The notes beneath the pieces are model-generated. The model was given only the letters and a program-made list of their open reading frames with translations. It ran no database searches and was not told the DNA's origin. Made by a program: the position numbers and the translations under genes. 64,000 bases of DNA, from assembly GCF_000526995.1 (NCBI RefSeq), contig NZ_AZUI01000001.1, positions 2,542,001 through 2,606,000 of the forward strand, written 5' to 3'. Source of the stretch: Lacrimispora indolis DSM 755 (GTDB lineage: Bacteria; Bacillota; Clostridia; Lachnospirales; Lachnospiraceae). Below are positions 1-64,000 of the stretch, piece after piece (position 1 is the stretch's first letter; every line of letters starts with the position of its first letter).

Positions 1-246
1 TTTGTATGGCATATGCATGAGAATGAAGATGAAATGTTCATGGTTATCAGGGGAAGATTGTTGATTAAGCTGCGCACAGAAGATATTATTCTAAACGAAG
101 GGGAATTTTTTATTATTCCAAGGGGAATTGAACACATGCCTGTTGCTGAGGAGGAAGTCCATGTAATGCTCCTTGAACCCAAGACAACATTGAATACTGG
201 AAATATTAAAAACGAAAGAACTGTGGAAGTTTTAGAAAAGATATAA
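1..246 (+). CDS. cupin-domain protein, 5' end missing
   Basis: The reading frame is open from the first base and ends in TAA at 244-246, so only the last 81 codons are present. The visible part begins FVWHMHENEDEMF, followed by a GRL turn and a PRGIEHMP segment. These match the two conserved cupin motifs (H-x-H...E and P-x-G...H) whose His and Glu residues usually bind a metal. Small single-domain cupins often act in sugar or small-molecule metabolism or as sensors, and the substrate cannot be told here. The true start lies outside the window. Confidence 0.8.
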   Translation, partial: FVWHMHENEDEMFMVIRGRLLIKLRTEDIILNEGEFFIIPRGIEHMPVAEEEVHVMLLEPKTTLNTGNIKNERTVEVLEKI

Positions 247-339
247 CTGACCGCATGTTTAAAAGAATTTCGGTAATGGAAGAGCAATAGGCTGCTGAGG
301 AAAAATGCATACATAAAGCCGGCAGAACTGGAGAATCAG

Positions 340-1158
340 ATGACAAATATATTTATAGAGGGAATGCAGGGTTCTGGCAAAACCACATTAATGAGATCAC
401 TACATGAGAAACTAAATGGATATCACATGTATCTGGAAGGAGATATTTCGCCGGTAGAACTGTCATGGTGCAGTTACATGACAGAGGAAGAATATCAACA
501 GGCTCTTGCGGCATTTCCTGATCTGGCACCAGAAATAGAAAAGTATACGGTAAAAGAAGAAAGTCACTTTATCACGGCGTATACGCGGATCATTACTGAT
601 GTAAAGGGGTTTCATCAATATATGGAGCAGTATGAAATATATGGCGGAAGGCGTTCCTTTGATGAATTTAAAAATGTGATTTTTAGCCGCTTAGAAAACT
701 TTCATGGTACAGGCAATCTGTTTGAATGTTCATTCTTTCAAAACATAATTGAGGAGTTGATGCTGTATTATTGTAAATCAGAAGAAGAAATTCTTGATTT
801 TTACAGAGAACTATTTACAGTTATCAAGCAAAAAAGTTTTAAATTGCTCTATCTCTGTTCTGATAATATCGAAGGCGATGTTCTAAGGATCAAAAAAGAA
901 CGGGCCGATGAAAATGGTGTGGAGATGTGGTTTCCCCTCATGATGAAATATTTAAATGCTTCACCCTATGGAAAGAAATGTGAGTTTGTGGATATGTCTC
1001 ACATGATTGCTCATTTTAGGAGACGTAGGGATTTAGAATTGAGAATAATGAAAGAAATACTGGGAGAGCATTCTATTATTTTGCCTTCTAAAGCTTATGA
1101 TATTGGGGGTGTTGTAAAAGGGATAGGGAATGATATCACTCGTTCGAAAACACTGTAA
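340..1158 (+). CDS. P-loop NTPase, possible nucleoside-type kinase
   Basis: A 272-residue protein with a textbook Walker A motif, GMQGSGKT, at residues 8-15 right after a short beta strand (MTNIFIE). This is the layout of small P-loop kinases and ATP-binding proteins. The rest is acidic and aromatic, with a basic helix (HFRRRRDLELR) near residue 225. I do not recognise a substrate-binding signature, so kinase is an inference from the fold. The start ATG is preceded by GGAG at a workable distance. No operon partner is certain: the cupin gene ends 93 bases upstream and only a short ORF follows. Confidence 0.7.
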   Translation: MTNIFIEGMQGSGKTTLMRSLHEKLNGYHMYLEGDISPVELSWCSYMTEEEYQQALAAFPDLAPEIEKYTVKEESHFITAYTRIITDVKGFHQYMEQYEIYGGRRSFDEFKNVIFSRLENFHGTGNLFECSFFQNIIEELMLYYCKSEEEILDFYRELFTVIKQKSFKLLYLCSDNIEGDVLRIKKERADENGVEMWFPLMMKYLNASPYGKKCEFVDMSHMIAHFRRRRDLELRIMKEILGEHSIILPSKAYDIGGVVKGIGNDITRSKTL

Positions 1159-1171
1159 AGGAGTTGGGATT

Positions 1172-1222
1172 TTGGATAACAAAAGAGAACAGCTCATGAA
1201 CGATAAGGAATTAATTGGCTGA
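1172..1222 (+). pseudogene. possible 5' remnant of a truncated gene
   Basis: A 16-codon frame begins at TTG 1172, 8 bases after a strong AAGGAG site that overlaps the stop of the previous gene, and ends in TGA at 1220-1222. It encodes MDNKREQLMNDKELIG. A good ribosome binding site in front of such a short frame, followed shortly by a terminator, suggests the beginning of a once longer downstream gene. It could equally be a chance frame. Confidence 0.25.
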
Positions 1223-1276
1223 TAACTTTGCTGTCAGAACAATTGCTGCTTCCGGCAGCCTGTTTGTCGCCGGTTC

Positions 1277-1310
1277 AAAGGGCATCCCTCATTGGATAGG
1301 GATGCTCTTT
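1277..1310 (+). terminator. intrinsic terminator hairpin
   Basis: The arms AAAGGGCATCCCT (1277-1289) and AGGGATGCTCTTT (1298-1310) pair over 13 bases with one G-T pair and an 8-base loop. It likely ends the transcript of the P-loop gene. The run of T is short. The stretch from here to 1672 shows no further gene; a weak TATAAT at 1575-1580 may belong to the promoter of the glucan synthase. Confidence 0.65.
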
Positions 1311-1671
1311 CTGCTATCTGTGCATGATAATTATCAATTTCCAATGATTATCACCTTCATAGGATCGTCATGTTCAAATGCCCGCCATTTCTCAATGATC
1401 CACATTTCCTGCAATCTGACTTTCTAACCGTCGTTTTATTAAAATCACATATATATTCCGTAACTCCTGACCATAATAAATCTCAAAAACTCAATTGCCC
1501 GCAGAAACACAAAGTTCATATAAATTTTATAAATCTGACAGGAAATTAATAAAAAAACGTAAAAAGTGCTACAATATAATATTGCGCTATTTTTTACGGA
1601 AAAACAGACAAACTATCTGTAAAAGGATGTTGGCATGTATGAGGGATTTCTTAAATAAGGAGGAGCTTCAA

Positions 1672-4600
1672 TTGGAAAGCTTGTTGGAAAAAATTAATTT
1701 TTATATAAATTCTCCGTTTTTGCTGTACATTTTATTGATACTGGCGGTATTGATTTGTTCTGCACTGTTTATCCAGTATTACCGGCTGTATCACTTTAAT
1801 AAGAAGGCGCGTTTTCCGGCCTGTTTCCAGGAAGAAGATAATAAACCGGGGCCCAGCGAGTGGGAGAAGCAAATGCTTGATCTGGCAGAAGGCCACAGCC
1901 AGGTCAGACTGGTGGGACGCAGCTTTGTCCTTAATGATTATAATCAGGCTGCCTATAAAAAACTGAATAAAATAAGAGACAGCATCTCCGCTGCATCTAC
2001 GGATATCATTTCCCTGATTCCGGCAGCGCGCTGGCTCTTTGATAATTTCCAGATGCTGTACCGGGAAATTAAGAGAGTGCGTACCTCGGGAACCAGCTAT
2101 GCTGTATTGCCGGTACTGAAGGGAAAGGAATACCGTAACTTTCCCCGTATTTATGTTGTAGCAAAAAAGATGGTGTCTCTCTCCGGCGGACACTTAAGCG
2201 AAGAAAATATTTCCATAATGCTGAATGCCTATCAGCAGAAGATACCCCTTACGGATAAGGAAATCTGGGTTTTACCGGAAGTGCTGGGTTTTTGCCTCCT
2301 TGAAGAAATTATTGTGATCGCAGAAGAGATCCTACGTATGATTGATGTGAAGTCAAGAGCAGAAAAGTTTCTCCGGGATAAGCTGGCTGATAAACAGGGG
2401 CCGGCTGATATATCGGCACTGCTTTGCAAAATAGAGGATAGCTTAAGGCTGAACTACTCGTTCCATGCCCACGTCATATACCTGCTGAAAAATATGTCAT
2501 TTGATGAGGCTTCCACTCAAAGATATCTGGAACATCATTTTTCTTCCGTGGAAAGACAGGTAAAAACCTCCGGCATATTCATGGAGGAAGGAAGGATTGA
2601 ATCATTTCTTGAGACAAATATACGGACTTTAATTGTCAGCTTAAGAGATATCAATGAGGTGGACGAGGAAACCTTTTTTGAGGAATATTCTTGTCTTGAG
2701 CAGATTTTGTCACAGGATCCGGATGACGTTTATTCCAAGATGGATATGGAATCCAGGGGCATGTACCGCGGGATCATTGTTAAATTGTCGCTCCGCTACC
2801 GGCTGCTGGAGGAAAAGATAGCAAAGGACTGCCTGGAACTGGCGGTTCAGGGAAGAGAGGATCTCCATTGTTCCCATCATGTGGGAACCTACCTTTTAGG
2901 TAAGGGGTATCCGGTCCTGAAAGCAAAAGCATTGGGGAAGCCGGTCCCTGAACATATTAAGAAACGGGTGAACGTAAATGGCCTCCTTTATTTCTTTACC
3001 CTGTTCCTCATTGTTTTGGGGCTGAGTGCATGTTTGGCTTATGCGTTCCGGACCCTTGGCGGGCTGCAGGCTGTCAGCCGGTATGTGATAATCCTTTTGG
3101 CCGCATTGCCGCTGCTGATCGGTGTTGCCATTGAAATTACGAATTTTATATTTACCAGAAGAATTGTGGTCAGGAAGATTCCTTCCCTGAACTATTTACA
3201 GGAAATACCAAAGGAAGCAAGAACCTTTGTGATCATGCCGGTTATCGTCTCCTCTAAGGAACAAGGCCTGGGATACATGGAACGCCTTCAAAAGCATTAT
3301 CTGGCAAACCGGCAGCCAAACCTTTTTTTTGCATTGCTCCTTGATTTTGAGGATTCGCCGGACCAGCTCATGGCAAAGGACCAGGTGATCGAAAACGCCC
3401 TTGTCCAGCGAATGAAGGAATTGAATGAGCTCTATCCGTCGGAGGAGCAGCGTTTTTCCCTGTTCTTCCGCTGCCGCAAATGGAATAAGGCGGAGAACTG
3501 CTATATGGGATGGGAGCGTAAGAGAGGAAAGCTGGAGGAATTTAACAGTCTTTTAAATGGAGCGGGAAAGGAGGATACCACCTTTTCCTCTATTTACTGT
3601 GACGAAAGGCTTCTTACCACCTTCCAATATGTGATTACACTGGATGCGGATACAAATCTGCTCCGTGACAATGCCTCGAAACTGGTGGGGCTGATTGATC
3701 ATCCTTTAAACAAACCGGTTCTGGATCCGGCAGGCCAAAGGGTGGAGGAGGGATATGTCATCATACAGCCCTCGGTGAGAAACCATATTGCGGATAAGAC
3801 CGGCAGCAGGTTTACGAAAATTTTTGGAGGAGAATCAGGCCTTGCCCATTATGGAACCGTAATATCAGATATTTATCAGGATATTTTCAACAAAGGAATT
3901 TATACAGGGAAGGGTATTTATGATTTGAAGGCCTTCCACAAGGTGCTTCAGAATAAGGTGCCGGAAAACCGGATTCTCAGCCATGACCTTTTTGAGAGCT
4001 GCTATGCGCGGACGGCTTTTTCCAGCACAGTCAAGATCATGGACAACTTTCCCAGCAGTGTGTTGTCCTTTACCAAAAGAGAACACCGGTGGCTGCGAGG
4101 GGACTGGCAGCTGCTGCCCTGGCTGTTTATGAAGAAAACCAGGGATGGGAAAAGCCTTTGTGCATTATCAAGATGGAAAATCTTTGACAATTTAAGAAGA
4201 AGCCTGGTTCCTTTAAGCAAAACTCTGTTTGTATTGCTGAATCTGGCATGGATGCCAAAAGCATATAATCTTTGGTTACTCCTTGTTTTCTTTAATGATA
4301 TGTTCAGCCTTGTGATCCTATTGCTGGCGGTAATTACCCAGAAACTGTTCCGGCCCAAGCTTGCCCTTGTTTATAAAGGCTTCTTAAAGGAGCTTGCTGC
4401 GATGATTTACAGGGCATTTCTGGAGTTTACAATCACTCCTTACCGTGCTTATGTAGCAGCCGATGCGATTGTCAGAACCCTGTACCGGATCTTTGTCAGC
4501 AAAAAAAATCTGCTTCGCTGGAATACGGCGGAGTCAGTGGATGCATCCATTGTCAATACAAGAAGAGGATATTTTCTTACCATGTGGAGTTCTCTTCTTC

Positions 4601-7600
4601 CGGCATTCGTGCTTGGGATTATTTTATTCATGGGGTATTTGAACCTGGCAGGAGTGATTCTGACGGCAATGGTAATTGCTGACTGGTTTTTTTCCTTTGA
4701 AATTGCATACCGGATCAGCCAGCCGGAGGAGAAGCTTCATTTAAGAGATAAGACTCAGGATAATGAGCTGCTTCTGGATACTGCACGCAGAACCTGGCAG
4801 TTTTTTAAGGAGCTCTCCACAAAGGAAAATAACTGGCTTTGTCCGGATAATTATCAGATTTCAGTGGTTGAGAAAGTCAGCGATAAAACCTCGCCCACCA
4901 ATATGGGACTTCAGTTTCTGGCAATTCTTTCAGCCAGGGATCTTGGATTGGAGACTCTCAGCTCTACGGTTGAAGCCGTGGAAAACCTGATGGAAACAGT
5001 TCAGAAAATGCCCAAATGGAACGGGCATCTTTATAACTGGTATCACATTAAAACCCTGGAGGTGCTGAACCCTGCCTATATATCAACCGTGGACAGCGGC
5101 AATTTCCTGGGGCATTTAGTTACTTTAAAAAACGGCCTTTTAGATCAGATCAACAAGCCGGTTTATCCGGACAATTTTCTTTCTGAACTTAGAATCGCAA
5201 TTGAGAACAGCAATAAGGAAATACAGAGGAGAACAGGCAATCCTGCCCTAAATAAGCTTAAGACCGGGTATCAAAGGATCGGGCAGCTGGTAGAAGATCT
5301 TGCGGATATCTGGGAAAACTTAAATGGAATGGAGCTTAAGCCGCCTGGAGACTATCCATGGACCAGACAGCTGATGGCTCTCATAGACACCATTGTAAAT
5401 GAGGCTGCGGCTTTAAAGCTCAAGGAAGAGAAGATCTCTTCTTATCCGGTCCTCAGCCGTATTGCATCGGAGGAAAACAAATCTGCAGACAGCATGATTG
5501 ACAGGATCAAAACAATCAGCAGTAAAATAGACTGCATTTTAGAAAATGTAGATTTCCGTTTCCTGTTTAACGAAAAAAGAATGCTGTTTCATATTGGATA
5601 TCATGTATCCTCCCACACCCTGGATGACGGCTGTTATGATTTAATGGCATCGGAATCGGCACTGACAAGTCTTCTTGCCATAGCCATGGGAGAAGTGCCG
5701 TTAAAGCATTGGTATAAGCTGGGAAGACCTCTTACCATTGTTAAGGGAATTCCATGTTTTGTATCCTGGAGCGGAACCATGTTTGAATATCTGATGCCGA
5801 ATCTTGTATTTAAAGAATATGAAGGCTCTGTCTACTCGGAGACTTCCAGGGCAGCGGTGCTCCAGCACATCAAGTATGCAAAGGAGGCGGAAATACCCTG
5901 GGGCATATCGGAATCCCAGTATTACCGTTTTGATTTAAACTCAAATTACCAATACAAAGCCTTTGGCGTTCCAAAGATAAGACTCCAGCCGGTCCGTAAG
6001 AATTCCCTTGTGGTTGCTCCCTATGCAACAATGCTGGCTCTGGATGTTGCAGAAGAGGAAAGCATGAGCAATTTAAAAAGGCTGAAAAAATTAGGCGCTT
6101 ACGGCAATTACGGCTTCTATGAGTCCGTTGATTTTAACGTGCCCAATTCTTTGGAGCTGACCCCGTATTGCATTGTAAAATCCTATATGGCCCATCATCA
6201 GGGGATGATTCTGGCAGCCATCAACAATCATATGAATGAGGGAATCCTTCGGGAGCGGTTCCATGGGGAGATGATGATAAAGGCCTCGGAAGTCCTGCTG
6301 GAAGAAAAACGCCAGTCCTATTTGATCTCCATTGCAAAGCAGGGATATACAATAAAGATTGGAAAGCCTCTTTTTAAAGAGGACATTTACAGTAACCGGT
6401 ATATCAACAGTACAGGCATGAATCCACCGGTTGTGAATTATTTATCAAACGGCAAATACTCGCTGATGGTAACGGCCGATGGGGATGGCTTCAGCAAATA
6501 TGAGGACCGTATGCTTTACCGGTGGCGGTCGGATATTTATGCGAATACCGGTAATTATATCTATATCAAGGACATGAAGCAGGGGAAGGTTTGGAGCGCT
6601 GCTTATCATCCTACAAAAACAGAGCCAGAGGAGTACCAGGTGATTTTCAGCCCTCACCAGGCGGAATTTAAACGCAGGGACGGGGATATTTCATCGCACA
6701 TGATCGTCAGCCTGGATGCAGACCATAACTTTGAGGTGCGCAAGGTTATATTCACCAATCATGGGAATGAGGAAAAACAGCTGGAAGTGACCAGCTATCT
6801 GGAGGTGGTGGATGACACCCATCTGGCAGAGATCAGCCATCCTGCATTTAATAAGCTCTTTCTGGAAAGTGAGTTTGTGAAAGAGCAGGAGATCTTCCTC
6901 GCCAAAAGGCGGCGGAAGAAGGAGGATGATAATTCTTATGTGATGCATATGGTAAGAACTGGGGTGAAGCTGTGCAAAAAACTGGAATACGAAAATGACA
7001 GAAAGCATTTTATCGGAAGAAACAATACCCTGGAGAATCCGGACACGGTGATGAACAGCATTGCCTTTTTCAATCATTCAGGCTTTTGTAATGATCCGAT
7101 TATGAGCCTGAGGGCACAGTTTTATATAGGAGCAGGTGAAACTGCCTGCATTTCTTTCATTACCGGTGTGTGCGGCAGTAAAGAGGAAGCAATAAAAATC
7201 GCTGAGGAACTGAAAGTAACTTACCGGATCGATGATATCCTGGAGAAATTCAGGCTTCAAACCAATCTGGAGTTAAAATATCTGGAGATTAACAGGACCC
7301 AGCTGAACGCCTTTCAGGATTTAATCAGCCCGGTCTTCTACCCTGCGGGCATTTACAGAGGGCCGGATGAAAATATAAGGCGGAACTTTATGAATCAAAG
7401 CTTTTTATGGAAATTCGGCGTGTCCGGGGATAATCCTATCATGCTTTTAATGGTTCGGTCCATAAAAGAGGAAAGAATCGTAAAGGATGTATTAAAGGCT
7501 TACGAATATTTAAGGATCAACCGTGTTATGGTGGATTTAATTATCCTGATCGATTCCAAACATGGCTACCTTCAGGAAGTGGATGAATTGATCAGGGATA

Positions 7601-7791
7601 TGACAAGCTCTCTGCGGATTTATGATTCGGGAAGGGAAAAGCCAAGCTTTTTTACACTGCACACCTATGATATGAAGCCGGCGGAGATTGATCTGCTGTA
7701 TACGGTAGCACGGGTTGTATTCTCAGAGAAATCGGGGATTTATTTTACCAATGGAAAAGAAAATCTGTATGAATTACTTGAAGAATATTAG
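1672..7791 (+). CDS. cyclic beta-1,2-glucan synthase, glycosyltransferase part
   Basis: A very large membrane glycosyltransferase of about 2039 residues, of the NdvB/Cgs type (GT84). Seen in order: an N-terminal membrane helix (about residues 12-35), two helices near 437-496, and a GT-A-like core with LDADTN (about 656) and a RWLRGDWQ segment (about 806) that plays the QxxRW role. Further membrane helices lie near 850-1010. A VDSGNFLGHL region typical of the Cgs middle (glycoamylase-like) domain follows near 1140, then a beta-rich GH94-like domain at the C-terminus. Cgs proteins usually carry a full GH94 phosphorylase domain on the same chain; here it is the next gene. I chose TTG 1672 because AAGGAGGAG sits 7 bases before it; an ATG at 1627 lacks such a site. 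Predicted product: cyclic or linear beta-1,2-glucan made from UDP-glucose at the membrane. Confidence 0.85.
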   Translation: MESLLEKINFYINSPFLLYILLILAVLICSALFIQYYRLYHFNKKARFPACFQEEDNKPGPSEWEKQMLDLAEGHSQVRLVGRSFVLNDYNQAAYKKLNKIRDSISAASTDIISLIPAARWLFDNFQMLYREIKRVRTSGTSYAVLPVLKGKEYRNFPRIYVVAKKMVSLSGGHLSEENISIMLNAYQQKIPLTDKEIWVLPEVLGFCLLEEIIVIAEEILRMIDVKSRAEKFLRDKLADKQGPADISALLCKIEDSLRLNYSFHAHVIYLLKNMSFDEASTQRYLEHHFSSVERQVKTSGIFMEEGRIESFLETNIRTLIVSLRDINEVDEETFFEEYSCLEQILSQDPDDVYSKMDMESRGMYRGIIVKLSLRYRLLEEKIAKDCLELAVQGREDLHCSHHVGTYLLGKGYPVLKAKALGKPVPEHIKKRVNVNGLLYFFTLFLIVLGLSACLAYAFRTLGGLQAVSRYVIILLAALPLLIGVAIEITNFIFTRRIVVRKIPSLNYLQEIPKEARTFVIMPVIVSSKEQGLGYMERLQKHYLANRQPNLFFALLLDFEDSPDQLMAKDQVIENALVQRMKELNELYPSEEQRFSLFFRCRKWNKAENCYMGWERKRGKLEEFNSLLNGAGKEDTTFSSIYCDERLLTTFQYVITLDADTNLLRDNASKLVGLIDHPLNKPVLDPAGQRVEEGYVIIQPSVRNHIADKTGSRFTKIFGGESGLAHYGTVISDIYQDIFNKGIYTGKGIYDLKAFHKVLQNKVPENRILSHDLFESCYARTAFSSTVKIMDNFPSSVLSFTKREHRWLRGDWQLLPWLFMKKTRDGKSLCALSRWKIFDNLRRSLVPLSKTLFVLLNLAWMPKAYNLWLLLVFFNDMFSLVILLLAVITQKLFRPKLALVYKGFLKELAAMIYRAFLEFTITPYRAYVAADAIVRTLYRIFVSKKNLLRWNTAESVDASIVNTRRGYFLTMWSSLLPAFVLGIILFMGYLNLAGVILTAMVIADWFFSFEIAYRISQPEEKLHLRDKTQDNELLLDTARRTWQFFKELSTKENNWLCPDNYQISVVEKVSDKTSPTNMGLQFLAILSARDLGLETLSSTVEAVENLMETVQKMPKWNGHLYNWYHIKTLEVLNPAYISTVDSGNFLGHLVTLKNGLLDQINKPVYPDNFLSELRIAIENSNKEIQRRTGNPALNKLKTGYQRIGQLVEDLADIWENLNGMELKPPGDYPWTRQLMALIDTIVNEAAALKLKEEKISSYPVLSRIASEENKSADSMIDRIKTISSKIDCILENVDFRFLFNEKRMLFHIGYHVSSHTLDDGCYDLMASESALTSLLAIAMGEVPLKHWYKLGRPLTIVKGIPCFVSWSGTMFEYLMPNLVFKEYEGSVYSETSRAAVLQHIKYAKEAEIPWGISESQYYRFDLNSNYQYKAFGVPKIRLQPVRKNSLVVAPYATMLALDVAEEESMSNLKRLKKLGAYGNYGFYESVDFNVPNSLELTPYCIVKSYMAHHQGMILAAINNHMNEGILRERFHGEMMIKASEVLLEEKRQSYLISIAKQGYTIKIGKPLFKEDIYSNRYINSTGMNPPVVNYLSNGKYSLMVTADGDGFSKYEDRMLYRWRSDIYANTGNYIYIKDMKQGKVWSAAYHPTKTEPEEYQVIFSPHQAEFKRRDGDISSHMIVSLDADHNFEVRKVIFTNHGNEEKQLEVTSYLEVVDDTHLAEISHPAFNKLFLESEFVKEQEIFLAKRRRKKEDDNSYVMHMVRTGVKLCKKLEYENDRKHFIGRNNTLENPDTVMNSIAFFNHSGFCNDPIMSLRAQFYIGAGETACISFITGVCGSKEEAIKIAEELKVTYRIDDILEKFRLQTNLELKYLEINRTQLNAFQDLISPVFYPAGIYRGPDENIRRNFMNQSFLWKFGVSGDNPIMLLMVRSIKEERIVKDVLKAYEYLRINRVMVDLIILIDSKHGYLQEVDELIRDMTSSLRIYDSGREKPSFFTLHTYDMKPAEIDLLYTVARVVFSEKSGIYFTNGKENLYELLEEY

Positions 7792-7811
7792 GCTTTAAGG
7801 AGGAAAGAGCT

Positions 7812-10244
7812 TTGGACACAGCATATGCACCAACAACACAGGAGAAAGAAACAGAGAATTACGAATTTTTTAACGGCTTCGGGGCATTTGCCTGTGGGGG
7901 CAGGGAATATGAAATTCTGCTGGAGGGTGATAACAGACCGCCGGCGCCCTGGATCAATGTTGTTTCAAATAAGAGCTTTGGATTCCAGATATCGGAGTCG
8001 GGTGCAGGCTTTACCTGGAGTATCAACAGCAGGGAAAATAAGCTTACGCCCTGGTCTAATGACCCTGTAAGTGACAGAGCTTCCGAGGCAATCTATATTC
8101 TGGATGAAATAACCGGTGAGGTGATGACGCCTATGTCCCTTGGAAGATCTGACAAGGGGATTTACCGGGTAAGGCATGGGTTTGGATACAGCAGGTTTCT
8201 TCATGAGGAAGATATGGTGGACCAGGAGCTGACTGTCTTTACCCCTTTGGATGAGTCCTTAAAGCTATGGAGCCTTCAACTGACCAACCGCTCGGATAAA
8301 GTGAAATATTTAAGCCTGACCTATTATGTGGAATGGGTTCTGGGCACCCAGAGAGAGCAGACCAATCCCTATATTCTCACCACCTATAACAATGAGCATG
8401 AATGTTTATATGCAAAAAACATTTATACCATGAACTTTCAAAACACCTATTCCTACCTGTTTTCCAGTGAAACCATTGTCGGTTATACCGGCGACAGACA
8501 GGAATTTTTGGGGCAGAAGGGCAGCATCCGGGAACCTCACGGAGCGGAAGTTAAGCTATCCTGTAATACAGGTGTATGCTATGATTCCTGCGGAGCAATT
8601 CAGGTATCCGTTGCAATACAGCCGGAAGAGACCAGGACAATATTGTTCGGGCTGGGGCAGAGCACCAGCCTTGAAGAAATATACAAAATCAGAGACAAAT
8701 ACAGGGAGGCTGCTGCTGCTCAAAAGGAGCTTGACAGGGTGAAATCCTATTGGGACGGATTATTAGGGACAATTCAGGTGAAAACCAAGGACAGGGCGGT
8801 GGATATTCTGGTCAACGGCTGGCTGCTCTATCAGACGGTATCCTGCCGCATTCAGGCAAGAGCTGCCTTTTATCAGTGCGGAGGAGCTTACGGATACCGG
8901 GACCAGCTTCAGGATACCCTTTCCCTTCTTTTTACGGATTCAAGTATCCTGCGCAGGCAAATTTTAATTGCCTGCAGCAGGCAGTTTGAAGAAGGGGATG
9001 TCCAGCACTGGTGGCATCCTCCCATGGGGATCGGTGTGAGAACGAAAATCACCGATGATTTGCTGTGGCTGCCTTATTGCACCGCTGCCTATGTGAAAAG
9101 CACCGGAGATACCACAATTTTAAAGGAAAAGGTGCCTTACATTAAGGGGCCGGTGCTTAAAGAGGATCAGCATGATGTCATGTTTACTCCGGAAGTATCG
9201 GAGCATTTTGACAGTGTTTATGAACATTGTAAAAAGACCATTGACCGGACCTGTTTTGGTGAGCATGGACTTCCTCTCATGGGAGGAGGCGACTGGAATG
9301 ACGGTATGAATGAGGTGGGAATCATGGGCAAGGGAGAAAGTGTCTGGCTGGCCTGGTTTTTGTATACTGTATTGGGTGACTTCATCCCTTTGTGCGATCA
9401 GGAGGGAGATGAGGCTTACGGCCTGGAACTGAAACAGAAACGGGAAACCCTGCTTCAAAGCATTGAAGAACACGCATGGGATGGAGAGTGGTATCTTCGG
9501 GCCTTTTACGACGACGGCTCAAAGCTGGGCTCAAAGGAAAACGATGAGTGCCGGATCGATTCCATCAGCCAGTCCTGGAGCGTGATATCAAAGGGGGCAA
9601 AAGAGGAACGGGCGAAAACAGCAATGCAGTCTGCCTATCACTATCTGGTAAGGGAGCAGGATGCCATTTCCCTGCTTTTGGCGCCGCCTTTTAATAAGAC
9701 AAGTAAAAACCCCGGTTATATCAAAAATTATATTCCCGGCATACGGGAAAACGGAGGCCAGTATACCCATGCGGCGGCCTGGCTGGCCATTGCTTCCTCC
9801 ATGCTTCATGACTATCCCATGGCGCAAACCCTGTTCACCATACTTAACCCGATTCACGTGACACAAAACAGGAAGGATGTGCTCAGGTACGAAAAAGAGC
9901 CCTATGTGATGACGGCAGATATATCCCTTAGTCCTCCTTATACAGGAAGAGGCGGCTGGAGCTGGTATACCGGTTCCGGAGGCTGGATGTATCAGGGGCT
10001 GTTAAACTGGTTTCTGGGTATCAGGAAAGAGGGGAATGAGCTGATCATTGATCCGGCGACACCTGCAAGCTTCGGGGACTTTTCCGTTGAATATAAGTTC
10101 GGGAAATCTCTCTATGAGATCAGGGTGGAAAGCAGAAGCAAGGGAATGCTGACAACAGAATCGGTCACTGTGGATGGCAGGCTTGTTCAGGGGAACAGGG
10201 TTATGCTGGAGGATGACGGAAAAACCCATCGGATTATTGTTTAG
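7812..10244 (+). CDS. GH94 family phosphorylase, partner of the glucan synthase
   Basis: An 810-residue protein with the full GH94 layout: an N-terminal beta-sandwich starting at the FNGFGAF segment, a helical linker, and an (alpha/alpha)6 catalytic barrel. The hallmark GGDWNDGMNEVG lies near residue 491 and contains the expected catalytic Asp. In Cgs enzymes this domain trims beta-1,2-glucan chains by phosphorolysis and so sets ring size. Here it is a separate, probably soluble protein. It starts with TTG 7812 after an AAGGAGG site, 20 bases past the stop of the synthase, so the two are surely one operon. The domain boundary is clean and no frameshift is visible, so this is a real gene split, not a broken gene. 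Confidence 0.88.
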   Translation: MDTAYAPTTQEKETENYEFFNGFGAFACGGREYEILLEGDNRPPAPWINVVSNKSFGFQISESGAGFTWSINSRENKLTPWSNDPVSDRASEAIYILDEITGEVMTPMSLGRSDKGIYRVRHGFGYSRFLHEEDMVDQELTVFTPLDESLKLWSLQLTNRSDKVKYLSLTYYVEWVLGTQREQTNPYILTTYNNEHECLYAKNIYTMNFQNTYSYLFSSETIVGYTGDRQEFLGQKGSIREPHGAEVKLSCNTGVCYDSCGAIQVSVAIQPEETRTILFGLGQSTSLEEIYKIRDKYREAAAAQKELDRVKSYWDGLLGTIQVKTKDRAVDILVNGWLLYQTVSCRIQARAAFYQCGGAYGYRDQLQDTLSLLFTDSSILRRQILIACSRQFEEGDVQHWWHPPMGIGVRTKITDDLLWLPYCTAAYVKSTGDTTILKEKVPYIKGPVLKEDQHDVMFTPEVSEHFDSVYEHCKKTIDRTCFGEHGLPLMGGGDWNDGMNEVGIMGKGESVWLAWFLYTVLGDFIPLCDQEGDEAYGLELKQKRETLLQSIEEHAWDGEWYLRAFYDDGSKLGSKENDECRIDSISQSWSVISKGAKEERAKTAMQSAYHYLVREQDAISLLLAPPFNKTSKNPGYIKNYIPGIRENGGQYTHAAAWLAIASSMLHDYPMAQTLFTILNPIHVTQNRKDVLRYEKEPYVMTADISLSPPYTGRGGWSWYTGSGGWMYQGLLNWFLGIRKEGNELIIDPATPASFGDFSVEYKFGKSLYEIRVESRSKGMLTTESVTVDGRLVQGNRVMLEDDGKTHRIIV

Positions 10245-10370
10245 CTCATTGCATTGCTGTTGTTTTTGCTCTGGAATAGAACTGTTATGAAACAGGCTCA
10301 AAGTCCCCATGGATCAAGAATTTATTGCCGGCCTTCCGTCAAGTCTGCCTTAATTTGAACCGATCATAAA

Positions 10371-10409
10371 AGGGCATAGACAAGTTTTTCTGCAACTTGT
10401 TTATGCCTT
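10371..10409 (+). terminator. hairpin after the glucan synthase operon
   Basis: Arms 10371-10386 and 10394-10409 (AGGGCATAGACAAGTT with its near-perfect complement, 14 of 16 positions) form a long stem with a 7-base loop. No T-run follows, so it is a weak terminator or an RNA-end stabiliser. Confidence 0.45.
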
Positions 10410-10457
10410 GAATGAATATTGCCTGCAACATTTTAAAGACGGATGATTATTAAAGTT

Positions 10458-10485
10458 TTGACTCTGTCTTTTATGATTATATAAA
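10458..10485 (+). promoter_or_regulatory. sigma-A type promoter for the phosphoesterase gene
   Basis: TTGACT at 10458-10463 and TATAAA at 10480-10485 are 16 bases apart. The gene start follows 21 bases later with a GGAGG site. Confidence 0.5.
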
Positions 10486-10506
10486 TTTGACATTAATGGA
10501 GGTAAC

Positions 10507-11445
10507 ATGAAGACTGACAGACGGTTGACAAGTGCTTATCAAAATGCTGATACTGTACATTTTGATGACAGTTCAAAAATTATATTTTTTAGCGATGTCC
10601 ACAGGGGGGATGACAGCGTCTCAGATGAATTCACAAGGAATCAGAATGTTTTTTTACATGCATTAAATTATTATTATAAAGAAGGATATGAATATATTGA
10701 AGTTGGGGATGGAGATGAGCTTTGGGAATATAAGAATTTTAGTGTGATCCGTTTGGCGCACAGCGATGTTTTTACCGTAATAAAAAAGTTCTATGATGCG
10801 GGCCGATTTATTATGTTATACGGCAATCATAATATTTATTTAAAATCAAAGCGGTTTATCAAAGAAAATTATTATGAATATTATGATGAATACAATCAAA
10901 TACGCGTGGATTTATTCAGGGGGCTGAAGCCAAAGGAGGCTGTAATTCTTAAGCATAAAAAAACGAATCAGAAAATTTTGGTGCTGCACGGTCATCAGGG
11001 TGATTTTATGAATGATCAGTTGTGGTTTTTTTCCATGTTATTACTTCGGTATTTTTGGAGGTATTTTCATATTGTTGGATTTGATAATCCCACCAGCCCG
11101 GCTCGTAATTTATATAAAAGACATAAAGTGGAGAAGGTTTATTGCCGGTGGATAGAAAAACATAAAATGATGCTTATCTGCGGACATACTCACAGGCCTA
11201 AATTTCCGAAAGCAGATGACCTTCCATACTTTAATACAGGCTGTTGTATACGGACCCGTGGTCTTTCCGGGATTGAAATTGTTGATGGCAAGATACAGAT
11301 GGTCGACTGGAGAATTGCTGCCGGAGAAAACGGAGAATTGCGCGTTCACAGGACAGTAGTCAGGGGGCCGGTACCAATTGAAAAGTATGATTATAAAAAC
11401 AATCCATATTCTGCCCAATGTATAAGTTGTGATGATGATGATTAA
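10507..11445 (+). CDS. calcineurin-like metallophosphoesterase
   Basis: A 312-residue protein with all the metal-binding blocks of the family in order: SDVHRGDD (near residue 29), GDGDELW (near 74), YGNHN (near 104), HGHQGDF (near 160) and CGHTHRP (near 225). The spacing resembles UDP-2,3-diacylglucosamine hydrolase-like enzymes, but a Gram-positive cell does not make lipid A, so the substrate is unknown. A likely role is hydrolysis of a phosphomonoester or diester in the cytoplasm with two metal ions. It has its own promoter and ends about 150 bases before the SDR gene, so it is probably transcribed alone. Confidence 0.82.
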   Translation: MKTDRRLTSAYQNADTVHFDDSSKIIFFSDVHRGDDSVSDEFTRNQNVFLHALNYYYKEGYEYIEVGDGDELWEYKNFSVIRLAHSDVFTVIKKFYDAGRFIMLYGNHNIYLKSKRFIKENYYEYYDEYNQIRVDLFRGLKPKEAVILKHKKTNQKILVLHGHQGDFMNDQLWFFSMLLLRYFWRYFHIVGFDNPTSPARNLYKRHKVEKVYCRWIEKHKMMLICGHTHRPKFPKADDLPYFNTGCCIRTRGLSGIEIVDGKIQMVDWRIAAGENGELRVHRTVVRGPVPIEKYDYKNNPYSAQCISCDDDD

Positions 11446-11525
11446 GAAGCATTCAGCAGCGGATAAAGTGCATTGTTTCTGCTCCGGGTTAAATTCTTTA
11501 AAATAAATCGAAACAAAAGAAAACC

Positions 11526-11555
11526 TTGACATGAATGATGGATTTAATGTTATAT
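11526..11555 (+). promoter_or_regulatory. promoter of the SDR gene
   Basis: A consensus TTGACA at 11526-11531 and TTATAT at 11550-11555 with an 18-base spacer, 44 bases before the gene start. Confidence 0.5.
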
Positions 11556-11599
11556 TGTCTTTATATTCAATATGATATTATAAAACTGAGGAGGCTGTC

Positions 11600-12340
11600 A
11601 TGAATAGAGGGATTGTTGTTACCGGAGGCGCACATGGCATAGGCAGACAAATATGTCTGGATTTCATGGAGGCCGGTGATCAGGTATGCTTTATTGATAT
11701 AGATGAAAGGAAATCCGCTGATTTTGCAGAAGGGAATCCAAATTTGATTTACTTTTGCGGAGATGTTGCAGACCCGCTGACATTAAAAAGATTTATTGAA
11801 TTTTCTATGGAAAAGCTTAAGCGGATTGATGTCCTGGTCAACAATGCCTGCCGTGGAAATAAAGGTATTTTGTCAGGTTTATCCTATGAAGAATATGATT
11901 ATACATTATCAATCGGATTAAAGGCTCCATTTGAATTAAGCCGTTTATGTAAAGATGAATTAATCAAAAATAAAGGAAGAATTATTAATATTGCTTCTTC
12001 ACGTGCATTTCAGTCAGAGCCTGATACAGAGGCATATGCAAGTGCAAAAGGCGGAATTGTTGCATTGACACATGCTCTGGCCATATCTTTGGGGCCGGAT
12101 GTCCTTGTTAACTGCATTGCACCAGGCTGGATCAATGTAACCGGGCAGCAGGAATTCAGCCGTGAGGACTGTTCTGCGATCCCGGCGGGAAAAGTAGGAA
12201 ATCCAAAGGATATTTCGGATATGGTGCTGTTTTTATGTAAACAGGATTTTATTACAGGGGAGACCATTACCGTGGATGGAGGAATGAATAAGCGGATGAT
12301 TTATCATGGTGATTGGAACTGGAATTATAATGTTGACTGA
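11600..12340 (+). CDS. short-chain dehydrogenase/reductase
   Basis: A 246-residue classical SDR. The nucleotide-binding TGGAHGIG is at residues 8-15, NNAC follows near 81, the catalytic Ser is in IASSRAF and the YASAK pair near 146. A C-terminal GETITVDGGM block closes the fold as in FabG-like enzymes. The acidic residue after beta-2 (FIDIDERK) favours NAD(H). The substrate (a sugar, polyol or keto compound) cannot be told. GAGGAGG precedes the ATG. A strong terminator follows, so it is a single-gene unit. Confidence 0.85.
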   Translation: MNRGIVVTGGAHGIGRQICLDFMEAGDQVCFIDIDERKSADFAEGNPNLIYFCGDVADPLTLKRFIEFSMEKLKRIDVLVNNACRGNKGILSGLSYEEYDYTLSIGLKAPFELSRLCKDELIKNKGRIINIASSRAFQSEPDTEAYASAKGGIVALTHALAISLGPDVLVNCIAPGWINVTGQQEFSREDCSAIPAGKVGNPKDISDMVLFLCKQDFITGETITVDGGMNKRMIYHGDWNWNYNVD

Positions 12341-12361
12341 AAATTGGGTCTGAAATTGGAT

Positions 12362-12399
12362 GAAAACCGCATTCCCTTGTAAAAAGGACTGCGGTTTTC
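12362..12399 (+). terminator. bidirectional terminator
   Basis: Perfect arms GAAAACCGCA (12362-12371) and TGCGGTTTTC (12390-12399) with further pairing inside. The A/T runs on both sides let it serve both the SDR gene and the small genes arriving from the right. Confidence 0.75.
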
Positions 12400-12440
12400 A
12401 TTAGGGGTCTGGGATAAAGGTCATAAATCTGGGGTCAAAA

Positions 12441-12680
12441 TTACTTCCAATCGGAAAGCCAGGATTTGTCATTTGCAATAGCGGTCACTATTTCCTCTCC
12501 CGATTTGAAATTGTCAAAGGTTCCTCTGTTGATTTCGCTGATAGCTTTGCTTAACAGGTTTTCATAATACGCCTCAGGTGTTATTTCGGTTGTGGTCTGA
12601 TGAAAATGCTGCTGGGATTCAGAAGAGGCTATTCGTGCATATTCGTTTTTAACTTGGTTTATGAGCTCATCACGATTCAT
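12441..12680 (-). CDS. small acidic protein of unknown function
   Basis: A 79-residue protein starting MNRDELINQVKNEYARIA and ending NDKSWLSDWK. It has no membrane segment or cysteine and looks helical. I chose the ATG at 12680 because AAAGGAGCG lies 7 bases before it; an in-frame start 18 bases upstream has no such site. It is the second gene of a two-gene unit with the 49-residue ORF to its right (27-base gap). No family is recognised. Confidence 0.65.
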   Translation of the reverse strand: MNRDELINQVKNEYARIASSESQQHFHQTTTEITPEAYYENLLSKAISEINRGTFDNFKSGEEIVTAIANDKSWLSDWK

Positions 12681-12707
12681 ATAATCGCTCCTTTGCATAA
12701 AAAGTTG

Positions 12708-12857
12708 TTATTTATCGTTGCCGGGTTTGTGGCGGCTGCCGGACTGCTTCTTGGTATTTCGGCTTTCTCCGTCTAATGCGCTCTCAGCCATGGTGGGACC
12801 GCCATTGGCTTTTTTCTTTCGAATGGATTTTGGATCAAGTTGTGAATCTTTAGACAT
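12708..12857 (-). CDS. very small basic protein of unknown function
   Basis: A 49-residue frame with a good AAGGAG site 6 bases before its ATG at 12857. The protein starts MSKDSQLDPKSIRKKKANGG and ends SGSRHKPGNDK. It is rich in Lys, Arg, Ser, Asn and Gly, lacks Cys, Trp and hydrophobic stretches, and is probably disordered. Its 3' end is also present as a decayed copy near 22.4 kb, which supports it being (or having been) a real gene. A nucleic-acid-binding or spore-type small protein is possible but unproven. Confidence 0.55.
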   Translation of the reverse strand: MSKDSQLDPKSIRKKKANGGPTMAESALDGESRNTKKQSGSRHKPGNDK

Positions 12858-13057
12858 AATTGTTCTCCTTAATATTAATAGGGTTATTATTTGCAGGTAA
12901 AGGGATATTATTCAGAAATGTAATTGTATAGACTATGGTATAAAACAGTATCGCTTTTTGTAAATGATAATGGAGCATGCTTTGTTATGTATGAAGGTGA
13001 GTTATGGGTGAAAACGGATAGGAATGGATATATGGGAACTTTTAGAGTGTAAAATAC

Positions 13058-13086
13058 AAAAAGTTGCTCCTGTTTTAGCAAGCAAC
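13058..13086 (-). terminator. terminator of the MerR gene
   Basis: On the minus strand GTTGCT (13086-13081) pairs with AGCAAC (13068-13063), followed by TTTTT and a T-rich tail. It sits 65 bases after the stop of the MerR gene. The rest of 12858-13150 holds no visible gene. Confidence 0.6.
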
Positions 13087-13150
13087 CTTTTATATAGGTA
13101 AAATTAAATCAATCATCATACCTGTGTTTACGCAAATGAACTTATTATTC

Positions 13151-13549
13151 TCATGCTTTCGCAATACGATGAGCTTCGTTACACTTATATTCTTTATACT
13201 GTCTTGTATAATGGTCGATTTTATGGGATACCTTTTCCAGATGTTTGTTCATCTCCTGAATTTGATCTTCCACATTTTTTTTGTGTTCGATCAATATATC
13301 ACAACGCTGTTTCAGAGTCTTTCCGCCTTCTGCGCTTAAATCCATAAACTCTTTAATTTGCTTCAGGGACATGCCCGTATTTTTAAGACAGCAGATCAAA
13401 CCCAGCCATTCCAGATCATCTTCGGAATAATTACGAATGCCGCTCTTACTTCTGTTAATATGGGACAAAAGACCTTCTTTTTCGTAAAAACGCAGTACAT
13501 GCGCGCTTAGATTTGTCCGTTCCGATACCTGCTTGATTGTATAACCCAT
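13151..13549 (-). CDS. MerR family transcriptional regulator
   Basis: A 132-residue one-domain MerR protein. The N-terminal winged helix runs from YTIKQVSERTNLSAHVLRFY to about residue 70 and is followed by a dimerising coiled coil rich in Lys, Glu and Gln. There is no C-terminal ligand domain and only a C-C pair near residues 54-55, as in the subgroup that controls aldo/keto reductases and alcohol dehydrogenases. It is divergent from just such an operon, whose promoter has the stretched 19-base spacer MerR proteins act on. Likely inducer: reactive aldehydes or electrophiles (inference). Confidence 0.85.
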   Translation of the reverse strand: MGYTIKQVSERTNLSAHVLRFYEKEGLLSHINRSKSGIRNYSEDDLEWLGLICCLKNTGMSLKQIKEFMDLSAEGGKTLKQRCDILIEHKKNVEDQIQEMNKHLEKVSHKIDHYTRQYKEYKCNEAHRIAKA

Positions 13550-13634
13550 CTGGATTCCCTCCTCCCCTTATTTTGGGGGTGTTTTTCATTTTTCCCGGAC
13601 CTTTGCATTTTACAGAAATTTTTAATTTTCTATA

Positions 13635-13665
13635 TTGACTTAGAGCTAAGGTTAAGGTTTATGAT
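13635..13665 (+). promoter_or_regulatory. MerR-type promoter of the reductase operon
   Basis: TTGACT (13635-13640) and TATGAT (13660-13665) are separated by 19 bases, longer than the usual 17. Within the spacer, CTTA and TAAG form a dyad (13639-13656). This is the design MerR activators use, untwisting the DNA so the polymerase can read both boxes. Confidence 0.7.
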
Positions 13666-13720
13666 ACAAATATACTATCAAACCAATGGTTTGTCAAATT
13701 GCAAATAGGGGGAGAATATA

Positions 13721-14572
13721 GTGAAAACATTAACAGATTGTTATGAACTCTCAGGCGGTGTGAAGGTTCCCTGTATTGGCTTCGGCACATGGCAGGTACA
13801 AAACGGAGATATGGCTGTTGCAGCGGTAAAAGAAGCAATGAAATGCGGCTATCGCCATATTGATACCGCCGCAGGTTACGGTAATGAGGAAAGCGTCGGC
13901 ATTGCCGTAAAGGAGAGCGGGATTGCCCGTGAAGATATTTTTATCACCAGCAAACTGCAAAATGATATGCATGGATATGAAAATACCATGAAAGCATTTA
14001 AGCAGACGATTAAAAACCTGGATATGGATTATCTGGATCTTTATCTGATTCACTGGCCGAACCCAATCAAGTTCCGCAATCAGTGGCAGGAGGCCAATGC
14101 CGGAACATGGAAAGCCTTTGAAGAGCTTCATAAAGCCGGGCTCATCCGCGCCATAGGTGTCAGCAATTTCCATCCCCATCATCTTGAAACGCTTATGCAG
14201 ACGGCAAAGGTACAGCCCATGGTCAATCAGATCAGGCTTTGTCCCGGCGATACACAGGATGAAGTGGTGGATTATTGCAGGGATCATTCGATTCTTCTGG
14301 AGGCATACAGCCCTCTTGGTGTAGGAAGGATTTTTGAAGTTCCGCAAATGCAGTCACTGGCACAGAAGTACGGCAAGTCCATTGCTCAGATTTGCGTGCG
14401 GTGGAGCCTGGAACGGGGATATTTGCCCCTGCCCAAATCCATCACGCCGGAGCGCATCCGGGAAAATGCCCATGTGTTTGATTTCCAGCTTTCCCCTGAG
14501 GATGTGGAGACGATTGCCGGCTTAAAAGGATGCTGCGGATATTCTCATGATCCTGATACGATCACATGGTAA
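13721..14572 (+). CDS. aldo/keto reductase
   Basis: A 283-residue NADPH-type aldo/keto reductase. The catalytic tetrad is visible: Asp in HIDTAAGYG, Tyr in the same segment, Lys in ITSKLQ and His in LIHWPNP. The C-terminal LPLPKSITPERIREN block is the cofactor 2'-phosphate site. The length is normal for the 2,5-diketo-gluconate reductase-like group. The start is GTG 13721 after GGGGGAGA. It is the first gene of the three-gene MerR-controlled operon, which suggests reduction of toxic or metabolic aldehydes and ketones. Confidence 0.9.
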   Translation: MKTLTDCYELSGGVKVPCIGFGTWQVQNGDMAVAAVKEAMKCGYRHIDTAAGYGNEESVGIAVKESGIAREDIFITSKLQNDMHGYENTMKAFKQTIKNLDMDYLDLYLIHWPNPIKFRNQWQEANAGTWKAFEELHKAGLIRAIGVSNFHPHHLETLMQTAKVQPMVNQIRLCPGDTQDEVVDYCRDHSILLEAYSPLGVGRIFEVPQMQSLAQKYGKSIAQICVRWSLERGYLPLPKSITPERIRENAHVFDFQLSPEDVETIAGLKGCCGYSHDPDTITW

Positions 14573-14607
14573 AACAAAAAACGAACAAAATGAAAGGATG
14601 AAAACAA

Positions 14608-15786
14608 ATGCTGAATTTTGACTTTTATTCACCGGCACGTATACTTTTTGGAAAAGAAATGGAGAAACAGATCGGTGCGCTTTTAAAACCTCATGCAAGC
14701 AAGGTTTTGCTGCATTACGGCGGAGGCAGCATCAAAAAGAGCGGATTATATGACACAGTGATCACCTCATTAAAGGAGAATGGGCTTTCGTTTGTAGAGC
14801 TGGGCGGCGTAGTGCCCAATCCACGCCTCTCCCTGGTACATGAAGGAATCGCCTTGTGTAAAGAAGAAAAGGTGGATTTAATTCTGGCCGTGGGCGGCGG
14901 AAGCGCTATTGATTCTGCAAAGGCTATTGCAATGGGTGTATATTATGATGGTGACGTCTGGGAGATTTATGAACAGGGTAAAGCAATTGAAAAAGCGCTG
15001 CCTGTAGCCACGATTCTCACCATTCCTGCCGCCGGCAGCGAAGCAAGCGGCGATACGGTTATCACCAATGAAGAAAAACAGCTGAAATACGGTTACGGCA
15101 GCCCCCACCTGCGGCCTTTGCTCAGCATCATGAATCCGGAATTGTTCTTTACCCTGCCAAAGAATCAGATCGCCAACGGTGTGGCGGACATGATGAGTCA
15201 TGTTTTTGAACGCTATTTTACCAACACCACGCATACTGACTTAACGGATGGCTTATGCGAAACAGTATTAAAGACCATTATAAAGAACGCTCCTCTTGTG
15301 TTTGAAAATCCCCAAAACTACGATGCCTGGTGTGAGGTAGGCTTTGCAGGTACGGTTGCTCATAACGGTTTGGTGGGCATGGGACGCCAGCAGGACTGGG
15401 CATGCCATGGAATGGAGCATGAACTCAGCGCCATCTACGATGTGGCTCACGGAGCAGGTCTGGCCGTACTGACTCCTGCGTGGATGAAGTATGTTTATAA
15501 GGACAATGTCAACATGTTTGTGCAGTTTGCAGTCAATGTCATGGGCGTAAAGGGAAGCTACCGCGATCCGGACGCCATTGTCCAGGAAGCCATCACGCGC
15601 CTGCGTGAATTTTTCTGTAAGCTTGGACTTCCCGCAACCCTTGGGGAACTGGGAATCGATGCAAGCCAGCTTGAATTAATGGCTAAAAAGGCGACAGGCG
15701 CAGCCTTTGAAGATGAAGCCCCCATCGGCGGCTTAAAAAAGCTGTATTGGCAGGATGTGCTGGAGATTTATAAGCTGGCACAATAG
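14608..15786 (+). CDS. iron-containing alcohol dehydrogenase (butanol-dehydrogenase-like)
   Basis: A 392-residue group III alcohol dehydrogenase. The GGGSAIDSAKA cofactor loop is near residue 95. The iron ligands are visible as Asp and His in VADMMSHVFE (near 195) and two His in CHGMEHELSAIYDVAHG (near 267 and 281). Overall it resembles NADPH-dependent butanol dehydrogenases and YqhD. It should convert aldehydes to alcohols in the cytoplasm. It lies 35 bases after the first reductase and 68 before the second, so it is the middle gene of the operon. Confidence 0.9.
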   Translation: MLNFDFYSPARILFGKEMEKQIGALLKPHASKVLLHYGGGSIKKSGLYDTVITSLKENGLSFVELGGVVPNPRLSLVHEGIALCKEEKVDLILAVGGGSAIDSAKAIAMGVYYDGDVWEIYEQGKAIEKALPVATILTIPAAGSEASGDTVITNEEKQLKYGYGSPHLRPLLSIMNPELFFTLPKNQIANGVADMMSHVFERYFTNTTHTDLTDGLCETVLKTIIKNAPLVFENPQNYDAWCEVGFAGTVAHNGLVGMGRQQDWACHGMEHELSAIYDVAHGAGLAVLTPAWMKYVYKDNVNMFVQFAVNVMGVKGSYRDPDAIVQEAITRLREFFCKLGLPATLGELGIDASQLELMAKKATGAAFEDEAPIGGLKKLYWQDVLEIYKLAQ

Positions 15787-15854
15787 GAGAAAACAGAACA
15801 TTAACATCGGTTTTTATTGTATACAGACTAAATCTGTTAAGGAGGTTCAATATC

Positions 15855-16769
15855 ATGAGAACAATCAAGTTAGGGAATTTACAGGTGCCCACGGTTGCGG
15901 TGGGATGTATGCGTATCAATAGAATAGATAAGTCTGAAGCAGAGCGTTTTGTTCAGACAGCTCTGGATATTGGTGCTAATTTTTTTGATCATGCGGACAT
16001 ATACGGCGGCGGTGTGTGTGAAGAAATATTTGCAGATGTAATTCACATGAACGCGTCTGTGCGTGAAAAGATGTTTCTGCAATCCAAATGCGGTATCCGC
16101 CCAGGTGTGGCGTTTGACTTCTCCAAAGAGCATATTTTGGAAGCAGTGGACGGCAGCTTAAAGAGACTGAAAACCGATTATCTGGATGTGTTATTGCTGC
16201 ATCGTCCGGATGCGCTGATGGAGCCGGAGGAGGTTGCCGAGGCATTTGACATCCTGCAAAGCGCAGGAAAAGTACGTAACTTTGGCGTTTCCAACCAAAA
16301 TCCCATGCAGATACAGCTGCTGAAAAAGTTTGTAAAGCAGCCGATTATCGCTAATCAGCTGCAGCTGAGTATTACAAACGCCAATATGATCTCCCAGGGG
16401 ATTCATGTCAATATGCTTGATGATCAGGCGGTAAACCGGGACGGCAGTGTATTAGACTTCTGCCGTATCAATGATATCACTATTCAGCCCTGGTCTCCTT
16501 TCCAATTCGGATTTTTTGAGGGTGTATTCCTGGGAAGTGATAAATTCCCGGAACTCAATGCCAAGATTGATGAGATTTCTGCTAAATATGAGGTTAGCGG
16601 CACAACCATTGCCATGGCGTGGCTGCTGCGCCATCCAGCCCAGATGCAGCCTGTGACCGGTACCATGAATTCAGAGCGTCTGAAGGATTGTGTCAGAGCT
16701 GCTGATATTAAGCTCACCCGTGAGGAGTGGTATGAGATTTACCTCAGCGCAGGAAACATTTTACCGTAA
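15855..16769 (+). CDS. aldo/keto reductase, YdhF-like
   Basis: A 304-residue aldo/keto reductase of the YdhF-like subgroup. Visible are FFDHADIYGGG (Asp and Tyr), MFLQSKCGI (Lys) and LLLHRPD (His), with a TGTMN-type cofactor loop near residue 270. It is preceded by AAGGAGG and is the third gene of the MerR-linked operon. It is only distantly related to the first reductase, so this is not a recent duplication. Substrate unknown. Confidence 0.88.
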   Translation: MRTIKLGNLQVPTVAVGCMRINRIDKSEAERFVQTALDIGANFFDHADIYGGGVCEEIFADVIHMNASVREKMFLQSKCGIRPGVAFDFSKEHILEAVDGSLKRLKTDYLDVLLLHRPDALMEPEEVAEAFDILQSAGKVRNFGVSNQNPMQIQLLKKFVKQPIIANQLQLSITNANMISQGIHVNMLDDQAVNRDGSVLDFCRINDITIQPWSPFQFGFFEGVFLGSDKFPELNAKIDEISAKYEVSGTTIAMAWLLRHPAQMQPVTGTMNSERLKDCVRAADIKLTREEWYEIYLSAGNILP

Positions 16770-16853
16770 GAAAATGGATGGGCTTGTTTAAAAATGATAT
16801 CCAGCATGTTAAAAAAGCTGCCCTAAGATGCAAAAAACAAAACCATTATTCAT

Positions 16854-16875
16854 ATGCCGCCAGCAATGGCGGCAT
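16854..16875 (+). terminator. terminator of the reductase operon
   Basis: A perfect 9-base stem ATGCCGCCA / TGGCGGCAT with a GCAA tetraloop, followed by a TATTTAT tail, 85 bases after the last gene. Confidence 0.65.
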
Positions 16876-17003
16876 TATTTATGCGGATATAAGTTTACGA
16901 TTCTTCATTGCAAGGTTTATAAATTGGGAGATAAAAAGTTTGAACATTCAATAATTGGATCTGGACCGCTGAGGGCATAATAATCATAAAATAAGGGATA
17001 TAA

Positions 17004-17034
17004 CAAAAAAAGAGTGCACCCTGGGGCGCACTCT
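17004..17034 (-). terminator. minus-strand terminator with no evident gene
   Basis: Read on the minus strand, AGAGTGC (17034-17028) pairs with GCACTCT (17017-17011), followed by a run of seven T. No minus-strand gene lies just upstream on that strand: the next base block is the leader of a plus-strand gene. It could end a small antisense RNA or be a relic. The rest of 16876-17140 shows nothing else. Confidence 0.5.
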
Positions 17035-17140
17035 ATCTATATGGTAATCCATAAGAAAGAAAAAGTCTATATATTTATAAAATTTTCCTATATAATTTTC
17101 ATTGCTGCAACAAATATAAAAGATTGATAGGAGAATAAAC

Positions 17141-17695
17141 ATGACAAAAACAAAGATAGCAAACATCCCTTATGGACCATATGTCGCTGTTTTAGCGGGT
17201 GCTACTGTAAAGGGAAAGCCCAATTATGCCACAATTGGAGCCTATGGAGTTGTAAGCCAGAAGCCTGTGCTTTACATTTCGTTGAAAAATTCCCATTATA
17301 CAACTGCCGGAGTTATAGAAAATGGATACTTCTCTGTAAACATTCCTTCTTCTGACGATATAGAAAAAACGGATTACTGCGGGACTGCCACGGGCAATCA
17401 AACAGATAAATCAAATGTTTTTGAGTCATTTTATGATGAAGCAGGAAAGGCGCCCATGATAAAGGAATGTCCGGTCAATTATCTTTGTAAGGTCATTCAA
17501 ACGATTCCTATATTTGATTTTACAATGTTTCTTGGTGAAATCGTTTCTGCTTATGCAGAGGAAGGCTGTTTGGAAAACGGAAGGCCGGATGCATTAAAGG
17601 TCAAGCCTACCATTTTAATGGACTCCGGGTATTTTGACTTAAGGGACAGAGTGGGTTCCATATTTCAATCGTGCAGCGGCAGCCGTTCCGTATGA
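17141..17695 (+). CDS. flavin reductase-like FMN-binding protein
   Basis: A 184-residue protein of the split-barrel flavin reductase family. It opens with IPYGPYVAVLAG, continues with a beta-rich KPVLYISLKNSHYT segment and has a NGYFSVNIPS turn, which form the FMN pocket. Such proteins bind FMN and often pass electrons from NAD(P)H to oxidoreductases or detoxify small molecules. GATAGGAG precedes the ATG. The MerR gene 70 bases downstream has its own promoter, so cotranscription is optional. Confidence 0.75.
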   Translation: MTKTKIANIPYGPYVAVLAGATVKGKPNYATIGAYGVVSQKPVLYISLKNSHYTTAGVIENGYFSVNIPSSDDIEKTDYCGTATGNQTDKSNVFESFYDEAGKAPMIKECPVNYLCKVIQTIPIFDFTMFLGEIVSAYAEEGCLENGRPDALKVKPTILMDSGYFDLRDRVGSIFQSCSGSRSV

Positions 17696-17713
17696 AAATT
17701 TTTTATAAAACTG

Positions 17714-17744
17714 TTGACATTCACGCGGCGTAATAGTTTATAGT
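17714..17744 (+). promoter_or_regulatory. MerR-type promoter with 19-base spacer
   Basis: TTGACA (17714-17719) and TATAGT (17739-17744) lie 19 bases apart with the dyad ACGC-G-GCGT between them. This matches autoregulation by the TipA-type MerR protein encoded next. Confidence 0.7.
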
Positions 17745-17767
17745 GGTTTTTGCAAGGAGGTGAAAAG

Positions 17768-18523
17768 ATGGAATACACCATTAATAAGCTGGCGAAACTG
17801 GCGGGGGTCAGTACAAGAACATTGAGGTATTACGATGAGTTAGGATTACTTACACCCGCCAGGGTCAGTTCCAATGGATATCGGATTTACGGACAAAAGG
17901 AGATCGATCGGCTGCAGCAAATCCTTTTTTACCGTGAGCTGGGGGTATCGCTGGAAGAAATCCGAAATATTCTGGATTCAAAGGACTTTGACGGACTTTC
18001 AGCGTTGGAAAGCCATTTGTCTGCCCTGCTTGCCAGGCGAAAGCAATTGGATCTGCTGGTCGCCAATGTAGAGAAAACCATTAAGGCCAAAAAAGGAGAA
18101 ATGATAATGAGTGATCAGGAGAAGTTTGAAGGCTTTCTTCAAAAGCTGGTGGATGATAACGAACGTCAATACGGGGAGGAAGCCAGGGAAAAATACGGGG
18201 ACGAAAGCGTCAGCCGTTCCAACGCCAAGGTTTTGAACATGAGCAAAGAACAGTATACTGAATTGGAAAAACTGACGTCAGATTTAAACGGGACATTAAA
18301 AGCAGCCTTTGAGCAAGGCGATCCGGCCGGAGAACTGGCACAAAAAGCCTGCGAGCTGCATAAAAAATGGCTGTGCTTTTATTGGGACGCTTACAGCAAA
18401 GAAGCCCATATAGGCGTGACCCAGATGTATGTGGACGATTCCCGCTTTACGGCGTATTACGATAAGATCGCACCCGGCTGCGCAGTATTTTTACGTGACG
18501 CGGTAGCAATATACTGCAAATAA
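17768..18523 (+). CDS. MerR regulator with TipAS ligand domain
   Basis: A 251-residue protein. Residues 1-75 are a MerR winged helix (INKLAKLAGVSTRTLRYYDE). A coiled coil follows to about 110, then a C-terminal helical domain of about 140 residues with the TipAS look (EKYGDESVSRSNAKV and a C-terminal globin-like bundle). TipAS domains trap thiopeptides and other small drugs and switch on efflux genes. ATG 17768 has AAGGAGG in front; an in-frame TTG 18 bases upstream is worse. It sits beside a drug efflux gene, but a terminator and a separate promoter lie between, so control of that pump is only a possibility. Confidence 0.85.
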   Translation: MEYTINKLAKLAGVSTRTLRYYDELGLLTPARVSSNGYRIYGQKEIDRLQQILFYRELGVSLEEIRNILDSKDFDGLSALESHLSALLARRKQLDLLVANVEKTIKAKKGEMIMSDQEKFEGFLQKLVDDNERQYGEEAREKYGDESVSRSNAKVLNMSKEQYTELEKLTSDLNGTLKAAFEQGDPAGELAQKACELHKKWLCFYWDAYSKEAHIGVTQMYVDDSRFTAYYDKIAPGCAVFLRDAVAIYCK

Positions 18524-18547
18524 CTTCATAGAAGGCGAAGGATAGAA

Positions 18548-18580
18548 AGCTCACTTGCTGAAAAGCAAGTGGGCTTTTTT
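18548..18580 (+). terminator. strong intrinsic terminator
   Basis: AGCTCACTTGCT pairs with AGCAAGTGGGCT around a GAAA loop and is followed by TTTTT. It ends the MerR gene. Confidence 0.85.
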
Positions 18581-18633
18581 CTGGATTAATGGGAGGGGTT
18601 TTTCTGGTATTTTATGGGATTCCATGCTCATCA

Positions 18634-18680
18634 GATCAGGTTAGCCTGATATGGTTCTATTTTTGAATATTAACCTGATC
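18634..18680. repeat. widely spaced inverted repeat
   Basis: GATCAGGTTA (18634-18643) is repeated inverted as TAACCTGATC (18671-18680) with 27 bases between. It lies between the MerR terminator and the efflux promoter, with no T-run, so it is not a terminator. It may be an operator pair or a relic. Confidence 0.5.
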
Positions 18681-18751
18681 AAGCAGCGGAGCGGAGGATC
18701 TGCCCCCTGGTCAGTGAGGATATCCGAATGACTTTCCTTAATTTTTGGAAA

Positions 18752-18781
18752 TTGACAATCATATATGACTCATGATAGAAT
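18752..18781 (+). promoter_or_regulatory. promoter of the macrolide efflux leader
   Basis: TTGACA (18752-18757) and TAGAAT (18776-18781), 18-base spacer. Transcription would start about 30 bases before the leader peptide start. Confidence 0.6.
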
Positions 18782-18818
18782 AACTTAAATTTGGTTAATA
18801 AAGGAGGGCATTCGTTCT

Positions 18819-18842
18819 ATGTATTCTGTTCGTTTAAGATAA
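18819..18842 (+). CDS. macrolide-sensing leader peptide MYSVRLR
   Basis: A seven-codon frame, ATG 18819 to TAA 18842, preceded by AAAGGAGGG at good spacing. The peptide MYSVRLR ends in the RLR motif. Known macrolide arrest peptides of this class (the ErmD leader and the Mef(E) leader, which contain SMRLR) stall the ribosome when erythromycin sits in the exit tunnel. The frame lies in a long 5' leader upstream of a Mef-like pump, with hairpins downstream. Predicted role: stalling changes RNA folding and lets transcription continue into the pump gene. Confidence 0.75.
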   Translation: MYSVRLR

Positions 18843-18870
18843 GCTGGCAATAAAGAAGCAGTTATATCAT

Positions 18871-19027
18871 CCACAAAGGTGGGCTTTTTTGTTATGCTTA
18901 TTTTACGAATTAAGACATGGATACGGGTGAAGTGTAGCTATCTGAGGCTATGCGTTTTTTCTCTAAGTCTTTTTAACGTTAATATGCAGACTAAAGCCCG
19001 CATTGGGGATTTTAGCCTGCATTTTTT
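18871..19027 (+). promoter_or_regulatory. transcription attenuator of the efflux gene
   Basis: A terminator is formed by TGCAGACTAAA (18985-18995) and its complement TTTAGCCTGCA (19011-19021), then six T. An earlier hairpin, CCAC-GTGG at 18871-18882, is followed by GGGCTTT (18881-18887). That GGGCTTT can pair with AAAGCCC (18993-18999), which overlaps the left arm of the terminator, giving an alternative anti-terminator fold. Two exclusive folds after a stalling peptide are the signature of ribosome-controlled attenuation. Confidence 0.65.
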
Positions 19028-19080
19028 ATTGCCAAAAATCAAGTGAAAACAACAATAAAAGGTGCAAGGAGAAAAAATAT

Positions 19081-20295
19081 ATGAAAAATAAAACTTTAAA
19101 ATGGAAACAAGCATTTTTTACCATATGGGCAGGACAGGCAATTTCACTTATTACCAGCGCCGTACTGCAAATGGCGATAATTTTTTATCTTACGGAAAAA
19201 ACAGGCTCAGCCATGGTGCTGTCAATTACTTCATTTGTTGGATTTCTGCCGTACGCAGTCCTTGGGCCTGTGATCGGTGTATTCGTTGACCGTTATGATA
19301 GAAAGAAGATCATGATTGGTGCTGATTTGATGATTGCTGCCGCAGGTGCAGTGCTGGCTGTTATTGCTTTGTATAGTGAGTTATCGGTTTGGATGGTTAT
19401 GGCAGTTCTGTTTATCCGGAGTATTGGGACAGCGTTTCATTCTCCCGCATTAAGCGCAGTTACGCCCCTGCTGGTACCGGAAGAGCAGCTGACCAGATGC
19501 GCAGGTTACAGTCAGTCTTTACAGTCTGTGAGCTATATTCTCAGTCCTGCTGCAGCTGCATTTTTATATTCTGTCTGGGAATTGAATTCGATTATAGCCA
19601 TGGACGTGGCTGGCGCAATCATTGCATGCATTACGGTAGGTCTTGTACCTATTCCCAGACCTTGTGTTGAGGAGCAAAGACCAAAGCAGAATTTTATGAG
19701 GGAAATGAAGGAAGGATTTGCTGTTTTAAGAGAAAATAGAGGGTTATTTGTGCTGCTGCTTATAGGCACACTGTATATGTTTGTCTATATGCCGATTAAT
19801 GCACTTTATCCTTTGATCAGCATGGAATATTTTGGCGGAACACCGGTGCATGTCTCTGTTACTGAAATTGCTTACGCTTCCGGTATGCTGGCAGGTGGTT
19901 TGATATTAGGACTGTTTGGCAATCTGAAAAAGAGGGTCTCATTTATAACAGCTTCTATTTTTATGATGGGATTCAGTTTGACCATCTCGGGATTGCTGCC
20001 TCCAGGCGGATTTGCCGTATTTGTAATCTGCTGCGCAGCGATGGGTCTTTCCGTTCCCTTTTACAGCGGTATTCAAACGGCTCTTTTTCAAGAGAAGGTG
20101 AAGCCTGAATATTTGGGACGTGTGTTTTCTCTGACAGGAAGCATCATGTCTTTGGCCATGCCCATTGGTCTGATCCTCTCAGGATTTTTTGCAGATCGGA
20201 TTGGTGTAAACCATTGGTTTTTCCTGTCAGGTATTTTAATAATCGGAATTGCAGTCATTTGCCTGATGGCAAGTGATGTCAGAAAGCTGGATTAA
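19081..20295 (+). CDS. mef-like: Mef-like macrolide efflux MFS transporter
   Basis: A 404-residue major facilitator with 12 predicted membrane helices. The N-terminal stretch (WAGQAISLITSAVLQMAIIF), the loop motif GVFVDRYDRKKIM (MFS motif A) and the end (IGVNHWFFLSGILIIGIA) closely match what I remember of Mef(A)/Mef(E), which pump 14- and 15-membered macrolides out with proton motive force. Length is also the same. The start ATG 19081 has AAGGAG in front; an in-frame TTG at 19003 would lie inside the terminator and is rejected. Expression is probably induced by macrolides through the leader peptide. No msr(D)/mel ABC-F partner follows, unlike in the mega element. Confidence 0.88.
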   Translation: MKNKTLKWKQAFFTIWAGQAISLITSAVLQMAIIFYLTEKTGSAMVLSITSFVGFLPYAVLGPVIGVFVDRYDRKKIMIGADLMIAAAGAVLAVIALYSELSVWMVMAVLFIRSIGTAFHSPALSAVTPLLVPEEQLTRCAGYSQSLQSVSYILSPAAAAFLYSVWELNSIIAMDVAGAIIACITVGLVPIPRPCVEEQRPKQNFMREMKEGFAVLRENRGLFVLLLIGTLYMFVYMPINALYPLISMEYFGGTPVHVSVTEIAYASGMLAGGLILGLFGNLKKRVSFITASIFMMGFSLTISGLLPPGGFAVFVICCAAMGLSVPFYSGIQTALFQEKVKPEYLGRVFSLTGSIMSLAMPIGLILSGFFADRIGVNHWFFLSGILIIGIAVICLMASDVRKLD

Positions 20296-20346
20296 TCAAT
20301 AAAAAACTTATAGGAGGAGGTGATATAAGTTTTTCATCAAAAGGTC

Positions 20347-20376
20347 TTGACACGATATATCTTTATGATATATTAT
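20347..20376 (+). promoter_or_regulatory. promoter and probable PadR operator
   Basis: TTGACA (20347-20352) and TATTAT (20371-20376), 18-base spacer. The spacer holds a perfect dyad ATATATC-N5-GATATAT (20355-20373), well placed for repression by the PadR protein encoded just downstream. Confidence 0.6.
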
Positions 20377-20407
20377 TGTGATATAAAAATAGACAGAAGG
20401 TGTACAG

Positions 20408-20971
20408 ATGAGAGAGAATGCTGGGAAATCAAAATACGTGATGCTGGGAATGCTTGCCCGCATGCCGCAGACCGGCTATACGATCAAAAAATGGCTGGAG
20501 AACGAATACAGCCATTTCTGGCAGGAGAGTTTTGGGCAGATTTATCCCACTCTTAAGAAACTGGTGGCTGAGGGACTGGCCGCCAGCTCCGATCGCACCC
20601 AGCCTGGAAATGGGCGGGGGCAGATCGTATACAGCATCACTGACGCAGGCAGAAAGGAGCTTTCAGACTGGCTGCGTGAGGAGCCTGAAATCGAGAAGAT
20701 AAGGTACGAAATATTACTCAAGATCTCCTTTGGTGAGAATACGGAGCCTGAGGTGCTGCTTGGACATCTGGACGATTTTATCAGAAGGAATGATAAGCTG
20801 GTCAAGGATATGAACGGCTATATGGAGCTTGTTGAGCAGTTCAAAGACAAGGATATTGACTGCTCCTACAGTAAGCTGACCGCGCTCTGCGGCGTTTATA
20901 TATATTCTGCAATGAGGGATTGGGCTGTTGAGGCAAAGAAAGTCATTTCAGGGAAAGAAGCTGATCAATAA
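20408..20971 (+). CDS. PadR family transcriptional regulator
   Basis: A 187-residue PadR protein: a winged helix in residues 10-95 (MLGMLARMPQTGYTIKKWL, then FGQIYPTLKKLVAEGL and a Gly-rich wing with YSITDAGRKEL), followed by a C-terminal helical dimerisation domain. PadR proteins usually repress a transporter or detoxification gene and their own gene. The neighbours are the efflux gene upstream and a flavodoxin 150 bases downstream. The operator in its own promoter fits autoregulation. Confidence 0.88.
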   Translation: MRENAGKSKYVMLGMLARMPQTGYTIKKWLENEYSHFWQESFGQIYPTLKKLVAEGLAASSDRTQPGNGRGQIVYSITDAGRKELSDWLREEPEIEKIRYEILLKISFGENTEPEVLLGHLDDFIRRNDKLVKDMNGYMELVEQFKDKDIDCSYSKLTALCGVYIYSAMRDWAVEAKKVISGKEADQ

Positions 20972-21121
20972 TATCCCATTGACAATGTAACTGTCAACTA
21001 TATAGAATGAGCTGGGAAGAGAGGAATCCCTCATTAAGCTTCCATTCATCTATATCACAAAAAGAATAAGCCAATAACCAGTTTTTCCTGGCTACAAACT
21101 TATTATACGAGGAGAATCGTT

Positions 21122-21601
21122 ATGAGCACTCTGGTTGTATATTTTTCATTTACTGGCAGCACAAAATTTATTGCAGAAAAGATTGCGGAAACTATGAACG
21201 CCGATATTGCCCAGTTAAAAACCAGCAAGGAATATCCGGCAGATGGATTTAAGAAGTATTTTTTTGGCGGAAAGAGCGTCATTTTTGGAGAGAAGCCGGA
21301 TCTGGTAAACGAGCCAATTGATTGGAACCGTTATGATACCATTATAATCGGAACGCCCGTCTGGGCAGGATCCTTTGCGCCGCCTATAAAAAGTTTTATC
21401 AGCCAATATAAAATCCGGGGCAAACGGATTGCGCTGTTTGCCAGTCACGGAGGAGGCGGAGCCAAAAAGTGCTTTGCAAAACTAAAAAAGGAGCTTTCCG
21501 GCAATGAATTCATCTGTGAGATAGATTTCGTGGAACCTAAGAAAAATCGTGAGGGAAATACTTCTAAAGCTGTTAAGTGGGCCAGGAGCATTGCCGTCTG
21601 A
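21122..21601 (+). CDS. flavodoxin-family protein
   Basis: A 159-residue protein with a flavodoxin fold. The N-terminal phosphate loop is FSFTGSTKFIAEKIA; GTPVWAGSFAPPIKSF supplies the 60s-like isoalloxazine loop and ASHGGGGAKKCF the 90s loop. It binds FMN and probably carries electrons or acts as an NAD(P)H-quinone or nitro reductase partner. GAGGAGA precedes the ATG. It stands alone between the PadR gene and a methyltransferase. Confidence 0.85.
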   Translation: MSTLVVYFSFTGSTKFIAEKIAETMNADIAQLKTSKEYPADGFKKYFFGGKSVIFGEKPDLVNEPIDWNRYDTIIIGTPVWAGSFAPPIKSFISQYKIRGKRIALFASHGGGGAKKCFAKLKKELSGNEFICEIDFVEPKKNREGNTSKAVKWARSIAV

Positions 21602-21715
21602 TAACCTGCATGTAATTGCCTGCCATAAACTGCCGCCTGTTGTTATGTGCCGTAAGCGGCCGGGGATAATTCAGGCTGACATCAGACCTTTATTAAGGTG
21701 GATTGGAGATGAATA

Positions 21716-22318
21716 ATGGGAAATACGGATAAGTTTGAGTTGATAGCTGATATATATGACACTCCTGAAAGGATCCGGATTGGAAAGGTGTCATCAAACG
21801 CCATTCGTGAATATTTGGCTGGTGCTGAGAACAAAAACGCCATTGACTTTGGCTGCGGAACAGGTCTTGTGGGCATGAATCTGCTGGATGATTTTAAATC
21901 AATACTGTTTCTGGATACATCACAAAACATGATTAACCAGGTAAATCAAAAGATTTCCGGCTCCAATGTACAGAATGCAGCTGCATTGTGCTTTGATTTT
22001 GAGAAGGACAGTCTTTCGGATTTGCAGACTGACTATATTTTTATGGTTCAGGTTTTACTTCATATCAGGGACTTTAAGTCAGTTTTATTAAAGCTGTATG
22101 ATGTTTTAAACCCGGGAGGGCATTTGATAATTATTGATTTTAACAAGAACCATGAAGTGGTTTCAGATCTGGTTCATAATGGTTTTGACCAGGAGAAGCT
22201 GGCAAAGGATTTATTAGAAATAGGATTTAAGCATATTCGGTCCAGAACATTCCATAAAGGCAGCAATCTGTTTATGGGCCGTGATGCGTCCTTATTCATA
22301 CTTGATTCGCAAAAATAA
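21716..22318 (+). CDS. class I SAM-dependent methyltransferase
   Basis: A 200-residue methyltransferase with motif I AIDFGCGTGLVG (near residue 42), an acidic residue after beta-2 (LFLDTSQNM) and motif IV FMVQVLLHI. PGGHLIIIDF follows as the post-motif block of UbiE/COQ5-like enzymes. The substrate is unknown. The start ATG 21716 has GGAG in front. It may be monocistronic: over 100 bases separate it from the flavodoxin gene and a hairpin follows. Confidence 0.82.
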   Translation: MGNTDKFELIADIYDTPERIRIGKVSSNAIREYLAGAENKNAIDFGCGTGLVGMNLLDDFKSILFLDTSQNMINQVNQKISGSNVQNAAALCFDFEKDSLSDLQTDYIFMVQVLLHIRDFKSVLLKLYDVLNPGGHLIIIDFNKNHEVVSDLVHNGFDQEKLAKDLLEIGFKHIRSRTFHKGSNLFMGRDASLFILDSQK

Positions 22319-22369
22319 GCTTTCAGTACAACCCTTTTCTTATGTCTTTTCAAATCATTTCTTCCTGAC

Positions 22370-22424
22370 CGTTACCGGGTTTTGGCGGCTGCCGGACTAC
22401 TTTTTAGTAATTCGGCAGCCGCCA
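22370..22424 (-). pseudogene. decayed copy of the 49-residue small gene, now a hairpin
   Basis: Bases 22370-22416 match 12716-12763 (the 3' end of the small basic gene) at most positions. A one-base deletion in the CCGGGTTT-TGGCGG region and a changed codon break the frame (T-K-K-stop-S-G-S-R). Here TGGCGGCTGCCG (22383-22394) and CGGCAGCCGCCA (22413-22424) form a perfect 12-base stem that could act as a terminator for the methyltransferase gene. No other gene is seen in 22319-22606. Confidence 0.5.
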
Positions 22425-22606
22425 TCTGATTTCTCTCATCATATTAATGGTCAAGTGGAAACAGTATGCTTTTTTAATTGAAAATAAAATATATTTGTGA
22501 GATTGAATGCTCTTGTGTATACTTGTATTAAGTAATTATATTGTTTATTTATTACCCCAATTTCATAATTTATTTTAAAAAATGCAAAAATTCAGGAGGT
22601 AGTACG

Positions 22607-23491
22607 ATGCAGAAAGTAATCCCACATTTATGGTACGACAAAGAAGCAGTTGAAGCGGCCCAATGGTATGTAGAACTTTTTGAGAATTCAAGAATCCTTC
22701 GTACCGGCATAATCCGTGACACTCCGTCAGGAGATACGCAGACCGTTGAGTTTCAGCTTGCGGGCATGAGGTTTTCTGCCATCAGCGCAGGACCTTATTT
22801 TACCCTCAACCCCTCGATTTCACTTATGGTAGCCTGCTCCGGTCCGGAAGAGGTGGACAGGCTGCATTCCCATTTATCAACAGGTGGAATGGAGCTCATG
22901 CCTTTGGGAGAGTATCCCTTCAGCAAACGTTATGCCTGGCTCCAGGATAAATATGGCTTAAGCTGGCAGCTCATGCTGGTTGAGAACATGGAAGAGCATC
23001 AAAGGATCAGGCTTTCCTTTCTGTTTTCAGGAGACGCATGCGGAAAAGCGGAAGAAGCCCTGAATTACTACCTTTCCGTTTTCCAGGGTTCCACAAAAGG
23101 ATACGTAAACCATTTTCAGGCAGGGGAGGCTATGGATAAAAGGGCAAAGATAAACTACAGCGAGCTGAATATTCAGGGGCACCAGATGATTGCCATGGAT
23201 CATGGATATGGCGGGGATTTTACGTTTAATGAAGCATTCTCCCTTATGATCCCTTGTGCAAACCAGGCGGAAATCGATTATTTCTGGGATAAGCTTTCCT
23301 TTGTTCCTGAGTCCGAGCAATGCGGCTGGGTAAAAGACCAGTTTGGCTTATCATGGCAGATCGTACCTGAGAACCTGGATGACGTTATGGCCAAAGGAAC
23401 CGAAGAAGAAGTGAAACGAATCACAGAGGCATTTTTAAAAATGAAAAAGCTGGATATCGCTGCTCTTGAAAAGGCGTGGTCAGGAGAATGA
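22607..23491 (+). CDS. two-domain PhnB/VOC-type protein
   Basis: A 294-residue protein made of two similar halves, each a PhnB-like (3-demethylubiquinone methyltransferase-like, VOC fold) domain. Half one starts MQKVIPHLWYDKEAVEAAQWY and ends YGLSWQLML; half two has EEALNYYLSVFQGS and ends FGLSWQIVP. This fold often carries resistance or small-molecule binding functions, but metal ligands are not obvious. The start ATG 22607 follows CAGGAGGT; the longer frame upstream has no such site. A PadR promoter with a large palindrome follows directly. Confidence 0.82.
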   Translation: MQKVIPHLWYDKEAVEAAQWYVELFENSRILRTGIIRDTPSGDTQTVEFQLAGMRFSAISAGPYFTLNPSISLMVACSGPEEVDRLHSHLSTGGMELMPLGEYPFSKRYAWLQDKYGLSWQLMLVENMEEHQRIRLSFLFSGDACGKAEEALNYYLSVFQGSTKGYVNHFQAGEAMDKRAKINYSELNIQGHQMIAMDHGYGGDFTFNEAFSLMIPCANQAEIDYFWDKLSFVPESEQCGWVKDQFGLSWQIVPENLDDVMAKGTEEEVKRITEAFLKMKKLDIAALEKAWSGE

Positions 23492-23528
23492 CAAGCAGGC
23501 TGCGAATATCCGGTTGACAATATTGTTC

Positions 23529-23575
23529 TTGACAATTAGTCAGTGCTGAGTATAATTATAGTCAGGACTGACTAA
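23529..23575 (+). promoter_or_regulatory. promoter with 40-base palindromic operator
   Basis: TTGACA (23529-23534) and TATAAT (23551-23556), 16-base spacer. The segment 23536-23575 is a near-perfect palindrome. The outer arms are TTAGTCAGT and ACTGACTAA, the centre is TATAATTATA, and only two symmetric base pairs fail to match. The operator covers the -10 box and the start point, so binding should block transcription of the PadR gene that follows. Confidence 0.7.
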
Positions 23576-23600
23576 TTTGTTATTCAGAAAGGTGAATGGT

Positions 23601-24131
23601 ATGATCCCACTTTATATTCTCGGTTTACTTCAAAGATTCGGCCCACAGCACGGATACCAGATTAAAAAAATCATTGCAGAGCAGCTTTCCGACTTTACGC
23701 AGATCAAACTTCCCACCATTTATTATCATCTGGAAAAAATGGAGGTGGACGGCCTGCTTTCCGCAAACAGGGAAAAGCCCGGCGGCAGGCCGGAAAAAAC
23801 CATCTATTCCATTACGGAGAAAGGAATCCTGGCATTTAAGAACATGATTGCAGGACTGCTTGAATTTGAGTACCGGCCTACCTTTCCTTCAGACGGCGTT
23901 TTTTACTTTGCCGATTATATTGAAAAGGCAGAGCTTGTAAGCCATTTGGCGGATTATATGGATAAACTGAAGGCATCCCTGTCCAATATTAAAAAGCACA
24001 GGGAAGAAACCATGCATGTTGTTCCGGATGAGGACAGAGAAATGGTCCACATCATATTCAGCCATCATGAACACCATTTTCAGGCAGAGCTGGACTGGGC
24101 GGAAGAATCACTGAATCGTTTGAATTTATAG
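23601..24131 (+). CDS. PadR family transcriptional regulator
   Basis: A 176-residue PadR protein: wing-helix part LLQRFGPQHGYQIKKII through YSITEKGILAF, then a C-terminal helical domain rich in His, Glu and Met. I chose ATG 23601 with AAAGGTG in front; an in-frame TTG at 23577 lies too near the promoter. It is 10 bases upstream of a methyltransferase gene, so the two form an operon controlled by the palindrome above. Confidence 0.86.
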   Translation: MIPLYILGLLQRFGPQHGYQIKKIIAEQLSDFTQIKLPTIYYHLEKMEVDGLLSANREKPGGRPEKTIYSITEKGILAFKNMIAGLLEFEYRPTFPSDGVFYFADYIEKAELVSHLADYMDKLKASLSNIKKHREETMHVVPDEDREMVHIIFSHHEHHFQAELDWAEESLNRLNL

Positions 24132-24141
24132 GGGAGGTATT

Positions 24142-24807
24142 ATGAAAAAGCAAAGGATCATAGAAACACAGGAAGGCATTCAGGATAAACTGACTGTTGA
24201 AATTTTCGACGATTTTGCCAGGATCATGCGGGATAAAGGCTGGAACAATGTGGACAGCTTTATCAGAGCAGGAATCACAAAGGGAAAGGTTTTAGAGATC
24301 GGTCCGGGACCCGGATATGTTGGCCTTGAGTGGTTAAAAAGGTTTCCTGATGCAGCTCTTACGGGATGTGAAATAAGCCGGGAAATGATCAGGCTTGCGG
24401 AGAAAAATGCAAGGGATTATGGTTTTGAAAACCGGGCAGGCTACGTGGAAGGCAATTGCATGGAGATGCCCTTTTCAGACAATTCCTTTGATGCTGTTTT
24501 TTCCAACGGGTCGCTTCATGAATGGGAGGATCCCATAAAGGTGTTCCATGAAATACACAGGGTCTTAAAGCCGGGAGGACTTTTTTGCATCACAGACATG
24601 CGGCGGGATGTGAACCCTCTGATCAAATGGCTTATTTATTTTTCAACCAGGCCAAAGGCCATACGTCCGGGGTTTTTAACCTCTTACAATGCAGCCTATA
24701 CCGGTGATGAGATTAAAACACTGCTTGGTCAGTCGGAATTAAAGTCTGCCGCCGTAAGCAAAGAATTTTTCGGCTTATGCATATCAGGAAAGAAAGCTGT
24801 TATATGA
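24142..24807 (+). CDS. class I SAM-dependent methyltransferase
   Basis: A 221-residue UbiE-like methyltransferase. Motif I is VLEIGPGPGYVGLEW (near residue 52), the acidic residue after beta-2 is in GCEISREM, and motif IV is DAVFSNGSLHEW. LKPGGLFCITDMRR follows. It is cotranscribed with the PadR regulator, so its substrate may be an inducing compound that it inactivates (inference). GGGGAGG precedes the ATG. Confidence 0.85.
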   Translation: MKKQRIIETQEGIQDKLTVEIFDDFARIMRDKGWNNVDSFIRAGITKGKVLEIGPGPGYVGLEWLKRFPDAALTGCEISREMIRLAEKNARDYGFENRAGYVEGNCMEMPFSDNSFDAVFSNGSLHEWEDPIKVFHEIHRVLKPGGLFCITDMRRDVNPLIKWLIYFSTRPKAIRPGFLTSYNAAYTGDEIKTLLGQSELKSAAVSKEFFGLCISGKKAVI

Positions 24808-24847
24808 CAGGAGCAAGGCCGGATTGATACAGGGTATGACATAGAAA

Positions 24848-24890
24848 GAGAGAAAGGTGATTGTGCATGAAGAACAGTCGCCTTTCTCTC
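24848..24890 (+). terminator. hairpin terminator of the PadR-methyltransferase operon
   Basis: GAGAGAAAGGTGATT (24848-24862) pairs with AGTCGCCTTTCTCTC (24876-24890), 15 positions with two G-T pairs. The T-run is weak. Confidence 0.6.
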
Positions 24891-25020
24891 TACCTTAATT
24901 GTAACACATAGAATTACCAACAACAAGACTGTTTTTCTGATTCCGGTTGTGCTAGACTTTTTGAATGGCAGTTTAGGAAATGGATTTTCTGCCGATTCTA
25001 AAAGAGAGGTGGTATTTGTT

Positions 25021-27201
25021 ATGGAAAATAGTAAAATGGAATTAGAACTTGAAAATATCAGGTTGGAACAAACCATAGCCTTGGCCAGGGAACAGCTGGA
25101 TCAGGCGAGGGAGCGCAATGAGGAAAACAAGTCGGCCATTATTTCTGCCAAGCAAGAGCTGCGGGAGAATACTTCACACTCCATATCAGACCTCTGGAGC
25201 AGTGAAGGCTTTGAGGCCCTTGCAGCCCTGAATCAGTATGCAAATCCCATTACAGATAAAATCGCAGATTATGAAGCGGTAGAAAATAAGATCGCACTGC
25301 TGGAGAACATGATCCAGAGCCCGTACTTTGCACGGATCGATTTTAGGTTCGAGGATGAGGATACATTTGAAAAAATCTATATAGGACGTTCTTCCTTAAA
25401 GAAAGACAATACAAACGAGTTCTATATTTATGACTGGAGATCCCCCATTGCAAGCGTATTTTACCGCTTTGTCCTGGGGCAGGCTTTTTATGATGCTCCT
25501 GGGGGAAGGATAACAGGAGAAGTTAATTTAAAGCGCCAGTATGAAATCAGCAAAGGGAAGCTGGAATATTTCTTTGACGCCGATGTGCAGATCGTAGATG
25601 AATTCTTAAGGAAGCTTTTGTCGCAAAATACTTCTCCCAAAATGAAGACCATTGTAGAAACCATTCAAAGGGAGCAGGATATTGTTATAAGGGATATGGA
25701 AAATGATTTAATGATGGTGCAGGGAGTGGCAGGCAGCGGGAAGACGTCCATTGCCCTTCACAGGGCCGCGTACCTTATGTACCAGGGACTTACCTCCAGG
25801 CTGTCTGCTGATAATATCCTGATCATTTCGCCAAACACGTTATTTGAGCAGTACATTTCCAATGTGCTGCCTGAACTTGGAGAAGATCATGTGGTTTCTG
25901 TGGTGTTTGAAGATATCATTGCTTTGTCTTTAAAGAATGAACAGGTGCAGACAAGAAATCAGTTTTTGGAAAACCTGATTTCAAATTCAAAATACAGGGA
26001 TATGATAAAAAGCACCATGGAGTTCAAGACTTCCCGTCAGTTTCTGGAAATATTGGACCGTTTTATTGATGACCTTCCCCATAAATGGATGGATTTCAAG
26101 GATGTAATCTATGATGGGAAGTGCATCATAAGCAAAGAAATGCTGAAAGAAAAGGTATTATCCGGAAGAAATGAGACTCTTTTGGGTGTGAGGCTGAAAC
26201 TGATAGAGGAATATATTCTGGAGCTGATCAGTGAGTCCAAGAAATACCGTATGAAAAAGCCGGAAAAGCTTCTGATAAAGGAAGAAATGCTGAAATTCAT
26301 GGAACTTGACGTGAAGGCTGTGTATAGAAAACTGTTTCATGATAAAGAATATTTCTACAGCCTGGCAGAAGGTGTGGAGCTTCCCGGCGGCATGGATGAT
26401 ATTTTGGCTTTTACACAGGAAAATCTGGATACTTTTCTGCTGTACTATGACGATGCAACTGTCCTCACCTATTTGAATTTGAGGATAAACGGAGTCAACG
26501 AATACAAAACCATAAAACAGGTAGTCATTGATGAAGCTCAGGATTATTATCCTCTCCATTTTGAAATATTCAATTTACTGTTCCCAAAAGCGAAATTCAC
26601 CATTCTGGGAGATATTAACCAGACCCTTGAGAAAAAGGAAGATTTATCCTTATACCAACAGATCAGGAAAATCTTTCATAAGAAAAAGTCTTCCCTTGTG
26701 ACCATGGACAAAAGCTTCCGCTGTACAAATGAGATTTTAAACTATGGTTTAAGATTCCTTGAGGGAAGTACGGAAATAAAGAGCTTCAACCGAAAAGGAG
26801 ATGAGCCGAAGCTATATACAGCCGAAGACCAATTGTCATTTCATAATATGATCGTTTCGGAGGTTAGATCCTGTATAGAAGCAGGCTGCCAGTCCATTGG
26901 GCTGATCTGTAAAACAGAAAAAAATGCCCTTGATTTGTTTAAGCGTTTAAAGGACAAAGCTGATGTTCATTTAGTGAAAAACGGGGAGACGGCAGATTTG
27001 CAGGGTGTATTTATCATGCCTGTATATATGTCCAAGGGACTTGAGTTTGATGCCGTCTTAATATGCGATGTCAACGGGGAAAATTATTACAGTGAAGATG
27101 ATAAAAAGCTTTTATACATCTCGTGTACAAGGGCGCTTCACAGACTCAGCCTGTTTTCCATGGGAGAGGCCAGTCCGCTGCTTGCTGAAAAGGAATTGTA
27201 A
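25021..27201 (+). CDS. helD: HelD-like UvrD-family helicase
   Basis: A 726-residue protein. The N-terminal 100 residues are a charged coiled coil (ENIRLEQTIALAREQLDQ), as in HelD, where this arm enters the RNA polymerase secondary channel. The superfamily 1 motor follows: Walker A VQGVAGSGKTSIALHR near residue 233, DEAQD near 504, and motifs with YMSKGLEFDAV and YISCTRALH at the end. HelD removes stalled RNA polymerase from DNA, helps recycle it and in some species protects against rifampicin. The start ATG 25021 has AGAGGTGG in front; the upstream in-frame TTG has none. It is followed 13 bases later by the DUF4256 gene. Confidence 0.85.
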   Translation: MENSKMELELENIRLEQTIALAREQLDQARERNEENKSAIISAKQELRENTSHSISDLWSSEGFEALAALNQYANPITDKIADYEAVENKIALLENMIQSPYFARIDFRFEDEDTFEKIYIGRSSLKKDNTNEFYIYDWRSPIASVFYRFVLGQAFYDAPGGRITGEVNLKRQYEISKGKLEYFFDADVQIVDEFLRKLLSQNTSPKMKTIVETIQREQDIVIRDMENDLMMVQGVAGSGKTSIALHRAAYLMYQGLTSRLSADNILIISPNTLFEQYISNVLPELGEDHVVSVVFEDIIALSLKNEQVQTRNQFLENLISNSKYRDMIKSTMEFKTSRQFLEILDRFIDDLPHKWMDFKDVIYDGKCIISKEMLKEKVLSGRNETLLGVRLKLIEEYILELISESKKYRMKKPEKLLIKEEMLKFMELDVKAVYRKLFHDKEYFYSLAEGVELPGGMDDILAFTQENLDTFLLYYDDATVLTYLNLRINGVNEYKTIKQVVIDEAQDYYPLHFEIFNLLFPKAKFTILGDINQTLEKKEDLSLYQQIRKIFHKKKSSLVTMDKSFRCTNEILNYGLRFLEGSTEIKSFNRKGDEPKLYTAEDQLSFHNMIVSEVRSCIEAGCQSIGLICKTEKNALDLFKRLKDKADVHLVKNGETADLQGVFIMPVYMSKGLEFDAVLICDVNGENYYSEDDKKLLYISCTRALHRLSLFSMGEASPLLAEKEL

Positions 27202-27214
27202 GGAGGTAATATCC

Positions 27215-27757
27215 ATGTCAAATGAAGAACTGCTTCACATACTGAAAAAACGGTTTGAGGAAAACATGAACCGTCATAAAGATCTTAAGTGGGAAAACGT
27301 GCAGGAAAGACTGGAGGGGAATGTTAAAAAGCTCTGGTCGCTGAATGAGATGGAAAGAACCGGCGGGGAACCGGATGTGATTGCCTTAGATGAGGCAGCA
27401 GGTGAATACATTTTTTGTGACTGTTCAGATGAAAGCCCCAAAGGCCGCAGAAGCATCTGCTATGACCGGGAAGGACAGGAGGAGAGGGAGCGGAAAGGGG
27501 TGTACCCGGAAGGCAGTGCCGTGGGTATGGCGGCTGATATGGGGATTGAACTGTTAACAGAAGAACAATACAGGGAGCTGCAGAAGCTTGGGAATTTTGA
27601 CAGGAAGACATCCAGCTGGGTGAAGACGCCTTCTGATATCAGAAAGCTGGGCGGCGCCGTCTTTGCCGACTTCCGCTACGGTCATGTTTTCCTGTACCAC
27701 AATGGCGCGTCCAGCTTTTACAGCAGCAGGGCGTTCCGCGGTTTGCTGAGGGTTTGA
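27215..27757 (+). CDS. DUF4256 family protein
   Basis: A 180-residue soluble protein whose layout matches the DUF4256 family as I know it: an N-terminal helical LLHILKKRFEENMNRH, a central SPKGRRSICYDREG and an aromatic C-terminal block (VFADFRYGHVFLYHNGASSF). Its function is unknown. ATG 27215 has AAGGAGG before it, and the gene is 13 bases after helD, so both are likely cotranscribed. Confidence 0.75.
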   Translation: MSNEELLHILKKRFEENMNRHKDLKWENVQERLEGNVKKLWSLNEMERTGGEPDVIALDEAAGEYIFCDCSDESPKGRRSICYDREGQEERERKGVYPEGSAVGMAADMGIELLTEEQYRELQKLGNFDRKTSSWVKTPSDIRKLGGAVFADFRYGHVFLYHNGASSFYSSRAFRGLLRV

Positions 27758-27893
27758 CAGACATGGGTGAAAAGAGGTATCTGGTTTTGCCCCATCAGGA
27801 ACTGATCAGAAAAAACAGTTTCTCATTGCCGAAAAGGCCGGTAAGCTATATAATCATTACTGATCGGCAGTAAATTTTGTGAGGTAGAATATT

Positions 27894-28595
27894 ATGAACC
27901 AAATAATTATGTTGGATATCAATTTTCAGTATGGGAATGAAAACCGGACCATTCATCCGGTTTTATTATTAAGCTCCAGTGAAGTCGTTTTGGTGGATTG
28001 CGGATATCCCGGTTTCCTGCCGTTGTTAGAGACTGAGATGAGATCAAAGGGAATTGATCCAGGCACTTTAACGAAAGTCCTGATCACTCACCATGATGAT
28101 GACCACATGGGAGCCTTATATGAATTAAAGGAAAAATATCCGGATGTGGAGGTTGTGGCAGGCGCTGAGGAAAGCAGGTATATTTCCGGTGAGAGAAAAT
28201 CTCTGCGCTTATTGCAGGCGGAAGAAATGCTGAATGTGCTGCCGGAAGAGCAAAAGTCCTTTGGAATCCAATTCTGTGAATCTTTAAGAAAGGTCAGGCC
28301 CGTTCCAGTGGATCGGACGGTCAAGGACGGAGATCATTTTGACTGGGCCGGAGGCTGTGAGATTCTGGATACTTCAGGCCATATGCCGGGTCATATTTCC
28401 TTATATTTAAAAGAGAGCCATTCCGTTATTACAGGAGACGCCGCAGTCTTGAATGACGGCCGGCTGGTTATCGCAAACCCTCAGTATACCCTGGACCTAC
28501 ATAAGGCCAAGGCTTCTCTTAAAAGGCTCATATCCCTGGACGCGGACCGTTATTATTGTTATCATGGAGGGATATTTGAAGGCCGGAAAAAGTGA
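27894..28595 (+). CDS. metallo-beta-lactamase-fold hydrolase
   Basis: A 233-residue MBL-fold protein. The metal motif is THHDDDHMGA, an H-x-D-x-D-H form instead of H-x-H-x-D-H, as in a known MBL subgroup. Further ligands are in DTSGHMPGHISL (His), ITGDA (Asp) and YYCYHGG (His). It probably hydrolyses a lactone, thioester or phosphoester; the substrate is unknown. GAGGT precedes the ATG. A very strong terminator follows. Confidence 0.85.
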   Translation: MNQIIMLDINFQYGNENRTIHPVLLLSSSEVVLVDCGYPGFLPLLETEMRSKGIDPGTLTKVLITHHDDDHMGALYELKEKYPDVEVVAGAEESRYISGERKSLRLLQAEEMLNVLPEEQKSFGIQFCESLRKVRPVPVDRTVKDGDHFDWAGGCEILDTSGHMPGHISLYLKESHSVITGDAAVLNDGRLVIANPQYTLDLHKAKASLKRLISLDADRYYCYHGGIFEGRKK

Positions 28596-28604
28596 TCTAA
28601 GCAG

Positions 28605-28657
28605 GAGGCTGTGTTTATTTACAGGTGATCATCACCAATAAACACAGCCTCTTTTTT
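28605..28657 (+). terminator. strong intrinsic terminator
   Basis: A perfect 15-base stem, GAGGCTGTGTTTATT (28605-28619) with its complement ending at 28651, then six T. It ends the MBL gene. Confidence 0.9.
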
Positions 28658-28842
28658 GTGTGAAAATAGGAAGTACAGGCCTTGTTATAAAATTAACAGG
28701 AACTGTTCCCTGCAATATGCTGCAAATGAGTATGTGTTGAAAAATGTCGAATTTTGTGGTAAATTATAGGAAATTAAGAAAGTATGACAGGATATTTAAC
28801 TGAATCAAATGAGTGGCGAAGCGGATTGGGAATATCCGCGTG

Positions 28843-28993
28843 ACCATGAAAAGAATCTGGAAATAGTGGGGCATCAGAAGCAGCTTTGCCGACAAGTTGT
28901 ATATCCGAAGCAACTGTCAGAACAATACTAAGAAGTGTGTATCGCAAACTTGGTATTCATTCAAAAACTGAGCTGGATACAAAGGAATTCTGA
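28843..28993 (+). pseudogene. remnant of a LuxR-type response regulator
   Basis: In one frame ending in TGA at 28991-28993 the sequence reads ISEATVRTILRSVYRKLG, then IHSKTEL. This is the recognition helix and following helix of a LuxR/NarL DNA-binding domain. Upstream the frame is soon closed by stops and there is no start or receiver domain. It is a leftover C-terminal fragment in an otherwise empty stretch (28658-29037). Confidence 0.6.
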
Positions 28994-29037
28994 CAGAAAA
29001 CTTTAATATACTGCATAATGGAGTATGAGGGAAAAAG

Positions 29038-29077
29038 TAATCTGCTGTATTCTTGATCATAGCAGATTATTTTTTTA
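29038..29077 (+). terminator. intrinsic terminator
   Basis: TAATCTGCT pairs with AGCAGATTA around a 14-base loop, followed by seven T. It may end the former LuxR gene or attenuate the GGDEF-EAL gene, whose start is 57 bases further on. Confidence 0.75.
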
Positions 29078-29133
29078 TTCATAGAAAAGAATGCTGGTTA
29101 CGGAAAAATGGACCGGCACTGAGGGGGGCTGTG

Positions 29134-31677
29134 ATGAGAAATAAATATTCCAGATATATAGCCGTACAGACGGTAATTATGCTCACGATTTTCATGACGA
29201 TTGTTTTTGTTCTCCTGCGTTCCCAGCAGGCGGAAAGCAATTATCTTCTTTCAAGCATCGGACAATCCGTGTCCTACTCTGTGCAGCAGCATATTGCCAT
29301 AACGGAAGGCGTATTAACCTCCCTGGCTTATAATTATGAAATTGATGACCATATTGATAAGCGCAAGTTCGATATTCTGGCAGCCAGATATATGGAGGAT
29401 AACCCGGACATCCTCTACATCCAGCATAAGGATAAAGCTACGGTCACAGATATGGTCTATCCTGATGTGTATGATTACACCCTGGGTGCTTCCCTTAGGG
29501 GGCGCCCGGAGGTGGAGGAAGCCCTTGAAAAAGCTATCAAAAACAGGACCACAACAGTCAACGATCCCTTTATTTTAAAGGATACCAAGGATCTGCTGGG
29601 GCTGGTAATACGGTATCCCCTTTATAAAGACAATGAGTTTAATGGATTTTTTATTGTGGTTTTTAACTTTAATACATATATGGATAAGGTGATCAAAGAG
29701 GCGATGCCGGATTCCTATCACATCAGCATTTTTAACCACAAGGGAGGGCTTATCTGGGGAGCTTCACCATGGAAGGACAGGGATTCCTATATCATCCGTA
29801 TCCCGGTCATGGATACCTACTGGACCATGAAGCTGTCAAAGGAAGAAAGCAGCGTCAATGCCAACGGAGCGCTCATTGGCTTTATTTCCCTGCTGGTCCT
29901 GTTTCTTATGGGAATTCTCATTTATATGCAGATGGGACTTTTCAAAAAGGATGAAAACCTCCAGCATCTTGCAAGCCTGCACAAAGAACTGGAAAGGCTG
30001 AAGGAAAGCTACACCCTGGCTCTTGACAGTGCCAATGACGCGCTATGGGAGTGGAACCTCATAACCGATGAGATCATCACTTCCGACAAGTGGATCGACA
30101 TCACCGGAAATGCATTAGAAGGCCATGGACTCGGTGCGGTCATACAGAAGGAGACCATCCATCAGGAGGATTATCAGGCAGTGCTGGATGCCTTTGATTC
30201 CTGCTTAAGAGGAGAGACCAGAGAGTTTCACCGGGAATACCGCATCAGGAGCAAGGATGGCACTTACACCTGGGTTTTAAACAAGGGAAAGGTCTATTTT
30301 GACGGGGAAGGCATTCCCAGCAAGGTGGCAGGGGCAGTGTCCAACATTGAAGAACGGAAACAAAGAGAATCAAAGATGGAATACATGGCATTTTATGATA
30401 TGCTGACAGGACTTCCCAATAAGATGCAGTTTATGAGCACCCTTGAGGAAACCTTAGAAAGCATAGAGGAAACCATGTGCAGGGATTCTATCCTGATGAT
30501 CGACCTGGATAATTTCAAGATCCACAATGACTTGCTTGGGCTGGATTTCTGTGATCGGCTGCTTAACCAGGTGGGCGGCCGGCTGTCCCAGATCTTAGGC
30601 CAGGAAAATACGGTGGCAAGATTTGGCGGAGATGAGTTTTTAATTCTTATCAGGGACCACAAGGATATCAGAGCTGTGGAAAGGCTCTGCCAGAACATTC
30701 TCTCTATCTTTGACGCTCCGTTTGTCCTGATGGATAAGTCCGTTTATTTATCTGTCAGCATAGGTGTTGTCCATTGTCTGGAAGCCGGGCAGACGGCAAA
30801 TGATGTGCTGCGGAATGCGGATACGGCTCTTAACAAGGCAAAGGAAAGCGGAAAAAACCAGTATTGCATCTATGACGCACAGATGCATGATGAGATCATC
30901 AGAAAATCCAATGTGGAGGGATGCATCAGAGAAGCTCTGGCAAAGGATGAACTTCTCATTTACTATCAGCCCCAGCAGGATTTATTGAGGAATGAAATAA
31001 GAGGAGTGGAGGCCCTGGCAAGGCTGTATTCGGAAGAAATGGGAATGATTCCGCCTCTTGAGTTCATATCTGTGGCTGAATACACGGGACTGATCATTCC
31101 TCTAGGCAACTGGATATTAAAAAATGCGTGTATGCAGGGAAAGGCCTGGATTGACAGCGGCTGTAAATTTGGAAAGCTGTCCGTTAATATCTCCGTACAT
31201 CAGCTGCGCAATGAGAATTTCTATGATCTGGTAAAAGAGGTTCTCAATGAAACCCAGTTCCCCGTAAGCCAGCTGGAGCTTGAAATTACGGAAAGCGTCC
31301 TTTTGGAATTTTCCCAGAACAATATTGAGATTCTTAAAAAATTAAGATCACTTGGTGTCAGCATTGCCCTGGATGATTTTGGTACAGGGTATTCTTCTCT
31401 TAACTATTTGACCGTCCTTCCCATTGACATTCTAAAAATTGACAAGTCATTTTTAGGAAAGGCTCTTGAAAGTGAAACAGAGCATCAGGTAATAAAAAGT
31501 ATTACCGAGCTGGCACATGGCTTAAACTTAAAGGTGGTGTCCGAAGGGGTGGAAACGGCAGAGCAAAAGCAGATTCTAAGGGATATGGGCTGTGATTATA
31601 TCCAGGGGTATTATTTTGCTAAGCCGGGAGATGCAGAAACCGTTGAAAAGTGGTTAAAAAAAGGCAGAATTTCCTAA
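29134..31677 (+). CDS. membrane GGDEF-EAL c-di-GMP protein with PAS domain
   Basis: An 847-residue signalling protein. Order: membrane helix (about 10-32), an extracellular Cache-like sensor (about 35-245), a second membrane helix (about 250-272), a PAS domain (about 295-415), GGDEF (RFGGDEF near 497) and EAL (VEALARL near 625, with DDFGTGYSS). Both catalytic motifs are intact, so it could make and break c-di-GMP; which activity wins cannot be told. No RxxD inhibitory site is seen before GGDEF. I chose ATG 29134 with AGGGGGG in front. Confidence 0.88.
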   Translation: MRNKYSRYIAVQTVIMLTIFMTIVFVLLRSQQAESNYLLSSIGQSVSYSVQQHIAITEGVLTSLAYNYEIDDHIDKRKFDILAARYMEDNPDILYIQHKDKATVTDMVYPDVYDYTLGASLRGRPEVEEALEKAIKNRTTTVNDPFILKDTKDLLGLVIRYPLYKDNEFNGFFIVVFNFNTYMDKVIKEAMPDSYHISIFNHKGGLIWGASPWKDRDSYIIRIPVMDTYWTMKLSKEESSVNANGALIGFISLLVLFLMGILIYMQMGLFKKDENLQHLASLHKELERLKESYTLALDSANDALWEWNLITDEIITSDKWIDITGNALEGHGLGAVIQKETIHQEDYQAVLDAFDSCLRGETREFHREYRIRSKDGTYTWVLNKGKVYFDGEGIPSKVAGAVSNIEERKQRESKMEYMAFYDMLTGLPNKMQFMSTLEETLESIEETMCRDSILMIDLDNFKIHNDLLGLDFCDRLLNQVGGRLSQILGQENTVARFGGDEFLILIRDHKDIRAVERLCQNILSIFDAPFVLMDKSVYLSVSIGVVHCLEAGQTANDVLRNADTALNKAKESGKNQYCIYDAQMHDEIIRKSNVEGCIREALAKDELLIYYQPQQDLLRNEIRGVEALARLYSEEMGMIPPLEFISVAEYTGLIIPLGNWILKNACMQGKAWIDSGCKFGKLSVNISVHQLRNENFYDLVKEVLNETQFPVSQLELEITESVLLEFSQNNIEILKKLRSLGVSIALDDFGTGYSSLNYLTVLPIDILKIDKSFLGKALESETEHQVIKSITELAHGLNLKVVSEGVETAEQKQILRDMGCDYIQGYYFAKPGDAETVEKWLKKGRIS

Positions 31678-31745
31678 AGAGCAGGAGAGAAGGTTCAGGC
31701 CAATGGGGCCACTGCAGAAGAAAACTTTTCATGATGATTGATTTA

Positions 31746-31786
31746 TCGGTTGCATTTCCAGGGTTGTTTAACCTGGATGCAGCCGA
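31746..31786 (+). terminator. hairpin after the GGDEF-EAL gene
   Basis: TCGGTTGCAT with TCCAGG pairs with CCTGG and ATGCAGCCGA, giving a long stem with a small bulge. The T-run is short. Confidence 0.55.
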
Positions 31787-31953
31787 TTTCATATAAACAG
31801 ATGATTGTTCCTGCATATTCTGTTCCATTACAGTGCGGACAGGTTAAGAAGAGGAGGATAAGGCAAATAAAACTCCTGTTTTGCGGTAAAATGTGTGGAA
31901 ATGCATAAATTTATTTGACCGTTCAATGAAAATCAGATATATAATTAAAGAGG

Positions 31954-31997
31954 AGGGTGCATCTCCCCTGTAACCGGGTGTCCCTGCCCGGCATCCT
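31954..31997 (+). other. structured RNA leader before the GGDEF gene
   Basis: AGGGTG (31954-31959) can pair with CATCCT (31992-31997), enclosing a CCGGG-CCCGG hairpin (31974-31991). It could be a folded 5' leader. It does not match the c-di-GMP-I riboswitch consensus I know. The stretch 31787-31953 shows nothing else. Confidence 0.3.
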
Positions 31998-32059
31998 GAG
32001 AAAGATTATTTTTGAATTGTTATAAATCATTATCATGCATGGCACCTGGAGGTAAGAAC

Positions 32060-33217
32060 GTGGAGTTTGAAGGCTTTAAGTTTCACATAGATGAAGAAAG
32101 TTTAGATGACATGTATATCAGGGCAGTACAGGATGAATATACAAGAATTGATGAAAGCTGGCTGAAACTGCATTATAAAACCTCCGTTATCCTGGTTGTG
32201 TTTTCCATGCTGGTGGAGATTGTAATGGGAATGTTCCTGATTAATTCAGATATGCTGACAACAACGGTTTATAAGTATTTCATAAAGTTCCTGATCGTTC
32301 CAAGTGTGGTCAATCTCCTATGTATTGCAGGCGAAACGCTGATCATGAAGTCAGAGTATTTTTCACGGAGCCAGAAAATTTATTCCGTTTCCCTTATCTT
32401 TGTGGGGATCGGCTTCGTTCTTTTTACGGTGCACAGCACGTTTACCGCAACCTACTATATTTTTGCCATCGCCATCATGCTGACGGCGATCTATGCGGAT
32501 TATCGTGTAACATGTATTACGGCGCTGACCAGCATTATTTCCATTATCATTTCCGAGCTGTTCATGGAATGGGATGCGGATAAGGTCAGCATTTTTGAAA
32601 ACACCCACCGGATGGGGGATTTTTTGATTTCTATTTTCGTGCTGACCGCCTTTTCCATTGCCTGTATGGCCGTGATCCGGTTTGAGCGGAGGAAAAACAG
32701 TGCGGGCATACAAAAGGAAATTGAGCGGCAGCTCCTGCAGCAGAGCGTCCACATGGATGAAACGACGGGAATATACAACCGGAAGGCATTCCGGAATGAA
32801 TTGAAATATGTGGAAGATACGGCATCGGACCGGAGCTATATTCTTGCAATTGTAGACATTGACAGATTTAAAAGTATCAACGATACCTGGGGACATCATG
32901 TGGGAGACCGCTGCTTAATAGAATTTGCCAGGGTTTTGAAAGAGTTTCGTTCGGATATGACGCCCTTTCGGTATGGGGGTGATGAGTTCTGCTTATTGTT
33001 CCGTGATAAAACCATGGAAGAGGCAGAGTCCATCTGCGGAAAGATTCTGGCAAGGGTGAATCACCTGTTTTTTGAGGACTATCCAAAGCTTAAGCTGACG
33101 GCCAGCTTTGGACTTGCGGCAATATCGGACCAGGTTGATACGGTAAGGCTTTTTATTCATGCGGACCGTGCTCTGTATGAAGCAAAAAAGGTTCGTAATG
33201 CAATCCGTGTTTTTTGA
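32060..33217 (+). CDS. membrane diguanylate cyclase (GGDEF)
   Basis: A 385-residue protein with an N-terminal soluble segment, about five or six membrane helices (residues 45-205), a short coiled coil and a C-terminal GGDEF domain (YGGDEF near 306, with DIDRFKSINDTWGH before it). It should make c-di-GMP from two GTP. No RxxD product-inhibition site precedes the motif. I chose GTG 32060, 6 bases after a GGAGGT site; the ATG at 32039 has none. Confidence 0.85.
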   Translation: MEFEGFKFHIDEESLDDMYIRAVQDEYTRIDESWLKLHYKTSVILVVFSMLVEIVMGMFLINSDMLTTTVYKYFIKFLIVPSVVNLLCIAGETLIMKSEYFSRSQKIYSVSLIFVGIGFVLFTVHSTFTATYYIFAIAIMLTAIYADYRVTCITALTSIISIIISELFMEWDADKVSIFENTHRMGDFLISIFVLTAFSIACMAVIRFERRKNSAGIQKEIERQLLQQSVHMDETTGIYNRKAFRNELKYVEDTASDRSYILAIVDIDRFKSINDTWGHHVGDRCLIEFARVLKEFRSDMTPFRYGGDEFCLLFRDKTMEEAESICGKILARVNHLFFEDYPKLKLTASFGLAAISDQVDTVRLFIHADRALYEAKKVRNAIRVF

Positions 33218-33278
33218 CCGTTTCTGGTTTGAACAGGAATCATTCAGGTACAACAGCTAAAATCAGGAGGTATCAGAA

Positions 33279-33756
33279 ATGAAGGAATATGAAGCTTTAT
33301 TGGATAAAATGAAAATTTTTGAAAAGACCTATGATGTTATGCGGATCGTGGATCCGAACCGTTATCTGTTGTTTTTGCTGATATTGATTATTTCAAAAAA
33401 ATAAATGATACCTACGGCCACTCGGCAGGAGATTCCGTGCTAAAGGATTTGTCAAAGGAGCTGGAGAGCTATATGCGAAAGGGCAAGGATTGGGTGGCCA
33501 GGTTTGGAGGAGAGGAATTTTTCATCTGCCTGACCAATTGTGATCTTGATGCTGCAAAACAGGTGGCAGAAAGGATCAGGAGCGGGATAGAAAAAAAGGA
33601 ATTTACAGCAGAAGATCAGAAGATCAGGCTGACCTGCAGCTTTGGAATACATGCAGTCTGCAAGGATACCAATGCACCACTGTAGACGGCGTGATCAGGC
33701 TTGTAGACAAACATTTATACAAGGCAAAGGATCTTGGAAGAAACAGAATTGAGTAG
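33279..33756 (+). pseudogene. broken GGDEF gene (deletion and frameshifts)
   Basis: It begins with a good AGGAGG site and MKEYEALLDKMKIFEKTYDV...MRIVDPN, the start of a soluble diguanylate cyclase type common in Clostridia. The usual middle part is missing. After a frame change it continues ADIDYFKKINDTYGHSAGD and ARFGGEEFF, then stops at TAG near 33685. The end (VDKHLYKAKDLGRNRIE) is in yet another frame. One internal deletion and at least two frameshifts make it inactive. Confidence 0.8.
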
Positions 33757-33786
33757 CTTCCATTCCATGGTGCCCCTTCGCAGAAT

Positions 33787-35958
33787 TTATTTGTGAATGG
33801 GATTGTGCTGAAGGTATTCATCCAATGTGAGCTTTTCCACTCCCGCCAGAATGGCAATTCCGATTCCATGTGGATCATTAAAACGCCATCCAAGCTGCCT
33901 GTAATAGGACCGGCTGAAGGAACAGCCGGAGCCCTGGCAGACCCCGTAAAGGTCACCTCTTCGGTCGATCACCCGCTGTTTCATCCCTTCCCATGCCCGT
34001 TGAATGGATGAGATGCTTTCCCGGCAAAGCTCTTGGTTTAAAATTCCCAGCCGGATTCCCCTGGAAAGGGCGCAGATGAACATGGAAGTGGATGAGGATT
34101 CTTCATAAGTGGAAGGATCGTCCAGGATCTGATGCCATAAGCCGCTGTCATCCTGTACCTTAAGAATGCCTTCTGCCATTTCAGTGAAAAACTCTGCCAC
34201 TGATTTCTGCTCCGGATGATCCTTTGGAAGGATCAGCAGAAGCTCTGATAAGGCCAGCAGAACCCAGCCGTTTCCGCGGCTCCAGGGGATCTTATTCATT
34301 TTCTTATATTCCAGGTCCACGATGTGGGACATGAGATTCTGCTCAGGCATAAAAAAGTACTGTTTAAACAGAAGTGCCTGGCGGCAGGCTTCCGTTAAGT
34401 ATTCCTCTTTTCCGCTTAACTGGTAGTACCGGCATAAAAACGGGATGCTCATGTACATGTCATCGATCCACATGGTGTTGTCATTTCTGGAGAACACCAG
34501 ATCTTTTTCCCTGCGCTGCCGGTGTTTCATGAAATCAGCGATCACATCCGCCAGGGCGGGAACTTCTTTTATGGGCTTCTGCCGGTTGGCTTCCAGCAGG
34601 AAGGAACCAAAGGAACCACAGTCATCTAACTCGGTCAGCCAGCAAAGCTGGGTATTCACACCCGGGTAGCCAAACACGGACTTGTCGTAGGTGGAATAAT
34701 TGTATATGGCCGCCGTCATCCGGGCGTACTCCTGCACGTATTGAAGCCAGTCGGCACGGCCAAAGTGTTCTCCGGCTTTTAAAAGGCCGTAAAGGGTAAC
34801 TCCGCAGGGATAGGTCCATTTGCCGTATAATTCCTGCTCCGCAAATATCCGGACAAAGGAGTCCGGTAAGTCGGCTTTCCAGCAGCAGGTGCCCTTTGAT
34901 CCGGAGTACACCCGATCCATGCCTGTGAAATGGCTGATGGGGGGAATCTCTTTGTCAAAAAGACCGGTATAGATCCATTCCCCTTCATATCCCTTTACCC
35001 CGGCGCACAGGGGCAGGAGACCGCATTCATCCTGAAATTCAATGGCAAGTCCTGTTTCTTCGCCTGCTTTCTTCTCGCAAAGCAGGATGACCTCATACCA
35101 TCCTCTGGGCAGGAAAACTTCTTTTTCAAATGTCCCTTCCATCCATTCCAGGGCCAGATTTTCATTGATACAGATCTTAAGCGGCGCTCTGGAGCTTCCG
35201 TTTATCAGGACCTTGCCGGAATTTACATGAAAGAAGGTGCTTTTGGCAGCAGCAGTTCCCTGGCTGTCCAGGCCGAAAATCCGGGATAAAGGGCAGGAGG
35301 AAGCTGGCTCCTCATACGTCTGCCTGGGAAACCAGGTAATCCCCTCAAAAGAACCATCAATAAGGGCTGAAACATCTGCTGACTCCCGGCCAATGGGAGC
35401 GCTGTAAACAAAGCCTGCCTGTCCCTTTCTTTCAGACAAAGGCGACGTAAAATGGGAGGGCTGCCATTGGGGCTGTGCATGGCGCAGAGAGAGGCCGAAA
35501 CCGATCTCCGTTTTTTCCGTTTCCAACAGAAAATGGTTAAAGCCCGCCACAAGAGGAATAGAACATGTACTGCAGGATTTTAAGCCTTCCTGAGACGGGG
35601 CAGAGTGAAATACTTTTTCTCCGTTTACCCATAGAACGGCCGGCCCGCAGCACTGAATCTGAAACTGGGAGACGGTTTGACTGTGGCTGTATAAATTTCC
35701 TGCCCCATAGCAGACTTCACCAACGGCAGCCTGGGAAAAACGGCTGTCAAAATCAAACTGATACCAGCCTTTTGTATTACATAGGATGCCGGATGTGAAA
35801 TCCAGCCGGTACTGATAAGGCGCCTGGGGATTTTGACCGATAAAACGGTTGGCCATCAGTGCGATTACTTCACGGTCCCGCTCTCCATATACGTGGAAGG
35901 CGCTTTCTTCCCAGGGGAAGTAACTGCTGCCGCTGGCTTTGGTGCTTTCAAATTTCAT
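33787..35958 (-). CDS. GH88/GH105-type unsaturated glycuronyl hydrolase with large N-terminal region
   Basis: A 723-residue protein. The C-terminal part (about 370-720) is an (alpha/alpha)6 barrel of the GH88/GH105 type, with WIDDMYMSIPFL (candidate catalytic Asp), RGNGWVLLALSELL and GLWHQILDDPSTYEESSST, as in YteR/YesR, which remove unsaturated galacturonic acid from rhamnogalacturonan fragments. The first 360 residues are beta-rich and not part of usual GH105 enzymes (about 370 residues); they may bind sugar. No signal peptide, so it acts in the cytoplasm. AGGAGG precedes the ATG at 35958. It stands alone, with no transporter nearby. Confidence 0.82.
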   Translation of the reverse strand: MKFESTKASGSSYFPWEESAFHVYGERDREVIALMANRFIGQNPQAPYQYRLDFTSGILCNTKGWYQFDFDSRFSQAAVGEVCYGAGNLYSHSQTVSQFQIQCCGPAVLWVNGEKVFHSAPSQEGLKSCSTCSIPLVAGFNHFLLETEKTEIGFGLSLRHAQPQWQPSHFTSPLSERKGQAGFVYSAPIGRESADVSALIDGSFEGITWFPRQTYEEPASSCPLSRIFGLDSQGTAAAKSTFFHVNSGKVLINGSSRAPLKICINENLALEWMEGTFEKEVFLPRGWYEVILLCEKKAGEETGLAIEFQDECGLLPLCAGVKGYEGEWIYTGLFDKEIPPISHFTGMDRVYSGSKGTCCWKADLPDSFVRIFAEQELYGKWTYPCGVTLYGLLKAGEHFGRADWLQYVQEYARMTAAIYNYSTYDKSVFGYPGVNTQLCWLTELDDCGSFGSFLLEANRQKPIKEVPALADVIADFMKHRQRREKDLVFSRNDNTMWIDDMYMSIPFLCRYYQLSGKEEYLTEACRQALLFKQYFFMPEQNLMSHIVDLEYKKMNKIPWSRGNGWVLLALSELLLILPKDHPEQKSVAEFFTEMAEGILKVQDDSGLWHQILDDPSTYEESSSTSMFICALSRGIRLGILNQELCRESISSIQRAWEGMKQRVIDRRGDLYGVCQGSGCSFSRSYYRQLGWRFNDPHGIGIAILAGVEKLTLDEYLQHNPIHK

Positions 35959-36258
35959 AAGGGAGTCCTCCTGTTATAAGAATACATTTGATAAAAGGTC
36001 TCTGATTCTATATTTTATATTATAATGGGTTCCAGTATTATAAATCTCATGCAATTGGGGCCTTTTTTAATAAAATTATACTTTTGGCTACTGCTTTGAA
36101 GCTGGGAGGGAATGGAAAAAAATGTTTTAAAATTATCTTTAACTATTATATAGAAAATGATAGAATAAACATGTTATTCTGGTATGATTAAGTACAGCTA
36201 CCCTTTCATCATGGACTAAGATAAAATACAAAATATGATTATAACAGGAGGAATTTAT

Positions 36259-36621
36259 ATGAAGTTTTGCTGGAGCACTTTAAATGTTAAGAATTTAGAA
36301 GAGTCAATCAGATTTTATGAGGAGATTATCGGCCTGAAGGTAACCAAAAGATTCCCTGCCGGCCCTGGTACTGAAATTGCATTTTTAGGTGACGGGGAAA
36401 CACAAATCGAATTCATATGCAGCGGGGACAGGGAAATCCATGTGGGAGATGATATCAGCTGGGGGTTTGAAGTGGAGTCCCTTGATCAGACCCTTTCCCT
36501 GGCTAAGAAAAAAGGCGCGGCTGTTTTAGGAGAACCGGTGCAGCCCAATCCACACGTAAAGTTTGCCTTTATAAAGGATCCTAATGGCATGAGAGTGCAG
36601 CTTGTGGAGAATCTGGGGTAA
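36259..36621 (+). CDS. VOC-family (glyoxalase-like) protein
   Basis: A 120-residue single VOC domain: NVKNLEESIRFYEEIIGLKV, a TEIAFLGDGETQIEF strand and a C-terminal FIKDPNGMRVQLVE. This is the lactoylglutathione-lyase-like fold. The substrate is unknown. The ATG at 36259 follows AGGAGG. It lies 52 bases before hydE and probably shares its transcript. The 300 bases before it hold only AT-rich promoter DNA for this gene and for the divergent hydrolase gene. Confidence 0.82.
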   Translation: MKFCWSTLNVKNLEESIRFYEEIIGLKVTKRFPAGPGTEIAFLGDGETQIEFICSGDREIHVGDDISWGFEVESLDQTLSLAKKKGAAVLGEPVQPNPHVKFAFIKDPNGMRVQLVENLG

Positions 36622-36673
36622 GGAACGGAAAAGACCGGGCAGCGGCGGAAACTACAGAGCAAGGAGTAAAAAT

Positions 36674-37711
36674 ATGAAGCAGCTGATTGATAAACTGTAT
36701 GAAACTCATAACCTGGAAAAGGACGAGTTCATTTACCTGCTGGAAAATTATGATAAAGAAGCCAGCGAATATTTATTTTCCCTGGCAAGGTCCTACAGTC
36801 AGGATCACTATGAAAAAGAAGTTTTTATCAGGGGTCTGATCGAATTTACCAATTACTGCAAAAATGACTGCTACTACTGCGGCATTAGAAGAAGCAATAC
36901 CAATGCCAGCCGGTACCGGTTAAGCAAGGAAGAAATCCTTTCCTGCTGTGAATCCGGGTATGGATTAGGCTTCAGGACCTTTGTGCTGCAGGGAGGAGAA
37001 GACCCTGCATTTACTGATGAGGTGATGGTGGACATTGTAAAAACCATCCGGGAAGGGTATCCGGACTGTGCCATCACTCTTTCCATTGGGGAAAAAACAT
37101 ATGACCAGTATTTGAGATATTATGAAGCAGGAGCAAACCGCTTTCTCCTCCGCCATGAAACGGCTGATGAGGAACATTATTCTCTTCTTCATCCTCATTC
37201 CCTGTCCTTGGAAAACAGGAAGGAATGCTTAAGAAATTTAAAGAAGATCGGCTATCAGGTAGGAACCGGATTCATGGTAGGCTCCCCTCACCAGACAGCA
37301 AAATGTCTGGCGGAAGATTTAGAGTTTATCAAGGAGCTGTCTCCTCAGATGGTAGGCATAGGACCTTTTATCCCCCATAAGGATACGCCCTTTGCGTCCT
37401 TCCCTGCAGGAAGCGTTGATCTCACCTTATTTCTCATAGGGATATTAAGGCTGATGCTGCCGGGGGCGCTGCTGCCCTCTACCACGGCATTAGGGACCCT
37501 TGACCCTAAGGGGCGGGAAAAGGGGATCTTATCAGGAGCCAATGTGCTGATGCCAAATCTATCTCCAATCGGCGTCCGGAAGAAATATGAATTGTATGAC
37601 AATAAGATCTGTACCGGTGAGGAAGCGGCAGAGTGCAATGTCTGTCTGAGAAACCGTGTTGCCTCCATTGGTTATCATGTGGTCGAAAAAAGAGGAGATT
37701 ATAAGGAATGA
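36674..37711 (+). CDS. hydE: [FeFe]-hydrogenase maturase HydE-like radical SAM protein
   Basis: A 345-residue radical SAM protein. The cluster motif is C-x3-C-x2-C (CKNDCYYC, Cys 62, 66 and 69), set in the EFTNYCKNDCYYCGIRR context typical of HydE. LQGGED and the C-terminal CNVCLRN region, which can bind a second Fe-S cluster in HydE, are present. HydE helps build the dithiomethylamine/CN/CO H-cluster of [FeFe] hydrogenase together with HydF and HydG. Neither partner nor hydrogenase genes are in this window. ATG 36674 has AAGGAG in front; the longer frame overlapping the VOC gene is not needed. Confidence 0.85.
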   Translation: MKQLIDKLYETHNLEKDEFIYLLENYDKEASEYLFSLARSYSQDHYEKEVFIRGLIEFTNYCKNDCYYCGIRRSNTNASRYRLSKEEILSCCESGYGLGFRTFVLQGGEDPAFTDEVMVDIVKTIREGYPDCAITLSIGEKTYDQYLRYYEAGANRFLLRHETADEEHYSLLHPHSLSLENRKECLRNLKKIGYQVGTGFMVGSPHQTAKCLAEDLEFIKELSPQMVGIGPFIPHKDTPFASFPAGSVDLTLFLIGILRLMLPGALLPSTTALGTLDPKGREKGILSGANVLMPNLSPIGVRKKYELYDNKICTGEEAAECNVCLRNRVASIGYHVVEKRGDYKE

Positions 37712-37853
37712 GCCTCCATAGCTCAGGATATATTCTGGGGATTGTAGGCCGTTTTTGCCCCAATTACATACAGATCCCATAGCGGCAGCCATCAGCGGCA
37801 GTGAGAAGATCGTGGTCCTGTCTGTATGGGGAGTCAGAAGTCCTCTGACATGC

Positions 37854-37902
37854 AAAAAGTCCGGCTGAATGATGGGAAGTGATCATTCGGCCGGACTTTT
37901 TT
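37854..37902 (+). terminator. strong bidirectional terminator
   Basis: AAAAAGTCCGG followed by CTGAATGAT pairs with ATCATTCGG and CCGGACTTTTTT. It serves hydE from the left and the unknown minus-strand gene from the right. Confidence 0.88.
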
Positions 37903-37915
37903 ATGAAATATTTCC

Positions 37916-38527
37916 TTATATTTGGGCAGGAGTAACCAGTTTAATGCGATAAGCCGTGGACTGGGGAGGAATGCTGGCAGATTGAAAGTTGGAATGTTCG
38001 ATCCGGACCAGCTGCCCTGGCTTAAGGTCGCTTATGAGAATGGGATTGTCGTTCTGGTCCAGGATTTCCGTAGCCCCGGAAATCACAAATCTTATCTGGT
38101 CTGTCTCATCCTCAGGATCGCCTGTGTTTATGAAGCTGTTTTCAATATCAACGGAGGCGATCCGGTCCGTGGTTGTGCGGAATAAAGGTTTCTGCACCAT
38201 GGCAACCACCCTGTAAGCCCTGGATTGAGGAGGAATGCTTCTTGTCATGGCGGCAGAGAATTCCGCATTGACCCACATCCCCTTTCTGACGACACATAAA
38301 CTGATGGGGTCGCCGAACTGATTTATTAAAATGGTATCCCAGCCTATATTCAATCGGAGAAGGTCAATATAGACCATCTCATTTTGGCTGGGAGTCACGT
38401 AGGAAACCAGGATATATCCGGTCCTGCTGTTAGGCGTATAGATGTCTTCTACTAAGGCATTTTCGATGCGCAGGATACTGCCGGTTTTTTTTATGCTTCC
38501 CCTCTTGCCCATATTGGCCTCATTCAT
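37916..38527 (-). CDS. unknown protein with duplicated beta domain
   Basis: A 203-residue protein made of two similar halves, each ending in a SIPPQS-x-AYR block (near residues 97-106 and 185-194) after a long beta-rich segment. One half has VRKGMWVNAEF and the other DLKPGQLVRIEHSN, both like an OB or SH3-type turn. There is no signal peptide, membrane segment or known catalytic motif. I do not recognise the family. AGGGGA precedes the ATG at 38527. It may follow the chemotaxis receptor gene on the same strand, 101 bases apart. Confidence 0.7.
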   Translation of the reverse strand: MNEANMGKRGSIKKTGSILRIENALVEDIYTPNSRTGYILVSYVTPSQNEMVYIDLLRLNIGWDTILINQFGDPISLCVVRKGMWVNAEFSAAMTRSIPPQSRAYRVVAMVQKPLFRTTTDRIASVDIENSFINTGDPEDETDQIRFVISGATEILDQNDNPILISDLKPGQLVRIEHSNFQSASIPPQSTAYRIKLVTPAQI

Positions 38528-38628
38528 ATAAATCCCCTAAATGGCATGTGATTTAATTAATATTATAAACCGCTTAAGGGAAATATTCCGAAATTTAAAC
38601 CCGGACGGTAATAATCTTTGTACCAGAG

Positions 38629-40668
38629 TTATTTTCCTTCCGCAATTTTAAAATTTGATACCTGCTTAAACAGATTCTGTGCCTGATTGGAAAGCTCGGC
38701 GCTGGCAGAAGCGCTTTCCTCGGAGGTGGCGGAGTTTGCCTGAATGCCGGAGGAGATCTCTTCCAGGCCAAGGACGATCTGGGTGATGGCATCGGACTGG
38801 GTCCTGGTGGCGGAGCTGATTTGTTCAATGGAGCCGGAAATTTCATTGACCCCGTTGGCGGCCATGGAAAGGGTCCTTGCAGTATCATTTAAAATCTGGG
38901 TGCCGTTTTCCACGGAGGAAACGGATTCCACGATGAGACCGGAGGTATTTTTTGCTGCTTCTGCACTTTTGCTTGCCAGGTTTCGTACCTCATCGGCTAC
39001 CACTGCAAAGCCTTTTCCCGAGGCCCCCGCTCTGGCGGCTTCCACGGCGGCGTTTAAGGCCAGGATATTTGTCTGGAAAGCGATATCCTCAATACTGCTT
39101 ATGATCTTGCTGATTTTGCCGGAAGAGTCGCTGATCTGCTTCATGGCCTGCAGCATGCTATCCATTTTCTGGTTGCTTGCCTGCATGTGGGCTTCCACGT
39201 TTTTTGCCTTATGACTTGCCTGGGCTGCATGCTCTGCATTGGATTTTACATTGTCGGAAATATTCTGAACCATTGATGTAAGCTTGTCCATGGTATGAGC
39301 CTGTTCCGTGGTTCCCTGGGCCAGCATTTGGGCATTTTCCGAGATAGAGGAGGCCCCTGTGGACACCTGGCCGGCGGATAGGTGGATCTGCCTTAAGGTG
39401 TGGGTAAGGGATTGCTTGATGTTATCAATGGAGCGCATCAGTCTGGAAAATTCCCCGGAATACTCCAACTGTAAGGTAAAATCTAAGTTCCCTTCTGCGA
39501 TCATGTCCAGCACCATGGAAAGCTCATGGATGTAATCAATATAGGTGCCAAGCCTTTCTGCGGTATCCTTTAAGGACGTTGATACGTGTCCAAATTCGTT
39601 GTTAGAGGCTGATTTGATGATTACGGAAAGATTTCCTGCACTGATCTCCTGAGATACATCCTGAAGGCGTTTTAAGGGACGTATGATCCGGCTGTTGATG
39701 AACAGACAGAGCATGGTGACCAGGATGAGAGTTATTGTGATGCATAAAAGGATTAAATTCCGTCCAAGGGAATGAAGGTCAGAATATAAGATACTTTCAG
39801 GGGCCGCGATGGCGATGATCCAGTCGCATTCCGGTATCTGGGTGTACCAGATACCGTAGGTTTCCCCGTTCTGTTTATAGTTTCCGGCTCCCGCTCTCTT
39901 GGCCAATATTTCGCCTCCCAGGGCTGCCATGGAAGGATCCGTTTCCTCCTTTATATTCACCTTCAAAGCCTTTGAACTGTCTTCGCTTGCAATATAAGTC
40001 CCGTTTCCATCGATCAAAAAGGCAGTTCCTTCTGCATACGGCTTAATTGAGGCTACCATGCTCTGAAGGTCTGTCAAGTCCATATCTGCCGTGGATACAC
40101 CTATAAACTTTCCGCTTTTATCATAAAGGGGAACAGAGGCGGTCACCATGGAGATTTTGGCAACATCATCGTAGTAAGGAGAAGACCAGACAGCGCTTTT
40201 GTCCGTGTTCTGGACGCTTGTGTACCAGTCCTGGGTATTGTAATAAACACCGTCTCCCAAGGAGTAATCGGGAACATAGACCACCTGGTCTCCTTCCCTC
40301 ATGCAGTAGCGTGAAAAATACCGGGTACCAGGATCCATCTGTCCCGGTTCATACCAGATCCCGGCTCCGGAAGTCTCCTTATTGGTGCCTGCAAAGGAAG
40401 TCAGTACGTTTTTAAAGTTGTCCTCCTTCATGACATCGGAAGCTGATTCAAAGGACCTTGCCAGGAGCTCCGCCACCTTCTGGTTTTTACTTAAGGATAC
40501 CCGGATGCTTTCCACCGCAGATGTGAGGCTCTGCTCCATTTTCTCCTGGGTGTTTTTTCTTATTATTTCCTTGGCAGCTATGTAACCTAGGAATGATAGC
40601 AGGATCATTGAGACTGCGATGACTGGGATAATAATTGCTAAAAATTCTGTCCGAACCGATCTCTTCAT
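38629..40668 (-). CDS. methyl-accepting chemotaxis protein
   Basis: A 679-residue receptor: N-terminal membrane helix (12-34), a double-Cache extracellular sensor (about 40-285, with [20 protein letters not shown]), a second helix (about 300-322), a HAMP region and a C-terminal signalling domain with the highly conserved tip [15 protein letters not shown]. dCache sensors bind amino acids or other small ligands; the ligand here is unknown. It would control CheA and flagellar motility. AGGAGG lies upstream of the ATG at 40668. No other che genes are close. Confidence 0.92.
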
Positions 40669-40840
40669 AAGTGTCCTCCTCCTGATTTTCCAATAATGGA
40701 AAAAACTTTAAACTTTATGATTATTTTATAACTTTTTTCTTAATATTTCAATGCAGTTACTGTAAAATTATGTCGAAATTTGCGATTAAAGGATAAAGCA
40801 CCATGAGGGATGATGAGTTGAAATTTAGGCTGAAATATAA

Positions 40841-40884
40841 TTGTTCTTTTTGGATGGGCGTGATATTATAAGATGTATGATACA
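40841..40884 (+). promoter_or_regulatory. promoter and operator of the gntR gene
   Basis: TTGTTC (40841-40846) and TATTAT (40864-40869), 17-base spacer. The dyad TGTAT-G-ATACA lies at 40874-40884, covering the likely transcription start. A related dyad stands in front of the ABC operon, so this is probably the autoregulatory site. Confidence 0.6.
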
Positions 40885-40914
40885 AGTCAAGGACAGAGTT
40901 GAGAAAGGAGAAAT

Positions 40915-41622
40915 ATGAATAAGAATTCAATCACCCCTTTGTACCAGCAGCTTGCAGATGACATTAAGCAGCAGATTATGGAAGGCAGATTAAAAGAAAA
41001 TGACAAGCTTATGACGGAGCTGGAATTCAGCCAGGCTTATGACGTCAGCAGGATCACGGTCAGAAAGGCGATTGAGATACTGGCTGACGAGGGATATGTT
41101 ACAAAGCACCAGGGGATCGGTACCTTTGTTGCTGCGAAAAAGCTGAACCGGGTCATGAACAAGCTTTTAAGCTTTACGGAGATGTGTGAAAATGACGGGA
41201 AAACGGCGTCTACGGAAATGGTTTCCCTGGAATGGACATCAGCCTCCGTCTCCATCAGCCAGTATCTTCATATAAATGAAAAAGACCGTGTGTTAAAGAT
41301 CATCCGGATCCGGAAAAGCGACAAGGAACCGGTTATGCTGGAAGAAGGGTATTTTCCGTCAAAGTACTCCTATCTCATGGGAGAAGATTTAACAAGCTCT
41401 GTGTATTCCATTCTGCGCAGACATGACACCGTGCCCACCCATGCGGTGAAGACCGTGGAAATCTGCTATGCAACAAAAGAGGAAGCAGAATATCTGAAGG
41501 TGAGGGAAGGCCAGGTCCTCCTGCTGCACAAGGATCAGGTCATGGATGAGAATGGCCAGGTCATTCATTACAGCAAGCTGATCATAAATCCGGAAAGATA
41601 TAAACTGACCATCTTTACGTAA
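40915..41622 (+). CDS. GntR/HutC-type regulator of the sugar-amine locus
   Basis: A 235-residue repressor. The winged helix (PLYQQLADDIKQQIMEGRLK, then YDVSRITVRKAIEILADEGYV) fills residues 1-75, and a UTRA effector domain of the HutC/FrlR type fills 90-235. UTRA domains bind sugar phosphates or related intermediates. Together with the genes downstream, FrlR of the fructoselysine system is the closest functional model. GAAAGGAG precedes the ATG. A long terminator hairpin separates it from the ABC operon, which has its own promoter. Confidence 0.85.
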   Translation: MNKNSITPLYQQLADDIKQQIMEGRLKENDKLMTELEFSQAYDVSRITVRKAIEILADEGYVTKHQGIGTFVAAKKLNRVMNKLLSFTEMCENDGKTASTEMVSLEWTSASVSISQYLHINEKDRVLKIIRIRKSDKEPVMLEEGYFPSKYSYLMGEDLTSSVYSILRRHDTVPTHAVKTVEICYATKEEAEYLKVREGQVLLLHKDQVMDENGQVIHYSKLIINPERYKLTIFT

Positions 41623-41660
41623 CGGAACAAAGGGGATCTAATAAAAGAAAATAATCGCTT

Positions 41661-41717
41661 AAATGACGAAGGATTTAGGAAAGTAAAACTTTATTTTCTT
41701 AAATGTTCGTCATTTTT
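41661..41717 (+). terminator. long hairpin terminator of gntR
   Basis: AAATGACGAA (41661-41670) pairs with TTCGTCATTT (41706-41715), with more pairing inside (AGGAAAGTAAA region) and a T tail. Confidence 0.7.
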
Positions 41718-41781
41718 ACTATGCAGAACTTGCATATGCATAAACTCTGGGATAAAACAGACAATAAAATGAAAAAAGCTA

Positions 41782-41842
41782 TTGCAAAATATGATATATC
41801 ATAATATAATGTATCCAAGTTGTAATAAGATGTATGCATACA
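41782..41842 (+). promoter_or_regulatory. promoter and operator of the sugar-amine ABC operon
   Basis: TTGCAA (41782-41787) and TATAAT (41805-41810), 17-base spacer, which itself holds the palindrome ATGATATATCAT. The perfect dyad TGTATGCATACA lies at 41831-41842, about 20 bases past the -10 box. It resembles the dyad in the gntR promoter and is a likely repressor site. Confidence 0.65.
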
Positions 41843-41893
41843 ATACATAACGGTCACAACTATTTTACCGGATACAAGAAAGGAGAGTAAATT

Positions 41894-43252
41894 ATGAAAA
41901 AAAGCTTTAAAAAAGCGATGTTTGCAGGCTTATCCTGCATCATGGCCATGTCCATGACTGCCTGCAGCGGCAATACCGGTGACCAATCCCCGTCCGCCAA
42001 AGCCTCCGCCGAATCCTCACAGTCCGCTTCCGGGGACACCACGGCAGCAGCCCTTGCAGGAGATAAGAAGGTCATCAAGCTGTTCCACCGGTTTCCCGAT
42101 GATCCCTGTAACTCATTCATTGAGAAAAAGGTGGCAGAATATGAAGCGGCCCATCCGGATATTGATATTCAGATCACCAGTGCCCAGAATCAGCCCTATA
42201 AAGAAAAGATCAAAGTCGTCGTAGGCTCCGATGAATGTCCTGATATCTTTTTCAGCTGGGGCGGTGAGTTCTCAGAACGCTTTATCCGTGAGAATCTGAT
42301 CCTGGATCTGACACCGTACATGGAAAAGGATACGGCATGGAAGGATTCTCTTCTGCCCACTCAGATGGTAGAGTATACCACTGATGACGGGATGATCTAC
42401 GGCGTTCCTTTCCGCTTAGACGGCAAGCTGTTTTTCTATAACAAGGATATATTTGAAAAGGAAGGCCTTGAAATTCCTGGAACCTGGGATGAATTTCTGG
42501 CCTTATGCGACAAGCTGAAAGCCGGCGGAATTACGCCCATTGCGGAAGGAAACCAGGATCAGTGGCCTGCATGCCATTATGTAGGCACATTAAACCAGAT
42601 GCTTGTGGCAGACGATGTAAGAGCCAGAGACTATAATCCGAAGACAGGGGAATTTGCTGATCCGGGATATGAAAAGGCTCTGGAATATTATCAGCAGCTT
42701 GTGCCTTACATGAATCCCGGCGTCAACGGGCAGACTCATGATATGGCAAGGCTTGGCTTCACCCAGGGACAGACGGCCATGCTGTACGCCGAACTGGTGG
42801 AAATCACAAACATCAAACAGGAAAATGCAGATTTGAACTGGGGAATGTTCAACTTCCCGGTTGTGGAAGGGCCGGGAAACCCGGATCTTCTCACCGGTTC
42901 TCCCGAAGGCTTTGTGGTTTCCTCCAAGACTAAATATCCGGAAGAATGCATCCAGTTCTTAAAATGGTTCCTTGGACCGGAAGTCGGTGCCGCACAGGCG
43001 GAAGAGGTGGGCTGGTTCAATGCTTCCAAGGGTGTTGATGCAGGCCTTAAAGATCCCTCCCTGATCGACGCATACAAGGCAATTGCTTCTGCAAAGGAGA
43101 TGGGACCATGGTTTGACAGCTCCCTGTATTCCACCGTATGTGATACATATCTGACCGCTATTTCCGATATTACCAACGGAGACGTTACCCCGGAAGAGGC
43201 CATGAAAAAGGTTCAGGCAACGGCAAAGGAAGCACAGTCCCTGGTCCCTTAG
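41894..43252 (+). CDS. sugar ABC transporter substrate-binding lipoprotein
   Basis: A 452-residue extracellular binding protein. It has a lipoprotein signal (KKSFKKAM, hydrophobic stretch, then the lipobox with Cys 24 in MTACSGN), a Ser/Ala-rich linker and a family 1 binding-protein fold (RFPDDPCNSFIEKKVAEYE, PYKEKIKVVVGSDECPDIFFSWGG). In this locus it is the counterpart of FrlO and would bind an Amadori compound or oligosaccharide. AAGGAG precedes the ATG. A hairpin after its stop probably lets it be made in excess over the permeases. Confidence 0.88.
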   Translation: MKKSFKKAMFAGLSCIMAMSMTACSGNTGDQSPSAKASAESSQSASGDTTAAALAGDKKVIKLFHRFPDDPCNSFIEKKVAEYEAAHPDIDIQITSAQNQPYKEKIKVVVGSDECPDIFFSWGGEFSERFIRENLILDLTPYMEKDTAWKDSLLPTQMVEYTTDDGMIYGVPFRLDGKLFFYNKDIFEKEGLEIPGTWDEFLALCDKLKAGGITPIAEGNQDQWPACHYVGTLNQMLVADDVRARDYNPKTGEFADPGYEKALEYYQQLVPYMNPGVNGQTHDMARLGFTQGQTAMLYAELVEITNIKQENADLNWGMFNFPVVEGPGNPDLLTGSPEGFVVSSKTKYPEECIQFLKWFLGPEVGAAQAEEVGWFNASKGVDAGLKDPSLIDAYKAIASAKEMGPWFDSSLYSTVCDTYLTAISDITNGDVTPEEAMKKVQATAKEAQSLVP

Positions 43253-43274
43253 TTTCTGAAAAGAATATCAGCTT

Positions 43275-43301
43275 AACAGGGAGCGTATCACGCTCCCTGT
43301 T
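43275..43301 (+). terminator. intercistronic hairpin
   Basis: A perfect 11-base stem AACAGGGAGCG / CGCTCCCTGTT with a TATCA loop and no T-run. Such hairpins after binding-protein genes usually stabilise the upstream RNA or stop only part of the transcripts. Confidence 0.7.
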
Positions 43302-43323
43302 CACGAAAAAGGATGGGATCCAG

Positions 43324-44199
43324 ATGAAAAAAAAGAAATTCATGCCATATCTGTATGTATTGCCGGGGCTTTTTATGGTGCTGGGCTTTGTATACATTCC
43401 TATCATAGTCAACTGCATATACAGTTTTTTCCGCCTGTCATCCTACTCCTCCACCATGAAATTCGTAGGGCTGGATAATTTCAGGCGTTTGTTTACCAAT
43501 GAAGTATTTCCCATCATGTTGAGAAACAACGTGTATTACTGCGTCATATCCCTCCTTGTGCAGGTGGGCTTTGGAACGGTTCTGGCGCTTTTGCTGGAGA
43601 GCAGGCTCACCGGCAGGGCGAGAGGATTTTACAGAAATGTTTATTTTATTCCATCCCTGATCTCCCTGACAGCAGTTGGCCTGATGTTTAATTTCGTCTA
43701 TTCTCCCCAGGTGGGCCTTTTAAATACTTTTTTAAAGAATGCAGGACTTTCCCAGTTCCAGCAGACCTGGCTGGGAGATAAAAGGCTGGCCATTTTCTGT
43801 ATCATAGCCATGAGCCAGTGGCAGTTTACCGGTTATATCACGCTGCTTATGGTGGTGGCTTTCCAAAACGTGCCGGTAGATTACTTAGAAGCAGCCCTCA
43901 TTGACGGGGCAGGGCCTGTGAGAAGGGCTTTAAGCATATCCCTTCCCCTTGCAAAGGAACAGCTTCTGGTATGCTCCATCATCACCATTATCGGAGCATT
44001 TAAGTTATTTACCGAGGTTTATTCCACCACCAGCGGCGGCCCTGGAAACAATTCCCAGGTGCTTGGCCTGTTTCTCTATCAGAATGCGTTCCTGCATGAT
44101 GATATGGGTATGGCGGCCACAACGGGAGTATTGATATTTGCCATAACCCTGACCGCATCCATCATACAGCTGAAGGTTTCAAGGTCCGGTGAGGCATAA
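43324..44199 (+). CDS. sugar ABC transporter permease (MalF type)
   Basis: A 291-residue membrane protein with six helices. The EAA loop is near residue 195 (YLEAALIDGAGPVRRALSISLP), which docks to the ATPase. N-terminal PYLYVLPGLFMVLGFVYIP is typical of CUT1 permeases. It is the FrlN-like partner of the permease that follows 14 bases later. Confidence 0.9.
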   Translation: MKKKKFMPYLYVLPGLFMVLGFVYIPIIVNCIYSFFRLSSYSSTMKFVGLDNFRRLFTNEVFPIMLRNNVYYCVISLLVQVGFGTVLALLLESRLTGRARGFYRNVYFIPSLISLTAVGLMFNFVYSPQVGLLNTFLKNAGLSQFQQTWLGDKRLAIFCIIAMSQWQFTGYITLLMVVAFQNVPVDYLEAALIDGAGPVRRALSISLPLAKEQLLVCSIITIIGAFKLFTEVYSTTSGGPGNNSQVLGLFLYQNAFLHDDMGMAATTGVLIFAITLTASIIQLKVSRSGEA

Positions 44200-44213
44200 A
44201 GGAGGGATGCGGG

Positions 44214-45053
44214 TTGAAACATTTTAATAATTCAAAGGTATTTCTGTTAAGGATATTGCTGCATATTTTCCTGATTTTTCTGGTGTGCGTCATACTTTTC
44301 CCGGTCATGTGGCTGATCCTTAACTCATTAAAAACGAACCAGGAAATGTTTTTAAATTCTCTGGCCCTGCCGAAAAAATGGATGGCAGTCAATTATGTGA
44401 CGGCATGGAACAAGGGCCTTTTTAACTACTTTAAGAATTCCATTCTGGTGAGTACGGTATCCCTGGTATGTATTCTGTTCATCAGTTCCTTTCTGGCCTA
44501 TGGACTGACCAGGTTCCAGCTTCCCGGCAGTACCTTTATCTTTTTTCTGGTGCTGGGTGGTATGGCCTTATCCGAGCAGGTGGCCCTTGTCCCTCTTTAC
44601 AAGATTTTGCAGTCCATGAAGCTTTATAATACCCAGTGGGCGATCATATTGCCCTATGTGGCATTTCGCATCCCATTTACCATGTTCCTGCTCCGGTCTT
44701 ATTTTATCTCCATCCCAAAGGAACTGGAGGAGGCGGCCATCGTAGACGGCTGCAACAGCCTGCAGCGGTTTTTCCTGATCATCGTTCCCATCAGCAGGCC
44801 GGTCCTGGCTTCCTGTGCCATTGTGAATTTAAACTTTGTGTGGAATGAATTCCTCTTTGCCAATGTATTTCTGGAAAGCAAGGCCATCATGACCATTCCT
44901 CTGGGGCTTATGGCGTTCCAGGGAGATTTAAAGTCCGATTACGTGGTCATGCTGGCAGGGATCTTCATTGCCTCCCTTCCCATGGTGCTTTTGTTCCTGT
45001 GCATGCAGAGGCAGTTTGTCCGGGGACTCACCCAGGGGGCGGTAAAGGGATGA
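44214..45053 (+). CDS. sugar ABC transporter permease (MalG type)
   Basis: A 279-residue CUT1 permease with six helices and the EAA loop near residue 185 (KELEEAAIVDGCNSLQRFFLIIVP). It starts with TTG 44214 after AAGGAGG. Its last codon overlaps the start of the PHP gene (ATGA), which shows tight translational coupling. No ATPase gene is in the locus; a shared MsmX/UgpC-type ATPase encoded elsewhere would be needed, as known for the B. subtilis frl transporter. Confidence 0.9.
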   Translation: MKHFNNSKVFLLRILLHIFLIFLVCVILFPVMWLILNSLKTNQEMFLNSLALPKKWMAVNYVTAWNKGLFNYFKNSILVSTVSLVCILFISSFLAYGLTRFQLPGSTFIFFLVLGGMALSEQVALVPLYKILQSMKLYNTQWAIILPYVAFRIPFTMFLLRSYFISIPKELEEAAIVDGCNSLQRFFLIIVPISRPVLASCAIVNLNFVWNEFLFANVFLESKAIMTIPLGLMAFQGDLKSDYVVMLAGIFIASLPMVLLFLCMQRQFVRGLTQGAVKG

Positions 45054-45856
45054 CCATGCTGACAGCGGATTATCATGTTCACAGCATTTCTCCCGATGCA
45101 GGGGCCCCCATGGAGGAAATGTGCGAAAGCGCCATAAAAAAGGGGCTGGAAGAGATCGCCTTTACGGATCATTATGAATTTTATGCCCATGGGCTGGTGA
45201 AGGAGTATTTTCATGAGGATTACTTAAAACAGTACTGGAAGTGCCTGGAAAAGTGCAGGGAAAAATTCGAAGGGAAGCTGGTGATACGCCGGGGGCTGGA
45301 GATGGGGCAGATGCACTTATGTCCGGAAGATGCTTTGAAAGTCATCTTTGAATACCCCTTTGACTTTATTATCGGCTCTCTTCACAAGATTGAAAATGTG
45401 GATGTCAGCCAGATGGAATATACGGAAAAAACCATGCCCCGGATTGCAGAGGCATATTACCGTCATTTATTAAGGCTTTCGGAGGTGGGGGAATTTGATT
45501 GCCTGGGGCATTTGGATCTGATTAAAAGGCATTCCGTAAGAAATGGCCTTCCAGATTATTATGACAGGTATGAGAAAGAAATTACACGGATCCTTAAAAA
45601 CCTGGTGGCAAGGGGCAAGGGAATAGAAATCAACACCTCCGGGATCAGACAGGGGGCAGGAGAGACCATTCCATCCTTAAGAACGGTAAAGCTGTTTGTC
45701 CAGCTGGGGGGAACTGTGGTAACGGTCGGATCGGATGCCCATAAGCCGGAGGATGTGGCGGCGGATTTTCATGTGGCGGAACAGCTTTTAAAAGAAGCGG
45801 GCATCAGGGAGGTCACAAGGTTTAAGCGTAGGCGGGGCTTTCCTGTAAAAATATAG
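45050..45856 (+). CDS. PHP-domain phosphoesterase (HisJ-like)
   Basis: A 268-residue PHP protein. Metal ligands are visible in order: DYHVHS, FTDHYEF, the Glu of RRGLEMGQ, GSLHKI, GHLDL and GSDAHKPEDV. The closest known members are histidinol-phosphate phosphatases of the HisJ/HisK type. Its place between permease and kinase genes suggests it acts on a sugar-phosphate or phospho-intermediate of the pathway instead of histidinol phosphate. That is an inference: no his genes are nearby. ATG 45050 overlaps the permease stop; a second ATG lies at 45056. Confidence 0.85.
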   Translation: MTMLTADYHVHSISPDAGAPMEEMCESAIKKGLEEIAFTDHYEFYAHGLVKEYFHEDYLKQYWKCLEKCREKFEGKLVIRRGLEMGQMHLCPEDALKVIFEYPFDFIIGSLHKIENVDVSQMEYTEKTMPRIAEAYYRHLLRLSEVGEFDCLGHLDLIKRHSVRNGLPDYYDRYEKEITRILKNLVARGKGIEINTSGIRQGAGETIPSLRTVKLFVQLGGTVVTVGSDAHKPEDVAADFHVAEQLLKEAGIREVTRFKRRRGFPVKI

Positions 45857-45884
45857 GATTATGACGGTAAAAGGAGAACAAACC

Positions 45885-46784
45885 ATGATCAGAGTGTTAG
45901 GCTTGGGAGATAATGTGGTGGATAAGTACATGCACATCATGACCATGTACCCGGGAGGGAATGCCTTGAATTTTGCGGTGTATGCAAAGCTCTTTGGCTA
46001 TGAAGCCGGATATATGGGGAATTTCGGAGATGACGGGGAAGCCCGGCACGTATATGATACGATTTCGGCCCTGGGACTTGACGTTTCCAGATGCCGCTTC
46101 TGGAAAGGGGAAAACGGTGCGGCTAAGGTGAAGCTGGAGGACGGGGACCGGGTATTCATAGGAAGCAATAAAGGCGGAGTTTCCCTGGACCATCCTCTGG
46201 AGCTGACCAGGCTGGACATGGAATATATAGCAGGGTATGACATGGTGCATACCAGCATTTTCAGCTATATGGAGGCCCAGCTCCCGGCTCTTAAGAAAGC
46301 GGCGGCCTTTCTTTCCATGGATTTTTCCAACCGCGCCTCTTTGGAGTACTTAAAGGAGACCTGCCCTTATATTGACTGCGCCTGCATCTCCTGCGGAGAA
46401 GACATGGCGGAGGAGGAGATCCGGGATCAGATAAGCTCCATCATTTCCTATGGCTGCCGCAGCATGGTCATCGCCACCAGAGGGGCAAAGGGAGCATTTG
46501 TGTATGTGGATGGAAACATATACCAACAGTCACCCTGTCTGGTAAAGGCCAAGGACACCATGGGAGCAGGGGATTCCTTTATCACCTGTTTTCTGGTCAG
46601 TTATTTGGACGGAATGAAATATGCGGTGGATTTTCCTGACGGTTCAGGAATGTGGGGAATTACCTCAGGGCAGGAATTCAAGGACCTGGTCATAAAGACC
46701 AGCCTTTATAAGGCCGCTGTTTATTCTTCCCAGAACTGCCAGAAGGATGGTTCCTTTGGCTATGGAAAAAAGTTTGAAGAGTGA
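45885..46784 (+). CDS. frlD-like: PfkB-family sugar kinase, FrlD-like
   Basis: A 299-residue ribokinase-fold enzyme: GLGDNVVDKY at the N-terminus, the PGGNALNFAVYAK substrate segment, and the catalytic MGAGDSF near residue 226. The short N-terminus (GDNVVDxY) is the pattern I associate with FrlD, the fructoselysine 6-kinase. The neighbouring FrlB-like genes support that. It would phosphorylate the incoming Amadori compound on the 6-hydroxyl using ATP. ATG 45885 has AAGGAG in front. Confidence 0.82.
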   Translation: MIRVLGLGDNVVDKYMHIMTMYPGGNALNFAVYAKLFGYEAGYMGNFGDDGEARHVYDTISALGLDVSRCRFWKGENGAAKVKLEDGDRVFIGSNKGGVSLDHPLELTRLDMEYIAGYDMVHTSIFSYMEAQLPALKKAAAFLSMDFSNRASLEYLKETCPYIDCACISCGEDMAEEEIRDQISSIISYGCRSMVIATRGAKGAFVYVDGNIYQQSPCLVKAKDTMGAGDSFITCFLVSYLDGMKYAVDFPDGSGMWGITSGQEFKDLVIKTSLYKAAVYSSQNCQKDGSFGYGKKFEE

Positions 46785-46798
46785 TCCGCAGCATATAA

Positions 46799-46852
46799 AA
46801 AGCCCTGTAAGACATCCGGTTTTTTTAAGGACTGTCATACAGGGACATTTTT
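46799..46852 (+). terminator. bidirectional terminator
   Basis: CCCTGTAAGACA (46803-46814) pairs with TGTCATACAGGG (46833-46844), flanked by A and T runs. It ends the ABC-kinase operon and the convergent SIS gene. Confidence 0.8.
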
Positions 46853-46897
46853 ATTTATGGAATATCAGTTAAAATCTGCAATGGGGACTGAAAGTGC

Positions 46898-47866
46898 TTA
46901 ATAATCAAGCTTCCACATATACCGCCTTTTGGTAAGGGGATGGCTGCGAATGGCCGCCAGCTGTTCCGCATAGATCCTTAAGACGCCGCTGATCAGCATG
47001 GGGTTAAAATATTCTGCAACGGATTTATCAATGTGGGAGCTGAGGCCGAAATCCTTTGCATCCAGGACCGTTACCTTTGCATCAAACCGCTGAAGAAAGG
47101 TGAGGGCTCTGGAATCCATGGGGCGTGTCGGCCCGTCATTCATCAGGAGGAGATAGGGAACCCCCGTTTCAACCATTTCAAAGGGCCCGTGGAAGAATTC
47201 GCCGTCATGGAAGGTGCTTGAAGGGATCCACTGCATTTCCATCATGAGAAAGCTTGAGAAGGAATAAGAAACCATCTGTGTTGCTCCTGAGCTCATGACA
47301 TATAAAATAGGCATGTCTTTGTAGTTTTCAGCAAAGGCTTTTGCGGCCGGAAGGCTCATGGCAGCGGCGGTTTCGATCAGGCCGTAAATCTTTGAAAATC
47401 CATCCTCCATTGCATTGTAATGGTCATATCCTTCATAGGTGTTCAGGATTTCCGCGGAAAGCATAAGAACATCGGTCATTTTCTCCATCTTTGCCGCGTA
47501 GCTGGCTTCAAAACCATGAATGATCTGGTAATGGGACGCCAGGGCAAGGGGAGAGCCTTCTATATGAGTCACAGAGATGACGGCAGCGCCAAGGTCCATG
47601 GCTTTTTTTGAGGCGGCTACTGTTTCAGGGGTGTTTCCGCTTAAGGAGCAGGTCACCACGATTGCGGATTCGTCTACGGATACCGGGGTGGAATAGTTAA
47701 ATTCATTGGCAGTGTAAATGCTCACCCGAAGCCTCCTGGAATTTGCTTCCAGGAAATATTTGCCGGGAAATAATTCTGACATGGAAGCACCACAACCCAC
47801 GAAGCAGACAGAAGTGATGTTTGGATGCTCAGCCTTGATTGCAGAAACAATTTCTTTAACTGTCAT
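46898..47866 (-). CDS. frlB-like: SIS-domain phosphosugar deglycase, FrlB-like (copy 1)
   Basis: A 322-residue protein of two SIS domains. The signature segments are VCFVGCGASMSELF, TCSLSGNTPETV (phosphate-binding Ser/Thr loop), DGEFFHGPFEMV (with the Glu thought to be catalytic in FrlB) and a C-terminus ending RRYMWKLDY, where E. coli FrlB ends RRYYGGLVEY. FrlB cleaves fructoselysine 6-phosphate to glucose 6-phosphate and lysine. ATG 47866 follows GGAGG. It is divergent from a second, clearly related SIS gene. Confidence 0.85.
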   Translation of the reverse strand: MTVKEIVSAIKAEHPNITSVCFVGCGASMSELFPGKYFLEANSRRLRVSIYTANEFNYSTPVSVDESAIVVTCSLSGNTPETVAASKKAMDLGAAVISVTHIEGSPLALASHYQIIHGFEASYAAKMEKMTDVLMLSAEILNTYEGYDHYNAMEDGFSKIYGLIETAAAMSLPAAKAFAENYKDMPILYVMSSGATQMVSYSFSSFLMMEMQWIPSSTFHDGEFFHGPFEMVETGVPYLLLMNDGPTRPMDSRALTFLQRFDAKVTVLDAKDFGLSSHIDKSVAEYFNPMLISGVLRIYAEQLAAIRSHPLTKRRYMWKLDY

Positions 47867-47908
47867 AATATGTACCTCCAAAAATAAATTTGCTTGATTT
47901 ATAAATAC

Positions 47909-47995
47909 ATTATATAACATCATATAACAAGAGTCAACGAATATATGAAATAAATTCAAGGATGTACTTGAAAAATATAAACATAATGTTATAAT
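47909..47995. promoter_or_regulatory. divergent promoters with a shared repeated box
   Basis: Minus promoter: TTGACT (47937-47932) and TATAAT (47914-47909), 17 bases apart. Plus promoter: TTGAAA (47968-47973) and TATAAT (47990-47995), 16 apart. Both overlap a similar AT-rich box, read on the minus strand as TTATATGATGT (near 47928-47918) and TTATATGACGT (near 48005-47995). The shared box is a likely operator and differs from the TGTAT-ATACA dyad. Confidence 0.55.
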
Positions 47996-48036
47996 ACGTC
48001 ATATAAGATATTAATTAAAAAGCGGAGGAGAACATT

Positions 48037-49011
48037 ATGACAGTCAAGGAAATCATAACTGAAATCGTGGAAAAGAAGAAAGAAGCGGGAGGAGTCCGGG
48101 AAGTATATTTTGTCGGCTGCGGCGGCTCCCTGGGAGCCTTTTACCCAGCTAAAATTTTTCTGGAAACAGAAGCTTTGTCCATACGGACGGGCTGGTATAA
48201 CAGCAATGAATTCGTACATAACACGCCCAGGATTTTAGGAAAAAACTCAGTCGTCATCACAGCATCCCACAGGGGAGACACCCCGGAAACCGTAAAAGCC
48301 GCCCAGGCTGCAAAAAAGGCAGGAGCCACGGTCATAGCCCTTACCTGGTCTTCTGATTCCCCAATCACAAAGGCATCGGATTATGTGGTTTCCTATACCT
48401 TTGGTGAGGAAAAGGATATTGGAGGAGAAAAGACCATGGTCGGGCTGATGGCTGCGGTGGAGCTGCTGGACCAGACAGAGGGCTATGAACATTACGACAA
48501 ATTCCAGGATGGAGTATCCCGTATTGACGGAATCGTAAAATATGCCCGCAAACATGTGGAAAAAAGGGCCGTGGCCTTTGCAGAGGAATACAAGGATGAC
48601 AAGGTGATTTATACCATGGGAAGCGGCGCCGCTTATGGGGCAGCCTATATGGAAAGCATCTGCATATTCATGGAAATGCAGTGGATCAATTCTTCCAGCA
48701 TCCATGCCGGAGAATTTTTCCACGGTCCCTTTGAAATTACCGATGCCGAATCCCCGTTCATGATCCAGATCAGCGAAGGGCCTGCCAGAGAACTGGACGA
48801 GAGGGCTTTGTCCTTTTTGAGAAAATATGCGGGCAGGATCGAAGTGCTGGACGCAAAAGACTTAGGTCTGTCCACTATTGACTCTTCTGTTGTCTCCTAC
48901 TTTAACCACTCCTTATTTAATAATGTATATGATGTTTACAATCATGCCCTGGCAGGCAGGAGACAGCATCCCCTTTCCACAAGGAGGTATATGTGGAAGG
49001 TGGAATATTAA
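48037..49011 (+). CDS. frlB-like: SIS-domain phosphosugar deglycase, FrlB-like (copy 2)
   Basis: A 324-residue paralogue of the divergent SIS protein, with the same blocks: VYFVGCGGSLGAFYPAKIF, TASHRGDTPETV, AGEFFHGPFEIT and a C-terminus ending RRYMWKVEY. The N-termini are almost identical in design (MTVKEI). The substitution pattern (SLSGN in one, SHRGD in the other) at the phosphate loop suggests different substrates, for example fructoselysine versus glucoselysine or another Amadori phosphate. AGCGGAGGAG precedes the ATG. Confidence 0.85.
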   Translation: MTVKEIITEIVEKKKEAGGVREVYFVGCGGSLGAFYPAKIFLETEALSIRTGWYNSNEFVHNTPRILGKNSVVITASHRGDTPETVKAAQAAKKAGATVIALTWSSDSPITKASDYVVSYTFGEEKDIGGEKTMVGLMAAVELLDQTEGYEHYDKFQDGVSRIDGIVKYARKHVEKRAVAFAEEYKDDKVIYTMGSGAAYGAAYMESICIFMEMQWINSSSIHAGEFFHGPFEITDAESPFMIQISEGPARELDERALSFLRKYAGRIEVLDAKDLGLSTIDSSVVSYFNHSLFNNVYDVYNHALAGRRQHPLSTRRYMWKVEY

Positions 49012-49049
49012 ATTCGTTATAAGACAGCCGCCCCGCAGACAAAGGGAAC

Positions 49050-49076
49050 AGCCTCCCCTGGTCTGGGGGGCTTTTT
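49050..49076 (+). terminator. intrinsic terminator
   Basis: AGCCTCCCC pairs with GGGGGGCT around TGGTCT, followed by TTTTT. It ends the second SIS gene. Confidence 0.8.
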
Positions 49077-49237
49077 AAATTCTTAAAATGAAGGGAAAAC
49101 AGCAAAAACATTAAGCTGCAATTATTAACAGGAAAAAGCGACATTTTTCCCTGAATGTGATATACTGTCTTAAAAGTGTATCTTTCGCAAAGTACAGGCT
49201 GTCGTTATATAATCAACTGGAAAGAGGGGATTTGCCA

Positions 49238-49549
49238 TTGAAAAGGTACGATAAATTAGTCAGGGACAGAATACCGGAGGTGATCCAGGCACAAGGGAAA
49301 AAGGTGGTATGGCGCATCCTGACTGAGGAAGAACATTTAGAGAAACTGGAAGAAAAGCTTTATGAGGAGGTAGAGGAATACCAGGAGGACAAGAGCCTGG
49401 AAGAGATGGCAGATGTACTGGAAGTGTTGTATTCCATTTGCAGTGCCAGGGGTTATACCGCAGCAGAACTGGAAGCAGAGCGGGAAAAGAAGGCAAAAAA
49501 CAGGGGCGGCTTTAAAGACAGGATTTTTCTGGAGTATGTGGATGAGTAG
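49238..49549 (+). CDS. MazG-like nucleotide pyrophosphohydrolase
   Basis: A 103-residue protein, KRYDKLVRDRIPEVI at the N-terminus, then an EEVEEYQ...LEEMADVLEV helix pair with the E-x2-E...E-x2-D metal motif. This is the all-alpha NTP pyrophosphohydrolase family (MazG/phosphoribosyl-ATP pyrophosphatase-like). A house-cleaning role against odd nucleotides is usual. I chose TTG 49238 with AGAGGGG in front; the longer frame upstream looks non-coding. Confidence 0.78.
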   Translation: MKRYDKLVRDRIPEVIQAQGKKVVWRILTEEEHLEKLEEKLYEEVEEYQEDKSLEEMADVLEVLYSICSARGYTAAELEAEREKKAKNRGGFKDRIFLEYVDE

Positions 49550-49568
49550 ATGAAAACGCTTAGGTACT

Positions 49569-51131
49569 ATGGTAAAAAAATACATTCCAAAAAGGGAGGA
49601 ATGCGTTATCCGGCGTAAATACACAATATTTCTATCCACAATCATCAGCATCATCTGTACTGTCATGGCCTGCTTTTATTTATTTTCCATTGACAAAGTG
49701 GGCGATATTTATGTTGAGAAATCAGAGGAAGCAATCTATAACATTAAAAAGGATTTTCTAAAGGACACGGTCAATAACCTGATTTCCGAAATAGAGCTGA
49801 GGCGGGCAGCCAAAGCTTCCTATGTGGAAACCTTTGTTTCCAGAACAGCTGAGATCATTAACATGAAAAAGGATCTTTCAGACCGGGAATTCAATGATTT
49901 CTTCATCCAGTTCTTCCGGGACAATCCGGATTATAATTATATGACTGTGATTGTGTGGGACAATGAGGCAAATAAGCCGGTTTTTGATCCGGGGAACCTG
50001 GCAAAGTCTGTCTGGAAGGATACTCTTAAGGCCAACACCTCAGGTTTATCCTCTTACAGGGTTTTCATTCACGGGGATTACTCCTTCCTTTTTGGACTGA
50101 CAAAGAGCTATGTGGATGGCCTTGTGAAAGCAGATATGGTCAATGTGATCAAAAACTCAAGATTTGATGGAAATTCCTATATCTGGGTAAACGAGATACT
50201 GAATTATGAGGGGGGTAAAAATTACGCTATCCGAAGGATCCATCCCAACCTGCCGGAGACAGAGGGGACCTATCTTTCTACGGATATGACAGACATGGAG
50301 GGGAATTATCCGTATTTGACCGAGCTTCAGGGGATTAAAAAGGATGGAGAGCTGTTTTTCTCTTATTATTTCAAAGAGCTGGATGACAATGACGTATCCA
50401 AAAAGCTGACTTATGCCAAGCTTTATAAGGATTATGACTGGGTAATTGCCATGGGCGTTTATCTGGATGATCTGCAGCCTTACATTGACCAGACCAATGG
50501 AGAAAGCAAGGTGCTGGTATCCAGGCTCACCATGCTTTTGGTGCTGCTTCTTATCATCATACTGGTCATCAGCCTGTTCTCTGTTTCTTTATTGGAGAAA
50601 TTCTATTACCGCCATGCGAGAAAGGTGATGGAATCTGAGCTTAACCAGGATGTCCTTACAAAAGCAGGCAACAGGAGAAGCGGAACAAATGACCTGGCCA
50701 ATGCCTTTAAGGAATTTAAGCGGACAGGCTTAAGCCCCGGAATTATGATGTGCGATATGGACCACTTTAAGGGGATCAATGATAAATACGGCCATTACGC
50801 AGGGGACATGGCTCTGGCAGAGTTCGTAAAGATGATGAAAAAAACTTTAAGAAATACGGACAAGATCATCCGCTGGGGCGGAGATGAATTCGTTGTCATT
50901 CTTTACGGCATGGAGAAGAAACATGCACTGGCTTTTGGAAACAAATTTTTGGCCTCCATATCTTCTTTGAAAATACAGGATCACGATGAAGAGATCGGCA
51001 TCACCGTATCTGCAGGGTTTTCCTTCTTTAAGGAAGGGGATGAAGACTATCAGGCGGCATTAAGGCGGGCAGATGAGGCCCTTTATAAGTCTAAGTCGGA
51101 AGGGCGGAATCAGGCCAATGTCATCATGTAG
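49569..51131 (+). CDS. membrane diguanylate cyclase with Cache sensor
   Basis: A 520-residue protein: a membrane helix (about 16-38), a large extracellular Cache-type sensor (about 45-310, with FFSYYFKELDD and DYDWVIAMGVYLDD, a known Cache block), a second helix (about 325-345) and a GGDEF domain (RWGGDEF near 437). An RNTD tetrapeptide five residues before GGDEF fits the RxxD product-inhibition site, so activity should be feedback-limited. ATG 49569 has a poor ribosome site. An AAGGGAGG at 49592-49599 sits 8 bases before an in-frame ATC (49608), from which the protein would begin IRRKYTIF, so the true start is uncertain. Confidence 0.85.
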   Translation: MVKKYIPKREECVIRRKYTIFLSTIISIICTVMACFYLFSIDKVGDIYVEKSEEAIYNIKKDFLKDTVNNLISEIELRRAAKASYVETFVSRTAEIINMKKDLSDREFNDFFIQFFRDNPDYNYMTVIVWDNEANKPVFDPGNLAKSVWKDTLKANTSGLSSYRVFIHGDYSFLFGLTKSYVDGLVKADMVNVIKNSRFDGNSYIWVNEILNYEGGKNYAIRRIHPNLPETEGTYLSTDMTDMEGNYPYLTELQGIKKDGELFFSYYFKELDDNDVSKKLTYAKLYKDYDWVIAMGVYLDDLQPYIDQTNGESKVLVSRLTMLLVLLLIIILVISLFSVSLLEKFYYRHARKVMESELNQDVLTKAGNRRSGTNDLANAFKEFKRTGLSPGIMMCDMDHFKGINDKYGHYAGDMALAEFVKMMKKTLRNTDKIIRWGGDEFVVILYGMEKKHALAFGNKFLASISSLKIQDHDEEIGITVSAGFSFFKEGDEDYQAALRRADEALYKSKSEGRNQANVIM

Positions 51132-51163
51132 AAATTAAGGCTGTGAAAGGAGAAGACTGGAAG

Positions 51164-51733
51164 ATGACCATTTATATAGCTCTGCTCCGGGGAATCAATG
51201 TGGGCGGAAAAAACAAGATAAAAATGGCTGAATTAAGGCAGGTGCTTGAAGAGGCCGGGCTGATACGGGTGGAGACTTATATCCAGAGCGGCAATGTCAT
51301 TTTTGAGTCAGAAGATGGGGAAGATGAGCTGAAGAAAAAGCTGGAGGATCAAATCAGGGAGAGATTTGGTTTTTCCGTAAGCGTAATTTTGAGAACGTCT
51401 GACCAGCTGGGTCAGCTGATCAGGAGCTGTCCTTATACGGAAAAGGAAAGGGAGGCGGCGAAGGCCCAAAACTCAGAAGGAGAAAGCTTTTATGTCTGCC
51501 TTTTCCATCAGGCGCCTCTTAAAGAAGAGACAAAGCGCCTGGACCCTTTTGTAAATGAGAAGGATGATTACCGGATGCAGGGCAGGGAGATTTATCTTCT
51601 CCTTTGCCACAGCATCCGCAATTCCAAGCTTTCAGATAAAATGTCCCTATTGGGCGGGCCTGTAACAGTGCGGAACTGGAAGACCATGGAAAAGCTCCAC
51701 GCCATGGTAACTGCCAGGATCTCCGAAGAGTAA
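51164..51733 (+). CDS. DUF1697 family protein
   Basis: A 189-residue soluble protein whose start, YIALLRGINVGGKNKIKM, and the ETYIQSGNVIFES segment are the marks of the DUF1697 family. The function is unknown; members are common single genes in Firmicutes. AAAGGAG lies 13 bases before the ATG at 51164. It follows the cyclase gene by 32 bases and could share its transcript. No clear terminator is seen in 51734-51780, where it converges with the ABC operon. Confidence 0.8.
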   Translation: MTIYIALLRGINVGGKNKIKMAELRQVLEEAGLIRVETYIQSGNVIFESEDGEDELKKKLEDQIRERFGFSVSVILRTSDQLGQLIRSCPYTEKEREAAKAQNSEGESFYVCLFHQAPLKEETKRLDPFVNEKDDYRMQGREIYLLLCHSIRNSKLSDKMSLLGGPVTVRNWKTMEKLHAMVTARISEE

Positions 51734-51780
51734 GGCCTTTATACCCCGCTTTCGCTGGGCTGGGATTGTATCATGCTGCT

Positions 51781-52563
51781 TTATACCTCATCCAGGAATG
51801 AGAAACAGGTGACCTTCTTTCCCTTATATGAAAACTCAACAGAGTGAGAATATACACCAAAAAACTTCTGAATGTTTGCGCCTGTCATCACCTGCTCTGT
51901 ATTGCCGGTGATATAATCCTCCTCGCCCAGCAAAAAGCATTTGTCCGCAATGCGGAGCGCATGATTTGGGTAGTGGGTATTAATGATGCAGGCAATGTTC
52001 TTTTCGGATGCCACTGCCTGAATAAGTTTGAGCAGACGGATCTGATTGCGGAAATCCAAATGTGATTCCGGCTCATCCAGCACTAAAAGCTGAGGAGAGT
52101 TGATAAGGGCGCGGGCGATGAACACCAGTTGAAGCTGCCCGCCGCTCAGCTCGCTGCAGGGATGGTTTCGCAGATCATGGATCCCTACCCTTTCCAGCAT
52201 CTGATCCGCTAAGGCATAGTCGTTTTTGCCCGGCGCGGCAAAGAAGGAACTGTGCCCTGTCTTTCCAAAAACCACCATGTCTCTTACAGAGTAGTTGAAG
52301 GAAACCTTGTGGGCCTGCGGCACATAGCCGATTTCCTTCATTGGTTTGTTTTTCCGGCTCCTCTTACCGCTTATTGCGGAATAGCCGCTGTTCCAGCTCA
52401 AGATGCCAACAATGCACTTTAGCAGCGTTGTTTTGCCAATGCCGTTCCGGCCCATGACGGCCATCACCTGCCCGCCTTCTAAGGAGAAGGTGATATTTTG
52501 CAGGAGCGGCTGATTCTGGGTATAGGCGAAGCACCCTCCCTGTACTTCCAGTAATTTGTCCAC
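51781..52563 (-). CDS. iron/siderophore-type ABC transporter ATPase
   Basis: A 260-residue FecE/FhuC-like ATPase: Walker A GRNGIGKTTLL (near 38), signature CSELSGGQLQLVFIARAL (near 140), and Walker B LLVLDEPESHLD (near 163). It energises the permease encoded upstream. GTG 52563 is 5 bases after the stop of the permease, with GGAGGGG overlapping that stop; the longer frame would run into the permease gene. It is the last gene of the operon. Confidence 0.9.
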   Translation of the reverse strand: MDKLLEVQGGCFAYTQNQPLLQNITFSLEGGQVMAVMGRNGIGKTTLLKCIVGILSWNSGYSAISGKRSRKNKPMKEIGYVPQAHKVSFNYSVRDMVVFGKTGHSSFFAAPGKNDYALADQMLERVGIHDLRNHPCSELSGGQLQLVFIARALINSPQLLVLDEPESHLDFRNQIRLLKLIQAVASEKNIACIINTHYPNHALRIADKCFLLGEEDYITGNTEQVMTGANIQKFFGVYSHSVEFSYKGKKVTCFSFLDEV

Positions 52564-52567
52564 TGGT

Positions 52568-53590
52568 TCACCCCTCCTTTCTGCTGCGGTTATAGATGAT
52601 TGCAAAAAAAGGCGCTCCGATGAGGGCGGTCAGAATTCCGATGGGAATTTCCGCAGAGGTTAAGTTTCTTGCGGCGGTATCCACCAGAATCATAAAGATT
52701 GCTCCTGTTAAGCAGGAAGCGGGCAGGAGATGCCCGTGATTCACCCCTACCAGATTTCTGCAAATGTGCGGAATAACAAGCCCGACCCAGCCAATTACAC
52801 CGGAAACGGTCACACTGCCGGCCGTTGTCACCGTTGCGAATAAAATCACCAGCCAGCGGGTTGTGTTCGGATTGATTCCAAGGGTAAAACAGTCCTCGTC
52901 GCCAAGAGAGAGAAGGTTGATTTTCCAGCGCAGCAGATATAAGCCTGTGATCCCTCCCATAATGGGGACAAAAGCGATTCCGATGTCACGGTAGGTTGCA
53001 TTTGCAAAGCTGCCCATCTGCCAGAAGGTGATGGCAGGGAGGGTTTCAGAAGAATCAGCCACATACTTGATCAGGGAAATCAATGCCGAGAAAATGGAGG
53101 ACACGATGATGCCGCCAAGAACCACGGACAGTGTTCCAGTGCCGTTCCTTGACCCGGACAGAAAAAACACCAAGAGCACGCTGGTCAGTCCCAGGGCAAG
53201 GGAGAGTGCCGGTGTAAACAAGCCCAGCCCGCCGGTGAGCAGGATTCCAAGCGCCGCACCAAAGCCTGCGCCGGAACTGACCCCCAGTAAATCAGGGCTT
53301 ACCAGTGGGTTTTGAAAGGTGCCTTGCAGGGCGGAGCCGGATATGGATAATCCGGCCCCGACCATTGCAGCTAAAATGATTCTCGGAATCCGCACGTTAA
53401 AAACCACAAAGGCGGCGGTCTCCAGCGTGCTGTCCATGCCTCCGTGCAGCTTTGCGGATAGGATAGCCATAAGGTCAGGCAGACGGATGCTGTACTTTCC
53501 CAGCAATATTGCACTGATGACTGAGCCCGTCAACAGCAAAGCGCCGATGATCATGGTTTTACTGTAATTTGTGTTATGCTCCTTTCTCAT
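52568..53590 (-). CDS. FecCD-type ABC permease
   Basis: A 340-residue integral membrane protein with about ten helices. It carries the family segments ISGSALQGTFQNPLVSPDLLGVSSGAGFGA (quoted in part: GSALQGTFQNPL) and GWVGLVIPHICRNLVG. FecCD proteins move Fe-siderophores, haem or cobalamin. Its start overlaps the stop of the binding-protein gene by four bases (ATGA). Confidence 0.92.
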   Translation of the reverse strand: MRKEHNTNYSKTMIIGALLLTGSVISAILLGKYSIRLPDLMAILSAKLHGGMDSTLETAAFVVFNVRIPRIILAAMVGAGLSISGSALQGTFQNPLVSPDLLGVSSGAGFGAALGILLTGGLGLFTPALSLALGLTSVLLVFFLSGSRNGTGTLSVVLGGIIVSSIFSALISLIKYVADSSETLPAITFWQMGSFANATYRDIGIAFVPIMGGITGLYLLRWKINLLSLGDEDCFTLGINPNTTRWLVILFATVTTAGSVTVSGVIGWVGLVIPHICRNLVGVNHGHLLPASCLTGAIFMILVDTAARNLTSAEIPIGILTALIGAPFFAIIYNRSRKEG

Positions 53591-54744
53591 ATCCCTGTCG
53601 CTTCCCGATAGTCCAGGATTGAGTCAAGATCCTGCTCCGTTAATCCAACGCCGTAATTACGACGGTAGTATTCCTTAATTTCTGCCCTGATCTCGCTTCT
53701 GCTCATAAGCTCAGGATAGGCTTTGGAAACCAGCCAAAGAGGAAAGAGAGGAGAATCCGCACAAGGAGTCACCCAGGCGTAGGTCGTTCTCGGCACATCA
53801 AACACTTGCTTATTCTTCCACGCAGTAAGAAGCGACCAGTCCTGCCCCTCAATGGAATTCTCCAGAATATAGCTTGCAGGAACATCCTGAAAGCACATGA
53901 TAAAGTCCGGGTTCCACTCATAAATCTGTTCCATGCTGACCTCGCCGGTGCCCTCAACAGATGCGGCAATATTTTCGATTCCGCTCAGGGCAAAAAAGCT
54001 CTGCGCCCAGCCGTCAAAGGAATCCGAGCCCATGACCATAATACTGCCGGCCTGATTGAGCTTGATGCAAAGCCCTCTTTTTTTCTGAACGCCCACGTTT
54101 TTCAGCAGGTTTTCCAGCTTTGCGTTGGTGGTGTCCCATTCCTTCTGAATCCCCACTGAAGTATCTGTACCTAAAATTTCTCTGATTTGCTTATCCCAGG
54201 CAACAGACATTTTTTCAGGGCTGTTGACACCCTTTATCAGAAAATCCACTGCCGGAATATTAAGACCCTCAATGCCTTTTTTTTGGAAATCTCCGTAATA
54301 GAAGATGACATCCGGCTCAAGCGCAAGAAGGGACTCCGTATTTACGGCAAAATTTACATCCACAAAGGACGATTCTACAGACTTCCAGTTTGGGAATACC
54401 TTTTCGACGACTTTAGGGTTGGAAGTCAAAAAGGAGCGGGAGTTAATGCCCACAATCATCTGGGTGTCCGGAATAGCGCTCACCACAAAGGACATGACCG
54501 GCGGGCTTAGTATGACAATTTTCTTAATTTCTGCGGGGGCAGGGATTGTGACCTCATTCCCGCCTAAGTCGGTGATCCTTCGGGGTGCGTTGGATTCCGC
54601 CGGGACTGTGCTTGCAGACATCTGGGTTGTGGCAGATGCTTCAGGTATCTTGGATTCGCCGCCTTGCGAAGGGGGCTGTCCGCAAGCTGCTAACGACAGG
54701 CAAAGGTTGGCCGCCAGAATAGCGGCAATAAACTTGTTTTTCAT
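53587..54744 (-). CDS. iron-siderophore-type ABC binding lipoprotein
   Basis: A 385-residue lipoprotein with a signal peptide and a LAAC lipobox (Cys 21), then a class III helical-backbone binding fold (ITDLGGNEVTIPAPAEIKKIVIL, SLLALEPDVIFYYG, YEWNPDFIMCF). These bind Fe-siderophores, cobalamin or similar metal complexes. It is the first gene of the binding protein, permease, ATPase operon. I chose ATG 54744, which follows AAGGAG; the 30-residue extension upstream is not a signal peptide. Confidence 0.88.
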   Translation of the reverse strand: MKNKFIAAILAANLCLSLAACGQPPSQGGESKIPEASATTQMSASTVPAESNAPRRITDLGGNEVTIPAPAEIKKIVILSPPVMSFVVSAIPDTQMIVGINSRSFLTSNPKVVEKVFPNWKSVESSFVDVNFAVNTESLLALEPDVIFYYGDFQKKGIEGLNIPAVDFLIKGVNSPEKMSVAWDKQIREILGTDTSVGIQKEWDTTNAKLENLLKNVGVQKKRGLCIKLNQAGSIMVMGSDSFDGWAQSFFALSGIENIAASVEGTGEVSMEQIYEWNPDFIMCFQDVPASYILENSIEGQDWSLLTAWKNKQVFDVPRTTYAWVTPCADSPLFPLWLVSKAYPELMSRSEIRAEIKEYYRRNYGVGLTEQDLDSILDYREATGI

Positions 54745-54778
54745 GTAGAGCTTCTCCTTATATGCATGATTTTGTATT

Positions 54779-54862
54779 TCAAAGAGCAGCGGGTTGAGCG
54801 CGGAAAAGGCCGTTGTACCTGCCAACCCCTGCAATCATCCGCCATGTCAATTCTTGATTCAA
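54779..54862 (-). CDS. possible 27-residue leader ORF before the ABC operon
   Basis: TTG 54862 has a very strong GGAGGAG site 8 bases before it. The frame encodes MNQELTWRMIAGVGRYNGLF and seven more residues (RAQPAAL), ending at TGA 54781-54779, 34 bases before the binding-protein start. It could be a leader peptide or the head of a truncated gene. No family recognised. Confidence 0.35.
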   Translation of the reverse strand: MNQELTWRMIAGVGRYNGLFRAQPAAL

Positions 54863-54888
54863 AGTCTGAACTCCTCCTGATACAGACA

Positions 54889-54942
54889 AAAAGACGCAGA
54901 GTCGATAAAACAATGAGATGTTTTATCAGCACTGCGTCTTAG
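54889..54942. terminator. long two-step hairpin, bidirectional terminator
   Basis: AAGACGCAG (54891-54899) pairs with CTGCGTCTT (54932-54940), and inside it GATAAAACA pairs with TGTTTTATC. On the minus strand a TTTTT run follows. It ends the KTR gene (overlapping its last codons) and separates it from the ABC operon, though read-through is possible. Confidence 0.7.
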
Positions 54943-55111
54943 CGTCTGGCCTTTGAACAATAAAAATTTTTCGGTTTTTCACATTAATTAAACGTTCCTG
55001 TTTGCATTTCGGGCAGAATAGCGGGAAGTTTATGAGTACCGTATCACTGCGAATCTGAATCCTTGTTTTTTGTCCGCATACGGGACAGCATACCCATTCG
55101 GTCTGCTCCAC
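54926..55111 (-). CDS. cysteine-rich KTR-domain small protein
   Basis: A 61-residue protein with two Cys pairs, CCPVCGQKTR and FCPKCKQE, forming a zinc-ribbon-like fold, and the KTR triplet that names the family. These proteins are often found on integrative elements near resistance genes; their function is unknown. GTG 55111 follows GAGGGGTGGGG. It lies 41 bases after the methyltransferase-MarR gene, so the two are cotranscribed. Confidence 0.72.
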   Translation of the reverse strand: MEQTEWVCCPVCGQKTRIQIRSDTVLINFPLFCPKCKQERLINVKNRKIFIVQRPDAKTQC

Positions 55112-55152
55112 ATCCCCACCCCTCTTTCCGGTCTCCGCTGTGCCCCATGCGG

Positions 55153-56592
55153 TCACGCATGGTTTTGAATCAGACCAATGGCATGATTCAGAAATCCATT
55201 AATTGCCTCCAATTTATCTCCAGGCATATCCGCAAGGAAATCAAAAAGCGCCTTGTCGTTTTCCTCATGGTACTTCTCATGCTTACGGTAGGCTAACTGC
55301 CCCTTTTCTGTCAGGTGGAGCAAACTGCGCTTTCTGTCCTCTGTGTCATCCTCTTTGGCAATCAAACCCCGTTCGTTCAGCTTTTGCAGAGTCTTATGAA
55401 CAACAGGCCGGGTGATTCCAAATTTACGTGCAAGCTCAGCGCTGTGGATACCCGGAAAATCGCCAATCATTTTGATGATATGGATTTCTCCGCGGTAGAA
55501 GGTCATATCCTCACTGCCGAAGTCCAGAATATTGGTTCTGCTATTGGCAATTTGCTCGGTCAGCTCAATAAAGGAACGAATGACATCGTCTGAACAGGTA
55601 TCAGACACCAAACTCCCCTTTCGGTAGAACTGCCCTTCATATCGGTCATCACCTATGCAGCCGGTGGCTGTAAGCCCTGCGTTTTGGGCTGCCTTTGCAA
55701 TCTCCTGGCTGCTGGGAGGGAGGGGCACGCCGTCCATCAGACCCGACAGCCAACTGAGCATATTGGGCGGAGCATTGTATTCATGGTCCGCATACTGACC
55801 GACGATCAATAAGTAGCCTCCATCCTTTAAGGCTGCAGACAATTTACAAATGAAATCAGATAAATCACCCCTTACAAAGTTCAGGATGCCGGAAGCGATG
55901 ATCACATCGTAAGGGCCGCCCAAAGAATCCGTATTAAAATCCCCGGAGATAACATCTACCCTCTGCTCCCCATGATGACGGAGCACAATATCCCTTGTGA
56001 CCTCTGCCACATCAGGAGTTTCAAAAATTGTTGCCCTGCTGTTTGGAAAGTGTTTTGTAAATTCAATGGCTAAGATGCCAGTTCCGCCGCCTAAATCTAA
56101 AATGTGCAGAGGGCGTTGGGGATCTGGATATAGCTTCATCATCTGGCCTAAAAACGATTGCAGGCGCCCGGCATACATTTCAGGCACAGACACCCTCGCC
56201 ATCTCAGAAAAATCATAAGCCGGTTTGGGCAGAGCATTTGCGGATTTCACCTTTTGCTCCAACTGCGCCAGGGAAGTCATGTTCTCACGGAAAAGCAAAG
56301 CATCCCCCAAGAACACTTCGCTGCTTCGGGATAAAAAATCTTTTGTTTCCGGTGTGTTAATGTAAAAATCTCCTTGCCTGCTAATCCAGCCGCAGGAAGT
56401 CAGAGACAGCAGCAGCAGCTGGATCTGCTTTTTATCGCAGTCTAACGCTGCTGCAATTGTTTCCGCTGTTTGCGGCGTGTCCAAATGGGAAAAAACATTC
56501 AGGCGAATGGCCGCAAAAAGCAGTTGTGCCTCCTGATAATTATGTATGATTTTATAATACCGGCTTGGACTGTTTTCCATGTTGTATATCAC
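55153..56592 (-). CDS. methyltransferase-MarR fusion protein
   Basis: A 479-residue protein joining two functions. Residues 1-90 look like the winged-helix dimerisation part of O-methyltransferases, and about 155-300 are a SAM-binding fold (LHILDLGGGTGILAIEF near 163, IFETPDVAEV, YDVIIASGILNFV). Residues about 365-479 are a MarR winged helix (IHSAELARKFGITRPVVHKTL, then EDDTEDRKRSLLHLTEKG). The enzyme part resembles acetylserotonin/hydroxyneurosporene-type O-methyltransferases. Such a fusion could sense its own substrate or SAM state and regulate its operon. GTG 56592 has AAGGAGG in front; an ATG four codons later lies too far from it. Confidence 0.8.
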   Translation of the reverse strand: MIYNMENSPSRYYKIIHNYQEAQLLFAAIRLNVFSHLDTPQTAETIAAALDCDKKQIQLLLLSLTSCGWISRQGDFYINTPETKDFLSRSSEVFLGDALLFRENMTSLAQLEQKVKSANALPKPAYDFSEMARVSVPEMYAGRLQSFLGQMMKLYPDPQRPLHILDLGGGTGILAIEFTKHFPNSRATIFETPDVAEVTRDIVLRHHGEQRVDVISGDFNTDSLGGPYDVIIASGILNFVRGDLSDFICKLSAALKDGGYLLIVGQYADHEYNAPPNMLSWLSGLMDGVPLPPSSQEIAKAAQNAGLTATGCIGDDRYEGQFYRKGSLVSDTCSDDVIRSFIELTEQIANSRTNILDFGSEDMTFYRGEIHIIKMIGDFPGIHSAELARKFGITRPVVHKTLQKLNERGLIAKEDDTEDRKRSLLHLTEKGQLAYRKHEKYHEENDKALFDFLADMPGDKLEAINGFLNHAIGLIQNHA

Positions 56593-56636
56593 TCCAAAGG
56601 CCTCCTTTCTTAAAATACCGAGCTGGTTAGTTTTCC

Positions 56637-56680
56637 CTAACTCAATTGTTAGCATAGCATACATAAAAATAGATTGTCAA
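56637..56680 (-). promoter_or_regulatory. promoter and MarR-type operator of the fusion gene
   Basis: On the minus strand TTGACA (56680-56675) and TATGCT (56656-56651) are 18 bases apart. CTAAC-N6-GTTAG (56652-56637) follows the -10 box, with a further CTAAC downstream (near 56629). This is the kind of short dyad MarR proteins bind, so autoregulation by the fusion protein is likely. Confidence 0.6.
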
Positions 56681-56770
56681 GTAAACAAACTAAAAAAATA
56701 AAACCTTTTCTCTTTTGCTTATGGGCGCTTCAATCTGATATAATCCAATGACTATAAAAAGGGGAAAATG

Positions 56771-56800
56771 AAAAGCAGTATAAGATGCAATACTGCTTTT
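56771..56800. terminator. terminator after the integrase gene
   Basis: A perfect stem AAAAGCAGTA / TACTGCTTTT with a 10-base loop, able to act on both strands. It lies 56 bases past the integrase stop. Nothing else is seen in 56681-56855. Confidence 0.75.
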
Positions 56801-56855
56801 CTGGAATAACCAATTATAAAAGGAATCCACATTTATATTATCCTGCCGGATTAAC

Positions 56856-58028
56856 TTACAGGAAATATGTAACCTTCTTTAACCCTGTAACAGGACTGGG
56901 AATGGCAGAGGCTTCCATGTTAAAGTGATACATATGATTGAATTTTTCAATGGCAGCTTTTTTTTGCTCCATAAGAGAGTGAGAATACACATTAAGGGTG
57001 ATGGACACGCTGGAATGGCCCAACAATTCACTGATGGTCTTTATATCCACTCCCATTTCCAGGGCACGGGTGGCAAAGGTATGGCGGATGGCATGGAATT
57101 TCCTGTCCTGGACATGGGCTTCCTTTAATATTTTCTTATAGAGCTTTTGAAAACAGCGGGGATCAAAGGGGGAGGTCCCGCCGGAAAGGATATAGTGGTC
57201 CGGATTTGCACGGAAAAATCCCCGTTCCTCCGACATTTTTAACAGGAATTCCGGAAGAGGGATTTTCCTTAAAGACTTCCGGCTTTTTGGAGCACCAACC
57301 AACAGGGTTGTTTTGCCTTCCTCATCTTCAAAATCCTTTATTCTGGATACGGTCCGGGCAATGAACAGGGTGCCGGTTTCCATATCAATGTCCCCCCATT
57401 TTAAGGAACATAATTCTCCAAGCCTGATTCCCGTATAAAAGCACAGGATGATCCCTGCCGCACGCCTGTCCCCGGAATTCAGCACCGCATGCTCTATGAG
57501 CCTCTGCTCCTTTAAGGAAAAGACCTTGACCTCTTTGTCTTCCGGTCTTGGTACCTTGACCTGCTCGATGATGGAAAAGCTTTCCGGTGAGCCTTTTAAA
57601 ATCTCTTTTAATGCGATTTTAAAGATGGTAAGATTCTTTTTCTTAGAGGAATCAGCCAGCTCTGTATTCTCCCTCATGTTTTTTACAAAGCAAAGAACAG
57701 ATTCCTCCGTAATTTTCTGATCCTTATCCTGCCTGAAAAATGGAATTACGTATTTATTTATACACCGGTAATAGCTTTCAAAAGTGGAGGGCTTTACCCG
57801 AAGGGCGGCATCCTCCAGCCAGGTTTCAAACAGGCAGCAGGCGTCCTTTTCACTGCCGGAAGGTTTCTTTTTGCCGGATTCCTGGATTTCCTGGTAATTT
57901 TTCATTTTTTCCTTTACGCCCCTATAGGTTCTGGAATAGAAATACCGGTATTTTCCATCCTGTTTTAAGCTTCTTCCTTCCCATCGCCCGTCTTTTCGTT
58001 TGTATATATTTTCTCCTCTTCGCGGCAT
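56856..58028 (-). CDS. tyrosine recombinase / integrase
   Basis: A 390-residue integrase. It has an N-terminal arm-binding part (RGENIYKRKDGRWEGR), a SAM-like core-binding domain (about 65-165) and a catalytic domain. The catalytic domain carries Arg in YTGIRLGELC, Lys in SRKSLRKI, HAIRHTF (His and Arg), GHSSVSIT and the nucleophile Tyr in LNVYSHS. All catalytic residues are present, so it should be active. No excisionase, relaxase or phage gene is near, and I could not see flanking direct repeats. AAAGGAG precedes the ATG at 58028. It may mark an element that brought in the adjacent methyltransferase/ABC block. Confidence 0.88.
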   Translation of the reverse strand: MPRRGENIYKRKDGRWEGRSLKQDGKYRYFYSRTYRGVKEKMKNYQEIQESGKKKPSGSEKDACCLFETWLEDAALRVKPSTFESYYRCINKYVIPFFRQDKDQKITEESVLCFVKNMRENTELADSSKKKNLTIFKIALKEILKGSPESFSIIEQVKVPRPEDKEVKVFSLKEQRLIEHAVLNSGDRRAAGIILCFYTGIRLGELCSLKWGDIDMETGTLFIARTVSRIKDFEDEEGKTTLLVGAPKSRKSLRKIPLPEFLLKMSEERGFFRANPDHYILSGGTSPFDPRCFQKLYKKILKEAHVQDRKFHAIRHTFATRALEMGVDIKTISELLGHSSVSITLNVYSHSLMEQKKAAIEKFNHMYHFNMEASAIPSPVTGLKKVTYFL

Positions 58029-58162
58029 TTTACAATACTCCTTTGCTTATCATGTATTCATTATATGACGTTTCCCATACGGCAAATAATCCAAATATTA
58101 CCAGAAAATGCTGCAAAATCCAGTTAAAACAACTGAACAATCACAGATATTTTTAAGTAAGG

Positions 58163-58191
58163 TTGACATTTTCATCTCGATCGGATACACT
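58163..58191 (+). promoter_or_regulatory. promoter of the mgtA leader
   Basis: TTGACA (58163-58168) and TACACT (58186-58191) with a 17-base spacer, 40 bases before the leader ORF. Confidence 0.65.
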
Positions 58192-58230
58192 GGGTGTGTG
58201 ATTTTAAATTAATGTAAAGGAAGTGAAACA

Positions 58231-58332
58231 ATGGAAGGCAGCCCTCGAAGTCCCATATGCGGCTTCAAACCCCAGTATGAAAATATAAACCAATATACCG
58301 GCGCTTTAAGCGGGCGATTGTCCATTGTTTGA
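58231..58332 (+). CDS. 33-residue leader peptide of mgtA
   Basis: ATG 58231, preceded by AAAGGAAG at good spacing, opens a 33-codon frame ending in TGA at 58330-58332. The peptide starts MEGSPRSPICGFKPQYENIN: an acidic residue at position 2 and three prolines in the first 14. In enteric bacteria the mgtA leader peptide MgtL is also short and proline-rich and senses Mg2+ or proline through the ribosome. The similarity is one of design only. A terminator lies 37 bases after the stop. Confidence 0.55.
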   Translation: MEGSPRSPICGFKPQYENINQYTGALSGRLSIV

Positions 58333-58368
58333 TTATACAGATGGGCTTTCTTAGCCTGTGCTCTTAAC

Positions 58369-58393
58369 GCCGTCTATTGGGACGGCTTTTTTT
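58369..58393 (+). terminator. leader terminator (attenuator) of mgtA
   Basis: GCCGTC pairs with GACGGC around TATTGG, followed by seven T, only 54 bases before the mgtA start and well after the promoter. A full terminator inside the leader implies attenuation. Confidence 0.75.
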
Positions 58394-58446
58394 ATTGCTA
58401 TTTATATCTTCATTGGGGAATCCTAAAAAAGAAAGGAATGATTCCA

Positions 58447-61092
58447 ATGAAATTCATGAAAAACAAAACAATTGGTACGCAGATTCAAAAAAACAGACTT
58501 GATACCGAAAAAAGGCTGAGAGCCTATGCGTTTCTTGAAGAAGAAAAGCTTTTATCCTCCTTGTCCGCATCAAAGGACGGCCTTACCGGTAAGGATGCCC
58601 TGGAAAGACAGGAAGAATTCGGGGCAAATGTGATCACGGCAGGAAATAAAAATACCACTCTTCACAGGCTGAGAGAGGCGGTCATCAATCCGTTTAATAT
58701 TATTTTACTGATCATTGCTGCTGTTAATTATTTCACAGATGTCATCTCTTCTTCAAGACCTGATTATCTCACCGTTTCCATCATCATTTTTCTGGTGCTG
58801 GTATCAAGCATGGTGGCCTTTGTCCAGAGCCAGCGTTCAAACGCTGCTGCGGAAAAGCTTTCCGAGATGATTTCCAACAAGGCGGATGTATGGAGAGATG
58901 GGGAACTGACTGAGCTTCCCATGGATGAAGTGGTTCCGGGGGATATTGTCAAGCTTTCCGCAGGACATATGCTTCCGGCAGATGTGTGCTTCCTGACCAC
59001 AAAAGATACCTTTTTGGCTCAGGCGGCTTTAACCGGTGAGTCCGCCCCTGTGGAGAAATTCTCCCATGGGGACAATCAGCCTGATGATGCTTTAACGGAT
59101 TTACAAAATATCGGCTTTATGGGTTCCAACGTGGTAAGCGGAAGCGCTACGGCAGTGGTCCTGGCAACCGGAAACAACACCTATTTCGGCTCCATGGCCC
59201 AATCCCTGTCAGGAGACAGGGCCAAAACCAGCTTTGAGCGGGGAGTGGATTCTGTCAGCGGACTTCTCGTGAGAATGATGCTTGTTATGGTGCCTGTGGT
59301 ATTTTTTATCAACGGCTTTGCAAAAGGAGACTGGGCGGGAGCGCTTCTATTTGCCATCAGCATTGCCGTAGGCCTTACTCCGGAAATGCTTCCAATGATC
59401 ATGACCTCCACCCTTGCAAAGGGAGCTGTTTCCATGTCAAAACACAAGGTGATCGTCCGCACTCTTGGAGCAATACAGACCTTTGGGGAAATGGATGTGC
59501 TCTGCACCGATAAGACAGGGACTTTGACCGAAGACAAGGTGGTTCTTGAAAGATACATGGACTTAAATGGGGATGAGGATGCCAGGATCCTGCGCCATGC
59601 TTACTTAAACAGTTATTTTCAGACCGGCCTTAAAAACCTCATTGATCTGGCCATCATCAACCGTGCCGGACAGAACGGGCTGGAATCTGTGTTAAGCTCC
59701 TACAGCCGGATTGACGAGATCCCCTTTGATTTCACACGGCGCAGGATGAGCGTTGTTTTGACTGATAAAAACGGAAAGCTCCAGCTTATTACAAAGGGGG
59801 CAGTGGAAGAGATCCTGGAAATCTCCTCCTTTGTGGAAATGAACGGAAAGGTTCTGCCCATGGATGAAGAGAGCCGGCGCATTGCCATGGCAACCTATGA
59901 AAAGTATAATGCCGACGGCCTGCGCATGATTGCGGTTGCCCAGAAGAACGAAGTTCCCGGAGTGGGAGTGTTCAGCGTAGATGATGAGCGGGATATGGTG
60001 TTAATCGGTTTTGTAGGCTTTCTGGATCCGCCGAAAGAGAGCGCAGGAGCTGCCATTTCCGCCCTTCGGGAACATGGGGTGAGAACGGTCGTCCTCACCG
60101 GAGACAGCGAGGGTGTGGCGGCAAAGGTCTGCAGCAAGGTAGGAGTAGATGCCTCCGGCTTGCTGACGGGACGGGATGTGGAACAGATGGATGACAAGGA
60201 GCTGTTACAGGCGGTTTCGGTCTGCAATCTGTTTGCCAAATTATCCCCGGCCCAGAAGGAGCGGGTGGTAAAAGCCTTTCAGAGCGCAGGCCATACGGTT
60301 GGCTACATGGGAGACGGCATCAACGATGCTCCGCCCCTGCACCAGGCTGATGTGGGGATCTCCATTGACAGCGCCGTGGACATTGCCAAGGAAACTGCTG
60401 ACATCATTCTTCTGGAAAAGGATTTAATGGTTTTAGAGGAAGGAGTCATAGAAGGACGCCGCACCTTTGGAAATATCATTAAATACATTAAGATGGCGGC
60501 GAGCGGAAATTTCGGAAATATGATTTCCGTCATTGTTTCCAGTGTATTCCTTCCGTTTCTGCCCATGCTGCCGGTACAGATATTGACCCAGAACCTGCTG
60601 TGTGATTTTTCCCAGATAGGCATTCCCTTTGATGATGTGGATAAGGAATACTTAAAAAAGCCTCATAAGTGGGAAACAAAGTCCATCAAAACCTTTATGG
60701 CTTTTTTCGGTCCCTTAAGTTCTGTTTTTGATATTTTATGCTTTGCAGTGATGTGGTGGGCCATCGGCGCCAACAAAGTGGAGCTGTCCCCGTTGTTTCA
60801 ATGCGGCTGGTTCGTCTTCGGAACCTTATCCCAGGTACTGGTCATTCATCTGATCCGTACCGAAAAGCTGCCCTTTGTACAAAGCATGTCCTCAATGCCC
60901 TTGTTTTTGTCCACATTTATCGTTGCGGTCATTGCACTGGTCATTGGATTTACTGATCTTTCCGTTGGCTTTGATATGCACTACTTACCGGCACGGTTCG
61001 TGCCCTGGCTGGCTCTGATCCTGATCGGTTATCTTGCAGGCGTGCAGTTTCTTAAAGAGGTGTATAAACGCCGTTATAAAGAATGGATGTAA
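58447..61092 (+). CDS. mgtA: magnesium-translocating P-type ATPase
   Basis: An 881-residue P3B-type ATPase. Landmarks are the A-domain LTGES (near 195), the phosphorylated Asp in CTDKTGTL (near 354), the hinge GDGINDAP (near 622) and ten membrane helices, including the NFGNMISV and LPMLPVQILTQNLLCDFSQ segments typical of MgtA. It imports Mg2+ at the cost of ATP when magnesium is scarce. I chose ATG 58447, 10 bases after AAAGGA; ATG 58438 would be too close to that site. Expression is probably set by the leader ORF and terminator upstream. Confidence 0.92.
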   Translation: MKFMKNKTIGTQIQKNRLDTEKRLRAYAFLEEEKLLSSLSASKDGLTGKDALERQEEFGANVITAGNKNTTLHRLREAVINPFNIILLIIAAVNYFTDVISSSRPDYLTVSIIIFLVLVSSMVAFVQSQRSNAAAEKLSEMISNKADVWRDGELTELPMDEVVPGDIVKLSAGHMLPADVCFLTTKDTFLAQAALTGESAPVEKFSHGDNQPDDALTDLQNIGFMGSNVVSGSATAVVLATGNNTYFGSMAQSLSGDRAKTSFERGVDSVSGLLVRMMLVMVPVVFFINGFAKGDWAGALLFAISIAVGLTPEMLPMIMTSTLAKGAVSMSKHKVIVRTLGAIQTFGEMDVLCTDKTGTLTEDKVVLERYMDLNGDEDARILRHAYLNSYFQTGLKNLIDLAIINRAGQNGLESVLSSYSRIDEIPFDFTRRRMSVVLTDKNGKLQLITKGAVEEILEISSFVEMNGKVLPMDEESRRIAMATYEKYNADGLRMIAVAQKNEVPGVGVFSVDDERDMVLIGFVGFLDPPKESAGAAISALREHGVRTVVLTGDSEGVAAKVCSKVGVDASGLLTGRDVEQMDDKELLQAVSVCNLFAKLSPAQKERVVKAFQSAGHTVGYMGDGINDAPPLHQADVGISIDSAVDIAKETADIILLEKDLMVLEEGVIEGRRTFGNIIKYIKMAASGNFGNMISVIVSSVFLPFLPMLPVQILTQNLLCDFSQIGIPFDDVDKEYLKKPHKWETKSIKTFMAFFGPLSSVFDILCFAVMWWAIGANKVELSPLFQCGWFVFGTLSQVLVIHLIRTEKLPFVQSMSSMPLFLSTFIVAVIALVIGFTDLSVGFDMHYLPARFVPWLALILIGYLAGVQFLKEVYKRRYKEWM

Positions 61093-61112
61093 TATTGAGA
61101 AAGAATTCATGA

Positions 61113-61146
61113 AGCAGCCCGGCTATTTCAGCCGGGCTGCTTTTTC
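61113..61146 (+). terminator. strong terminator of mgtA
   Basis: AGCAGCCCGGCT and AGCCGGGCTGCT form a perfect 12-base stem with loop ATTTC, followed by TTTTT. It also faces the convergent AraC gene. Confidence 0.9.
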
Positions 61147-61173
61147 ATCCATCCATAAACAGGATCAGCTCCC

Positions 61174-62070
61174 TTATTTGTTCATGTGTTTCCGGGAAAA
61201 GGCATCCCTGTATTGGGATGGGGTGATCCCTTCTGTTTTTTTAAATACCTTCATAAACAGTTTTTCATCCTGAAACCCGCATAATTTTCCTATGGTCCGG
61301 ACCTTTAAGCTGATGTCGTTGGTAAGGAGGTTTTTTGAAACGGCGATCCTTGTCCGGTTGATGTAATTGCTTAAGGGGTAACCGGTGTATTTTTTAAATA
61401 AGCCGGAAAGGTAAGTGGGGTTGTAGCCGAACATCTGGGATAAGCTCTGCACGGTTAAGGGCTGGTTGTAATTCAGCCTGATCCATTCAATGATATTGAC
61501 CATTGAGGTGGGAATATTATGCCTGGTCAAATCAGGGATGAACAGCGCCTCCGTGCCCAGCTCCAGCAAAAGAGCGCTTAAAATGTAATGGCAGCGGTAG
61601 GTGGCCGCATAATTTTCCCTTTTTGCAGTATCAAGAAGCTGGACAAAAAAGAGAGAAGACCGGTTGTCGTTTGGCAGGGTCCCGTATTCCGGGAGGATGT
61701 AATTGGTCATGGTAAAAGGAGTCTGGACAGGACCGGCGTTCCAGATTTCCAAGTTCCTCTTTAAGCTGGAAGGGCTGTAGTATTTGTAATCAGGATCCGG
61801 GATAGTAAAATGGGTCCAGTAATAGGACAATGGCTCTTCACTGGGCTTGTAGCCGAAATGGCGCTGTCCGGCAAAGAGGATGATGAACTGGTCTGGTCCG
61901 ATGTCATGGTTTGCATTTCCCTGGGTGATGTGCAGGGTGCCTTTCCGTACAATGATGAGTACATGGGAATCCAGCTTTCTGTCCGGATGGACAAAGTTGA
62001 AGTTATTTGTCAGATTTCCGCTGGATAAATAGTGGATAGAAAATTTCACATTGCTTACTAAATAGATCAT
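61174..62070 (-). CDS. AraC family transcriptional regulator
   Basis: A 298-residue protein with an N-terminal cupin-like sensor (about 1-150, with the GNANHDIGPDQFIILFAGQ strand) and two C-terminal helix-turn-helix motifs (SQMFGYNPTYLSGLFKKYTG and IGKLCGFQDEKLFMKVFKK). It is divergent from a sugar ABC operon and most likely activates it when its sugar is present. ATG 62070 has AAAGGTGG in front; a GTG five codons earlier lacks one. Confidence 0.88.
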   Translation of the reverse strand: MIYLVSNVKFSIHYLSSGNLTNNFNFVHPDRKLDSHVLIIVRKGTLHITQGNANHDIGPDQFIILFAGQRHFGYKPSEEPLSYYWTHFTIPDPDYKYYSPSSLKRNLEIWNAGPVQTPFTMTNYILPEYGTLPNDNRSSLFFVQLLDTAKRENYAATYRCHYILSALLLELGTEALFIPDLTRHNIPTSMVNIIEWIRLNYNQPLTVQSLSQMFGYNPTYLSGLFKKYTGYPLSNYINRTRIAVSKNLLTNDISLKVRTIGKLCGFQDEKLFMKVFKKTEGITPSQYRDAFSRKHMNK

Positions 62071-62179
62071 CTGGGATTTGACCACCTTTTATATAGAATG
62101 GGGAGTTGTAAGATGAAATCATGTATATTATGATATAGCCATAACGTATGTACATATTGTTGAATTTAAACGCCACAAC

Positions 62180-62220
62180 TTAGTTAAATATAGCATTATG
62201 ACTATAATAAGTCAATAATG
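62180..62220 (+). promoter_or_regulatory. promoter and dyad of the second sugar ABC operon
   Basis: TATAAT (62203-62208) has only a poor -35 (TTAGTT, 62180-62185, 17 bases away), as expected for an activated promoter. A dyad CATTATGACT ... AGTCAATAATG (62194-62220) surrounds the -10 box. Confidence 0.45.
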
Positions 62221-62318
62221 TCGTGTTAAAGTCCCATTTTTTTACAAGATATTACAAAAATATCGATAGCAGTCCGGTTTTAAAATCTGGGAAATGGGAT
62301 AATCAGGAGGAGGTTACT

Positions 62319-63677
62319 ATGAAATTAAGAAAAGTATTTGCAGTTTGTTCCGCCATCTTTATGACAACGGCATCAATTGCCGGCTGTGGCGGCAGCGGTC
62401 AGGTTTCCGGCGGGGATTCCGGAACTTCCACAGATAAATCCACAGCAGCGGGAGGAAAAACAGAGGGAAAGGAAGAAGTCATCACCTTGAATTTCATGGG
62501 CTGGGAAGCAAGCCCTCTGGAGACAGCTGCTGTTGAACAGGGGATTGCCATTTTTGAAAAAGAGCATCCCAATATTAAGGTCAACTATACTCCCGGGCTT
62601 GCGGGGAATGAGTATAACGCAAAGCTCCTGGCTTCCGCGGCCTCCAATTCCATGCCTGATGTCATGTTCATGATGTCCAATGCATACAGGCAGTTCGTAT
62701 CAAAGGGTGCGCTTCTTGAATTAACCGACAAATTCAGCAAGGATTTTCCTTTGGATGATTTTATCGATTCTTCCAAAACCATCATGAGCATTGACGGGAA
62801 AGTCTATGGGATATCCTCCTGTACTGTATCGCCTATCCTTTATTATAACAAAGATGTATTTGATAAAGCAGGCCTGGAGTATCCCAGCTCAGATCCTTCA
62901 AAAAGCTGGACCATCGAGGAATTCCGGGAGGTTTCCAGGAAGCTGAAAACGGATGAGATCTATGGCTGCTATGGACTGGAAACCGTGGCAAATACCCTTG
63001 CCGCCCAGATCATTTCCAACAACGGCGCCATCTATTCCTCTGACTTTAAGACCAGCGCCATGAATTCCCCTGAGGTGAAAAAGGTGCTGGAGACCATTAA
63101 GGCCATCCGGGTGGATGGATCAGCTCCCGATGCCACGACCCTGGAAAACGTGGGAATGACCGCCGCACAGATGCTGGAAACCGGAAAAGTCGCCATGCTG
63201 ATCGACGGCTCCTGGGCATTGCAGGAGCTGGCAGCTTCTGGTATGAACATTGGAATGGCGCCTCTTCCATCCTATGGGAAGGTATTGACCACAGGCCAGG
63301 CCCATCTTCACAGCATTTCCGCCAATACAAAGTATCCGGATCAGGCATGGGAATTTGTCAAGTTCCTTTCCGGCCTTGATTATCAGGGCTCCTTGGTTAA
63401 TTCAGGGCTTTGGATGCCAAACCGCAAGTCCATGTATGAGCCTGACATGCTGGAGAAATGGTACAACAAAGATGTTCACGGGGATGATTATAAGAACATG
63501 CTGGATTATTTTAAGGAGGCGGTGGTGGATCCTGCGGCCCTTCAGTACTCCTCCAAATGCAGCGATATCATAACGGAAGAAACAAAGCTGTATTTTACCG
63601 ACGCCCAGGATATTGACACCACATTGAAAAACATCGAAAAGAGATCAAATGAAGCGATTAAAGAAGCATTGGAATAA
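62319..63677 (+). CDS. sugar ABC transporter binding lipoprotein
   Basis: A 452-residue family 1 binding protein: signal peptide with lipobox IAGC (Cys 23), Gly/Ser/Thr-rich linker, then LNFMGWEASPLETAAVEQGIA, NAKLLASAASNSMPDVMFMM and WEFVKFLSGLDYQ. It should capture a mono- or oligosaccharide for the permease that follows. It is only distantly similar to the binding protein at 41.9 kb. AGGAGGAGG precedes the ATG at 62319. Confidence 0.88.
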   Translation: MKLRKVFAVCSAIFMTTASIAGCGGSGQVSGGDSGTSTDKSTAAGGKTEGKEEVITLNFMGWEASPLETAAVEQGIAIFEKEHPNIKVNYTPGLAGNEYNAKLLASAASNSMPDVMFMMSNAYRQFVSKGALLELTDKFSKDFPLDDFIDSSKTIMSIDGKVYGISSCTVSPILYYNKDVFDKAGLEYPSSDPSKSWTIEEFREVSRKLKTDEIYGCYGLETVANTLAAQIISNNGAIYSSDFKTSAMNSPEVKKVLETIKAIRVDGSAPDATTLENVGMTAAQMLETGKVAMLIDGSWALQELAASGMNIGMAPLPSYGKVLTTGQAHLHSISANTKYPDQAWEFVKFLSGLDYQGSLVNSGLWMPNRKSMYEPDMLEKWYNKDVHGDDYKNMLDYFKEAVVDPAALQYSSKCSDIITEETKLYFTDAQDIDTTLKNIEKRSNEAIKEALE

Positions 63678-63686
63678 TCGGTTCCA

Positions 63687-63718
63687 TAACGCCAGGGCAC
63701 TTAGCTGCTTTGGCGTTA
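63687..63718 (+). terminator. intercistronic hairpin
   Basis: TAACGCCA pairs with TGGCGTTA; no T-run. As after the other binding protein, it probably raises binding-protein over permease expression. Confidence 0.55.
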
Positions 63719-63746
63719 CCGTTGAAACCATGAAGGAGGCGGATCA

Positions 63747-64000
63747 ATGAAAGCAGCTGCTGTTCACAAAAAACCCCCCGGCAAGCTCATGAATGATGGG
63801 AAGTGGGCATGGATCATGCTCCTGCCCAATATATTGGGATTTTTTATGTTCATGCTGGTACCGGTTGTTGCAACCTTTGTATTGAGCTTTACCAAATATG
63901 ACATGCTGACAAAGCCTAAATTTATAGGGTTGGGGAATTACACTGAAATGATACACGATCCCATCGTGTGGCAGGTTACGGGCAACACCATTCTGTATAC
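63747..64000 (+). CDS. sugar ABC transporter permease, 3' end missing
   Basis: The frame starts at ATG 63747 after AAGGAGG and is open to the window end (84 codons). It begins with a basic cytoplasmic segment, then WIMLLPNILGFFMFMLVPVV and the FVLSFTKYDMLTKPKFIGLGNY block of MalF-type CUT1 permeases. It is the next gene of the AraC-linked operon; the rest lies outside. Confidence 0.85.
   Translation, partial: MKAAAVHKKPPGKLMNDGKWAWIMLLPNILGFFMFMLVPVVATFVLSFTKYDMLTKPKFIGLGNYTEMIHDPIVWQVTGNTILY

Follow-up and report, generated by a model that had tools for sequence, protein, structure and literature searches.

A mef gene on the chromosome of Lacrimispora indolis DSM 755 is very probably controlled by ribosome-mediated transcription attenuation, through a leader homologous to that of mef(E)/mel. 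The stretch analyzed here (the window, 64,000 nucleotides) has its mef locus on a single contig of 6.38 Mb, and all features described below lie on the plus strand. The leader carries a promoter-like site at 18752-18781 (TTGACA-18-TAGAAT, with a TG before the second hexamer), which matches the consensus at 11/12 positions. Such a match by itself counts for little, since a scan of 2.8 kb yielded 9 promoter-like sites, with 6.6 expected; TTGACA also stands at the corresponding position in the congener G011. The Shine-Dalgarno sequence AAAGGAGGG (18800-18808) is followed by a seven-codon ORF encoding MYSVRLR (18819-18842, ATG to TAA), which carries the +x+ arrest motif Arg-Leu-Arg, so that both the short ORF and the strong ribosome site claimed by an earlier sequence-only reading are present.

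The whole attenuator (18819-19029) matches Rfam family RF02862 (sRNA_1300) over model positions 1 to 231. On the basis of the predicted folds, we assigned strand 1 (18845-18861, dIR1 of the published model), strand 2 (R2, 18872-18897), a hairpin between strands 2 and 3 that is common to both folds (18932-18953), strand 3 (the 5' arm of the terminator, 18984-18999), and strand 4 (its 3' arm and U-run, 19006-19027). The element dIR2 (19017-19034), with which strand 1 is predicted to pair in the ON fold, consists of the end of the terminator arm, the U-run, and the bases beyond. The pump gene (19081-20295, product P0001 of 404 amino acids, a Mef(A)-family MFS efflux pump by its profile matches) has an SD-like sequence, GCAAGGAG, starting at 19064. 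We took the ATG at 19081 as its start, the 430-amino-acid ORF from 19003 being merely the longest open frame. Downstream lies a PadR-family regulator gene (20408-20971, PF03551) with a promoter-like site of its own (20347-20374), occupying the place of msr(D) in mobile mef elements. The upstream neighbor (17768-18523) encodes a MerR regulator with a TipAS antibiotic-recognition domain (PF13411 and PF07739). This gene adjoins the pump gene yet persists in congeners devoid of the pump, and its product is therefore probably not a dedicated regulator of the pump.

The pump scored 742.3 bits against the NCBIfam Mef(A) model NF000245 (curated cut-off, 675) and 393.5 bits against TIGR00900 (cut-off, 319.6), and it also matched PF07690. 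It missed the curated cut-offs of Mef(B) (295 of 800 bits), Mef(C) (245 of 870), and Mef(En2) (215 of 800). The likeness to Mef(A)/Mef(E) noted earlier is thus borne out, and the protein belongs to the Mef(A) family. Its identity to the plasmid Mef(A) of locus L007 is 77%. Mef proteins keep the same letter if they are at least 80% identical to Mef(A), and by this rule the pump would receive a letter of its own. Between the window and G011, the dN/dS of the pump is 0.084. Searches with the pump found nothing in IMG/VR and no PDB sequence match at an E value of 0.001. Its assignment to the MFS fold is nevertheless beyond doubt. The genus contains six further Mef homologues of 49 to 50% identity, one of them in this genome, and under our filter none of the six is preceded by an RLR-type leader.

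The gene that follows the pump gene is padR, and the msr(D) expected directly downstream in a mef/msr(D) operon was not found there. By tblastn, the window contained no msr(D) match of over 35% identity, and the strongest match in the whole genome (33% over residues 87 to 459 of 487) leaves only distant ABC proteins, in line with the earlier claim that the gene has no msr(D) partner. At this site, mef would work without msr(D).

The leader RNA was more stable than its shuffled versions (z = -5.06; 0/200 equally stable). Its minimum free energy fold contained a predicted intrinsic terminator at 18984-19027 (hairpin, 18984-19022; U-run, 19022-19027), matching the one proposed earlier at 18985-19027; this terminator was absent from the list of a simple pattern scan. 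When the free RNA was folded from a 5' end at 18785, 18849-18859 paired with 18883-18893 and the terminator formed (1:2 plus 3:4, OFF). Masking the ORF and the next two bases, which imitates a stalled ribosome, led to pairing of 18845-18861 with 19017-19034 and of 18872-18897 with 18986-19007 (1:4 plus 2:3, ON). The terminator probability dropped from 0.88 in the unmasked RNA to 0.00 with the ORF masked, and masking of 7 bases past the ORF abolished the terminator as well. Among 200 controls with a shuffled middle, 196 formed the terminator when unmasked and 1 switched, so that competition between terminator and anti-terminator is found in the predicted folds with a shuffle control. The two exclusive folds of the sequence-only reading can thus both form in prediction. 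Its anti-terminator (18881-18887 with 18993-18999) appeared with exactly these pairs in the ORF-masked fold, but the structure is larger: the pairs represent the inner helix, which is enclosed by the dIR1:dIR2 helix of the published model. The balance between the folds depends on the unmapped 5' end, since an RNA begun at 18799 instead of 18785 adopted the ON state even unmasked.

We then asked how far these structures are kept among 31 distinct mef leaders, of which 27 were aligned (the near-copies L029, L030, L047, and L065 were left out). Paired cells amounted to 87.7% in the outer ON helix, 73.6% and 88.9% in the inner helices, 80.9% in the terminator, and 93.8% in the 1:2 stem. Taken together, ON-fold pairs were kept in 81.8% of the cells, versus 37 to 51% when slid, and sliding the whole ON and OFF structures by 1 to 3 columns left 35 to 51% of the cells paired. 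The covariation score of the ON fold was 0.175, compared to at most 0.101 for the slid versions, and none of 500 shuffles scored as high. Pairs changed on both sides were no more common than in the slid controls (ON, 15 versus 11 to 15; OFF, 20 versus 11 to 21), and a claim of strong covariation was dropped for this reason.

Equilibrium folding was applied to 31 mef leaders, a full switch being defined as a terminator probability of at least 0.5 unmasked that falls to 0.3 or less with the ORF and 2 bases masked. Ten leaders switched fully (8 did with 7 bases masked), 13 had a terminator probability below 0.5 already when unmasked, and 8, including G011, kept the terminator though masked. We rejected equilibrium folding as proof of switching, as it is too blunt: in the MTASMRLR type, which is proven by experiment, 9 of 11 leaders were below 0.5 even unmasked. 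The folding set left out our own duplicates (L001, L011, L036, and L040), L013 (same as L002), four loci with a missing, unclear, or shortened leader or one lying outside the contig (L017, L024, L048, and L050), and L034, which was restored in the list of 31 distinct leaders. L010 and L012 were entered once, as G011, and the L069 leader, which has no T-run, gave no result. The non-mef leaders L004 and L005 did not switch in equilibrium folding.

From the anatomy, homology, conservation, and foldability of both states, we infer the start site, stalling, inducer, read-through, and efflux as follows. In the absence of drug, ribosomes would complete MYSVRLR, strand 1 would pair with strand 2, and the terminator at 18984-19027 would form, so that transcription would yield only a leader RNA some 240 nt long. 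A ribosome carrying a 14- or 15-membered macrolide or a ketolide would stall at Arg-Leu-Arg, thereby masking the foot of the 1:2 stem. The 5' arm of the terminator would then be captured by strand 2, strand 1 would pair with the U-run and the following bases, and RNA polymerase would proceed into the pump gene. The inner helix may be the kinetically important part, because it could block the terminator before the 3' arm has been made. For the homologous mef(E)/mel leader, transcription attenuation has been shown: a strain with an inactivated ribosome site is susceptible whether or not inducer is present, and in RNA-seq, transcripts terminate when macrolide is absent and read through when it is present (PMC4335068).

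The window leader shares with the attenuator of mef(E)/mel and mef(A)/msr(D) (Mega, Tn1207), as described in PMC4335068, an RLR-ending ORF, dIR1:dIR2 alternative folds, a terminator, and a pump gene next to it; like the mef attenuator of RF02862, it has a 5' short ORF with a +x+ motif and a Shine-Dalgarno sequence ahead. It differs in being about 20 nt shorter, in the absence of msr(D), and in occupying a chromosomal site common to a congener rather than a mobile cassette. Moreover, its peptide has 7 residues, one fewer than MTASMRLR, with Val for Met, as had been pointed out earlier. ErmDL and ErmKL (MTHSMRLR...) also combine the +x+ motif with transcription attenuation, but their cargo is a methylase and not a pump, and the mef(E) and erm(K) leaders are stated to have no homology beyond the peptide (PMC4335068). 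Similarly, rli80-hflXr of Listeria has an RLR leader ORF and transcription attenuation, whereas its peptide has 14 residues and its cargo is a ribosome-splitting factor (PMC6310831).

We consider it unlikely that the attenuator works but senses another ribosome-directed drug or stress, with the pump exporting another substrate. The substrate of the pump is here a presumed one, and in ErmDL, RLR is reported to dominate the arrest with telithromycin and to be dispensable with erythromycin, the N terminus contributing to erythromycin arrest (PMC8298421). Given this role of the N terminus and a peptide that is one residue shorter, the range of drugs that act on the 7-residue MYSVRLR may be different, and a response to erythromycin is not assured. 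However, leader and pump are homologous over their whole length to the macrolide system, which argues against this alternative.

Leaders were read upstream of Mef homologues that aligned over more than 250 residues at 40% identity or higher. MYSVRLR or MYSIRLR precedes such homologues in Lutispora, Anaerosolibacter, Clostridium homopropionicum, and further genomes. The 31 distinct leaders kept, a set without L004, L005, L037, and L069, comprise MTASMRLR (11), MYSVRLR (6), MTASIRLR (3), VLIFVR (3), and MYSIRLR (2), together with single cases of MTHSVRLR, MIFSIRLR, MLYSRLR, MLYSVRIR, VLICVR, and a shifted frame (L034); L037 (MYSVRLR) was folded and not aligned. L034 is a relative with msr(D) in which the frame of the leader ORF is shifted and a different short peptide is encoded. 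Upstream of Mef homologues of 58 to 59% identity (L039 and L054-L064), we observed a putative leader, [V/M]-L-I-[FC]-V-R, with a GTG start, a good Shine-Dalgarno sequence, and a similar layout, which resembles the MsrD leader MYLIFM. An IMG/VR scan for exact matches to the MYS-type leader pattern found nothing.

By tblastn (over 35% identity), msr(D) was found next to the pump gene in the MYS-type loci L021, L022, and L070, and in L034. It was absent at the window, G011, L023, L027, L037, and L067 within the at least 1.5 kb available. The lack of msr(D) is therefore true of the window locus but is no trait of the MYSVRLR class. The gene was also absent within about 1.5 kb at the MTASMRLR loci L002, L029, L048, and L066, and the invariable position of mef ahead of msr(D) stated in PMC4335068 thus seems not to be generally valid. 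The type of device is already known; the novelty lies in the MYS[VI]RLR class of leaders and in a locus that is chromosomal and lacks msr(D). In the non-subscription literature, we found no earlier description of MYS-type or chromosomal mef leaders, and five variant peptides searched as text gave no result.

In G011, the leader ORF is identical at 24/24 bases, compared to 153/190 in the remaining leader and 49/67 in the promoter stretch, making the ORF the best conserved part; together with the MYSVRLR and MYSIRLR leaders of other genomes, this bears out the expected conservation of the ORF in relatives. The order in G011 is the MerR-TipAS gene (89% identical), the leader, an IS200-like insertion, the pump gene, and the PadR (79%) and flavodoxin (80%) genes. 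The insertion (Y1_Tnp, PF01797, 106.7 bits; L010) lies directly behind the U-run of the terminator and cuts the last bases of dIR2, so that about 0.8 kb separates leader and pump gene. The MerR-TipAS gene was found at an E value of 1e-60 in 7 of the 25 genus genomes examined, that of the window included. Two of the seven carry the leader and pump, four have PadR adjoining and no pump, and one (G014) has neither pump nor PadR within the 1.5 kb examined. In an unrooted tree built from three proteins of the flanks, the window and G011 are split from the four pump-less species at 96/96. A single gain or a single loss thus explains the distribution in the genus, and mef probably already occupied this site when the lineages of the window and G011 diverged.

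It is quite unlikely that the locus is instead a mobile mef that was acquired recently and lost its msr(D). The four congeners with the neighboring genes and without the pump would fit such an event, as would the congener G001, whose mef has an MTASMRLR leader and belongs to the mobile branch. However, in G011, leader and pump occupy this very site with identical genes-in-order on either side, one event suffices for the 96/96 split, and the identity of the G011 pump to the window pump (84%, 341/404 residues) falls inside the 79 to 92% of the neighbors. Furthermore, the G+C content of the pump gene is 0.435 versus 0.447 for the window, and the six proteins scanned from 17141 to 22315 included no member of a mobility family; carriage by a transposon, prophage, or plasmid was not found at the window locus. 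Finally, the window and G011 pumps pair at 100/98 in a tree of 41 pumps.

Pump trees were built from matches that had 380 or more aligned residues and an identity of 45% or higher, leaving out 18 duplicate or overlapping loci and, for the 41-pump tree, also L038. In the latter, the mobile MTASMRLR pumps fall in a branch of 18 rows (87/95) that nests in a 25-row fork with the window and most MYS-type pumps (88/90). L023 (MYSIRLR) stands outside this fork, in one of 27 rows (93/85), and the MLYSRLR, MIFSIRLR, and MLYSVRIR pumps branch still further out. This nested order favors MYS-like leaders as the older state. Several forks of the tree are open or weak, a single MYS clade holding 8 rows together was not rejected (p-AU, 0.145), and the MYSVRLR rows L037 and L070 sit in the mobile branch, L037 in the 41-pump tree only and not in the earlier one. 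The suggestion that MYS-type leaders are ancestral, in line with the possibly ancestral state proposed in the sequence-only reading, was dropped as unproven in view of the weak forks, the p-AU value, and rows such as L070. In L070, a MYSVRLR leader precedes a pump that belongs to the mobile MTASMRLR branch, and such rows point to recombination between leader and pump.

At 90.2 bits, 18819-19029 matched RF02862 ("Enterococcus sRNA 1300"; gathering cut-off, 48.8) over its full length, with an E value of 5.3e-19 over the window, and this was the sole Rfam match at gathering score there. The database search suggested earlier for leader and pump thus exceeded the cut-offs of both RF02862 and NF000245. 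The first bases of the RF02862 model, ACAGCcuCaaugCGuuUaagauaa, encode T-A-S-M-R-L-R-stop. Among 20 loci tested, plasmid leaders scored highest: 275 bits for L007, before mef(A)/msr(D), 266 for L009 (an Enterococcus faecium plasmid), before a partial mef match, and 252 for L008, before mef with pieces of msr(D). By sequence comparison, RF02862 is the mef transcription attenuator including its leader ORF, and sRNA_1300 most likely represents the terminated mef leader rather than a stand-alone small RNA. Although Rfam classes the family as "Gene; sRNA" and a discrete 230-nt transcript from a 60-kb genomic island was validated by Northern blotting in E. faecium (PMC5593968, whose main text nowhere contains the words macrolide, mef, or msr), it is highly improbable that the leader is an independent trans-acting small RNA and the pump gene has its own promoter, given that the model starts inside the leader ORF and stops just past the terminator U-run, like a prematurely terminated attenuator RNA, that 19027-19081 holds one promoter-like site of 9 of 12 in our scan, and that the match lies just upstream of mef in all 12 other matching loci with a full Mef (with the IS between in G011), before the partial mef in L009, and, for weaker matches of about 50 bits, before other cargo, again with a leader ORF.

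In 397 genomes of the family, RF02862 had 28 matches, 20 of them with the leader MLHSMRIR (L104:9582-11015, in G059; L004, L005, L083-L086, and L088-L101). At the one locus examined, that of G059, this leader precedes a gene for a Cys-rich KTR protein (PF14205) and an RlmN/Cfr-type radical SAM gene (TIGR00048, 277.6 bits, below the cut-off of 290), next to a sigma-70 region 4 gene and a serine recombinase gene. G059 has the same attenuator layout on a different, probably mobile, cargo.

Tentatively, the clostridial M-Y-S-[VI]-R-L-R attenuator might be the older form and the streptococcal MTASMRLR mef(A)/msr(D) cassette a mobilized branch of it, the RNA module being a portable drug-sensing switch that also serves other cargo (the RlmN/Cfr-type gene with MLHSMRIR). 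The natural variants MYSVRLR, MYSIRLR, MTASIRLR, MTHSVRLR, MIFSIRLR, MLYSRLR, and MLYSVRIR provide peptides with which the sequence rules of arrest by a drug could be tested. Overall, the locus of L. indolis would represent a chromosomal mef switch of the macrolide type, neither associated with mobile elements nor accompanied by msr(D).
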